Positions 1 to 39,755 of a stretch of 39,755 bases of DNA are shown in pieces. Source of the stretch: a virus; the IMG/VR virus record IMGVR_UViG_3300035181_001567, positions 1-39,755 of that record; one strand, 5' to 3'. The notes beneath the pieces were generated by a model that searched no databases, was not told the origin of the DNA, and saw nothing but the letters and a program-made list of their open reading frames with translations. Position numbers and translations under genes: made by a program. Each line of letters starts with the position of its first letter. The first letter of the stretch is position 1.

Positions 1-127
1 AGTCGTTAGACGCGACGATCAGGTCAGGCTGGTCGTCACCACGGATCAGGCTCAACCACAGCGGCAGCATGAGCGATTCCATCGTAGTGCCGGAAGGTAC
101 AATCGCACCGCCACCCTGAATGGGGGC
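1..127. repeat. Terminal direct repeat, left copy (assembly overlap)
   Basis: These 127 bases are identical to 39629-39755. The repeat lies wholly inside the capsid gene and keeps its reading frame when the ends are joined. The length of exactly 127 equals a common assembler k-mer, so I read it as circular-contig overlap and not as a genuine packaged terminal repeat. The non-redundant genome is then 39,628 bp. Confidence 0.95.
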
Positions 128-661
128 CGCCGCGGACTGGACCTGGTTACGCCAGAAATTCCAGGTCGAAGAGTCGATACCGCCAACAGTACCAGTGCCG
201 GTATCGGAGACAAGAACCTGCAAACCGCCGATTTGGTTCGGCAGCGTGCCATCCGAGTACATATCGGCGGAGAAGTTATTTTTGAACGTGCGCATGGCGT
301 TCTTCATGCGCGACTTCACCAGGTTGATGATGCGAGAACCGCCACTGTTTGTGCGAAGTTCCAGGCCCGACGCGACCACGTTGATCGCAATCTGGCGCCA
401 TTGGTACTCGGCCGCCGACAGGACATCGCTGGCGCCGACGTTCAGCACGTCGAAGCCGGAATAGCGCTGATAGGTCGCGTTATTCGCGTAGTCCAGGGGG
501 CAGACGATGGACAGACCGCCGTCTTCACGGCGAACATTACCCTTGTCGTAAATGCGGCGTAGCAGGGCATTGTTCTTGGACATATTGTCCTTGAACTCTT
601 TGCCGTGATTGCGGAAGGTCGTAGTGACCAGTTCAGTGAATACCGAGTTGGGGGACGGCAT
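1..661 (-). CDS. Major capsid protein, N-terminal part (split by the window ends)
   Basis: Reading from ATG at 661, the frame is open to position 1 and continues in the same frame at 39628 of the joined circle, giving about 324 residues; this piece encodes the first 220. An AAGGAG ribosome site precedes the ATG. The protein starts MPSPNSVFTELVTTTFRNHG, and its body (residues about 25-150) resembles podovirus coat proteins in which a lysine/arginine-rich stretch precedes a mixed alpha/beta shell domain. Position directly after the scaffold gene and before other virion genes is the usual place for the coat protein. The call rests on family resemblance and gene order; no catalytic motif is expected. 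It forms the icosahedral shell with scaffold and portal. Confidence 0.85.
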   Translation of the reverse strand, partial: MPSPNSVFTELVTTTFRNHGKEFKDNMSKNNALLRRIYDKGNVRREDGGLSIVCPLDYANNATYQRYSGFDVLNVGASDVLSAAEYQWRQIAINVVASGLELRTNSGGSRIINLVKSRMKNAMRTFKNNFSADMYSDGTLPNQIGGLQVLVSDTGTGTVGGIDSSTWNFWRNQVQSAAAPIQGGGAIVPSGTTMESLMLPLWLSLIRGDDQPDLIVASND

Positions 662-684
662 GATAGCTCCTTGTCAGTTGACGT

Positions 685-1797
685 TCAGTTAGACCTGCCC
701 ATGATCGCGGCGTAGGTCTTTTCCAGGGTTTCGTCGAGACTGCTGGACTTCGGCGCCGTCGGGCTACCGCTTCTCACAGTGGTTCGGACGTTTGCGCCCA
801 TCGCCTTTTTGGCTTTGGCCGCAGCTTCGGCCGCTTTGCGAGTCCGTTCCGACTCAGCTTCAGCAGCACGCCGAGCTTGCTCTTTCTCCCGCGTGACAGG
901 GTTCGCCCACATGGCCTTTTCGTAGGCTGCCCCGATGTCTTTAACGACGCCACTTCGCAGAAGCGCGGCGATGTCATCGGCGAGTTCTGCGAAGTAAACG
1001 TTTTTCGGGTCGCTGGCGAACGCTTCGACGGTTTTGCGGATTTCGGCCTGTTTGGCCTGCGCCGCATACCGATCTTGCGCGGTCAAACGGGATTCTACGG
1101 CAGCGAGTTTTTCACGCAAGGATTTAACTTCGGGGTCCACGAATGGTTCGACATTGTCCAGCGCGCCCCCGGTGAGCTGGGCGAGCAGCTTAGGGACAGG
1201 AATGGCGTAGTCCTTGATCAGTTGGCCGAGAAGGGACAGCTTTTGATCCTCTGAGCCAAGGGACAATGTGCCGTGGGCCTGAACCAAGCCGGGCAGGATT
1301 TGCTCCGGGCCGATACCAAGCTGCTGCATGACATGCTCGTATGGCTTGAAGAGTCCGTGAACTTGCCAGGCGAAGTTAGCGCCTTCCTTGTACTGCTCAA
1401 TGCCGGTGTACATGTCCTGCTCGCGCTTGTGGATTTCAGCGCGAACGGCTTCGGGCAGGGTAGACCAGGCGGCAGCGACTTCCTTGCGCCAGGTTTTTGG
1501 CGCCTGCGTCAAATCGGCAGTCGCTGGCGCAGGCGGCGTCGTAGGTGAGTCAGCCTTATCCCCCTCGCCCGGTTTGCTGCTAGAAGTCGCTTCAGATTGC
1601 GAACCGTCCTGCGCCTGCGAAGTAGCGTCCAAGTTGCCATCAGCGGCGGGAGAGTTAGCAGCGTCAGAAGGGCCATCGTCATCGTGAGCAGCATTTCCAA
1701 CTCCAAGACCCAGGCCGGACGCGATCTCGCTGACCGCGCCAGCCATATCAAAATCGCCAGTTGAGCTGGCGGGGGAAGTTTCAAGTTCCTCAGTCAT
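685..1797 (-). CDS. Capsid scaffolding protein
   Basis: This 370-residue protein has an acidic, Ser/Asp-rich N-terminus (about 1-90), a helical middle, a heptad-like region around residues 195-230 and a very Ala/Lys/Arg/Glu-rich helix near 285-330. The C-terminal tail is basic and Ser-rich, as in scaffolds whose C-terminus contacts coat protein. It lies between portal and coat, the normal order. An upstream GTG at 1839 is possible, but the ATG at 1797 has AAGGAA eight bases ahead and avoids overlap with the next gene, so I chose it. A scaffold directs procapsid assembly and leaves before DNA packaging. There is no protease domain, so exit is probably without cleavage by its own product. Confidence 0.82.
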   Translation of the reverse strand: MTEELETSPASSTGDFDMAGAVSEIASGLGLGVGNAAHDDDGPSDAANSPAADGNLDATSQAQDGSQSEATSSSKPGEGDKADSPTTPPAPATADLTQAPKTWRKEVAAAWSTLPEAVRAEIHKREQDMYTGIEQYKEGANFAWQVHGLFKPYEHVMQQLGIGPEQILPGLVQAHGTLSLGSEDQKLSLLGQLIKDYAIPVPKLLAQLTGGALDNVEPFVDPEVKSLREKLAAVESRLTAQDRYAAQAKQAEIRKTVEAFASDPKNVYFAELADDIAALLRSGVVKDIGAAYEKAMWANPVTREKEQARRAAEAESERTRKAAEAAAKAKKAMGANVRTTVRSGSPTAPKSSSLDETLEKTYAAIMGRSN

Positions 1798-1807
1798 GTA
1801 ATGTTCC

Positions 1808-2236
1808 TTAAGTGATAGTGGGGGTTGCGCGCTCGACACTTATCCCAGCGCCAGCATCGAGTTCTTTTGCAAGCTGTTCTTGCTTGCTCGGGGGAAGTTG
1901 GGCGACAAACCGCGCTGCTGTTTCCCCTACAGATTCCAGGAAGGCTTCATCACGCGCTTTGGCGACCTTCTCAGCCTCCTGCCGCTCGCCATCTTCAAGG
2001 ACTCGGCAGCCGTGCTTACGGAGATTGGCTTCGTGCGCGGCGCGGCCCTCGATCCAGTCACCGGTTATCGGGCAGGTATAGCCAGCGTAATCCGGGCGGA
2101 CCATTGGGGCAACAAGCTGCCGGTTCATGGCAAAAGAGCACTTGAGGCAGTGCTCTACGCGATCGAGTTCGGCAACCTTTTTGACGATATCACGTTTGGC
2201 CGCACAGACAGGGCACTTGTAGACGTAAGTCGGCAT
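1808..2236 (-). CDS. Zinc-ribbon protein between portal and scaffold
   Basis: This is a 142-residue protein with a FmdB-like zinc ribbon at the N-terminus: CPVC at about residues 8-11 and a C-x2-C pair (CLKC) at about 30-33, then a further lone Cys pair region around 55-77. The C-terminal half is charged and helical. The start ATG lies one base after the portal stop, and the stop lies ten bases before the scaffold start, so it is co-translated with them. Proteins like this sit in the same spot in other podovirus-like genomes, but their role in the head is not known to me. DNA or protein binding is inference from the ribbon only. Confidence 0.7.
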   Translation of the reverse strand: MPTYVYKCPVCAAKRDIVKKVAELDRVEHCLKCSFAMNRQLVAPMVRPDYAGYTCPITGDWIEGRAAHEANLRKHGCRVLEDGERQEAEKVAKARDEAFLESVGETAARFVAQLPPSKQEQLAKELDAGAGISVERATPTIT

Positions 2237-2237
2237 G

Positions 2238-4442
2238 TCAGGGACCTTTCTTAGAGGCGCGCGGGGCTGGTGCAGCGGGGGCGGGCTTTGGCGTCATGGC
2301 TTGCTGCATTGCAGCAGCGTGCTTGGCGGCATTAAGTTCCCGCTGCATTTGCAGCTCTTCCATTCGGAATTCATGTTCCCTAGCGTCAGCCTGCATTTGC
2401 ATCTGGATTTTCTGCATGTCAGCGTTCGCTTTGGCAATCGCCGCCTGTGATTCCGCTGCAACTTGCTCCGGCGGAGGACCGCTCGGCGCACCGCCGGAGC
2501 CTTCAGGTTGCGGGGGTGGCGGCGCTTTCATGGCATTAATCTGATCTTCAATTTCCGTGCCGAATTTGAACTTCCGGCAGACGGTAAGCATGAGCGCCTT
2601 AGCCGCTTCGAAGGGGAGGATCTGCTGCTGGACCAATGGGCCGACTGATTGCAGGGTCTGGCCGAGTGCAGTCAAGGCATCCGTGATGTCTTGCTTGTCC
2701 TCCGTGGCTTCATCGTCGATCGTCGAGTTTGTCTCGATGTCGATTTTGTAGCTGCGTGTGAGGTCATCCTTGAGGGTTTGAAGGCACTGCTCGAAGCTAG
2801 GCATCTGCAGCATTGCCATGACATTCGGGTCGGGCTCGGGCGGCTGTACGGGCGGCTGGCCGGGCACTTGTGGCTGCATTGCGGCCGCCTGTTGCTGTTG
2901 TTGCAGCTGCATCTGCGCAATCTGCTTGTCTTGCTCGCTCGGCAGGTCGCTTTGCGTCATTGCCCGGATGCGCTCGGGCTGAAGTTTCGTAACAGCCAGC
3001 TCACCAAGCAACTGCAGGCAATCACGCACGTAACGCTGGACGAGTTTCTGGCTCCTTTTCAGTCGGAGAGTGCCCCATTGGTTCTTGATTTCCTGCGCGC
3101 CCAGCGTTTCCGATGCCTGCGTCGATCCACGCATGATATCGGCCAGGCCGGTGATTTCAAAAATGATTTGCTTAATCTGCTGGCGCTGGGTGTAGAGTTG
3201 TTGCAGGACCGGGACAATATCCTTAATCGGCATGAGCCAGATTGCGCGGTCGATGGACCCGTTTTGGGAGTACAGGACCGCGGAATCCTGCAGGGCGATC
3301 ATTGCGTTGTCTTCGGCTTCCAGGATTTTCGCCATCTCATCGACTGTGGAGTCGTAGGCGCCACGCAGCTTGCAGGCAACAATGAGCTTCTGGATGCGGA
3401 CGGTGATGCGGTTCAGCTCCTCCGACTGCTTCTGATACATCGTGTAAAGCAGTGTCGGGACAAGCGTCGACAGCCGCTGCATGAAGTTCAGCGGGCGGGG
3501 GCAGGGGAAGAAACCGCGGAGTTGCAGCGGATCTTCGACAGGATCCTTGAGGTACTGAGCGGAAAATTCGGAGTAGAAATAGACCTTTCCCTGCCCCTTG
3601 TGCCACAGTTCGTAGACAGGGATAAGGCTGAGATTGCGGACTTCCCTGGCTTCGATAGCTCCGGTCCCGTCGGGCTTACCAGCGTCATTGACAGTTCTAT
3701 CGGACGTATCCGAAGAGCCGTAAGCGCTTCGCAGTTTCTCCATGTCAACTTTGGCGTCGGGGAATTGCTCCTTGAACTCTTCCATCGTCATCAGATGGAT
3801 GAATCCAACCCAAGGGACGTCTTTCCAGTACTTGGCATAACCGTGGAGGAAGTTGTTCCAGGGAACCTGCTCACCATACACACATTCGTAAGTGATTTCC
3901 TCCGGGGCAGCGCCTTCGGAGTCGGTTTCCTGGGCGCCGGGTTCTTCGCCACTCTCGACGGGTTCCTGCGCTTCCCCGCTTTCAGCCTTGGCCAATTCCG
4001 CATGGTACTTGAACCGGACAAGCCCGCGACTGACCAGCAACGCCGATAGAGTACTGTCACTCATCAGCTCATCGAAAGTGGCGTAGCCAGGCTCTTCGTT
4101 TTGCAGTAGGTAGGTCAACAACCGCTGCATGAGGTTGGCGGAGCACTTTGCCAGAAGGTCATCGTCGCCCTTGAAGCGCCGGGTGACTACCGGGCGCGGG
4201 GTACTGTTGTACAGCGCTGGCTGCATGGTATCGACATTGCTGTACAGGATATTGTACTGCTCTGTTTCCTTGCGGATGCCTTCGTAAATTTCGATGACAT
4301 TGACAGCGTCTTTGCGGTAGCCTTCCTCCCGCTCGGCGGCCGCCTGGATTTCATTCTTCCAGTAGTCTAGGGAAAGCTCTTCCGCATCGGCTGTGGGTTT
4401 TGCGCCGTCGGCTTCAGCTGCGGCTGCGGTAATCGTATTCAT
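2238..4442 (-). CDS. Portal protein
   Basis: The protein has 734 residues, the size range of P22-type portals. It sits directly downstream of the large terminase and upstream of scaffold and coat. Residues 1-150 are acidic and helical (YWKNEI, YRKDAVNVIEIYEG). The middle contains the portal-like stretch around QKQSEELNRITVRIQK and a segment near residue 390-470 including DIMRGSTQASETLGAQEI that is typical of podovirus portals. The C-terminal 200 residues are Gln/Pro/Ala-rich with a long helix, suitable for a barrel reaching into the head. The ATG at 4442 has AAGGAA five bases ahead. It forms the dodecameric DNA channel at one capsid vertex and docks the terminase. Confidence 0.9.
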   Translation of the reverse strand: MNTITAAAAEADGAKPTADAEELSLDYWKNEIQAAAEREEGYRKDAVNVIEIYEGIRKETEQYNILYSNVDTMQPALYNSTPRPVVTRRFKGDDDLLAKCSANLMQRLLTYLLQNEEPGYATFDELMSDSTLSALLVSRGLVRFKYHAELAKAESGEAQEPVESGEEPGAQETDSEGAAPEEITYECVYGEQVPWNNFLHGYAKYWKDVPWVGFIHLMTMEEFKEQFPDAKVDMEKLRSAYGSSDTSDRTVNDAGKPDGTGAIEAREVRNLSLIPVYELWHKGQGKVYFYSEFSAQYLKDPVEDPLQLRGFFPCPRPLNFMQRLSTLVPTLLYTMYQKQSEELNRITVRIQKLIVACKLRGAYDSTVDEMAKILEAEDNAMIALQDSAVLYSQNGSIDRAIWLMPIKDIVPVLQQLYTQRQQIKQIIFEITGLADIMRGSTQASETLGAQEIKNQWGTLRLKRSQKLVQRYVRDCLQLLGELAVTKLQPERIRAMTQSDLPSEQDKQIAQMQLQQQQQAAAMQPQVPGQPPVQPPEPDPNVMAMLQMPSFEQCLQTLKDDLTRSYKIDIETNSTIDDEATEDKQDITDALTALGQTLQSVGPLVQQQILPFEAAKALMLTVCRKFKFGTEIEDQINAMKAPPPPQPEGSGGAPSGPPPEQVAAESQAAIAKANADMQKIQMQMQADAREHEFRMEELQMQRELNAAKHAAAMQQAMTPKPAPAAPAPRASKKGP

Positions 4443-4451
4443 GGACGTTCC

Positions 4452-5933
4452 TTAGACAGTAGCAGCGAGGCGTTTCCGGCGCAGCTGCTCGACAAGTTCG
4501 TTGATTGTGTGTTGGCCCGGAAGCTTTGGCAAGCCGAAGCCTTCGGGGGCAGGCTTGCGAGGTACATAGGGCCTGGACATGCATGCGTAACGCAAGTCAT
4601 CGTAAGCGTGATCCTCGGCCTCAGTGTCCACATCCTCGGAATCTTTGTCGTCGTGCTGCAAGACAGGGAGGGTTCGGACGGTATCGACGCAGCAGTCGAA
4701 GACATAAAGCATGGGCTTGCCATCTTCACCGCACAGGCGCATCCGTACCTGCTCGGCGCCGGCATGGCGCTTGTTGTCAGCCCGCGCCCAGGGAACCCCG
4801 TGGATAGCGAAGGTCTCCCCGATGCTGGGCCCACCATTGGTGATGAAGATACTGGGGTCGGCGAAACCGGTCCGAGCAGGGAGAGCATAGCCGCTTGGTG
4901 TGACTTCCGCGTCGCGAAGTTTGATGCCCTTCGCGACCTCTGGGACCTGCATCTTCAAACCTACATTTGGGCCTTTACTGCCGTACCACTCGCGGTAGCG
5001 GACTAGCGCCCCCTTAGGGAGGCCCCAGCTTCCGTCTGAGACGACCCACCAGCCGCAGGAAAAGGGCTTTGCGGAACCCCAGTCGAAGGATTTGAACCGC
5101 TTGCTGTCTCTGGGGATTCGGGGGAGCCAGTACTCAGTGTCGAGGACATGCTTTTCTGGGTCCCATTCGTCGAAAAAGGCGCCGTCAACGATGTTCCAGT
5201 TGCCTTCGAGCCAAGCCTTAACGAGGGCGGCGCTACCAGACTGACGGAGCCGGAGAACATATGTCGGGTCGGCTTCAAGGAGTAGTCGGTTGTCAGTGAG
5301 CTTACTCGGGATGAATACCCTGGAGAGCTGGATGGTCTGGGAGACTCCATCAAGGACAAGCTGCTCCGACTCGGTGATGATTTTGAATCCAGTGGGGCAG
5401 GGGTCGATGTACCGGGCCTTGACCCAGTTGTGCCCCGGGCCTCCGGGGTTGCCGGTAAGCCGCATGCCAACAGGGACACCAGCAGTGCTGCGTAGAGTAG
5501 CACGGAGAAGGTTGATTGGACTGGGGGATGGGAAGTTTGTAACTTCCTCGACGTAAACGCGGGTGTAGTTGTGACCCTGGTATTCCTCCGCATCACTGTC
5601 TTTCTCCAGGTAGACGAATTTCAGTCGCGCACCATTCGCCATTGTCCAGGTTTTGGACTGCTCATGATACTTTGCGCCGAGCTTGGGGAATAGCTGCTTG
5701 GTCCGGGCGATGACTTCCGCAAGCTGGGTCAGTTTCCGGCGGACGAAGATACCAATTGCGGCTTCGCCGTAGGTATTGCTGTGGTCCAGCCAGTCGCCGA
5801 TGGAGGATTCCGTCTTTCCGCCGCCCCGCGCGCCGCCGAAAAAGACCTCGAAAACAGGGCAGGCAATCAAGGCCGTTTGAGGCCCTGGTTGCGGCTGCCA
5901 GATGACGGTTTGGGTCTGTGTAATCGGGTTCAT
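4452..5933 (-). CDS. terL: Terminase large subunit
   Basis: This 493-residue protein is the packaging motor and nuclease. The Walker A-like loop GGARGGGKT is at residues 33-41, the Walker B segment VYVEEVTNF at about 128-136, and an SGN-like coupling region (TGNPGGPGHNW) near 160-170. The nuclease half has three acidic sites expected of the RNase H-like fold: FDWGSA, FADPSIF and AYDDLRYA near the C-terminus. Length is normal for the family. Its ATG overlaps the stop of the upstream gene as ATGA, indicating translational coupling, and nine bases separate it from the portal gene. The packaging mode (cos or headful) cannot be decided here. Confidence 0.95.
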   Translation of the reverse strand: MNPITQTQTVIWQPQPGPQTALIACPVFEVFFGGARGGGKTESSIGDWLDHSNTYGEAAIGIFVRRKLTQLAEVIARTKQLFPKLGAKYHEQSKTWTMANGARLKFVYLEKDSDAEEYQGHNYTRVYVEEVTNFPSPSPINLLRATLRSTAGVPVGMRLTGNPGGPGHNWVKARYIDPCPTGFKIITESEQLVLDGVSQTIQLSRVFIPSKLTDNRLLLEADPTYVLRLRQSGSAALVKAWLEGNWNIVDGAFFDEWDPEKHVLDTEYWLPRIPRDSKRFKSFDWGSAKPFSCGWWVVSDGSWGLPKGALVRYREWYGSKGPNVGLKMQVPEVAKGIKLRDAEVTPSGYALPARTGFADPSIFITNGGPSIGETFAIHGVPWARADNKRHAGAEQVRMRLCGEDGKPMLYVFDCCVDTVRTLPVLQHDDKDSEDVDTEAEDHAYDDLRYACMSRPYVPRKPAPEGFGLPKLPGQHTINELVEQLRRKRLAATV

Positions 5934-7477
5934 TGTGCCCCAATGGGCTGCTTGCGGGCAGCTCCGGCCTGTTTTTGGAAGATATCAGCCAGCTCAAAGG
6001 CGGGGTTGTAAGAGTAGTTACCGGTCTGAAGTGGGTGCATCGGGTGATTGAGCGGCAGATTTTTGTAGACATCCAGCGGAGTGGCCATAGGTATCCCCGC
6101 GTCCGAGAGGGCCCGGATGACCTCCTCCGTTTTCTCATTATAGGGGGTGGAGGGAGTGATTGGCTGCATAACTGCGCCAGCCCAGTTCTCCTGCGTGACC
6201 GGGGTCGGGCCGTGGACCTTGAGTTCAGCATACCCACTAGGCGCTTGGCGGTAGGTTTGACGCAGTCGCCGGCCGGAGTCAATAGCCTCATCGACTAGCT
6301 GGGAGGAGGGTAACTCAGTGAGCGCGGCTGCTAGACCTTGGTCCGTGTTAGCAAGCTTACTGATAGCACTCTCTACCCCACTCCGCGCCAAATCCGTAGT
6401 GTTGAGGTTTGGCGCTGTCGCAGCCCGCATAATTGTATGCATGGACTCCGGCTCGATCTTTGAAAGCGGCCATTGGAAGGCGCCTGTCCGGGCTAAGTGA
6501 GCGTACCAGTGATAATCGGGACTTTTCTTAAGCAAGTTTGCCCCGAGCGGGCTGTTTTCATAGTGCTCGAAGCTGCGGAATGCCGGAGAGTCCGCGATAG
6601 CAACAGCTTGGGGGAGATTTTGATCACCTCCGCCAAGTGCCCACAAAATTCTTCCTAGTTTATCGTCGATGATAGATGCTGCATCGCCTTCAGCGCCTTT
6701 TAGTGCCTCAACGGTTTCCGGGTCTACGGTATTCACCATCCGATCGCCGAGTCTGGCAGCAGCCGCCTCAGAAGCCTGGCTGACAGTGCCGCCGGTCTCC
6801 GCCATTTGCTGGGATACTGTCTTTGTGTTCCTGCCTGAGTAGCTCTTCCAGCGTGGGGTGTAAGCGTCCCTGTTGAATAGAGTACTGGCCGAGCTCTGCG
6901 GGTCGTAAGCGCCGACCTTCGGGATAAGGTCAACTGGTGCACCATCAGCCGCAAAATCAGTCATCAGACCGTTCCGCTTGATGCCGATGCTGGGGGAGTA
7001 CAGCTCCATCGTCCCGTTATTCAGTGTTTTGGCGAGATTCTCCACGTTTGTGTTGTGGCTCGGCATGAGAGTCGGGTCTCCCCCGACGCGAATCGCGCCA
7101 AGTTGCGCGGATTTACCGACTGGGGCTGTCGTTGCCGCCTCGATAAGTGCCTTAGTAACAGCTTTCGCGCCCTTTGCCAGCTTGCCGACTATTGGGGCTG
7201 CCGGAATCAACGCCATTATGGCATCTGCGGTATCGTCCGGGAGCAGCGGGACATTGGCCACACCGAGATTCGTGACTCGTTGGCCGTAACTGAGGCGGTT
7301 CGCCGTCCGGGCCAGTCCGCCAAGGCCCAAAAACCGGCTCGCCAGGGCCAGCGGTGCGTTTGCCAGCCCCATCGGCATCACAGGATCCGGTTTTTCTGCG
7401 TAATCATTCGCTGCAAGCAGTGCATCGGCGACCATACCGAGTAGTTTGTTTCTCGGAGTTGCTGCAACAGTATCCAT
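5930..7477 (-). CDS. Unknown protein between terminase subunits, with a polyvalent-protein-like segment
   Basis: This 515-residue protein has no sure function. Residues about 155-245 contain NVENLAKTLNNG, SPSIGIKRNG, DLIPKVGAYDP and NRDAYTPRW in order. This spacing (H/N..ENL..PSI.I..dLI....RDAYTPR) resembles a domain I recall from large polyvalent proteins of phages and conjugative elements, which are thought to enter the new host with the DNA. The N-terminus (about 1-110) is Ala/Leu-rich with hydrophobic patches and may touch membrane. It starts with TAATG overlap on the small terminase stop and ends in ATGA overlap with terL, so all three are made together. A virion-injected effector is inference; a packaging accessory is the alternative. 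Confidence 0.55.
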   Translation of the reverse strand: MDTVAATPRNKLLGMVADALLAANDYAEKPDPVMPMGLANAPLALASRFLGLGGLARTANRLSYGQRVTNLGVANVPLLPDDTADAIMALIPAAPIVGKLAKGAKAVTKALIEAATTAPVGKSAQLGAIRVGGDPTLMPSHNTNVENLAKTLNNGTMELYSPSIGIKRNGLMTDFAADGAPVDLIPKVGAYDPQSSASTLFNRDAYTPRWKSYSGRNTKTVSQQMAETGGTVSQASEAAAARLGDRMVNTVDPETVEALKGAEGDAASIIDDKLGRILWALGGGDQNLPQAVAIADSPAFRSFEHYENSPLGANLLKKSPDYHWYAHLARTGAFQWPLSKIEPESMHTIMRAATAPNLNTTDLARSGVESAISKLANTDQGLAAALTELPSSQLVDEAIDSGRRLRQTYRQAPSGYAELKVHGPTPVTQENWAGAVMQPITPSTPYNEKTEEVIRALSDAGIPMATPLDVYKNLPLNHPMHPLQTGNYSYNPAFELADIFQKQAGAARKQPIGAQ

Positions 7478-7995
7478 TACGCGGCCTTTTCCTGCATGTC
7501 GATGACAGTTTGTGGTCCATGCTGTGCGGCCCAGCCGGATTCCGACTGAGCTTTCTGCGGGAGAGCCACGACGAAGTTATTTTGAACCACAGGACCGTTG
7601 TTTCGGGCGCCGTACCCAGCCAACTTACCCGCCAAATCAAGGGCTTTTAGGGCCATATCGGCGGATTTTGTCTGATCCAGCTTCTCCATGAGGATTTCCG
7701 CCGACTTATCAACGATCGTGCGGAGCTTTTCCTCCACTGATAACGTCAATGCGGGGTCAACAATGTCACCTTTCCGCTCGGCCAACCGCGCCAGGAATGC
7801 ATCGGAGTTCCGTACCCGACTAACCCAGCCGACCGAGTAGCCAAAGTGCTTTGCAAGCTCGTTTTGGCTGATATTCGGATGGGCGATAATCAGGTCGATC
7901 ATCGCATCATGGGTGTAGTTCACCCGTGCCACCGCAGTCGCGGCGGATGCGGTCCCCTGAAGGGGCGCGGAATGGGTATGCACTTGGGTGTTCAT
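7477..7995 (-). CDS. terS: Terminase small subunit candidate (helix-turn-helix)
   Basis: From ATG at 7995 the product has 172 residues. Residues about 30-65 (DLIIAHPNISQNELAKHFGYSV, in part) form a clear helix-turn-helix, followed by a helical region with VEEKLRTIVDKSAEILMEKL suited to oligomer contacts, and a short polar tail. This is how small terminases look, and it is the first gene of the packaging operon that ends in terL two genes later. A TTG at 8031 in the same frame has GAGG close ahead and would add 12 residues; neither start has an ideal ribosome site, so the start is uncertain. It would recognise the packaging site and load TerL. A transcription regulator is the alternative reading. 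Confidence 0.72.
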   Translation of the reverse strand: MNTQVHTHSAPLQGTASAATAVARVNYTHDAMIDLIIAHPNISQNELAKHFGYSVGWVSRVRNSDAFLARLAERKGDIVDPALTLSVEEKLRTIVDKSAEILMEKLDQTKSADMALKALDLAGKLAGYGARNNGPVVQNNFVVALPQKAQSESGWAAQHGPQTVIDMQEKAA

Positions 7996-8074
7996 GCGCG
8001 GCAGTTTGGCAGACTGGTTCGGGGAGGGCAATACCTCAGGTCGCTAGTCCGGGTTACACCCAGTAAACTCGAAA

Positions 8075-8108
8075 TACCCCGGCCATTATCCGCCCATAAC
8101 CCCCCGGA
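8075..8108. promoter_or_regulatory. Palindromic element, copy A (divergent)
   Basis: Reading plus, CCGGCCATTAT-CCGCC-CATAAC-CCCCCGG. Reading minus it contains CGGATAATG with GATAAT as a -10-like hexamer about 45-90 bases before the small terminase start, and it nearly matches the element before the 39244 gene (shared TTATG-n2-CGGATAATG). No good -35 hexamer lies 16-18 bases upstream on either strand. It probably drives or controls the packaging operon. Confidence 0.6.
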
Positions 8109-8366
8109 TTTTTCGCCGACCACCTTCCCATCAGCGTGTCGGGCCCCAATCGCAGCCGGGGAGGGGTGGAAACCGGGAATCGGGGATTGGAAGCTGAATA
8201 GCGGCGCCGGAGATAGGGGATTGGAAGCTGGAAAGCAGGAAATTGGCCGTGGGGAGTGGGGAGGGAATGGCCATAAACTGCCCCGACAGACCACCCCCCG
8301 CTGCCGCAAGACCGGCGGGGGTCGGCCCCAGCGCGTTGCCGCATTCGCTGCGCGCCCGGCATCGAG

Positions 8367-8434
8367 CGGTTACAACTATGACACAAGGCCGGTTACAACT
8401 ATGACACGCGGCGGCTGGCTGTCACAGTCGTAAC
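8367..8434. repeat. Three operator-like boxes (two direct, one inverted)
   Basis: CGGTTACAACTATGACAC occurs twice exactly (8367-8384 and 8390-8407), 23 bp apart. A third, inverted copy with two changes (TGTCACAGTCGTAAC) is at about 8420-8434. The group ends 15 bp before the -35 of the rightward promoter at 8450. The spacing of about two helical turns is what a DNA-binding regulator would need. Confidence 0.7.
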
Positions 8435-8449
8435 AATGTGTAATGGTAG

Positions 8450-8478
8450 TTGACGGGCCAGCTGCGATGCACGATAGT
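8450..8478 (+). promoter_or_regulatory. Sigma70-like early promoter
   Basis: TTGACG at 8450-8455, a 17-base spacer, then GATAGT at 8473-8478. A start near 8485 would give a leader of about 40 bases to the ATG at 8526. It faces away from the packaging operon and heads the early arm. Confidence 0.7.
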
Positions 8479-8525
8479 CACTTCACCGGAGCAAGCCTGC
8501 CCGGCATCACAATGAGGATGACGAC

Positions 8526-8681
8526 ATGACAACGACACGTGGAATGCCTGACTGGACGTTTACGGAAATGGTGCGCGATACGATCGCCACGCATGGGCTA
8601 CGCTGGGCAGTGGCCTACTACTACAAAAAGCTTCCTGCATGGGAGGCTCGATTCTTCCTTCGCGCGGCATTGGCGGGTTGA
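8526..8681 (+). CDS. Small early protein, 51 residues, unknown
   Basis: It starts MTTTRGMPDWTFTEMVRDTI and ends LRAALAG. The composition is amphipathic, with a Trp/Tyr-rich centre (WAVAYYYKK) and no Cys. GAGG lies nine bases before the ATG. It is the first gene after the 8450 promoter. The stretch before its ATG (CCCGGCATCACAATGAGGA) resembles the stretch before the next gene, suggesting a duplicated translation leader. First-position early proteins often act on host targets, but nothing in this sequence shows a function. Confidence 0.6.
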   Translation: MTTTRGMPDWTFTEMVRDTIATHGLRWAVAYYYKKLPAWEARFFLRAALAG

Positions 8682-8756
8682 GTCTCCCCGTCATGGGCCT
8701 GGACATCCCGGGCCTATTGGGGGCGATTTTGCCCGATGTCACAACGAGGACACGAG

Positions 8757-9365
8757 ATGACCAAGACGACCAAGACGACCCGGACCCCGACGATTGACGC
8801 CGCGATCAGCGAGGGTGTGTTGACATTGACCTTCGCGGACGGGCGGGAGATTCGCCTGTCCCCGACGCTGCTATCGGAAGAGGTTCGCGGTCAGGCCCTG
8901 CTGCACGGGTTGAAGCAAAAGCTTGTGGACGCCGCCGCGATCAGCCGCAACCCCGAAACGGGCCGTTCGGCGACGGTGGAGGACAAGTATAATGCTGTGC
9001 GGGAGGTGTATACGCGGCTGCTGTCCGGGGAGTGGAGCAAGCGCCGCGAGGGTAGCGGCGGTGCGAACGGGGGTTTGCTGTTCGCGGCTCTCGTCCGGTT
9101 GTACGCTGGCAAGAAGTCGCCTGACGAGATTCGGGCATTCCTGGAGAAGATGACCGATGCCGAACAGGCCGCGCTTCGCGCATCCTCCCGGGTCGCCCCG
9201 ATTATCGCCGACATCCGGGCCGAGCGCGACGCGGCAAAGGTCGGCAAGATCAACGGGGATGCCCTTCTGGATAAGCTGGAGGGCGACACGGACGACCAGG
9301 GCGACGGCAACCAGGGCAACCAGGGCGACGACGACGACCAGGGCGACGAGGATACCGACGAGTAA
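8757..9365 (+). CDS. Unknown early protein, paralogue of the 11041 gene
   Basis: From ATG at 8757 (GAGG eight bases ahead, preferred over the ATG at 8736) the product has 202 residues. Residues about 80-175 align with the 11041 product: both have a (Y/I)xRLxxGEWxxR(R/K)E motif, LxxALVxLYxGxKS, LRxSxRVxPI and a closing DALLxxL(D/E)G. The N-terminus (about 15-50) looks like a small beta region (LTLTFADGREIRLS). The last 30 residues are a low-complexity Asp/Gly/Gln tail. High charge and the acidic tail would suit a nucleic-acid mimic or an ssDNA-protein-like tail, but that is speculation. It is followed at once by a strong terminator. Confidence 0.75.
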   Translation: MTKTTKTTRTPTIDAAISEGVLTLTFADGREIRLSPTLLSEEVRGQALLHGLKQKLVDAAAISRNPETGRSATVEDKYNAVREVYTRLLSGEWSKRREGSGGANGGLLFAALVRLYAGKKSPDEIRAFLEKMTDAEQAALRASSRVAPIIADIRAERDAAKVGKINGDALLDKLEGDTDDQGDGNQGNQGDDDDQGDEDTDE

Positions 9366-9390
9366 GTCCTAGCCTGTCCCCCTAACCCAG

Positions 9391-9422
9391 CCCCCGGCGG
9401 AGTAATCCCCGGGGGTTTTTTT
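9391..9422 (+). terminator. Rho-independent terminator
   Basis: CCCCCGG (9391-9397) pairs with CCGGGGG (9409-9415) over an 11-base loop and is followed by seven T (9416-9422). It closes the first early transcription unit 26 bases after the stop codon. Confidence 0.85.
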
Positions 9423-9564
9423 CGTGCATCCGGGGCGGGGAATCGGCATGCCGCCGCCGATGCCGATTCCCGGGCCGGAATGACCCCGCCACGGCCCGAA
9501 CGGGGGCGGGGTGCGGCTACCCTACCAGCCCGTCCTCCCGACGCCGTGTAGGCCGTTCTATCCG

Positions 9565-9596
9565 CCCGGGGTGTTATGGCCGGGTAACGCCCGGGG
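9565..9596. promoter_or_regulatory. Palindromic element, copy I
   Basis: CCCGGGGTGTTA (9565-9576) is followed after eight bases by TAACGCCCGGGG (9585-9596). The arms match except for a small internal difference. It shares the CCCGGG and TTA/TAA cores with the other copies, but it is not directly before a gene. Confidence 0.5.
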
Positions 9597-9663
9597 CGGG
9601 GATGCCGCCTCGCTCCCTGGGCGTGCCGCCCTCGACCTCCATCCCCCATCTCCCGGCGTGCCG

Positions 9664-9695
9664 CCCCCGCCCCTCCCCCGCCCCTCCCCCGCCCC
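9664..9695. repeat. C-rich 11-base tandem repeat
   Basis: CCCCTCCCCCG occurs twice in tandem (9670-9680, 9681-9691) with partial copies on both sides. All strand asymmetry is C on the plus strand, so the minus strand is a run of G triplets that could form a quadruplex. Confidence 0.6.
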
Positions 9696-9735
9696 AACTA
9701 CTCCCTAACGTCCGCTAGCTACTTCCCAGCCAGCC

Positions 9736-9936
9736 GATGTCGAGGGGATCGTTTGTTTGTCACCCCCCCGCGTACCCTCTCGTGGGTGAGTCGATTTTCG
9801 CGGGATAGTCGAGGCTAGTCGATTTTCGCGGGATAGTCGGGGCTAATCTATTTACTCGGAATAACCCGTTTTTTTTTTTTAAGCCTCCCGCGAAGGGTAC
9901 GGGCGGGGGTGATATGTAAACGATCCCCTCGACATC
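9736..9936. repeat. Large imperfect palindrome, origin-like
   Basis: The left arm (about 9736-9782) starts GATGTCGAGGGGATCGTTT; the right arm (about 9889-9936) is its reverse complement over those 19 bases, then matches again in TCACCCCC and GTACCCT with a few differences between. The 106-base centre holds the tandem repeats at 9789 and twelve T at 9869-9880. The T tract is a rare AT-rich island in a GC-rich genome. Confidence 0.75.
9789..9867. repeat. 28-bp tandem repeats (iteron-like)
   Basis: Two adjacent 28-base copies (9789-9816 and 9817-9844) differ at one base; the core is GTCGATTTTCGCGGGATAG. A third, degenerate copy (ATCTATTTACTCGGAATA) follows at about 9846-9863. They lie in the loop of the large palindrome. 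Only three adjacent copies with no spacers exist, so this is not a CRISPR array. Confidence 0.75.
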
Positions 9937-10003
9937 CCCTGGTTATCCAGTAACCAACCCGCCCTAACTCGCGTTGGGTTTCGAAGATATCGAGTGGAGC
10001 TGG

Positions 10004-10031
10004 TTGACTGCTGGGGGGATGTGGGGAAAAT
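10004..10031 (+). promoter_or_regulatory. Weak sigma70-like promoter
   Basis: TTGACT at 10004-10009 and GAAAAT at 10026-10031 with a 16-base spacer. The start would be near 10038, about 55 bases before the ATG at 10093. The leader carries GGCGGGA/TCCCGCC arms (around 10040-10070). Confidence 0.45.
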
Positions 10032-10092
10032 ACAACGGGCGGGATTGGGGGAGACCCGGACATCCCGCCTGACTAACCGGAGACTCAACGAC

Positions 10093-10494
10093 ATGCAAGC
10101 AAACGACACCGACCGAATTTTGCGCGCGGTATGGCTGAAGGCCGCCGACCAGCCGGAGGGGCTGGAGCTAGAGTGCGGGACATACTCGAGCGCGAAGCAT
10201 TATCAAATGCGGCTGTATAAACTAGTCCGGCCACTTCGGGACGCGCCGTCGAGCGACCCGGAGCTGGCCGCGGCCGCCGCGAAGCTGTCAATTTCGGTCA
10301 AGCGAAACGACAGTAAGCTCTACATCCAGCCCGTTGCGACTGCGGGGGTGTTGGGGATGTTGGCACAGCAGATTGGCTTCGACCCCAGGCGAGAGGTCGC
10401 CAGTGAGGCCGAAGGGATCGAACAGGCCCTGGTGAAGCGGCTAGCCGGGGCGGAACTGGCGCCGAAGAGTAACCCTTACAACACACGAGACTGA
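10093..10494 (+). CDS. Hypothetical protein, 133 residues
   Basis: I do not recognise this protein. It has no Cys-rich site except one Cys, no membrane segment, and an alternating basic/hydrophobic pattern (YQMRLYKLVRPLRD, LSISVKRNDSKLYIQP) that suggests a small alpha/beta fold. GGAGA lies about nine bases ahead of the ATG at 10093. It is the first gene to the right of the origin-like palindrome and sits three bases ahead of the next gene, so the two are co-expressed. A role near replication initiation is suggested only by its place. Confidence 0.65.
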   Translation: MQANDTDRILRAVWLKAADQPEGLELECGTYSSAKHYQMRLYKLVRPLRDAPSSDPELAAAAAKLSISVKRNDSKLYIQPVATAGVLGMLAQQIGFDPRREVASEAEGIEQALVKRLAGAELAPKSNPYNTRD

Positions 10495-10497
10495 CCG

Positions 10498-10896
10498 ATG
10501 CCGAGCGATAAAGAGCGTTATCCGGGGAGGTTCCCGGTCTGGATGCAACTGGGGTTCGCAAAAGCCCTTCGCCAGCCCGACGAATGGGTTGAGGTGGCGG
10601 AGTTTTGGTCTGACGCAGGGGTTAAGACGGAGACTCGATCGTTCCGCGCCTTCCGGCGATCCGTGCGGAACCCCGAGTATCTCAGCTGGGCGGAGTCAAT
10701 CAGGCCGGATGCAGGGGAGTTTCAATCGCAAGTTCGCGTGAGGAAGGAAAGTGTTGTTGTTGGTAACTGGCCAAGGGTCCGCCGGGTCATCGAGATTCGG
10801 TGTTACAAAGGCCCGTCCAGGAAGGATTTGCAAGAGGACCGGGCTGACCTATTGCGGAAATTCGCCGAAGATGTTGGGGAGGGGCAGTCAGGCTAG
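10498..10896 (+). CDS. Hypothetical protein, 132 residues
   Basis: This is an unrecognised basic protein with several Trp residues (VWMQLGF, EWVEVAEFW, YLSWAES) and an Arg-rich centre (TETRSFRAFRRSVRNP) that could bind nucleic acid. The ending RKDLQEDRADLLRKFAEDV is probably a helix. It begins directly after the 10093 gene. A 144-base gap with a promoter follows it. Confidence 0.6.
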   Translation: MPSDKERYPGRFPVWMQLGFAKALRQPDEWVEVAEFWSDAGVKTETRSFRAFRRSVRNPEYLSWAESIRPDAGEFQSQVRVRKESVVVGNWPRVRRVIEIRCYKGPSRKDLQEDRADLLRKFAEDVGEGQSG

Positions 10897-10923
10897 GCAA
10901 AGTCAAGTAGTTCCAAAACGGGG

Positions 10924-10952
10924 TTGACAGCCACCGGACCGGCGACCAAACT
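10924..10952 (+). promoter_or_regulatory. Sigma70-like promoter before the 11041 gene
   Basis: TTGACA at 10924-10929, a 17-base spacer, CAAACT at 10947-10952. The first 12 bases, TTGACAGCCACC, are the same as in the promoter at 19476. The leader has GGGCGGG/CCCGCCC arms (about 10982-11022). Confidence 0.6.
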
Positions 10953-11040
10953 ACCCCCATCGCGTCGAAACCGGGTAGACCGGGCGGGTACCTGGACGAC
11001 CGCGAAACCTAAACTGCCCGCCCAATTTTGGAGAATCTGT

Positions 11041-11631
11041 ATGACCGCCCCCACGAAGAACGAACCCCAGATTGAATCGGTGAAGATGGAAGATGGTCGC
11101 ATCGTCGACTTCCCCGGCAAGCGCAAGCTGCTCAAGGAATCCTTCACGAATAACGAGGGCAAGGTCCAAGTGCGCCTGGACTTCCGCAATGGCGCAACCC
11201 GACTGTTCACGATTCCGGACAATCTGATGGCGAAGTTCGCCGCGCACGGCGCCGAGCAGAAGCTGGGCGATGAGATTGCCGGTCTGAAGGGCACTGACGG
11301 CAAGGAAGCTGATATCGATGATGCGGTCCTGGCCATGGATGAGCTGATCGACCGCCTGTACAATGGCGAGTGGAATCAGCGTAAGGAAGCCAACGGCCTG
11401 GCCGGTACAAGCATCCTCATCCGCGCCCTGGTGGAACTCTACAACGGCGCCAAGTCGGTCGAGCAGGTCAAAGCCTTCCTCAAGGACAAGACGCAAGCCG
11501 AGAAGCTGGCCCTGCGCCAGTCGGCCCGCGTTAAGCCGATCGTCGAGCGTCTGGAAGCCGAGAAGGCCGCGAAGGGCGCGAAGGTTGATGCCGACGCTCT
11601 GCTGGCCGGTCTGGACGGCACGCAAGCTTAA
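11041..11631 (+). CDS. Unknown early protein, paralogue of the 8757 gene
   Basis: The protein has 196 residues. Residues about 95-190 match the 8757 product (LIDRLYNGEWNQRKE, IRALVELYNGAKS, LRQSARVKPIVERLEAEKAA), ending in DALLAGLDG. Residues 15-70 form a probable beta-rich N-terminal domain (VRLDFRNGATRLFTIPDNL). It lacks the acidic tail of its partner. GGAGA is eight bases before the ATG, and it has its own promoter and strong terminator, so it is a single-gene unit. Codon use is noticeably more regular (GCC, CTG, AAG) than its neighbours, as for a highly expressed gene. I cannot assign a function. Confidence 0.8.
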   Translation: MTAPTKNEPQIESVKMEDGRIVDFPGKRKLLKESFTNNEGKVQVRLDFRNGATRLFTIPDNLMAKFAAHGAEQKLGDEIAGLKGTDGKEADIDDAVLAMDELIDRLYNGEWNQRKEANGLAGTSILIRALVELYNGAKSVEQVKAFLKDKTQAEKLALRQSARVKPIVERLEAEKAAKGAKVDADALLAGLDGTQA

Positions 11632-11672
11632 TCAGGCTCCGGCCTGTTGACACCCCGGAAAGACGGGGAGGA

Positions 11673-11707
11673 CCCCCAGCAGGAATGTCTCCCCTGCTGG
11701 GGGTTTT
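11673..11707 (+). terminator. Rho-independent terminator
   Basis: An 11-bp perfect stem, CCCCCAGCAGG (11673-11683) with CCTGCTGGGGG (11693-11703), is followed by TTTT. It ends the 11041 unit. Confidence 0.9.
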
Positions 11708-11735
11708 CTCTTGGTGGCGCGGAGGTAAAACTGGG

Positions 11736-11772
11736 TTGTGCCCGGGGTATTATTGTGCCATAATACCCGGAG
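11736..11772 (+). promoter_or_regulatory. Promoter overlapping palindromic element, copy B
   Basis: TTGTGC (11736-11741), 17 bases, CATAAT (11759-11764). The -10 is the start of the right arm of an inverted repeat: CCCGGGGTATTAT, six bases, ATAATACCCGG (11741-11770). A protein bound here would cover the core promoter. It precedes the 11831 gene by about 60 bases. Confidence 0.65.
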
Positions 11773-11830
11773 TATTAGGGAATCCCCTAACACCCGCTAA
11801 GGCGACGGAATCGCCCCAGGAGACGACAAA

Positions 11831-12433
11831 ATGGTCAAGCCGACCAACCCGGACCTTTCCGGTCCAGACCTCCCAGACCTCCCTGACCTGGAAGACTTGA
11901 TAACCGAGTCTTCCGGTTCCATCCCGGACCTCGATGACCTTCTCGGCACTGCCAAGGCCGAAGCCAAGGACAAGGCGGAGGCAAAAGCCGCCCGCCAGCG
12001 CCTCGTTAAAGGCGGTCTCAGCGACCGCGAACGCGAAGAAGACCTCGCCCGGCTGAGGGAATGGGAGTCCAGGAATCTCTACAAACCTGTCGCCAATGTC
12101 GCGTGCTTTATCGAGTCGAGCTGCACGAAGTGCGGCGACTACACCTATCTGTTCACCGGCCTGATGGAGCGCCAAGTCCACCGACACGTCGCCACGACGC
12201 AACGCTGGCTCAAAACCGATATCATCAAAACCGACCTCGATAACGAAGTCATGGTGAGGGAACAAACGACGCCGTTCTGCGTTGAGTGCATGGCGGATGT
12301 CGGGTTTACCTTCAACAATGCCTATACGGAAGACGGGAGGGAGCTTGTCGCGACCGAGCAGTCCGCCGATGACGACGGCGATTCGAGCGAACAGGAACAA
12401 TTCTACGAAGAGCCCCACGATGACCAAATCTAA
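11831..12433 (+). CDS. Hypothetical protein with two CxxC pairs
   Basis: The protein has 200 residues. The N-terminus repeats Asp-Leu (DLPDLPDLEDL, DLDDLLGTAK), then comes a charged helix (about 40-85). CTKC near residue 98 and CVEC near residue 150 would bind one zinc, with HRH between. The C-terminus is acidic. AGGAG precedes the ATG. It overlaps the next gene by 14 bases. The DLDDLL motif is like the DALLxxLDG endings of the paralogues, which may be chance. Confidence 0.65.
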   Translation: MVKPTNPDLSGPDLPDLPDLEDLITESSGSIPDLDDLLGTAKAEAKDKAEAKAARQRLVKGGLSDREREEDLARLREWESRNLYKPVANVACFIESSCTKCGDYTYLFTGLMERQVHRHVATTQRWLKTDIIKTDLDNEVMVREQTTPFCVECMADVGFTFNNAYTEDGRELVATEQSADDDGDSSEQEQFYEEPHDDQI

Positions 12434-12671
12434 CACCCACGGCAGCCTCGCTGGCGGCATCGGAGCCGCCGCGCTGATCGTCGCCCTTTTCGGCTTCGTC
12501 GGGCAGATGGACTATGAAGCCCAGCGGGAAGCCGAATGCGCCAGCTACACCCAGCCCCGGGTCTGGGACAAAGCCAGCGACACATGCAAACCAGTCAACA
12601 ATCCCCCGCAACAACAACCTGAGGACTACTATCGTGCCGCGCCCAAAGAAAGCCATTCCGTCCGTCACTAA
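12420..12671 (+). CDS. Small membrane protein, 83 residues
   Basis: After a short start (MTKSNTHGS) there is one hydrophobic stretch (about residues 10-28, AGGIGAAALIVALFGFVG) followed by a polar tail with two Cys (ECASY, DTCKP) and a Pro/Gln-rich end. This suits a single-span protein with the Cys-bearing tail on the outer side, where a disulfide could form. The gene overlaps its neighbours at both ends. The role is unknown; interaction with the host membrane is possible. Confidence 0.6.
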   Translation: MTKSNTHGSLAGGIGAAALIVALFGFVGQMDYEAQREAECASYTQPRVWDKASDTCKPVNNPPQQQPEDYYRAAPKESHSVRH

Positions 12672-12831
12672 GGAAATTTCCCTCCCCCCGGATCTTGTAG
12701 CCAGAGTCGACCTTGCCCTGTACAGCGAACTGGAGGATCGAGTCCCGCATGGGGCTTGGCAAAGACTGCTGACGGAACTTCTCGCAAACTGGCTCGCCCG
12801 AGTTGAAGCCGCAAGGAATCAAGAACCATGA
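12634..12831 (+). CDS. Small protein, ribbon-helix-helix-like
   Basis: From GTG at 12634 (GAGG nine bases ahead) the product has 65 residues. The centre KEISLPPDLVARVDLALYS followed by helices to the end is the strand-helix-helix order of a ribbon-helix-helix DNA-binding fold. The pattern LPxDLVARVDLxLxSxxExRVPxGA is one I recall from small proteins of many lytic podoviruses. The stop overlaps the next ATG by four bases. It is the best candidate for a phage-coded regulator in this arm, though this is not shown. Confidence 0.6.
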   Translation: MPRPKKAIPSVTKEISLPPDLVARVDLALYSELEDRVPHGAWQRLLTELLANWLARVEAARNQEP

Positions 12832-13034
12832 ACCGCCACTCCAAACCCCTTTTCGATTACTGCGCCGCGCTGCACATGCACGACTGGTCATTCGAGTACA
12901 GCGACGATCATTCAGTATGGCAACGTGGCCGCATGAGCCTAGGGGCACTGCAAGAAATGCAGTCGAAAGTCGACCCGGACTTCACAATCTGGAATAAATT
13001 CGCGCCGGAAGGTTATCGGCGAAAGGTAAGCTGA
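12828..13034 (+). CDS. Hypothetical protein, 68 residues
   Basis: This is an unrecognised protein rich in aromatic residues and His (YCAALHMHDWSFEYSDDHSVWQRG), ending in a basic tail. Phage proteins of this type often have a short WxFxYxDDxxVW motif, but I know no function. AAGGA lies about ten bases before the ATG, which overlaps the previous stop. Confidence 0.55.
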   Translation: MNRHSKPLFDYCAALHMHDWSFEYSDDHSVWQRGRMSLGALQEMQSKVDPDFTIWNKFAPEGYRRKVS

Positions 13035-13067
13035 GGCTGATACCAGAAAAACATACAGGAAAACAAT

Positions 13068-13340
13068 ATGCGCAGGTCAATTGAAACATGGGCCAATTGC
13101 GACCCGAAGGCTATGGCGTACAACCAAAGTGCAGCGGCAGTGCAATTCGCCCTAGAAGATGCGAGAGCCGATATACTGGAACTACATGCCGACATGCTGC
13201 GTTTCAAGAACATCGCCAGAGCGATTGCATACCCGCAACGCGGGACGCATGAAGAAACATACGGTCTGACAGACTTCATTAAACTAATCCAAAGTGCTTA
13301 CAGCGCCGAAGATTTGTGGGTTGAACCGGCTGACCGTTGA
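13068..13340 (+). CDS. Hypothetical protein, 90 residues
   Basis: The protein is mostly helical, with a possible coiled segment at residues 22-50 (SAAAVQFALEDARADILEL, in part). No family is recognised. AGGA precedes the ATG by about eight bases. It ends 50 bases before the helicase start. Confidence 0.55.
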   Translation: MRRSIETWANCDPKAMAYNQSAAAVQFALEDARADILELHADMLRFKNIARAIAYPQRGTHEETYGLTDFIKLIQSAYSAEDLWVEPADR

Positions 13341-13390
13341 CTTCGATTACCGCCGAGTTCCCCCAGCCAAACTACCTAAAGGCACTCCAA

Positions 13391-14674
13391 ATGACAAACC
13401 AATACCTCACTCTCAGCGAAGGCCAATCCGCCGCGCTCGACGCCATCCTCGCGTGGCTGGAGACTCCGCTTGCGGAGCCTTTCTTTGTCCTCCGCGGGTA
13501 TGCCGGTACGGGTAAGACCTTCACAGTAAAGGCGCTCATTCAGAAATTCAAAGGCCGCATCGTCTTCACCGCGCCCACGAATAAAGCGACCAAGGTCCTC
13601 CGCCGTACCGTCAAGTCCAGCAACTACACCCCCGAGTGCCGGACGATCTATTCGCTACTCGGCTTGCGGCTCGAAGCCAGCGGCGAACTCCGCGAACTCA
13701 CGGTTCCGGAAGACCCAATTGACCTGTCCGACTTCCGGCTGGTTGTAGTCGACGAAGGTTCGATGATAAACAGCCAGGTCATGGGTTACATCCAGGAAGC
13801 GCTCGCGGGCCACAAGCAACTTCGCGTGCTGTTCATGGGGGACCCGGCGCAGTTGCCCCCGGTCAAGGAAAAGGCGTCGCCAATCTGGAAGATCGAAAAT
13901 CAGGTCGTTTTGACGAAGGTCATGCGGCATGACAATCAGATTCTGAAGCTCGCGACCGCAATCCGCAATGTCGTGGATCATCCTGCCCCGAGCATCACGA
14001 TCGCCAGTGATTCCGATGAGCGCGGCGGGGTGTTCAAGGTCGCCAAGGGCGCATTCCTGCAACTAATCGGCCAGCACGCCAGGGAAGGTCATCTCACCTC
14101 CGGGGCAACGAAGATTATTTCGTGGCGGAATGTCAAGGTTGACGAATACAACCGCCTGGCCCGGGTGCACATCTTCGGATCGAAAGAGGCCGCCGCCAGC
14201 TTCTGGCATCCCGGCGACCGGTTGATCTTCACCAGCCCCGCGAAGGACTTCAACGATGAAGTCGTCGCAACGACCGACGACGAGGGGACAGTTGACAAAG
14301 TAATCACCGAATATCACCCGATCCACAGCAGCATTAAATGCTACCGCATTTCGGTCCAGCTCGACGACGGCCCGATGGTTGTGGCGTATTCCGTCCATCC
14401 TGAAGGCCATCACGAATACTCCCGGATTCTCGATGACCTAGCCGCGACAGCCAAAGCTAACGGCCGCAAATGGGCAGATTTTTGGCTATTCAAGGAATCC
14501 TTCCACGACGTCCGCCACGCCTACGCAATCACCGCGCACCGCAGTCAAGGCTCGACCTACACCACTGCGCTGGTGGATTACCAGGATATCCTACTGAACC
14601 GCGAGCGCAATGAAGCCTTCCGCTGCCTTTACGTGGCATGCACGCGGCCGACGACAAGTCTGGTATTGGCGTGA
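13391..14674 (+). CDS. Dda-like SF1B DNA helicase
   Basis: From ATG at 13391 (AAAGG ahead; the in-frame TTG at 13337 has no good site) the product has 427 residues. Walker A is GYAGTGKT at residues 36-43, motif II VVVDEGSM near 118-125, motif III GDPAQLPPV near 150-158, motif V/VI ITAHRSQGSTY and YVACTRP near the end. This motif set marks the RecD/Dda group of 5'-3' helicases. It probably helps start replication or clears proteins and R-loops at forks. It is followed by a strong promoter. Confidence 0.92.
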   Translation: MTNQYLTLSEGQSAALDAILAWLETPLAEPFFVLRGYAGTGKTFTVKALIQKFKGRIVFTAPTNKATKVLRRTVKSSNYTPECRTIYSLLGLRLEASGELRELTVPEDPIDLSDFRLVVVDEGSMINSQVMGYIQEALAGHKQLRVLFMGDPAQLPPVKEKASPIWKIENQVVLTKVMRHDNQILKLATAIRNVVDHPAPSITIASDSDERGGVFKVAKGAFLQLIGQHAREGHLTSGATKIISWRNVKVDEYNRLARVHIFGSKEAAASFWHPGDRLIFTSPAKDFNDEVVATTDDEGTVDKVITEYHPIHSSIKCYRISVQLDDGPMVVAYSVHPEGHHEYSRILDDLAATAKANGRKWADFWLFKESFHDVRHAYAITAHRSQGSTYTTALVDYQDILLNRERNEAFRCLYVACTRPTTSLVLA

Positions 14675-14703
14675 TTGACAGCTGGGGAATTGGTCCGCAT
14701 AAT
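14675..14703 (+). promoter_or_regulatory. Near-consensus sigma70 promoter
   Basis: TTGACA (14675-14680), exactly 17 bases, CATAAT (14698-14703): eleven of twelve consensus bases. It starts one base after the helicase stop and drives the small-gene and nuclease cluster. Its -10 lies in the loop of the inverted repeat at 14684-14720. Confidence 0.85.
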
Positions 14704-14720
14704 ACCCGGACCAATTCCCC
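14684..14720. promoter_or_regulatory. Perfect 14-bp inverted repeat around the -10 box (copy C)
   Basis: GGGGAATTGGTCCG (14684-14697) and CGGACCAATTCCCC (14707-14720) are exact reverse complements around CATAATACC. The centre shares CATAATACCCGG with copy B, but the arms are different. It is a strong operator candidate; as RNA, only the right part would be transcribed. Confidence 0.8.
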
Positions 14721-14740
14721 TCTCACCCCTGGAGTTCCCA

Positions 14741-14857
14741 GTGATCCTACCCTACCAATCCCGCTTCCCCGCACCACTCGAACCCCGGCACATCGCTCTG
14801 GCGGTGTACTGGTCCTGCCTACAAATGGCCACTGGCCATGAAGGAGCCTTCGCATGA
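14741..14857 (+). CDS. Small protein, 38 residues
   Basis: GTG at 14741 has GGAG eight bases ahead, and the stop overlaps the next ATG as ATGA, a coupling used elsewhere in this genome. The product starts VILPYQSRFPAPLEPRHIAL and ends with a mildly hydrophobic YWSCLQMATGHEGAFA. Function is unknown. It is easily missed because of its size and GTG start. Confidence 0.55.
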   Translation: MILPYQSRFPAPLEPRHIALAVYWSCLQMATGHEGAFA

Positions 14858-15093
14858 GTAACCTCACAATCGGCAGTTTCGACCGCGCCGCGCAGGTCGA
14901 AGTCTGGCGCAACAAATGCCGCGACGGCACGATGACGCTGGAAGAGTACAAGCAAGTCATCATCCATCTTCGCGCGGGCCGGGCGGCGACGCCGCAGGCA
15001 ACTAGCGGGAGCCGGAGCAAGTCGAAGGCAACCGCCACAGCGAAGCCCGCTGTATCGGGCGATGACCTTCTGAGCCAGCTCGATGGACTCTGA
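14854..15093 (+). CDS. Hypothetical protein, 79 residues, with DDLLxxLDG ending
   Basis: AAGGAG lies eight bases before the ATG. Residues 1-45 form a short acidic-basic helical domain (VEVWRNKCRDGTMTLEEYKQ, like SHOCT-type short helices), then a Ser/Lys/Ala/Thr linker, then GDDLLSQLDGL at the very end. The same ending (DALLxxLDG) closes both paralogues at 8757 and 11041, which suggests a shared binding partner. Confidence 0.6.
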   Translation: MSNLTIGSFDRAAQVEVWRNKCRDGTMTLEEYKQVIIHLRAGRAATPQATSGSRSKSKATATAKPAVSGDDLLSQLDGL

Positions 15094-15095
15094 CC

Positions 15096-15269
15096 ATGGA
15101 CAAAGACGAAATTTTTGAGCAAATCAACGACTGCGAAAATCGGTCGGATAAGTTGACGGACTGGGAACTCGGGTTCATCGACTCGATCAGTCATCAACTA
15201 GTGCAAACCGGTTCGCTGAGCCAAAAGCAACTCGACATCCTTGACCGCATCTGGGAACGAGTTACCTAA
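15096..15269 (+). CDS. Small acidic helical protein, 57 residues
   Basis: It starts MDKDEIFEQINDCENRSDKL and has the pattern LTDWELGFIDSISHQL then LSQKQLDILDRIWERV, two amphipathic helices. I recall this pattern as a short module in small phage proteins and at the end of larger ones; its role is unknown. The ATG is two bases after the previous stop with no clear ribosome site, so translation is probably coupled. Confidence 0.6.
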   Translation: MDKDEIFEQINDCENRSDKLTDWELGFIDSISHQLVQTGSLSQKQLDILDRIWERVT

Positions 15270-15284
15270 TCGGACGCAGCAACC

Positions 15285-15327
15285 TACGGCATGTGCAATC
15301 GTGCCGTATCTGCTACGCCCCTGTAGC
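15285..15327. promoter_or_regulatory. Two small inverted repeats before the 15347 gene
   Basis: TACGGCA/TGCCGTA (15285-15291 and 15302-15308) and GCTAC/GTAGC (15312-15316 and 15323-15327) lie in the 77-base gap. GATAAC follows at 15328 and could be a -10. No good -35 is visible. The function may be at DNA or RNA level. Confidence 0.35.
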
Positions 15328-15346
15328 GATAACCACAGGAACCTCT

Positions 15347-15703
15347 ATGAAAGTCAATCTCTACATTGATGCTGAAGGTATGGAACAGTTTGTTCTCGGC
15401 AAGCAGTTGTACCCCTGGCATATCATTCCGCGTCTGGTAAAGGAAAACGGCGAGTTTTCCATTTACGATCAACCGAAAAACTCCCAGTTGATCGCGGAAA
15501 ACGTCACCCTTAACTTCCCCGGTCGCGGTACCTGCGTCAGCGCGGCACAACGTAACCTCGAAAAGCTGCAGAATGAAACCCGCGCCACCGCATACGCGGA
15601 AGAGCGCCGCCTGCAGCAACGCCTCAACGATCTGCTGATGATCGAGCACTCCCCCGCCGAAGAGCAGTCGTCCGCCACCCCCGACGACCAGGACCTCATC
15701 TAA
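15347..15703 (+). CDS. Hypothetical protein, 118 residues
   Basis: The N-terminal half (MKVNLYIDAEGMEQFVLGKQ and on) looks beta-rich, with VTLNFPGRGTCVSAA in the middle, then a charged helix (residues about 68-98) and an acidic tail. It is one base ahead of the nuclease gene and so probably made with it. AGGA precedes the ATG. No function can be assigned. Confidence 0.65.
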   Translation: MKVNLYIDAEGMEQFVLGKQLYPWHIIPRLVKENGEFSIYDQPKNSQLIAENVTLNFPGRGTCVSAAQRNLEKLQNETRATAYAEERRLQQRLNDLLMIEHSPAEEQSSATPDDQDLI

Positions 15704-15704
15704 C

Positions 15705-16742
15705 ATGGACATCCTCAACACCATCACCACTGAGGCCCAGCCCCAAACCTCCAGCATCGGCACGACGGACCTCCCGACCGGCCGTCCGATGTTCCCTTAC
15801 ACCATCGACAGCACGATGCTTTCAGCCTTCCGCGCGTGCCCGCAGAAGATGTTCCGCACCTACGTAGAGCACTGGAAGCCGAAGGCCGAATCCGTGCATC
15901 TGGTCGCGGGCGGGGCATTCGCCAAGGGTATCGAGGTCGCCAGAAAGACATACTACGAAGGTCTGTCCGATGGTCATTCCAACATCAACCCCGGAAATGC
16001 GGAGGATTCCGTCGCCGCTGGCGTTGCAGCCCTCATCCAAGCCTACGGCGATTTTGAGTGCCCGCCAGACTCCGCGAAGTCCCTCGACCGCACTCTTGGG
16101 GCGCTGGAATACTACTTCGACCAGTACCCTCTCGGCAATGACGGCCTCGAACCGGCGACTTTCCGCAACGGCACTAAGGCAATCGAGTTCTCTTTCGCCG
16201 AGCCGCTAGACATCGTACACCCAGTCTCCGGCGACCCGATTCTCTACACCGGCCGCGCCGACTTGATTGGTCACTTCGCCGGGGGCCTGTACGTCGTCGA
16301 CGAAAAAACAACTTCCTCGCTCGGGCAATCCTGGTCCCGCCAGTGGGAAATGCGAGGGCAGTTCTCCGGTTACGCTTGGGCGGCGGCTAAGGCCGCGGGC
16401 ATGCAAGTCGACGGCATCATGGTCCGGGGCATCAGCATCCTCAAGACCAAGTACGATACGATGCAGGTCCTGACCTACCGTAGCCAGTATGAAATTGACC
16501 GCTGGCTTGACCAAACCCACCGGGACATCGCACGCATGATTAAATGCTGGAAGGATGGTTATTGGGACTATGCGCTTGATGGCGCCTGCACCGAATACGG
16601 CGGATGCTCCCTGACGCAGGTCTGCAAATCCGCCGACCCCAAGACCTGGTTGCCGATGTACTTCGAGCGCCGGGTCTGGGATCCGCTGGCGCGGAGGCAA
16701 ATGTCAGTCGCGGAATGGGAGGCATCGTGGCAACCTCAGTGA
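15705..16742 (+). CDS. RecB/Cas4-like PD-(D/E)XK nuclease with Fe-S cysteines
   Basis: The product has 345 residues. The catalytic set is visible: GRAD with D186, then VVDEKTT with D199, E200 and K201, and a Q/Y motif region (GQFSGYAWAA) after it. One Cys in FRACP near residue 44 and three near the C-terminus (CTEYGGCSLTQVC) match the four-Cys iron-sulfur staple of AddB, Cas4 and Dna2 type nucleases. It would resect DNA ends for recombination or host DNA breakdown, working with the RecA-like ATPase at 18585. The C-terminus overlaps the next gene. Confidence 0.9.
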   Translation: MDILNTITTEAQPQTSSIGTTDLPTGRPMFPYTIDSTMLSAFRACPQKMFRTYVEHWKPKAESVHLVAGGAFAKGIEVARKTYYEGLSDGHSNINPGNAEDSVAAGVAALIQAYGDFECPPDSAKSLDRTLGALEYYFDQYPLGNDGLEPATFRNGTKAIEFSFAEPLDIVHPVSGDPILYTGRADLIGHFAGGLYVVDEKTTSSLGQSWSRQWEMRGQFSGYAWAAAKAAGMQVDGIMVRGISILKTKYDTMQVLTYRSQYEIDRWLDQTHRDIARMIKCWKDGYWDYALDGACTEYGGCSLTQVCKSADPKTWLPMYFERRVWDPLARRQMSVAEWEASWQPQ

Positions 16743-16930
16743 CCCTCACCAGCTATCACACAGGCCAGCCATTCCACCTCCCTGTCCAGGCTATCGGCAT
16801 ACTGGTCAAGTACCAGCATGAGCGCGGATGCCGCATCTACCAAGTGGGGCTATCGGAGCCTGTCCGGGTTCGGGAATCACCTTCGCAGGTGATGGAACGC
16901 CTAAAAACCCGGGCCATTACCACGCCATAA
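16727..16930 (+). CDS. Small FlbD-like beta protein, 67 residues
   Basis: GTG at 16727 follows GGGAGG by four bases; a second GTG at 16739 would overlap the nuclease stop as GTGA. The order VTLTSYHTGQPFHLPVQAIG, IYQVGLSEPVRVRESPSQVM recalls small FlbD-type domains (strand, turn, helix, strand, VxES motif). Function in phages is unknown. Its stop codon lies within palindromic element D. Confidence 0.5.
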   Translation: MATSVTLTSYHTGQPFHLPVQAIGILVKYQHERGCRIYQVGLSEPVRVRESPSQVMERLKTRAITTP

Positions 16931-16937
16931 CACCCCG
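16908..16937 (+). promoter_or_regulatory. Palindromic element, copy D
   Basis: CCCGGGCCATTACCACGC then CATAACACCCCG. It overlaps the end of the previous gene and lies only five bases before the ATG at 16943, which has no Shine-Dalgarno site. If CATAAC is a -10, the 16943 message would be almost leaderless; if not, the element acts in the RNA. Confidence 0.5.
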
Positions 16938-16942
16938 ACTAC

Positions 16943-17254
16943 ATGCCCGCCAGCTACTTTCTCGGCAATCGCCTACTCGGCAGCACAATTGCCTACCACA
17001 AATGGTCAGATACGGAAGTCATGCGCGAATCTGAGGCAATGTTCTGCCCCGTATGCGGTGAAATCTGGGGGAGGATTGTCGAATCCCTGGCAACCTCGTG
17101 GCACACTACCACGAGGGAATGCCAGCGGCACGGCCGACCAGACCAGGATAGTGCCGGTTCCTTCATCGCGCCCTGGCGCACCACGTTCGGAGAACTCCCG
17201 CCGGAGGTTCTCCGCTACGAAGCTCAACTCCGGCTGGATAGATTCAAGGATTGA
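16943..17254 (+). CDS. Hypothetical protein with a CPVC motif, 103 residues
   Basis: CPVCGE near residue 36 and C-x3-H (CQRHG) near residue 60 may bind one metal. The C-terminal half is helical (PPEVLRYEAQLRLDRF). No ribosome site precedes the ATG because element D occupies that place, so expression probably depends on the element or on coupling to the previous gene. I recall similar short proteins in other phages without known role. Confidence 0.6.
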   Translation: MPASYFLGNRLLGSTIAYHKWSDTEVMRESEAMFCPVCGEIWGRIVESLATSWHTTTRECQRHGRPDQDSAGSFIAPWRTTFGELPPEVLRYEAQLRLDRFKD

Positions 17255-17258
17255 CAAG

Positions 17259-17792
17259 ATGAATTACGAAAACTGCACGAACTGCACGGCTCCCCACCTC
17301 CTTCAGCCCCGCCTGTACAAAGAACACCCGGCCAATACAAACCGCGAGGGCACTCGCGCCGCTGGGCAAAAGCTGAACGAGCAAGCCGAATCCCAGGCTT
17401 ACACCGAGTCGCAACGTCAGTACGAACTCCAGCAAATCGGCGCGAAGATCCAGACCCTCCGCCCCGCCTTCGTCGCGCTGGTAGGGCAACTCCAGAACCT
17501 GATCTATGAAGCCATGATCATTCAGGGCTTTTGGGAGGACGAGCAACGCAACTTCGCCGCTAAAACCGCGTTGATTCACAGCGAACTTTCTGAAATGCTG
17601 GAAGCCAATCGCAAGGGCATCGAATCAGACGACAAAGTCCCGCAATATGCTGGTGAAGAAGCGGAAGCCGCCGATACTCTAATCCGCTTGTTCGATCTAG
17701 CCGGGGGCTTCAACCTCCGCCTGGGCAATGCCGTCATCGACAAAATGATGGTCAACCTGTCCCGCGCCTACATGCACGGCAAGGCGTACTGA
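17259..17792 (+). CDS. MazG-like nucleotide pyrophosphohydrolase
   Basis: From ATG at 17259 (AAGGA ahead) the product has 177 residues. HSELSEMLE near residue 108 and EEAEAADTLIRLFDLAG near 135 give the ExxE and ExxD metal sites of MazG-type all-helical NTP pyrophosphohydrolases; the KMMVNLSRAYMHGKAY ending is typical of the phage subgroup. The first 60 residues are extra, with Cys-x2-Cys (CTNCTAP) at the start. Phage MazG enzymes are thought to cleave (d)NTPs or ppGpp-like alarmones; the substrate here is unknown. Confidence 0.82.
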   Translation: MNYENCTNCTAPHLLQPRLYKEHPANTNREGTRAAGQKLNEQAESQAYTESQRQYELQQIGAKIQTLRPAFVALVGQLQNLIYEAMIIQGFWEDEQRNFAAKTALIHSELSEMLEANRKGIESDDKVPQYAGEEAEAADTLIRLFDLAGGFNLRLGNAVIDKMMVNLSRAYMHGKAY

Positions 17793-17793
17793 C

Positions 17794-17910
17794 ATGCACC
17801 GACTGATTACCGCCGCGCGAATCCTCACAGCCATCGCCCTCGGCCTTTGGTTCGGGCTATCTTTGGGCGCGGCGGTTAATCAGTTCCTCTCCTTCCTCCA
17901 CTCTCTCTAA
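17794..17910 (+). CDS. Tiny membrane protein, 38 residues
   Basis: The product has a positive start (MHRLITAAR), one hydrophobic span of about 20 residues (ILTAIALGLWFGLSLGAAV) and a short end. AAGG lies about nine bases before the ATG, one base after the MazG stop. It could be a holin-like or host-acting peptide, but it is far from the lysis genes. Function is unknown. Confidence 0.6.
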   Translation: MHRLITAARILTAIALGLWFGLSLGAAVNQFLSFLHSL

Positions 17911-17919
17911 GGAAACATC

Positions 17920-18339
17920 ATGAGTTCCCCCGACATCAAGTCCCTGCTCGCCGCGATTGCAGCAAATCCAGACGCCAAGCCGGCTGACGAAGCCGCTCCG
18001 GAAGCCACTCCGCATCCCCTTACCGTTGCAGAGAATTTCGCCAGTTTCAAAAAGTCGGTTGTCCCCGGCATACTTAAACTCCCCCCCTTCAAGGAAGCGA
18101 TGACAGCGAGGGAGCGTGAGGTGGCGCTGGAACTCATCGAGGGTGTCTTTTATGCCAGTGCAAATTGCATCATTTCCATCATCTATCACATCACCACAAA
18201 GGTTGAGTCAGAAGAGGAAGGCATTTTTCTAATGGATCGACTGGGCAAGGAAGTTGACGCTTGGCAGCGGAATATGATGCTCAAGGCACTTCTGACAATC
18301 TTGTCCGATCAAGCCCCCAAAAACCCCGACGATGCCTAA
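17920..18339 (+). CDS. Hypothetical protein, 139 residues
   Basis: An Ala/Pro/Asp-rich N-terminus (1-35) precedes a helical domain (about 37-130) with a hydrophobic stretch ASANCIISIIYHITT. AAGGAAA precedes the ATG. The family is not recognised. The stop overlaps the start of the next gene by eight bases. Confidence 0.65.
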   Translation: MSSPDIKSLLAAIAANPDAKPADEAAPEATPHPLTVAENFASFKKSVVPGILKLPPFKEAMTAREREVALELIEGVFYASANCIISIIYHITTKVESEEEGIFLMDRLGKEVDAWQRNMMLKALLTILSDQAPKNPDDA

Positions 18340-18616
18340 GCCCTCTGACCGCCAGCGCCGACAGCGGGAATTGGCCTGGGCCCTCTTCCAAGTCCTAGGC
18401 GCTCGCGGCAACCTCTATCCAAGGCATCGCAGCCAGCTCCCCGATGCAATCTACAAGCGACTCCAGTCGCTTTGCCGGGAACTCGAAGAAATTGAGAAGC
18501 TCATCCGTGGATGCCTCGCGCACGATGCCCAGACCCGCTCTTTCATCCTCGACTCAAAACCCCAGAGTACTAAAAGGTCCCTTCATGACGACTACGACCC
18601 CTGCGATTTCGCCTGA
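18332..18616 (+). CDS. Hypothetical basic protein, 94 residues
   Basis: The start is very basic (MPKPSDRQRRQRELAWALF), then come two helices and a coiled part (SLCRELEEIEKLIRGCL). It might bind nucleic acid. It overlaps the previous gene by eight bases and the RecA-like gene by 32. No better reading exists for this stretch. Confidence 0.55.
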   Translation: MPKPSDRQRRQRELAWALFQVLGARGNLYPRHRSQLPDAIYKRLQSLCRELEEIEKLIRGCLAHDAQTRSFILDSKPQSTKRSLHDDYDPCDFA

Positions 18617-19460
18617 TCTCCCCGGCATCAATGTCCTTCTAATGGGCCCCGCCGGTACAGGCAAGACCCATTCCATCGGAACCGCAGTTGACTCCGGCCT
18701 GAACTTCTTCGGCGAAGGCAAACACCTGCATGTCTTTCTTCTCGCCCTCGAACCGGGCCTGGAGTCCCTCAAGGGCTACTGGACCGATCGTGACTTGCCA
18801 ATCCCGCCGAACCTCCACTGGCACGTCATCAAGGCCCCAGATATCGGGTTCTCTGACATGATTGGCGCGGCCAAGATGATCAACACGCTATCCCTCGACA
18901 GCCTTGCCAAAATGCAAGACACAGCCAGGAGCAAGCACAATCAATTCATCTCAATCCTGGAAGCCCTTTCCAACTTCCCCGACGATCGAACCGGCGAAAA
19001 GTTCGGCGCAGTCAACACCTGGGGCGCCGACCGTATGCTCGCAATCGACGGTATGGCCGGCCTCAACCGTTCGGCCCTGGCAATGGTCGTCGGCGGCAAG
19101 CCGGTAAAATCCCAATCCGACTGGGGCATTGCGCAGGATCAAGTCGAAAAAGTTCTCCGCAAACTCTGCGAGGATTGCAAGTGCCATTTCCTCTTGCTCG
19201 GCCACGTCGAGCGCGAAGTCGACCAGATTCTCGGCGGCGTCAAGATCATGATATCAACTCTCGGCAAGGCACTGGCTCCGAAAATCCCGGCCATGTTCTC
19301 CGATGTCATTCTCGCCGTTCGCCAGGGCACTAAATGGACTTGGGACACCAGCAACAGCCAGGCCGACCTCAAGACCCGGAACCTCCCAATCGCAGCGGAC
19401 AATCCGCCCGACTTCGGCCCGGTCCTGAAAAAGTGGCTCAAACGTGCCACGGCCGAATAA
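18585..19460 (+). CDS. RecA-like AAA ATPase (Sak4/AAA_24-like)
   Basis: From ATG at 18585 (AAAGG ahead) the product has 291 residues. Walker A GPAGTGKT is at residues 21-28; a LAIDGMAG segment near 148 is Walker B; HFLLLGHVE near 205 is the sensor strand. The size and order fit the single-domain RecA-like annealing or ssDNA-binding ATPases of phages (Sak4 type). It sits before an SSB-like gene and after a RecB-like nuclease, a typical phage recombination set. Confidence 0.85.
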   Translation: MTTTTPAISPDLPGINVLLMGPAGTGKTHSIGTAVDSGLNFFGEGKHLHVFLLALEPGLESLKGYWTDRDLPIPPNLHWHVIKAPDIGFSDMIGAAKMINTLSLDSLAKMQDTARSKHNQFISILEALSNFPDDRTGEKFGAVNTWGADRMLAIDGMAGLNRSALAMVVGGKPVKSQSDWGIAQDQVEKVLRKLCEDCKCHFLLLGHVEREVDQILGGVKIMISTLGKALAPKIPAMFSDVILAVRQGTKWTWDTSNSQADLKTRNLPIAADNPPDFGPVLKKWLKRATAE

Positions 19461-19475
19461 CTGCCTCCCGGGGGA

Positions 19476-19504
19476 TTGACAGCCACCCTCGACCAGCCAA
19501 CAAT
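19476..19504 (+). promoter_or_regulatory. Sigma70-like promoter before the SSB-like gene
   Basis: TTGACA (19476-19481), 17 bases, AACAAT (19499-19504). The TTGACAGCCACC start is shared with the promoter at 10924. The leader runs about 83 bases to the ATG at 19594. Confidence 0.65.
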
Positions 19505-19593
19505 CCCCATTCCACCCCGAGCGCGGCGCGCCGCTGGCTGCCAAGGGGGTCAACCATCAGCGGCACATCCACTAACCATCGGAGCTTTCCGTC

Positions 19594-20040
19594 ATGTTCA
19601 ATCCCGATCAGTTCCTGCAATCCGCCACCACTGAAGCCAACGATACCAAAAAAGTCCCCTGCCCGGTCGGCGAATACATCGCCGTTGCGGAAAAGGTTGA
19701 AGCCCGCCAGTGGCAATCCAAAGACGGCACGAAGTCCGGCATCGCCCTGGACATCACCTGGTCCATCGACGACCCGTCCGTCAAGGAAGTCGTCGGCCGC
19801 GACAACGTCCAGGTCCGTCAGGGCCTGATGCTCGACCTGCTGGAATCCGGCGGCCTCGACATGGGCAAGGGCAAGAACATCGCCCTGGGCCGTGTCCGCG
19901 AAGCCGTTGGCCTGAACACCCCGGGCCAGCCGTTCTCCCCGAGCATGATCCAGGGCCGTACCGCCAAGGTGACTGTCTCCCATCGCGTTGATGGTGAGGA
20001 TATCTACGACGAGATTAAGAAGGTCGCGGCGTTGAGCTGA
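19594..20040 (+). CDS. Single-stranded DNA-binding protein candidate (DUF669-like)
   Basis: The protein has 148 residues. The pattern VPCPVGEYIAVAEKVEARQW, then GIALDITWSI, then a Gly/Asn-rich turn and GRTAKVTVSHRVDGEDIYDE is that of DUF669-type phage proteins, which often sit beside Sak4-like ATPases and have an OB-like beta fold. Codon use is strongly biased (GGC, CTG, ATC) like the 11041 gene, as for an abundant protein. It has its own promoter. The SSB role follows from the family and context, not from a motif. Confidence 0.75.
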   Translation: MFNPDQFLQSATTEANDTKKVPCPVGEYIAVAEKVEARQWQSKDGTKSGIALDITWSIDDPSVKEVVGRDNVQVRQGLMLDLLESGGLDMGKGKNIALGRVREAVGLNTPGQPFSPSMIQGRTAKVTVSHRVDGEDIYDEIKKVAALS

Positions 20041-20063
20041 GCATACTAGCAAGGAACCTCAAA

Positions 20064-20243
20064 ATGAAGTGCTACGCAGTTCCTAATGGTGATACTTTTG
20101 CCGAGTTTGAGATTACCAGCAAACAAATCAACATAGCACAAGAAGCTGGTTATATGGTGATTTGGGTGGACGACGAACTACCCAAAGCCTGTGACGCCGA
20201 CTTCGCTCTCGAAGACGACGAAGACGAAGACGACGACGAGTAA
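20064..20243 (+). CDS. Small acidic protein, 59 residues
   Basis: AAGGA lies nine bases before the ATG. It starts MKCYAVPNGDTFAEFEITSK and ends in a run of Asp and Glu (last ten residues). An acidic tail could bind DNA-binding proteins or mimic DNA. No family is recognised. Confidence 0.6.
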   Translation: MKCYAVPNGDTFAEFEITSKQINIAQEAGYMVIWVDDELPKACDADFALEDDEDEDDDE

Positions 20244-20252
20244 CCAAATCAC

Positions 20253-20277
20253 CTGGGCAAGTGGGTAAACTGCCCAG
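20253..20277. promoter_or_regulatory. Inverted repeat before the lipoprotein gene
   Basis: CTGGGCA (20253-20259) and TGCCCAG (20271-20277) with TAAACT at the loop edge, which could be a -10. The same TAAACTGCCC string occurs before the 11041 gene. No clear -35. Confidence 0.4.
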
Positions 20278-20316
20278 CCTCACCCCCAACCTCAACCAAC
20301 AAATCAGGAATTTCTC

Positions 20317-20598
20317 ATGCGGCCTTTCGCCCTTTTCCTTTTTCTACCACTCGCCGCCTGCCAAAGCCTCCCGATGGATATGTCCAAAATGTCCGCGGAC
20401 CAAATCCGTGAAGCGGTCAAAGACAAATCCGTCCTCGCTGCCTGCGCCAGCGGCAAGACCGCAGCCGGCAATCTAACAACCGTGAGCGTGTCCGCTGATC
20501 AAGTCAAGCAGTTGTCCGGCAGTGTCACCATCGACACTGACTGCAAGACCGTTATCACGAATAGCTCTGCGCCGGCGCTGCCGGTGCCCTCCAAGTAA
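20317..20598 (+). CDS. Phage-encoded lipoprotein, 93 residues
   Basis: Signal peptide MRPFALFLFLPLAAC with lipobox LAAC and acceptor Cys15. Residue +2 is Gln, which would send it to the outer membrane in enterobacteria-like sorting. The mature part (78 residues) has two Cys (AACASG, DTDCKT) that could form a disulfide. It is in the early arm, so it is not a lysis spanin by position; phage lipoproteins of this kind often block superinfection, but that is inference. Two structured non-coding segments follow it. Confidence 0.75.
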   Translation: MRPFALFLFLPLAACQSLPMDMSKMSADQIREAVKDKSVLAACASGKTAAGNLTTVSVSADQVKQLSGSVTIDTDCKTVITNSSAPALPVPSK

Positions 20599-20621
20599 CT
20601 AAACATCCCCCGAAGGGGGTT

Positions 20622-20742
20622 GAAAGGGCAGGGAACACTCCTGCCAACGGAGTCTGGCTAACAGGGGATGGTTTGGGGAAGACCCGACCGCTTCGAAGTA
20701 TCCTGTAAGCCGGATGACTAGGGACTTGTTCCCTGCCCTTTC
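20622..20742 (+). ncRNA. Candidate structured non-coding RNA, 121 nt
   Basis: A closing stem of 16 perfect pairs joins GAAAGGGCAGGGAACA (20622-20637) to its complement (20727-20742). Inside are a CTCC/GGAG hairpin (20638-20652), a long helix CTGGCT+ACAGG+AT (20654-20669) with ATCCTGT+AGCCGG (20700-20713) broken by an A-A mismatch and a two-G bulge, and an apical hairpin GGTTTGGG/CCCGACC (20670-20689). Two pairs are G-U only if the plus strand is transcribed. No coding frame explains it. Family unknown. Confidence 0.65.
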
Positions 20743-20762
20743 CGCCACCTCGCAGTTGCCAG

Positions 20763-20842
20763 CCCTAGCAGCCGCGGACGCAACAACCGCAACGCCCTTT
20801 CCTCCCTGGGGCGTAAGCATTTGCTAGGGTTCTCTTGGTGGC
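20763..20842 (+). terminator. Long hairpin with a tail shared with the 11673 terminator
   Basis: CCCTAGCA (20763-20770) pairs with TGCTAGGG (20822-20829); a CGCCC/GGGCG hairpin lies inside. The following TTCTCTTGGTGGC (20830-20842) is identical to the bases after the 11673 terminator stem (11706-11718). It may end the lipoprotein/RNA transcript. The stem is short for its loop, so terminator function is uncertain. Confidence 0.4.
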
Positions 20843-21064
20843 CTTTTTATTCCGCGGTCAATCCGCTGGGCGATAGCCCGCATGAAAGGCACTTGCCCAT
20901 GCACGCAAAAACCCCGGGCGATTTAATCGCCCCATACGCCCCGCAACCCCTCGCGGGTATCGTACCCCCTCCCCGGGCATTCCGTCGCAATGGCGGGTCA
21001 TCCATGCCCCGGGACGGGCCACTCCCTCACCGGCCACCCTCCCGGCCATCCCGCATCCAAACCC

Positions 21065-21093
21065 CCCGGGCATTACTCGCCCATAACAACCGG
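21065..21093 (+). promoter_or_regulatory. Palindromic element, copy E
   Basis: CCCGGGCATTACTCGCC then CATAACAACCGG, directly ahead of the CGGAG ribosome site and the ATG at 21105. It matches copy A (plus reading) at most core bases. From memory, similar CGGGCATTACTCGCCC leaders precede genes in many prophages and get mis-annotated as N-terminal extensions. Confidence 0.55.
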
Positions 21094-21104
21094 AGCATAT
21101 CCCA

Positions 21105-22529
21105 ATGCACACCTGCCCCCTTGCCTCAGTCATCATCAAGCCAGACCGTCAGCGAACCGAATTCGACCCGACCGAGCTGCAAAACCTCAAGGACTCGATC
21201 GAATACCTGCCTGGCGAGCGCAACCGACAGTTGCTGCATCCGCCGGTCCTACGCCGGGAAGGTAATGACCTCGTGCTGGTAGCTGGCGAGCGTCGGCTCC
21301 GTGCAATCAAGGAAATTTTTGCTCTCGGCGGCAGCTTCATCTACAACGGCAAGATGTTCGATGCCGACAGCGGCATGATCCCCTTCTCCGATATCGGCGA
21401 GCTGTCGCCGCTGGAGGCGGAGGAAGCCGAACTCGACGAAAACCTCAAGCGGGTCAATCTGTCGTGGCAAGAGTTGGCGCAGGTGCACGCGAGGTTGCAC
21501 AAGCTCCGGACTGCCCAGCGGGATGCGGCTTCGCCGACCCCGCCGACTCCGCCGACCTCGCCATCCCAGAAAGGCGCCGACGAAGCCCCGGCCACCCCCA
21601 GACACACTATTGCTGATACCGCCCTCGAAGTCTTCGGCCGTTCCGATGGCGCCTACCAGGACACAATCCGCAAGGAAACGATCGTCGCGAAGCATCTCGA
21701 TAATCCAGCCGTCGCCAAAGCCAAGACTCTCGATGAGGCATTCAAGATTCTCAAAAAAGAGGAAGAGCGCAAGACCAATATCGCGCTCGGTCTGGAAATT
21801 GGCAAGACCTTCAACGCCGACAAGCACACACTAGTCCGCGCGAACTGCATCGAATGGATGGCGCAGCAACCGGCTGGGCAGTTTGATGTCATCTTGACTG
21901 ACCCGCCGTATGGCATGGGAGCGGATGCCTTTGGCGACGCTGGCGGTAAAATGACCGGCATCCAGCATCACTACGACGATAGCCACGAATCGTGGGCAAA
22001 GCTCATGGAAGGCCCCTCTGGCTGGTGCAGTCTCGCCTATCGCATCACCAAGTCCCAGGCCCACGCCTATGTTTTCTGCGACATCGACCGCTTCCACGAA
22101 CTCCGCGGCTACATGGTCGCGGCCGGCTGGGACGTCTTCCGCACTCCGCTGATTGTCCACAAGCTCAATTCTGGCCGTGTACCACGCCCTCAGCACGGAC
22201 CCCGTCGTCAATGGGAAATGATCCTCTACGCCATCAAGGGAGACAAACCTGTCACTCACATCTACCCCGATGTTATCCCAGTCAACGGCGACGACAATCT
22301 CGGCCACGGCGCCCAGAAACCCGTTGACCTGTATGTTAACCTTCTCCAGCGATCCGTCAAACCGGGTGATAGTATCCTCGACACCTTTGCCGGAACGGGG
22401 ACCATCTTCCCTGCCGCGCACACATTCAAGTGCGCCGCCACTGGTATTGAATTCGAGGAAGGCAGCTACGGCATTTGCGTCAAGCGACTCGCCGAACTGA
22501 AAAACCTCGACACCCCCGCAACTTTTTGA
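21105..22529 (+). CDS. ParB-domain/DNA methyltransferase fusion
   Basis: The protein has 474 residues. Residues 1-125 are a ParB/Srx-like domain with GERR at 61-64 and ENLKR near 113, the two CTP-contact boxes of ParB proteins. A Pro/Ser/Thr linker (about 140-165) follows. The C-terminal part is a methyltransferase: DPPYGMG at 266-272 (motif IV) comes before LDTFAGTG (F428, motif I), the beta-class order; DPPY favours N6-adenine. ParB domains fused to methyltransferases are known in phages and mobile elements. It may protect phage DNA from restriction or mark the origin. Confidence 0.9.
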   Translation: MHTCPLASVIIKPDRQRTEFDPTELQNLKDSIEYLPGERNRQLLHPPVLRREGNDLVLVAGERRLRAIKEIFALGGSFIYNGKMFDADSGMIPFSDIGELSPLEAEEAELDENLKRVNLSWQELAQVHARLHKLRTAQRDAASPTPPTPPTSPSQKGADEAPATPRHTIADTALEVFGRSDGAYQDTIRKETIVAKHLDNPAVAKAKTLDEAFKILKKEEERKTNIALGLEIGKTFNADKHTLVRANCIEWMAQQPAGQFDVILTDPPYGMGADAFGDAGGKMTGIQHHYDDSHESWAKLMEGPSGWCSLAYRITKSQAHAYVFCDIDRFHELRGYMVAAGWDVFRTPLIVHKLNSGRVPRPQHGPRRQWEMILYAIKGDKPVTHIYPDVIPVNGDDNLGHGAQKPVDLYVNLLQRSVKPGDSILDTFAGTGTIFPAAHTFKCAATGIEFEEGSYGICVKRLAELKNLDTPATF

Positions 22530-22536
22530 GGTAATC

Positions 22537-22740
22537 ATGCACTGGTACAGCAAAATGTCTGACAACCCCTTGTACCTTCGCACGAAAGCTGGCGGCGTTA
22601 TCTCTTTGTACCGGGAAGAGGAAATCTCTGACTGGCTCGACAGACTTCACGAGAAAAAGCCACACACCGCCGCCACGTGGAGGGGCTTTGAAATTATCGC
22701 CTACAAGCGTCACAACGACACAACCTGGGAGAAGTGCTGA
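22537..22740 (+). CDS. Hypothetical protein, 67 residues
   Basis: GAGG precedes the ATG. The product (MHWYSKMSDNPLYLRTKAGG to TTWEKC) is Trp/Tyr-rich and basic. The stop overlaps the polymerase ATG as TGATG. Family not recognised. Confidence 0.6.
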   Translation: MHWYSKMSDNPLYLRTKAGGVISLYREEEISDWLDRLHEKKPHTAATWRGFEIIAYKRHNDTTWEKC

Positions 22741-25106
22741 TGATCCAGCCATCCGGACCACTGCCCGCCCGCATCATGATTGTTGCGGAAGCCCCATCAC
22801 AGGAAGACCTTCGCAAGGATGCCTTGCTGTCGTCCTTCTCGGGGACCGAACTTACAAAGATGCTCGGGGAAGCCAATATCCAGCGCTCGGCGTGTTTTGT
22901 CACTTCCGTCGTCCGCATCCCGCCGCCAGGCGGCGACATTGGCGCATTCATCGCACAGCGAAAATCCGATATCACACCCCATCACGGCCTGATGCGGGAC
23001 AAGTACTGCCTGCCCCCGATCTTCGAGGGGATGCAGCTACTTCAACGGGAAATTGAACTTTGCCGACCGAACGTTATCATCGCCCTGGGCAATGCCGCTA
23101 TGTGGGCATTGACTGGCAAATGGGGCATTACCTCATGGCGGGGTAGTACACTACTCTGCGACCTCCAGCTCTCTCTCGACTATAAACCCAAAGTCATCCC
23201 AGCCTACTCCCCGGCAATGGTGATGCGGCAATGGTCTTGGCGGCCGATTGTGGTGATGGACTTCCAGCGGGCCTTCCGGGCATCCCATAGCCGGGAATAC
23301 AAACGGCCAGAGTACCGCTTCATCACACGACCGGACTTCGATACGGCCACTTCCGTCTTGGCCCAGCTCTACACCCAAGCCCAGAGCGACCCAATCAAGC
23401 TCTCAATTGACATCGAAACCCGCGCGGGGCACATTGCCTGCGTCGGTATCGCATGGTCTAAACTCGATGCCATATGCATTCCCTTGATGTGCACAGAGAG
23501 GTCAGAAGGATACTGGTCCGCGGAGGAAGAGGCCAGTTTAATGCACTCCCTCTATAAGCTTCTGACCCATCCCAATTGCCACGGCGTCGGGCAGAATTTC
23601 CTCTACGATGCGCAATATTTCTGGCGACACCTCATGTACATTCCCAGGATCGAACGCGATACCATGATCGCGCATCATTCCTGCTTCTCCAACATGCAAA
23701 AGGGCCTGGACTTCCTCTCCTCGATGTATTGCGAAGACCATTTGTACTGGAAGGATGACGGAAAGACCTGGGATGCTACGACCGGCGAGGACCAGCTCTG
23801 GACATACAATTGCGAAGACTGCGTGCGCACCTTCGAGGTTGATGAAGGCGAGCAGGTCACCGTCGACAAGCTCGGCGTCCGGGCGGTTCACGACTTCCAG
23901 CAATCCCTCTTCTACCCGGTCCTCAGGACCATGAACAAGGGCATCCGTGTCAACGTCGCCAAGCGGCAGACATTCGCCATGGGACTCATGGACGAGATTG
24001 CTAAACGTCAGGCTTGGATCAACGATGCGCTGGGCCATGAACTCAACATCCGCTCGCCCAAGCAAATGCAAGAGGTTTTCTATGGCGCCTTTGCTCAACG
24101 TCCCATCCTTAATCGAAAGACCGGAAGTGTTAGCTGTGATGACGAGGCATTGGGCAAGATTGCTGCGCGAGAGCCTTTGCTACGACCCCTGGTCAAGAAG
24201 ATTCAAGAGCTCCGTAGTCTTGGTGTTTTCCTTTCTACCTTCGTCCAGGCTCCTCTGGACGTTGACGGCCGAATGCGCTGCAGTTTTAACATTACCGGAA
24301 CTGAGACGTACCGATTCAGTTCTTCATCCAACGCCTTCGGATCCGGCCTCAACCTCCAAAATATACCTAAGGGTGGCGGAACAGACGACCTGGAACTCCC
24401 GAACGTCCGTTCGCTATTCATCCCTGACCCTGGATACACCTTCTTCGACATCGACCTCAGTTCCGCTGACCTTCGAATTGTGGTTTGGGAAGCCGACGAA
24501 CCAGAAATGAAAGCGATGCTCCGGGAAGGGCTGGACCCGTACACGGAAATTGCGAAGGAATTCTACCACGATCCCAGCATCACGAAAAAGGATCCCCGGC
24601 GCCAGACCTTCAAGTCGTTCGCGCATGGGACCAATTATCTCGGTACTGCCAAAGGTCTAGCCGAGCGTCTTGGCCTGCCCGTCAAACAAGCAGAACAAAC
24701 GCAACGCTGGTACTTCGAGCGTTTCCCGCGCATCAAGCGGTGGCAAGATGACCTCAAGGACCAGGTTATCAAGCGCCGTATGGTGCAGAATGTTTTCGGC
24801 CACCGATGCTACTTTTTCGACAGGATTGAGGGGACAATCTTTAACCAAGCGGCGGCATGGATTCCGCAATCAACCGTTGCGTGCCTAATAAACCACGCCT
24901 ATGTCGCCATTGACCGAGACCTCCCGGAGGTAGACATCCTTCTCCAGGTCCATGATTCCCTCGCGGGCCAATTCCCGTCACACTTGGGCGACAGAGCGGT
25001 CAATGCCATTGTTGCGAAGGCTGAGATTGCTCTCCCTTACAGCGACCCATTGGTCATCCCAGTGGGGGTCAAAACATCATCCGAATCTTGGGGGGCGTGC
25101 GATTGA
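22740..25106 (+). CDS. Family A DNA polymerase with N-terminal UDG-like domain
   Basis: From ATG at 22740 (GGAGAAG ahead) the product has 788 residues. Residues 1-190 look like the uracil-DNA glycosylase superfamily: IVAEAPSQED at 14-23, an FSGTELTKML stretch, and a P-x-ALGNAAMWALTG strand-helix, as in SPO1-type polymerases. The 3'-5' exonuclease has D224-I-E226 and further sites (GQNFLYDAQYF, YNCEDC). Polymerase motif A is D572-LSSA-D577-LR, motif B has K625 and H629 where E. coli Pol I has K758 and F762, and motif C is QVHDS (H738, D739). This is the replicative polymerase. Activity of the front domain is not certain. Confidence 0.93.
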   Translation: MIQPSGPLPARIMIVAEAPSQEDLRKDALLSSFSGTELTKMLGEANIQRSACFVTSVVRIPPPGGDIGAFIAQRKSDITPHHGLMRDKYCLPPIFEGMQLLQREIELCRPNVIIALGNAAMWALTGKWGITSWRGSTLLCDLQLSLDYKPKVIPAYSPAMVMRQWSWRPIVVMDFQRAFRASHSREYKRPEYRFITRPDFDTATSVLAQLYTQAQSDPIKLSIDIETRAGHIACVGIAWSKLDAICIPLMCTERSEGYWSAEEEASLMHSLYKLLTHPNCHGVGQNFLYDAQYFWRHLMYIPRIERDTMIAHHSCFSNMQKGLDFLSSMYCEDHLYWKDDGKTWDATTGEDQLWTYNCEDCVRTFEVDEGEQVTVDKLGVRAVHDFQQSLFYPVLRTMNKGIRVNVAKRQTFAMGLMDEIAKRQAWINDALGHELNIRSPKQMQEVFYGAFAQRPILNRKTGSVSCDDEALGKIAAREPLLRPLVKKIQELRSLGVFLSTFVQAPLDVDGRMRCSFNITGTETYRFSSSSNAFGSGLNLQNIPKGGGTDDLELPNVRSLFIPDPGYTFFDIDLSSADLRIVVWEADEPEMKAMLREGLDPYTEIAKEFYHDPSITKKDPRRQTFKSFAHGTNYLGTAKGLAERLGLPVKQAEQTQRWYFERFPRIKRWQDDLKDQVIKRRMVQNVFGHRCYFFDRIEGTIFNQAAAWIPQSTVACLINHAYVAIDRDLPEVDILLQVHDSLAGQFPSHLGDRAVNAIVAKAEIALPYSDPLVIPVGVKTSSESWGACD

Positions 25107-26314
25107 CCCGCATCCATAGTGACTGGATTGCCGGCTATCTTGACTATGCGAAGCACTCCGAAGCGCCGAAACACATGCACTTTTGGGTGGCTGTGTCGGC
25201 GGTTGCCGGGGCGCTTCGCCGTCAGGTTTGGATTGACCAAGCCTATTTCCGCTGGTATCCGAATTTCTACATTTGTCTGGTCGCCCCGCCGGGTATCGTG
25301 TCGAAGTCGACGACAGTCGATGTCGGTATGCGACTGCTCCGTCAGGTCCCCGACATCAAGTTCGGCCCAGACATCGTCACCTGGCCAGCTCTCGTCGAAG
25401 CCTTTGCTGGCTCGACAATGGCCTTTGAATACCAGGGCGTCTATCACCCGATGTCAGCCATGACGCTTGAATCATCCGAGTTCGGGAATCTTCTCGACCC
25501 GCAAGACAAGCAGATGGTAGACCTCATGGTCAGCCTATGGGATGGCAAGCAGGGGGCATTCAGGAAGGAAACCAAACACTCCGGCAAGGATACTATCGAA
25601 AATCCCTGGATCAACATGATCGCCTGCACGACGCCGAGCTGGATCGCGCAGAATTTCCCCGAGTACATGATTGGTGGCGGGTTCACTTCCCGTACCATCT
25701 TCGTCTACGCGGAGGAAAAGGCCAAGCGCGTCGCGTACCCTTCTCGGGTAGTTGATAAGGCCGAACTCGATCGCCTCTCCGCCGACCTCGTTCATGACCT
25801 GATCGAAATTTCCAAGCTATGCGGGGAATTCAAGATGACTGAGGATGCCTATGCGTGGGGGGAGCAGTGGTACAATCAACACTACGACTCCAAGCACGCG
25901 CACCTCGATAAGGACCGCTTCGGCGGCTACCTCGCGCGCAAGCAGACACACATCCATAAACTCGCGATGGTACTTTCTGCCGCCGAAGGTGACACAATGA
26001 CCATTACAGCAGAACATCTCGCCGTCGCACATTCGATGGTCACTGATCTTGAACCCGACATGGCGAAGGTATTTGCCAAAATCGGGAAAACCGATACCGC
26101 TATTTACGCGGAGCGGTTGCTTGCGTATGTCGCGACCCGGCCCGCTGGTGGATGCTCTCTCATGGAAGCCTATAAATACATCCACCAATACTTCCCTTCC
26201 CAGAGAGACTTCGAGGATGTTCTAGCCGGTCTGATCCGTGCGGGCTACCTAGCAACAAAGCAGCAGAACGGTCAGCTCTGGCTGCAATATATCGGCGGCC
26301 GGGAGGCTGCTTAA
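25103..26314 (+). CDS. DUF3987-like replicative ATPase/helicase
   Basis: The start is uncertain: TTG at 25103 overlaps the polymerase stop as TTGA with a G-rich ribosome site seven bases ahead; GTG 25097 and TTG 25088 are alternatives. The product is about 403 residues. APPGIVSKSTT near residue 60 is a variant Walker A, SAMTLESSEFGNLL near 120 is the probable Walker B, and NPWINMIACTTPSWI then GGGFTSRTIFVYAE is typical of DUF3987 and bacteriophage helicase ATPases. It has no primase domain. It probably serves as the fork helicase. It ends tail-to-tail with the endolysin gene. Confidence 0.78.
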   Translation: MTRIHSDWIAGYLDYAKHSEAPKHMHFWVAVSAVAGALRRQVWIDQAYFRWYPNFYICLVAPPGIVSKSTTVDVGMRLLRQVPDIKFGPDIVTWPALVEAFAGSTMAFEYQGVYHPMSAMTLESSEFGNLLDPQDKQMVDLMVSLWDGKQGAFRKETKHSGKDTIENPWINMIACTTPSWIAQNFPEYMIGGGFTSRTIFVYAEEKAKRVAYPSRVVDKAELDRLSADLVHDLIEISKLCGEFKMTEDAYAWGEQWYNQHYDSKHAHLDKDRFGGYLARKQTHIHKLAMVLSAAEGDTMTITAEHLAVAHSMVTDLEPDMAKVFAKIGKTDTAIYAERLLAYVATRPAGGCSLMEAYKYIHQYFPSQRDFEDVLAGLIRAGYLATKQQNGQLWLQYIGGREAA

Positions 26315-26649
26315 GGGCGGCGTTCGAAGTGGGGAATGTCCTTGAAGGACTTCCAGAACCCGCCCCACGAATTCTTCGGGTTGAGACTTTCCCAGTATCC
26401 CCCGATAGGGCGCAACACCTCGATATCGTAGGTCAGCTTCCCGTCTTTGAAAAAATTCAAGTCGATGGCGCAACGTCGAAGGTGATTACTGTCCATTGTT
26501 TTGCTTTTCCCGGCTTTGACATACAGAGCTTGCTGCTCTTCCGTCCGGGCCAGCTCACCCCCTGTCACGGTAAAGCCGCTACTCGTGGCGAACGTAATCA
26601 GCTTACAAACGTCCAAGAGAAATGCGGCTTGCTCATCAACCAGGCTCAT
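26311..26649 (-). CDS. Endolysin, M15-type L-alanyl-D-glutamate peptidase
   Basis: From ATG at 26649 (AAGGA ahead) the product has 112 residues. H56 and D63 (HLRRCAID), then D104 and H107 (DIPHFE), give the zinc ligands and catalytic acid of M15 peptidases. There is no signal peptide, so release needs a holin. The short length is normal for single-domain M15 lysins. It cuts the stem peptide of the cell wall. Confidence 0.9.
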   Translation of the reverse strand: MSLVDEQAAFLLDVCKLITFATSSGFTVTGGELARTEEQQALYVKAGKSKTMDSNHLRRCAIDLNFFKDGKLTYDIEVLRPIGGYWESLNPKNSWGGFWKSFKDIPHFERRP

Positions 26650-26650
26650 T

Positions 26651-26923
26651 TCAGTTATCCTTCGTCGGTTTGTCCGCCTTACGATCGATCTTATCCTCGA
26701 TCCGCCGCAGGGCCTCGAAGATGCTATCCCCGAGCTTGTGGAAGTCATCCTTCGCCGTGTAACGCGAGGGTAGCTCGACGCGTAAGTTACTCAGCGCTTC
26801 GGCCGTTCGCTGGTCCGCGGTTTCGAGGTCTTTGATCCGATCGAACAGTGTTCGAATAAGCCAGCCCCCGAGAAAAGACACGAGTAGCATAGCGAGCTGG
26901 AAAGCGGTTTGCAAATCCACCAT
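26651..26923 (-). CDS. Holin or inner-membrane spanin candidate
   Basis: From ATG at 26923 the product has 90 residues: one N-terminal span (about 6-25, AFQLAMLLVSFLGGWLIRTL) followed by a highly charged coiled-coil-like tail. It sits one base ahead of the endolysin. One span with a long charged tail fits an i-spanin or a class III-like holin; no Rz1-like lipoprotein gene overlaps it, which favours holin. The ribosome site (AGGGG) is close to the start codon. Confidence 0.6.
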   Translation of the reverse strand: MVDLQTAFQLAMLLVSFLGGWLIRTLFDRIKDLETADQRTAEALSNLRVELPSRYTAKDDFHKLGDSIFEALRRIEDKIDRKADKPTKDN

Positions 26924-26963
26924 TACCCCTGAAGAAATGTTTACGGTAGCCCTAGAAGCTGCA

Positions 26964-27422
26964 TTACGCTGGGTAAGCGGTAACGGTGATTTTCGAGGAA
27001 GGTCCCTGAGCTCCGCCACCAGCGGTATTGGTGAAAGTCACCGCCAAATACCGACCCGATGGGCGGACTCTGGTAGCCCCGGCGACACTGGCCGTGCTAA
27101 CTGTAGCGGACAGGATCGAAGGGCCGCCCGCATCCAGACAATCTTCCCGTAGGTATCGACTTGGGTTAGCTGCGGCCACAGGGTCATCCCGGGAAGAGGC
27201 CGTGATGGCCGACAAGCTAATTGCTGTGGTTGACCGGACGATAAGCGTCAGGATGGTGTACTGATCCCAGTCCGGCCCCAAGTCGAAAAGGGCGACTGAT
27301 GCTGCCCCATCCGCCAGATTCGCCGGTGTACCGGAAAGCCATGACGGCCGCAGACCGCCCGCGACGCCTTGGTTAACGTCCGTTTCCAGCACGGCAATCG
27401 GGGCACGGTGGAAGATAGCCAT
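26964..27422 (-). CDS. Hypothetical virion or appendage protein, 152 residues
   Basis: The protein is Ala/Ser/Thr-rich and probably all-beta (VALFDLGPDWDQYTILTLIV, RYLAVTFTNTAGGG). The composition and place after tail appendage genes suggest a small structural protein. AAGGAA precedes the ATG by five bases. No homologue is recognised. Confidence 0.6.
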   Translation of the reverse strand: MAIFHRAPIAVLETDVNQGVAGGLRPSWLSGTPANLADGAASVALFDLGPDWDQYTILTLIVRSTTAISLSAITASSRDDPVAAANPSRYLREDCLDAGGPSILSATVSTASVAGATRVRPSGRYLAVTFTNTAGGGAQGPSSKITVTAYPA

Positions 27423-27468
27423 AGCGATTCCTTAAAAGTGGTGTAGGTGAGGGGAACTTTACTTTGGG

Positions 27469-27894
27469 TTACTGAGGGGCGGTCAAGATGGCATTGGCGC
27501 GCCCAGCGGCCAGAATGCCGTCAGTTTCCATGTCGGTCAAGTACTGGGAAACCCAATTCTTGTCCATGTTGATGTGACCGTCGCGGTCAATGTCGCGGTG
27601 ACGCAGACGGCGTTCCGCGGATGCTTTCTGCTTCGCCAGTGTGTCGGCGGGATTGTGCTGCTCCGCGATGTCGAGCAGGATGCGCTCGGCTTTCGTGAAT
27701 AGGTCCCAAAAATCCTGGGCTTGGACGATTCGCGGCCCCGCCGGTTTCGGGGGCGGCGCCACCCACGGCCAGGCATCCCCGACATCTTCCCTGCCATCGG
27801 TCAGAAGCTGCCAATCCCCGGGAATTGTAGGCTGGTCTTGCTGCTCGATAATCTGGCGGATTTTGTTATTGTGAATCAAAGCGTAGCGTGCCAT
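27469..27894 (-). CDS. Tail-fibre-assembly-like protein with calcium-loop-like motif
   Basis: The protein has 141 residues. The start (MARYALIHNNKIRQII, then W-x-LL, then WPWVAPPPKP) recalls small tail-fibre assembly or cap proteins. Near residue 101 D-I-D-R-D-G-H-I-N-M-D fits positions 1, 3, 5, 6 and 8 of an EF-hand loop but has Lys instead of Glu at 12; DMETDGIL near 121 is a weaker second copy. AGGAG precedes the ATG, which lies just after the glycine-rich gene. Confidence 0.6.
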   Translation of the reverse strand: MARYALIHNNKIRQIIEQQDQPTIPGDWQLLTDGREDVGDAWPWVAPPPKPAGPRIVQAQDFWDLFTKAERILLDIAEQHNPADTLAKQKASAERRLRHRDIDRDGHINMDKNWVSQYLTDMETDGILAAGRANAILTAPQ

Positions 27895-27896
27895 GT

Positions 27897-28442
27897 TCAG
27901 TACTCCTCGACAAGGATGATGCCGGAGCTGCCGGAACCGCCGACTGCAGTACCAGAGACGGTACAGGCGCCCCCGCCCCCGCCGCCAGCGCCATAGCCAC
28001 CGGCTGCGCCGCCAGGCCCGCCAGAATTAGCGGTAAGCCCGGCCGCGCCGCCGGACCCAAGGGGCGAGGATTGGCCAGCTGTAGCCGGAATGGTGTTTGA
28101 AGAGCTTGAACCACTTCCACCGACTTTACCGGAATCAGCCGTCCAGGCCCCCCATGTCGTAGGGCTACCTGCGGCGCCTACGGCATAGGTAACCTGGGTT
28201 GTATTACGTTCCCAGATTTCGAGGTACTGACCAGCGCTACCGCCAGTGCCGCCGGAGCCGGATGAGCCGCTACCCCCACCTGCTCCACCCGCACCGCCCC
28301 CGCCAACCATCCTTACCCTACGCCATGTCGTCCCGCCTGTTGGCGTGAAAACACCCGAACCCGTCAGCACGCGTGTAGGCGTCTTCGGGAGAGCTGTGGC
28401 TTTATCAGGCTGGTTCGGCAGCCCTGCGTTAAAGAGGCCCAT
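27897..28442 (-). CDS. Glycine-rich tail adhesin/fibre protein
   Basis: The protein has 181 residues. GSGVFTPTGGTTWRRVRMVG (about 32-51) starts the glycine-rich domain found at the tips of phage fibres; then come many Gly-Gly-Gly and Gly-Ser-Gly runs and the closing GIILVEEY. Such domains form polyglycine helices that bind the receptor. It is followed by the assembly-like gene, the usual pair. GGGGA precedes the ATG. Confidence 0.78.
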   Translation of the reverse strand: MGLFNAGLPNQPDKATALPKTPTRVLTGSGVFTPTGGTTWRRVRMVGGGGAGGAGGGSGSSGSGGTGGSAGQYLEIWERNTTQVTYAVGAAGSPTTWGAWTADSGKVGGSGSSSSNTIPATAGQSSPLGSGGAAGLTANSGGPGGAAGGYGAGGGGGGACTVSGTAVGGSGSSGIILVEEY

Positions 28443-28453
28443 ATTATCCCCAA

Positions 28454-29167
28454 TCAGTAGCGACCGATGCTCGGGAGAAGCTTGACCTGCGCGGGCAGGG
28501 CGGAAACCGCCGACTGCATCGCCGCGATAAGGACATTCTCTGCGCCAAGCTTGAGTTCAGTCGTGACGACAGAAGCATCAAATGCCGGGTTCGCGAGCAG
28601 GCGAACATTCGGGATCGATGAGCTGTTACCGGCATTTGCCGCTACAGTCACGCGGGCCTTGTCACTAACCGCGACCAGTCGAGTACCTGCTGTTAGAATG
28701 TTCGGGCCGACGGGCAGTGGAGTGCCGTTGAATGTCAGCACTAGAGCGGAGACATTCGTCACGATCAGCGGGATACCGTCGATGCCAGTGGCGACCTGCG
28801 CCGTCCCGAATGGCGTAAACACCATCAGAAGGTCGCCGATTTGCCAGCCGTCGGAGATGAAGCTGCCAGTTGCGCGTGTGATCGTGCTGGTAGATGCATT
28901 CGTCAGATTGCCACTATTCGTCGCGTCCTGGGTTGTCAGGACCGTACCGACATACAGAATAACGTCTTTCGAAGCCGCATCCGTGCTGGTAGCAGTCAGG
29001 TCGAGCAGCGTGCAACCGCCGTAGTACGGCGGGAGACTGCCATTGGCCAGTGAGGCCGGAATCTGCTCGACAAGGATCTTTGCGACAGTGCCATTGCTGG
29101 CGGTGAACCCGATAGGCTTCGGGCTGCGGAATCCGGCAGGGAGGTTGCCGTAGGCTGCTTGGGTCAT
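28454..29167 (-). CDS. Tail appendage structural protein, 237 residues
   Basis: Mostly short beta strands and many Thr, Ser and Ala (VGTVLTTQDATNSGNLTNAS, VTNVSALVLTFNGTPLP). It has no enzymatic motif. Its ATG follows the previous stop (TAA-ATG) directly, so it is coupled. It resembles appendage proteins only in composition and place. Confidence 0.6.
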   Translation of the reverse strand: MTQAAYGNLPAGFRSPKPIGFTASNGTVAKILVEQIPASLANGSLPPYYGGCTLLDLTATSTDAASKDVILYVGTVLTTQDATNSGNLTNASTSTITRATGSFISDGWQIGDLLMVFTPFGTAQVATGIDGIPLIVTNVSALVLTFNGTPLPVGPNILTAGTRLVAVSDKARVTVAANAGNSSSIPNVRLLANPAFDASVVTTELKLGAENVLIAAMQSAVSALPAQVKLLPSIGRY

Positions 29168-29650
29168 TTATGCCCCCATGAAGTTGAAAATGGCCAGGGC
29201 TTCGGCGCCAGCCGAAACCGTCGGGATGACTTGAGTTGCTGCGCGGGCGGCTGCGACTTCGACGTATTGTTGGCTGGCAGCATTACTGCCACCTGTGCCG
29301 TCAATGCCAGTCGGGACTCGTGGCGCAGTCGGGAAGTTCGGGCCGCCGTCCAGCGAACTCACCCCGGTCATCGTTGTGACTTGCAGCGACCCGAGAGTGG
29401 CGCCAGTCTGCCCCATAGCGATGGCATCACCACTGGCAGTGCCGGGGCCGAGTCCGATGATCTTCTTGCTGTTAGCAGGGAGGCTTTGCGCCAGCGGGCT
29501 TTGCCCATCCCGCGTCACGCAGTTCGACAGCATCGCCAGGATGTCGTCGATGATTGCAGTGAAATACGCGGCGTAGATAATCTCGCCTGACTGCGGCGGG
29601 TATTGCGGCCGACCTACGCCGGTTGCGGTTCCTGATCCATTGAATGGCAT
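29168..29650 (-). CDS. Tail fibre N-terminal-like protein, 160 residues
   Basis: The start MPFNGSGTATGVGRPQYPPQ with GEIIYAAYFTAIIDDILAML, then KKIIGLGPGTASGDAIAMGQ, is the pattern of the tail-attachment part of podovirus fibres (the phrase of unknown repeat before a beta prism). It would anchor the fibre to the tail. GGAG precedes the ATG. Element G lies in front. Confidence 0.68.
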   Translation of the reverse strand: MPFNGSGTATGVGRPQYPPQSGEIIYAAYFTAIIDDILAMLSNCVTRDGQSPLAQSLPANSKKIIGLGPGTASGDAIAMGQTGATLGSLQVTTMTGVSSLDGGPNFPTAPRVPTGIDGTGGSNAASQQYVEVAAARAATQVIPTVSAGAEALAIFNFMGA

Positions 29651-29670
29651 TGCAGTGGCTCCGTAGTAGT

Positions 29671-29699
29671 CGGGGTGTTAATAGGGCATAACGCCCGGG
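29671..29699 (-). promoter_or_regulatory. Palindromic element, copy G
   Basis: On the minus strand: CCCGGGCGTTATGCCC then TATTAACACCCCG. TATTAA could be a -10. It overlaps the last codons and stop of the 747-residue gene, like copy D, and shares ACACCCCGACTAC with copy D. It precedes the fibre gene at 29650. Confidence 0.45.
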
Positions 29700-31921
29700 A
29701 TTGTTTGAGGTTGATTGCGCAGCTTCTGGTTCCCATCATCCGCCGCAATCGTACCCTGCACAAAACCGTTAAGAATGGCCTGGGCTTTCGTGCTCATCAC
29801 AGGTACCCTTCCAAGTTGCGCCAGTGTAGCAGCTCCGTCCGGTGAGGTCAAGAGGTCGTCAAACGTGCGGAGGGTTTTGGTAACTGCGCGGCTCTCTACC
29901 CCACGCGCAGCTTTCTCAAAGGGCAGGAAGCTGAATACACGTAGGGCATCCGCCGGCAGGCTCTTGCCCGCAATCTGATCAAGCTGCGTCGAGGACAGCC
30001 CTCCGACGCTATCGGGGCGATTGCTGGCCGCCTTGAGGATCATCCGCATATGCTCCAGTCCCCGCATAACATCAACGGGATTCTGGCCAGATTGCCTTGC
30101 TACAACCTCAACGCCATCGCGGATACCTTGCCAGCGGCTAGCGTCGCCCGCCAGGCTGTCATAGAGGGACTTTGCTGTATCATCCGGCGACATTTCGAGC
30201 CCTTCCGTCGGGCGAACAGCTTTGGAAATTTTCGATGAAAGCCAGGATTTAAAGCCATCTTGGAATGCAGTCGGGTCGACCTTGTTAATCTGCTCGCCGA
30301 GAATCTTAATCGGACTGACTTTAGCAGTCGGGTCCCGGCCATTGTCAAACAGACTAGTCAGCTTACTCACCGCGGCTTGGCGGTCAGACTGATACCCACG
30401 TGGGCCGGAGAAGGGGCCGATGGCCTGTTTGACTGGGTTGACGTTTTCCTCGGTCAGTCGCGCAAAGGTATTCTCCGCGTCCGCGAGTGGTTGGTGTTGC
30501 TTGAGCACACCCTTCACACGGGCAGCGAGCGCGGCGATTTGCCCGGCTTCCTGGGGGTCGGGGCTGTAAATGGCTGTGGGCTTGAACGGCCCCGCCGTGT
30601 CCTTGATAGCACGAGTGGCGGCGCCGGATTCGATAGGCTGCATGGCAGACATACCGGCATTGGCTTGTCCCAGTTGGGCGCGTGCTGCGAGTTTTTCACT
30701 CGCTTTTGTCGCATTGGCCAGTGCTTCCTGTGCCGCGGAGACATCACTTTCCGACGAGGCGGAGTTCATCAGCCGCGAGCGAAGGTTGGTCGCGGCAGTC
30801 CTAGCGGCATCGCTCAAGCTCGGTTGTTTCAGGAAGTTGTCGATCTCCGCGACAGCGGCAGATTGCACCTCCGGCGGCAGCGTCCCGGCCTTCTCAAACA
30901 GCGGGTCCGTCACAGCCCCACGCTCGGCGCGCACCTGCGCAAGTCGTTTCGTTGCAGCTTCTTGCAGGTTGTTCGCTGACTGCGGGAGGCCGTAGTTGCT
31001 GCCGGGCAGCTCGAACACTGACTGCTCTGCCATGAGTTTGGACGCGGTCGGCTGCTGGCGAAGAAGGGTTTGAACCTGATCCCCTTCCTTCCGGTTGGCC
31101 AGAACATTTCGCAGAGTGGTCAAGTTGCCTGCGGATACACCAATACCTTCAAGTGCCTGCGCGAGGTCGAGCCGCACACCCTTTTGCAGGGCGGCTGCCT
31201 GAAATGCCTGTGCTCGCTGGAGGTCCTCCGGCTTGATGCCTTCAAGCGCTTCATTGGCAACATTAACAGTCTGCGTGCGTGGGCCGGACATCTTCCCCAG
31301 TCCCAGCGCTGCCCCTCCGCTAGCTACCAGGCCGCCGATAAAACGTGCTACCGGGTTGTCGCCAAGGGCGTTAGCGGCAGCTTCCCCGCCGGCGCCGCCA
31401 GCCGCACCAGCGGCAATGCCAGTCGGGCTCGCACCGCCTTTGTACAGCAAACCGCCGGTAGCTGCTTCCTCTGCCTTGCGCACGTACCGAGCAATGCCTG
31501 TATCATTCGGTGTTGGCAGTGCCTTTTCAACATCCTGCGACAGCCGCGCACCCAAGGTAGGGCGGGACAGGGCCGCTTGCTCATCGGGGCTGGCATAGAC
31601 CTTACCACCTCCAGGCGCGTCCCAGTACATGCGGCCCTGATCGTCCACCTTATGCGGCACAGTACCCATCGTCTCGATGGTGTTTAGCGCTGCCGCAGCC
31701 CCTTGACCGACCCCCCGCGCAAGGTTGCCAAGATGCTCCTTCAGCCCAGAAATGAACTGATCCACCATACCTGGCTTGCGGCCACCGTCGAGGTGCGTAA
31801 CCTGCTTACCGAACTCCTGCTGTGCGCGGGCAGTTACCTGCTCCGGGGTCAGGTCGTCCGGCGCGCCTTGATAGATATGCTGGCTACCGTCGTCAAAGGT
31901 GACTGTGATATCGCGCGGCAT
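29678..31921 (-). CDS. Internal virion (DNA ejection) protein, 747 residues
   Basis: The start MPRDITVTFDDGSQHIYQGA with DDLTPEQVTARAQQEFGKQV is the beta motif found at the start of many phage ejection proteins. Residues about 55-240 are Gly/Ala-rich and hydrophobic (GIAAGAAGGAGGEAAANALG), suitable for membrane insertion; the rest is long alpha-helical. It is the largest virion gene after the tail-hub set. No lytic transglycosylase motif was found. It would leave the head with DNA and cross the envelope. Confidence 0.75.
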   Translation of the reverse strand: MPRDITVTFDDGSQHIYQGAPDDLTPEQVTARAQQEFGKQVTHLDGGRKPGMVDQFISGLKEHLGNLARGVGQGAAAALNTIETMGTVPHKVDDQGRMYWDAPGGGKVYASPDEQAALSRPTLGARLSQDVEKALPTPNDTGIARYVRKAEEAATGGLLYKGGASPTGIAAGAAGGAGGEAAANALGDNPVARFIGGLVASGGAALGLGKMSGPRTQTVNVANEALEGIKPEDLQRAQAFQAAALQKGVRLDLAQALEGIGVSAGNLTTLRNVLANRKEGDQVQTLLRQQPTASKLMAEQSVFELPGSNYGLPQSANNLQEAATKRLAQVRAERGAVTDPLFEKAGTLPPEVQSAAVAEIDNFLKQPSLSDAARTAATNLRSRLMNSASSESDVSAAQEALANATKASEKLAARAQLGQANAGMSAMQPIESGAATRAIKDTAGPFKPTAIYSPDPQEAGQIAALAARVKGVLKQHQPLADAENTFARLTEENVNPVKQAIGPFSGPRGYQSDRQAAVSKLTSLFDNGRDPTAKVSPIKILGEQINKVDPTAFQDGFKSWLSSKISKAVRPTEGLEMSPDDTAKSLYDSLAGDASRWQGIRDGVEVVARQSGQNPVDVMRGLEHMRMILKAASNRPDSVGGLSSTQLDQIAGKSLPADALRVFSFLPFEKAARGVESRAVTKTLRTFDDLLTSPDGAATLAQLGRVPVMSTKAQAILNGFVQGTIAADDGNQKLRNQPQTIPGVMPY

Positions 31922-33273
31922 TATTCGTTCCAGTTAGAAACAGTCGGCGTACCAGCAGGTTTGCCGGGCTGCGGATTGACTGGCGTGCCCCTGTAGCGAA
32001 CTCGGCCGTTGACTGTCTCGGCAAACAGGTTTTCCGGCATCTCCCAGCTACCCAGTGCTGGCAGCGGGTGCAACTTGCTGATCAAGTCCCCACCCGGGAT
32101 GGACGCCGCGGAGCTGTGTTGCTGCACAGCATTCAACAGCCGATTGTGGTTGACGGCCATTGACAGGCCCGCGAGGTACTGCAAAGCCTCCGGCGTGTAC
32201 TGAATCTGACCAGCCCGGGCCTGTTCGAGGAATGGCTTTTCTTTCTCAGAGATAGAACCCTTGAGTTCTTTCGAGGCTTCCAGGGTCTGCGCGGCGATGC
32301 CGGAGACAAGGGCTTGCGTGGCCGCAGCAGCGTTTTTCGGATCGAGTTTGAGCTTCGCAGCGATGGCCTGGAACATTCCTTCGGGGCCTGCGGTGAAGCC
32401 GGAAGCGATTGAAGGGTCGCTGGCCAGGGCCATCAAACGGCGAGATTCCGAGAGACCTTGCTGTGCGTCGAGTACCTGCTCGCGGGCGTTCTTGAGGACT
32501 TCGCCAGACTGGTTCATGGCGATCTTATCGGCAGTATCGCCCACGTTGATAGTCTGACCTTGCGGACCCCACCTGACCTCACCAGTGCCCTGCACAACCT
32601 GCCCGATAAGATTATCGCCGTTGCGATCCTTGCCCTGCGGGCCGACCGGGCCAAAGCGATCCCGGCCATCGAACAGCGGCTGCGGGGTTGTACCGGAAAA
32701 ATCGACAGCTTGGTTGTTGACGACCTGAACGTGCTTTTTCGGTTGCAGCAAACGCGGGTCATTGGCTTGCTGCGCCCGCACGACAGATTGCGGGTCGTAC
32801 TGGTCGGCGAGCTTCAGCCAATCATTCTGACTCATAGCATTCTTGGCCAGGCCGGCAAAGTCCGCCTTGCCAATAGCCTGTAGCTCCGGCATCTGGCTGG
32901 CCATAGCACGGACGATGGCTTCGCGGGGGTTAGCTGCTACGGCCGGTGACATTAGGACAGACTTACCGTCCGGCATCGGGCCAGGCATTTCTTGTGCGGG
33001 TACACCATCGCGGGTATTTAGGTAGCTTTGCAGGCCACTTTGAAGCGCATCCGTGTAACTTTCCCGATTCGACCGCTCCTGCCCAGCGAGGTCATCACCC
33101 TGCCTACCCAGCATGTATGCTGTAGCAACCTTTGCCAGTGCTTGGCCAATGCTGTACCCCTTGCTGCTACCCTGGACCGAGGTCTGCATGTTCTGGCCTT
33201 GCATGGCCTCCAGCAGTTTTCGGCGCCGGGCAATTTCGCCCTGTTGGGTGATGAGGTCTGCAATGTCGTCCAT
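31921..33273 (-). CDS. Internal virion (DNA ejection) protein, 450 residues
   Basis: The protein is Gln/Ala/Ser-rich and helical (TQQGEIARRRKLLEAMQGQN, in the start). There is no signal or enzyme motif. It begins directly after the previous stop (GGAGG before the ATG) and overlaps the next stop as TAATG, so three ejection genes are coupled. The identification is by place and composition, as in P22-like gp7/16/20 sets. Confidence 0.7.
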   Translation of the reverse strand: MDDIADLITQQGEIARRRKLLEAMQGQNMQTSVQGSSKGYSIGQALAKVATAYMLGRQGDDLAGQERSNRESYTDALQSGLQSYLNTRDGVPAQEMPGPMPDGKSVLMSPAVAANPREAIVRAMASQMPELQAIGKADFAGLAKNAMSQNDWLKLADQYDPQSVVRAQQANDPRLLQPKKHVQVVNNQAVDFSGTTPQPLFDGRDRFGPVGPQGKDRNGDNLIGQVVQGTGEVRWGPQGQTINVGDTADKIAMNQSGEVLKNAREQVLDAQQGLSESRRLMALASDPSIASGFTAGPEGMFQAIAAKLKLDPKNAAAATQALVSGIAAQTLEASKELKGSISEKEKPFLEQARAGQIQYTPEALQYLAGLSMAVNHNRLLNAVQQHSSAASIPGGDLISKLHPLPALGSWEMPENLFAETVNGRVRYRGTPVNPQPGKPAGTPTVSNWNE

Positions 33274-34824
33274 TTAGATGCCTCCGATTTTGGAGTAATC
33301 AACACGATCGAAGCCATCCTCACCGACAATAACGGCATCCGGCATGACTTTGCGGACTTCCGTTGACATGACGCCGCGCTGACGTTCGCCGAAGATGGTG
33401 TATTCGTAGATACCGATACCGAGCTTATGCGTACCGACGCGGACAATATCGGACTTAAGGCGTGGGTCAGATGGCTTGAGGCCGAACAAGCTGGTAAGTG
33501 CCTGTGAACCCGAAGGCGACCCGAGATAGGCGCTGCCGAGATTTGCCAAGCCGCCCAGGAACGAGTTGAACCCGGACTGGTTTTGCTGTGCAGCTTGCAG
33601 GTTGTAATTGCCCTGCGCAATACCAGCATCCAGCAGCGGAGCAGTCTGCGCACTCGCCCCGGTGTAGTAGCTGCCGAATTGCGGGCCTTGCACCTGCCCA
33701 CCTGTCCGCAGCGCATTCGCCTCGTTGAGGGGGAGCTGGCGGAGGTAGGCTTGCAGCTGGATGTCGCTCTGGCGCGCCGAGTTGTTGAAGCCGGCTGCGT
33801 TGAGGTCGTTGGCGAATGCCTGTTGCTGTGCGTTATTGTTGAACCCGGCGGCAGTAAGGCTATTCTGGAAGCCCTGCTGCCCCCAGTTGTTATTGAAATT
33901 CGCCCCAGCCAAACCTTGCTGGAACATCTGGTTCTGTGCGCCAAGTTGCAGGCCATACTTGGACATTTCGTTCTGCGCGTTGGCGATAGCAGCTTGCTGG
34001 GAAAGCTGCGCCATCTGGCTGTCAGCGTCTTGGGCGAATTTGCCACGCTGGTAAGCCTGGTTGAACTCTTGACCTTGCAATCCTGCCTGCAGGCCGACCT
34101 GGCGGGACTCCTCTTGGCCACCAGCGAGAACAGCCTGCATCCGGGCGTCGTTCAGCCGCTGGCTGAAGTTGTTCATTTCGCGATTATACGCGTCAGTGCC
34201 GACTTCAATGCCAGAGTTCAGTAGGCGTGTGCGAAGGGCTTGTTCGTCCTGCTGGTATTGCGGGTTAATCCGCGACATGATGGCTTCTTCGACGCGTCTG
34301 CGGGAAGTGTCGTCGATGTTACCGGGCAGTGCGCGAACGCCGGAAGTGTCGAAACTCCGGGTAATGCTGCTGGGGCTAATGGGGCCGACGTCGGGGCCGG
34401 ACAGAAACTTCTGGTCGAACGCAGGAGCGCTGAAGCTCGCAAACTGCGGGCCACTACCGACTGTGGACATCTGCGGGCCGCTGCCGACATATCGCTGGCC
34501 GGGAAGGTTCGAAATGTCTAGTCCCGTACCTAGAGTCTGCGAAACGCGGTCAACAGCGTTCTGTGCAGTGTTGAGGTACTGTTGACTGAGCTTGTTCTGA
34601 CCGTCGTACAGAGCCTGCTGTTGCGGGGACAGGGATGTAGTCTGCGACCAGATTTCCTTACCGTCCGGCCCAATCGTGGAGTTCCAAACCAGCGACCCAT
34701 CCGGTGTGTACTGATTAACGCGGTTTAGCTGCGCGTTGAACTCAGCGGTATTGCGACTGTCTTGTCCCTGTTGCTTTGCCAGGGCGGCATAATCAGGCGG
34801 CGGAGGGGAATGCTTTTTGCTCAT
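33274..34824 (-). CDS. Ejection/tail protein with S74-like C-terminal domain
   Basis: From ATG at 34824 (AAGGA ahead) the product has 516 residues. Residues 1-440 are very Gln/Asn-rich and helical, with repeated GFNN and QQ segments (ANFNNNWGQQGFQNSL). Residues 452-516 form an S74-like domain: SDPRLKSDI with S452 and K457, then GVMSTEVRKVMPDAV and DYSKIGGI. In S74 chaperones this Ser and Lys do the self-cleavage. Such a domain on an internal protein rather than a spike is unusual. The start overlaps the GNAT gene by 32 bases. Confidence 0.75.
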   Translation of the reverse strand: MSKKHSPPPPDYAALAKQQGQDSRNTAEFNAQLNRVNQYTPDGSLVWNSTIGPDGKEIWSQTTSLSPQQQALYDGQNKLSQQYLNTAQNAVDRVSQTLGTGLDISNLPGQRYVGSGPQMSTVGSGPQFASFSAPAFDQKFLSGPDVGPISPSSITRSFDTSGVRALPGNIDDTSRRRVEEAIMSRINPQYQQDEQALRTRLLNSGIEVGTDAYNREMNNFSQRLNDARMQAVLAGGQEESRQVGLQAGLQGQEFNQAYQRGKFAQDADSQMAQLSQQAAIANAQNEMSKYGLQLGAQNQMFQQGLAGANFNNNWGQQGFQNSLTAAGFNNNAQQQAFANDLNAAGFNNSARQSDIQLQAYLRQLPLNEANALRTGGQVQGPQFGSYYTGASAQTAPLLDAGIAQGNYNLQAAQQNQSGFNSFLGGLANLGSAYLGSPSGSQALTSLFGLKPSDPRLKSDIVRVGTHKLGIGIYEYTIFGERQRGVMSTEVRKVMPDAVIVGEDGFDRVDYSKIGGI

Positions 34825-35260
34825 TGCGACGATCCTTAAAGTTAACATTCAGCCACCGACACTGGTCCCTGGTCATCGTGAGGATGATTAGGTCGCCGTC
34901 GGGGTATGCATCCTTGAGGGTCGCCTCAATACGGAATCCCAGGGCTAGATCGAACTTCAACGCAACTGCGTTAGTCGATCCGACTAGCCCGATCAGCTTT
35001 TTAACACCGAGCTGGTGGAATGGGTAGCTGAAAACCTGCTGCAACAATCCTTTAGTGACCCAGTTTTTCCCGGGCAGTGCTGCCACGTGAACCTGGATCG
35101 CGGCTACGTTGTAGTTGTCGAAGGCAACGCCAGCAATCAACCGGCCGCTTTCGTCTTCAACCCCGTAGCACTGACCTTGCCCTGGTAGCCAGATCGCATC
35201 ATTCTGGGCCATGACCCAGGAACCGACACGATCAGACTCAGTGGCAACAATGCGCCTCAC
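34793..35260 (-). CDS. GNAT-like acetyltransferase of the virion gene cluster
   Basis: GTG at 35260 (AGGAG ten bases ahead, GTGA overlap with the hub stop) gives 155 residues. VALFDN-like strand, then KNWVTKGLLQQVFSYPFHQL and NAVALKFDLALGFRIEATLK match the end half of a GNAT fold (acetyl-CoA helix and the N-alpha-F-x-x-GF motif). It keeps the GNAT length but has no strong Q/RxxGxG/A loop. Similar genes lie among tail genes in some podoviruses; the substrate is unknown. Confidence 0.7.
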   Translation of the reverse strand: MRRIVATESDRVGSWVMAQNDAIWLPGQGQCYGVEDESGRLIAGVAFDNYNVAAIQVHVAALPGKNWVTKGLLQQVFSYPFHQLGVKKLIGLVGSTNAVALKFDLALGFRIEATLKDAYPDGDLIILTMTRDQCRWLNVNFKDRRNEQKAFPSAA

Positions 35261-36825
35261 CCTTGAAGTGCTCCTGCTTCGTAGAGCACATTTGTTGCGG
35301 ACCATTCGACTGTAGCGTCACTGGCGAGTGCGCGCAAGCGTAAAGCTTTAGCGTAGCCCATTTCATCAGCAACGGTAATCCAATCTACCTTCGGCTGGGC
35401 AATCTGCCCCCAGACAGCGGAATCGAATTGCGCAGAGTCGAAGCGGGAGTTTGCGATAGAGGTGAAAACGGCCTGACCGAAGCTATCACTTTCCTCAAAG
35501 TCATTATCAATCGCCGCGTCAACAGCAATCCGCCCACCGATCTTGAGCACTGGCTGCAGCAAGCGAGTTTGCTTCTGCCTCGCGCGGGGGTTGAGGTACT
35601 GAGGCGCCTGCTTAACGTAGCACTGAATGAGGTTGCCGAAGTCGCCACCGGCCTGCCAAAACTTACCAACTTTCCCGAGCATCCCGCCGTACAGGGTATT
35701 ATTGAACAGGGTCCAGCAGAACGTGTCCCATCCGGTAAAACGACACCATGCACCTGTATTGGTGTTCATGACGTACTGGACGGAAGTAGAATACTGGTTA
35801 GTCGGGATGTTGATTAGCAGGATGTTTTCGTTGGGGCTGACGCAGAACTCCCAGCCGAGATTGTCCCCGTAATTCGAGGCCGCGTCGGTGAAGGCTTCCG
35901 CGATGGTGTTGGTGATGGCTGGGCTCATGTCGATCTTGGTTGACTGGAGGTATTTGGAGATACCCTCACAGCCAAGATAGGACATATACAGTAGATCGCC
36001 ACCGAATTTACAGAAGCAGCGCGGACCAAGCGGGCGGGCAAGGTTGAATACGCCGACAAGGGACCAGGTTGAGGAATTACTGGGGTCGGTCCCCTGATAG
36101 ACCGCCATTTGCCCTTCGGAAGTCACAAACACGGTAAGGTCGTCAACCCCTTTGCCGCCGTCAACAGTCCACGTACCCTGAGCGACAATATAGCCACCTT
36201 GGTCGAACAGTGCCCCCAGTGGGTACTCTGCTACAGTGCCGAGAATCTGGTCAATCGGGAGGTAGTAGAATGAAAGGGAATTCTTGCGGAGGAAGTACAG
36301 CCCACGCTTGAAGGAATGGATGTTGGTAATTTCGTTTGTGTTCAGCGTACTACCACCGCTGACTGTGAAGTTGGCTACGCTGGCCCAGGCCGCGCCATCG
36401 TAATAGACAAGGTTATCCGTGCCGTTGACGCAGACAAGGTAGCTCTTGCCAGTTGTGCGGAAGTTGACATACTCGACGCGGCCGTTGGTGAGAGCTTGAC
36501 TGACAGCGCCGACCGAGCCTCCAGTTGTGATGTCGTACAGACCGGTATCGGTGGCGGCGAAGAGCTTGCTTGATGAGACCCCATTCCAGGTGAGCAGGGT
36601 CTTAATCGGGGTCGCGGGAGGGAATCCGGTAGCGAAGTCAACTGCACCTTTGCGAATTTGGACAGTCTTCGCCGTTGGCCACCAGTTGTCCATATACAGG
36701 GCATAGCTCGGGGCCATGTTGGCCTGGGAATCCCGGGTATTCCACCCCAGGACCGGCGCAGGCCACGTTGCGGACGAAAGAATTTCCTGCTTGGCGGGGC
36801 GCTTGGAGCGAAGGGGAAAGCGCAT
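35257..36825 (-). CDS. Tail hub/nozzle protein (P22 gp10-like beta-propeller)
   Basis: The protein has 522 residues. It has repeated strand-turn units with aromatic ends (LFAATDTGLYDITTGGSVG, YLVCVNGTDNLVYYDGAAW, LTVFVTSEGQMAVYQGTDP), giving the beat of a propeller. Place after the neck adaptor and size fit podovirus nozzle/DNA-stabilising proteins. The early WNTRDSQANMAPSYALYMDN is typical for this group. It closes the channel and holds the tail spikes. Confidence 0.75.
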   Translation of the reverse strand: MRFPLRSKRPAKQEILSSATWPAPVLGWNTRDSQANMAPSYALYMDNWWPTAKTVQIRKGAVDFATGFPPATPIKTLLTWNGVSSSKLFAATDTGLYDITTGGSVGAVSQALTNGRVEYVNFRTTGKSYLVCVNGTDNLVYYDGAAWASVANFTVSGGSTLNTNEITNIHSFKRGLYFLRKNSLSFYYLPIDQILGTVAEYPLGALFDQGGYIVAQGTWTVDGGKGVDDLTVFVTSEGQMAVYQGTDPSNSSTWSLVGVFNLARPLGPRCFCKFGGDLLYMSYLGCEGISKYLQSTKIDMSPAITNTIAEAFTDAASNYGDNLGWEFCVSPNENILLINIPTNQYSTSVQYVMNTNTGAWCRFTGWDTFCWTLFNNTLYGGMLGKVGKFWQAGGDFGNLIQCYVKQAPQYLNPRARQKQTRLLQPVLKIGGRIAVDAAIDNDFEESDSFGQAVFTSIANSRFDSAQFDSAVWGQIAQPKVDWITVADEMGYAKALRLRALASDATVEWSATNVLYEAGALQG

Positions 36826-36826
36826 G

Positions 36827-37546
36827 TTAGCTGCTCAATTGCCAGGAACCGGGAGGGACAATGAGGCCGGGCTTGGCATCGCCGACTTCTGCGTCAAGGC
36901 TGACCTTCTGCGAAACGCGGGTGGAGGATTTCTCCTGGTTGACCAGCAATTCGTACTTCGCGAACTCTTCGCCGTAGTCAAGGCCCTTGGCCGACTTCCA
37001 CGCCCAGCGGAGATAGGCAACCGGCAGTGAATCGTTCATGATGAACGTATCGGAGTCGGCAGTGGGCCATTTTTTACCGACTCCGTTAACGTCATTGACG
37101 AAGTACTCAGACTTATACTCGAATGCAATGGTCTGACCGGCAGTCGGGGCCGGGATGAACAGGAACCGGTCCTGACGAATCCGACCTTGGTACAGCGACC
37201 CAGTAAATCCGAGTGTCTTGCGGAGCTGCCACTCCTCAGGCGACAGGGCAATGGGAATCTTGAGTCGCTGTGTCCGGTTGAAGCAGGTGTCCGGCAGCAT
37301 CCCGCGGTAGCCTTGATCAGCCAGCGTGTAGATACTGCCCTGGTCCTCTTGGGCCTGTGTCTGGAAGACGCATTCCCGGGTGTTTTGTTCCCAGAGCCCA
37401 CGTGTCACAAGGTCGTCGCAGAATTCTTCCAAAAGGCCAAGGATTTGGATGACCTGGGCATCGGAGTTGCCGACGACAAAACTTGGCTGAGGCAAGCCCT
37501 GCCGGCCAGCGAACTTCTGGGCGATTTGCAGTACGGTCAGGGCCAT
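36827..37546 (-). CDS. Head-to-tail adaptor (neck) protein, 239 residues
   Basis: MALTVLQIAQKFAGRQGLPQ at the start, GLLEEFCDDLVTRGLW and the later KYELLVNQEKSSTRVSQKV match gp4-like neck adaptors that dock below the portal. It sits one base before the hub gene. GAGGAA precedes the ATG. Confidence 0.78.
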   Translation of the reverse strand: MALTVLQIAQKFAGRQGLPQPSFVVGNSDAQVIQILGLLEEFCDDLVTRGLWEQNTRECVFQTQAQEDQGSIYTLADQGYRGMLPDTCFNRTQRLKIPIALSPEEWQLRKTLGFTGSLYQGRIRQDRFLFIPAPTAGQTIAFEYKSEYFVNDVNGVGKKWPTADSDTFIMNDSLPVAYLRWAWKSAKGLDYGEEFAKYELLVNQEKSSTRVSQKVSLDAEVGDAKPGLIVPPGSWQLSS

Positions 37547-37553
37547 AGTTTCC

Positions 37554-38225
37554 TCAGAGCTTCTTCATGCCGACGGGTAGACGAACTTCGAGCTGGATGT
37601 CATCGTCATCATCGTTGCCAGTGCTGCCGGCTTCGCCCGTACCGGTCAGGGCGATGATCTTGCGTTCCAGTTCTGCGTTACGGGCTTCGAGGTTTTCCGC
37701 CTTGAGCCGGAGGGCCTCGAAGTCTGCACGAAGGGTAGTAATTGCCTCGACACTCTTGCCATTGGAGGCAGCGGAAGCGAGCCAGTCAATTGCCTTTTGT
37801 TTCAGTGCCCTGCCCCCCATGCCCATGCGGGTGATTGCCTCTTCGTTGCAGGTGGCAAGGTCTTCGACTGTGCGGATGCGAAGGTTGAGCAGGGTTTCGA
37901 CTTGCGCTGGGCTGGCGACAGGCCAGTTACGGATTGCCGTACCGTTTTCCGGGGCTTCGCGACCCTCTTTCCACGCCTTGTACAGCGCGCGGTAGTGGGC
38001 GAGCCATTCAGCGGGTAGACGCTCTTGGCGAACCTGGTCGGCCATGTTATCCAGCCACTCTTCCGCAATCTTTTCATGACGATCGCGGCTACCAGCGGGT
38101 GTGACGATGGCATAGGCAACGTCTTTTGCGACGTAATGGCCCGCTGCGACACTGGCTGCCCGGTCCTCAACAGGCCGGTACTCGAAGTGAACGTAAGGTG
38201 GTCTGGCTTCTTGCACGAGAGGCAT
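37554..38225 (-). CDS. Hypothetical head/neck protein, 223 residues
   Basis: From ATG at 38225 (GGGGA ahead; TTG 38237 is an alternative). Residues about 100-150 have a helix-hairpin-helix-like run (LLNLRIRTVEDLATCNEEAI, then GMGGRALKQKAIDWL). Then a coiled-coil (RADFEALRLKAENLEARNAE) and an acidic tail follow. Similar proteins lie near the neck genes in other phages; role unknown. Confidence 0.65.
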   Translation of the reverse strand: MPLVQEARPPYVHFEYRPVEDRAASVAAGHYVAKDVAYAIVTPAGSRDRHEKIAEEWLDNMADQVRQERLPAEWLAHYRALYKAWKEGREAPENGTAIRNWPVASPAQVETLLNLRIRTVEDLATCNEEAITRMGMGGRALKQKAIDWLASAASNGKSVEAITTLRADFEALRLKAENLEARNAELERKIIALTGTGEAGSTGNDDDDDIQLEVRLPVGMKKL

Positions 38226-38276
38226 TGCGTTCCCCAAAGGTTAATGGAAAGGGAGTCCTGCTTAAGCAGTGTTCTC

Positions 38277-38306
38277 AAAAAACCCCAGGCCCCGGAGGGC
38301 CTGAGG
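38277..38306 (-). terminator. Rho-independent terminator, minus strand
   Basis: Minus reading: CCTCAGGCC pairs with GGCCTGGGG (one T-G pair) over six bases and is followed by six T. It lies between the small proline-rich gene and the 38225 gene and may limit read-through from the capsid unit. Confidence 0.75.
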
Positions 38307-38326
38307 AACACGCTGGGGAGCGCGGA

Positions 38327-38497
38327 TTACTGGGGAGGAGGTTCCGGCGCGGGAGGTTCCGGCGCGGGGGGCGGCGGAATCACTTCCGGCCATGCCTCAC
38401 CGCCAGCCGCCGCGCGGGCAACTGCATCGGCATAGCTACCAGGGTCAGGGTGTCGGTTGGCCTTGGCAATCGCCAGGGCAATCTCACGCGGTTCCAT
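38327..38497 (-). CDS. Small proline-rich protein, 56 residues
   Basis: AGGAG lies eight bases before the ATG. Residues 1-38 are a helical segment with EPREIALAIAKANRHPDP, and residues 38-56 repeat Pro-Pro-Ala-Pro-Glu. It is in the virion cluster between the 244-residue protein and a terminator, so it is probably made in quantity. Function unknown. Confidence 0.65.
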   Translation of the reverse strand: MEPREIALAIAKANRHPDPGSYADAVARAAAGGEAWPEVIPPPPAPEPPAPEPPPQ

Positions 38498-38509
38498 GAC
38501 AAAAGCTCC

Positions 38510-39244
38510 TTAGGTAATCGCGCCCTGGGCGAACGGGCGGTTCAGGTGCGCGACGTTGTAGAACACAGCGCCGTTGTTGTAGGTCGCCGTGACAGAGCCA
38601 GCCACAGTCGCCGTCGTGCCAGCCGACAGAGTGACGAAACGCTGAGTCGCGTCGATCGAGACGATTGTCGTACCAGCCGCGATACCTGTACCAGACAGGT
38701 AAGCGCCGACAAACCAGCCATCGGTGTTAGGCGCCTGGAGCAAGGTGGAACCAGAGGCAGCCACACAGTTGGCCTTCACAACCGTAGTCGTAGCAGGGGC
38801 CACAACAACAGCATTGAGGACTTGCTTGCTGGCGGAGTTGGCGCCACCCTGACCTGCGGCAGCAATGCCAAAGGTAGTGCCAGCCAATACCGCAGCCGTG
38901 CAGTTCACGGGCGTGATGCCGGTGACCTGGAACCAAGTGTACTGACCAGCAGTGAGTGCCAGCGGTGCGACTGCAAGCATGCGACCCAGGTTAGTGGCGT
39001 TGGGGACTTCAGAGAAGTCCCAGCGGTACGCGCCCAGTGTAGCATCAAAGACGGGGGTCGCGACGCAGAGGCCGAAGGCCCGGATCGCGGCGCTGGCGCG
39101 GCCGTAGATGAACTCGCCAGTGCCCCAATAGTTGTCAGACGCGGTAAGCAACTGACCTGGCTGCATGCGGGGCGTCGTGTCAACCACGATACCTTGGAAC
39201 TGAATCTGTGGGATGCCGACAAGAGAGTCTACTGCATTGAACAT
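38510..39244 (-). CDS. Structural protein after the capsid gene, 244 residues
   Basis: The protein is Ala/Thr/Gly/Val-rich, with many beta strands (ATPVFDATLGAYRWDFSEVP, IAAGTTIVSIDATQRFVTLS). It directly follows the major capsid gene and has its own palindromic element. Head decoration or fibre protein is the likeliest role by position. AGGAG precedes the ATG. No motif proves it. Confidence 0.6.
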   Translation of the reverse strand: MFNAVDSLVGIPQIQFQGIVVDTTPRMQPGQLLTASDNYWGTGEFIYGRASAAIRAFGLCVATPVFDATLGAYRWDFSEVPNATNLGRMLAVAPLALTAGQYTWFQVTGITPVNCTAAVLAGTTFGIAAAGQGGANSASKQVLNAVVVAPATTTVVKANCVAASGSTLLQAPNTDGWFVGAYLSGTGIAAGTTIVSIDATQRFVTLSAGTTATVAGSVTATYNNGAVFYNVAHLNRPFAQGAIT

Positions 39245-39275
39245 GATTTTCTCCTGAGAAAGTAGGTGTGAGGTT

Positions 39276-39307
39276 CCCGGGGCATTATCCGTGCATAATG
39301 CCCCGGG
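39276..39307 (-). promoter_or_regulatory. Palindromic element, copy H (perfect 13-bp arms)
   Basis: CCCGGGGCATTAT (39276-39288) and ATAATGCCCCGGG (39295-39307) are perfect inverted arms over six bases. Minus reading gives CGGATAATG with GATAAT as a -10-like hexamer about 40 bases before the ATG at 39244. The -35 position does not match TTGACA. It lies just after the capsid stop and could also weakly end the capsid transcript. Confidence 0.7.
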
Positions 39308-39314
39308 CGCTCAT

Positions 39315-39755
39315 TTAAGCCTTGAGAACGCCCTGCAAAGAGCGGTTGCAGCAAACAAGCTGGCCCATCCACAGAATCGGCACGACGGCAGCATCCTGGT
39401 TGTAGGGCTTCATCTCGTCCATGACCTGCATGTCCGCATCCTTGTGCACAACCAGCTCCATATAGTCCGTATTCAGGAAGTACATATGGGCGTTGGGGAT
39501 GCCGCTGCCACCGTCGAAAATCACATCGGCCTTTTTGTACTTCAGGGACACGAAACCGCCGGAAGCGCTAGTACCGTCGCCGGTGTACCGCTTGATCGAG
39601 GTCTGCGACTGCTCGTAGAAAGTGAAGTAGTCGTTAGACGCGACGATCAGGTCAGGCTGGTCGTCACCACGGATCAGGCTCAACCACAGCGGCAGCATGA
39701 GCGATTCCATCGTAGTGCCGGAAGGTACAATCGCACCGCCACCCTGAATGGGGGC
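39315..39755 (-). CDS. Major capsid protein, C-terminal part (split by the window ends)
   Basis: This piece encodes the C-terminal 146 residues; it is open at the window edge and continues in frame into 1-661. The end (NQDAAVVPILWMGQLVCCNR, then SLQGVLKA) fits the coat C-terminal beta region. Together the gene encodes about 324 residues. The overlap region 39629-39755 is the same as 1-127. Confidence 0.85.
   Translation of the reverse strand, partial: APIQGGGAIVPSGTTMESLMLPLWLSLIRGDDQPDLIVASNDYFTFYEQSQTSIKRYTGDGTSASGGFVSLKYKKADVIFDGGSGIPNAHMYFLNTDYMELVVHKDADMQVMDEMKPYNQDAAVVPILWMGQLVCCNRSLQGVLKA
39629..39755. repeat. Terminal direct repeat, right copy (assembly overlap)
   Basis: It is identical to 1-127. 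See that entry: the sequence lies inside the coat gene and marks where the circle was cut. Confidence 0.95.

Follow-up and report, generated by a model that had tools for sequence, protein, structure and literature searches.

A predicted fast-evolving structured RNA at the 3′ end of an early transcript in an uncultured phage

The window analysed here, a whole virus record of 39,755 bases, contains a 121-nt stretch downstream of its early genes, element B, which we conclude is probably a structured RNA, read from the plus strand and evolving fast, at the 3′ end of a transcript. It is real as a structure and new to the libraries searched; its function is something that we infer. The record encodes a portal, a terminase, an A-family polymerase, Sak4 and a primase/helicase, and by its polymerase the nearest annotated record is MW202489.1, an uncultured spring phage, at 71% identity. 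The features of the region are collected in Table 1.

Table 1. Features around element B, with positions in the window.
Feature	Position	Strand	Basis or remark
Lipoprotein ORF, 93 aa, lipobox LAAC	20317..20598	+	upstream of element B
Hairpin A, small and GC, CCCCC-GAA-GGGGG, no U-tract	20607..20619	+	directly 5′ of element B
Element B, structured RNA of 121 nt	20622..20742	+	z -6.0; most stable for its G+C; model match in L072
P1, 5′ strand of 16-bp closing helix	20622..20637	+	fold, shuffles, L072
P2, small hairpin CUCC-UGCCAAC-GGAG	20638..20652	+	two-sided changes at three pairs in L072
P3, long arm with A.A mismatch and bulge, apical hairpin 20670-20689	20653..20714	+	predicted fold
P1, 3′ strand of 16-bp closing helix	20727..20742	+	fold, shuffles, L072
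Element C, long terminator-like hairpin GCCACC...GGTGGC, then TTTTT	20744..20848	+	sequence
Element D, 21-nt bulged hairpin CATG-AAA-GGC-ACTT-GCC-CATG	20881..20901	+	covaries; precedes methyltransferase gene
DNA methyltransferase gene, ParB-like N-terminus, syntenic anchor	21105..22529	+	downstream of element B

The early genes upstream are Sak4, a small ORF (19594-20040) and the lipoprotein ORF, and the plus-strand order then runs through hairpin A and elements B, C and D to the methyltransferase and polymerase genes. Element B starts 23 nt past the lipoprotein stop codon (20596-20598), and hairpin C starts 1 nt after B ends. B itself is followed by CGCCACC and not by the U-tract of an intrinsic terminator, which comes after C. 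The two elements together (20622-20848) thus lie just past a stop codon and end at a terminator-like hairpin, the position from which 3′-UTR-derived small RNAs arise. Given the short distance to the stop codon, the lack of a U-tract of its own and the adjoining terminator hairpin, the simplest reading of B is a 3′-UTR element, and the free-standing non-coding RNA gene of the original prediction is unsupported. A coding explanation is likewise unsupported, since the sole notable overlapping ORF, on the minus strand (20599-20820), has no Pfam match. The lipoprotein ORF has no Pfam or PHROG match either, and a single relative of it was found, in locus L002. After that sole other copy of the gene, in a different gene neighbourhood, lies an 18-pair, 99-nt element (L002 5365-5463), which a model built on the window element does not match.

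The fold of B is exceptional by several measures. P1 consists of 16 Watson–Crick pairs that close a branched interior, and among perfect stems spanning 60–200 nt the maximum in 300 dinucleotide-shuffled windows is 14 bp. The folding energy of the element is -64.5 kcal/mol, whereas its dinucleotide shuffles fold at -40.2 ± 4.0 (z = -6.0, with none of 200 as low), and it is the lowest for its G+C when 121-nt stretches are taken every 20 bases on both strands of the whole window. The element is present as a single copy in its own genome. Other parts of the window fold well too, as they might if B were a chance structure of a G+C-rich intergenic region; with no shuffle of either kind reaching B, and with a compensated relative in the same slot (L072, below), we regard that explanation as already disfavoured and very improbable.

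The architecture originally described is confirmed. Besides the perfect closing helix of the 121-nt segment, the fold contains both the long arm with its mismatch and bulge and the apical hairpin, GGUUuGGG-GAAGA-CCCGACC. P2, the small hairpin, is absent from the minimum-free-energy fold but is supported by L072, in which three of its pairs have changed on both sides and the loop is similar. The two pairs said to work only as G-U on the plus strand are found at positions 34-91 and 52-65 of the element, where U-G would become A-C if read from the other strand. The minus strand of the region folds to -54.2 kcal/mol, about 10 kcal/mol weaker than the plus strand, and these observations together point to a structure formed at the RNA level and read with the plus-strand genes.

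The longest perfect stem in the window over the same span is not that of element B but one of 19 bp at 9736-9936. It belongs to a hairpin-forming inverted repeat much larger than B, with arms of ~49 nt that are 84% complementary and with internal direct repeats; it lies downstream of the 8736-9365 gene, and the region 9700-9970 folds with z = -8.3. In relatives, stems of 10–16 Watson–Crick pairs, some in low-complexity sequence, occur downstream of the counterpart of this gene. The repeat is a candidate for an origin, an early control region or an RNA.

What, then, occupies this place in other phages? Relatives were fetched by polymerase, methyltransferase, small ORF and Sak4 protein queries, and dozens of related uncultured phages share the gene order in which Sak4 and the small ORF precede the slot and the methyltransferase and polymerase genes follow it. 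Of 109 slots, 8 contain a stem of at least 13 bp, compared with none of 327 shuffled slots; the count characterises the slot rather than any single RNA family, since a few of these stems are terminator-type hairpins unlike B. Long-stemmed elements whose sequence is unlike that of B are found in L152 (17 pairs, 115 nt), L072 (19 pairs, 110 nt), L003 (17 pairs, 91 nt) and L226 (22 pairs, 83 nt), and others of differing sequence in L131, L126 and a six-member group, the alpha family; the long stem is thus retained in these relatives under replacement of the sequence. In several relatives, C or its equivalent directly adjoins the B-type element. In most, however, nothing beyond a plain terminator or short hairpin occupies the slot, and element B is therefore not essential to the phage group. 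The minus strand of the slot element folds equally well or better in some relatives. The slot also accepts other insertions: L004 has a tRNA-Tyr gene there (4021-4102), L072 and L214 show T-arm-like remnants, and L011 carries an HNH-like ORF.

Homologues of the exact element are scarce. Blastn found no match to the region among 50,697 phage records, and a 27-nt local match in L037 was rejected because it lies inside coding sequence. A covariance model built on the window element B sequence alone (R1) matches, besides itself, positions 1731-1834(+) of L072, inside the slot, with an E value of 0.03 in 563 kb, which is marginal. The same model misses L152 despite shared stem sequence, finds nothing over 72 further loci and, run over the whole virus records behind the loci, finds only the window, in a scan with a looser first look that also missed L072. 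The pattern AAAGGGCWG...CWGCCCTTT occurs in 32 stretches of viral contigs, among which only that in the L072 contig is a slot element. The L155 stretch has related genes around it and was set aside as not folding like B, and the remaining stretches look like chance.

L072 is thus the only homologue of the exact element detected. Between it and the window, in P1, 11 pairs are unchanged, three have changed on both sides and two have become G-U; in P2, three of four pairs have changed on both sides, and the loop is UGCCACU in place of UGCCAAC. This makes six two-sided compensatory changes in one relative, P3 being outside the comparison. A further two-sided change, in an internal arm, separates L131 from L013. 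The covarying pairs expected of an RNA are therefore present in L072 and, as described next, in the alpha family, with direct support for element B itself coming from L072 alone.

The alpha family (L011, L125, L127, L128, L070 and L133) was used to build a second covariance model (R2). Seven of 25 pairs have changed on both sides, over P1, P2 and P3, a result reached by none of 500 shuffles; conservation at unpaired positions is not significantly higher than at paired ones. Like B, these elements occupy the slot and have a long P1 and two arms, with a terminator next in most members; unlike B, their head has a large P2 and a small P3. R2 does not match the window element, even with filters off, and R1 likewise misses the alpha family, so that shared descent of the slot elements is unsupported. 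What unites them is where they lie, the long stem and the branching of the head.

These comparisons also bear on whether the pairing matters at the level of DNA, the RNA fold being a by-product of an inverted repeat that serves as a replication, recombination or protein-binding site or that came in with a mobile element. The repeat is perfect, its minus strand folds well too, the slot can take up inserts, among them the tRNA gene and HNH-like ORFs, and most compensatory changes are Watson–Crick, so that a DNA inverted repeat would be preserved equally. The non-Watson–Crick cells of the alpha family tell a different story, with 24 G-U against 3 A-C on the plus strand, which favours a plus-strand RNA over a DNA palindrome, although the cells are not independent because five of the six members are close. 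With the greater stability of the plus strand in the window, the single copy of B in the genome and nothing similar in the phage collection, we consider a DNA-level repeat improbable.

Elements C and D have features of their own. The loop TTTCCTCCCTG of C (20798-20808) and the motif GCAGTTGCC (20752-20760) recur in some relatives on differing stems, and the loop is complementary to the Shine–Dalgarno core. The loop UUUCCUCCCUG likewise sits on different stems in the window and in L129. In element D, compared over seven sequences, five of seven pairs have changed on both sides, all cells pair and the bulge AA is invariant; its pattern is found in 21 stretches among viral contigs. The string TTCTCTTGGTGGC follows a hairpin at two sites in the window, 11665-11725 and 20829-20842.

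We propose that element B is a plus-strand 3′-untranslated structure of the upstream early transcript, that of Sak4, the small ORF and the lipoprotein. The intrinsic terminator C, right after B, would end this transcript and leave the methyltransferase/polymerase unit separate. After transcription, P1 would close, and B and C would together form a compact double-hairpin 3′ end that insulates both units and shields the upstream mRNA from 3′ exonucleases. Cleavage could also free the segment of ~225 nt comprising B and C as a small RNA that persists and binds a partner through its branched head. A cis-acting 3′-end structure seems to us the most likely reading, with a released B+C small RNA a close second; to the proposal above as a whole we would give an even chance.

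As to the second of these, B might act in trans as a small RNA of ~120–230 nt processed from the 3′ UTR, its head or loops pairing with RNA or holding a protein. The candidate pairing loops would be UGCCAAC in B and UUUCCUCCCUG in C, with host or phage RNAs as targets. The branched heads and covarying internal arms among the slot relatives are in keeping with this, as are the likeness of the P2 loops in the window and L072, the presence of the same C loop on different stems in the window and L129, and the precedent of a phage non-coding RNA derived from a 3′ UTR (PMC8545117). However, the anti-Shine–Dalgarno-like loop of C has no perfect target elsewhere in the window, and pyrimidine loops of this kind show no enrichment relative to shuffles when all slots are taken together. 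On balance we hold a trans-acting role to be possible, though well short of an even chance. It is tempting to go further and see in the slot a new, very fast-evolving class of trans-acting phage RNA, in which a long stem next to a terminator carries an exchangeable, tertiary-structured head that is swapped between phages and aimed, for example, at a host RNA or a defence protein; this extended version appears rather unlikely.

The position of B just before C raises a third reading, a regulatory leader in which an aptamer-like or attenuator domain sets read-through of C into the methyltransferase and polymerase genes. The branched structure does adjoin the terminator directly, and by eye an alternative fold can be drawn, in the window and in L072, in which GGCAG of the 5′ strand of P1 pairs with CUGCC in P2. 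Yet P1 and C can form simultaneously in the window, so that no clear antiterminator is seen, and the presence of hairpin D after C, joined in some relatives by a TATACT-like -10 sequence, suggests a separate promoter for the downstream genes. That last point is softened by a search of the plus strand in this region of the window, which gave no sigma-70 promoter. We think a leader improbable and prefer the 3′-end structure described above.

To our knowledge, few structured RNAs have been described from lytic phages. A slot that keeps a long-stemmed RNA under sequence turnover would be a defined place for phage 3′-UTR RNAs in an uncultured group, and the covariation of the alpha family and hairpin D offer testable structures. 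Should B do no more than protect a transcript end, it would be part of ordinary phage gene organisation; it matters chiefly as a well-defined candidate.

How does B compare with known RNAs? In Rfam 15, neither the window nor 18 relatives have a match at the gathering threshold, in agreement with the original view that the element belongs to no recognised family. The best sub-threshold scores, to CRISPR-DR46 (25 of 50 bits) and PhotoRC-I (20 of 45 bits), were rejected for that reason. Nor is it a tRNA, as had been said: ARAGORN detects neither tRNA nor tmRNA in the window. The phi29 prohead RNA (pRNA) had been set aside as longer than and different from B; the length is a weak argument, since processed phi29 pRNA is ~120 nt long. 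In its length, paired ends and branched head the pRNA does resemble B; it is better excluded by the absence of a match of B to the pRNA covariance model in Rfam and by the gene for a terminase large subunit carried by this phage, which also has an A-family DNA polymerase. GOLLD and ROOL, structured phage RNAs whose function is unknown, are often found close to tRNA genes (PMC12286853), and a tRNA-Tyr gene occupies the slot of B in L004; they are, however, far larger than B, which has no match among Rfam families.

The nearest described parallel, in organisation and with no homology claimed, is the RNA from the 3′ UTR of PHIKZ298 in Pseudomonas phage PhiKZ, a ~100-nt RNA detected on northern blots, with two stem-loops of which the second is probably a terminator (PMC8545117). 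In B, which is predicted from sequence, the closing stem is much longer and the head is branched. Like that RNA, B lies right after a phage stop codon, places a hairpin before a terminator hairpin and is a candidate for processing.
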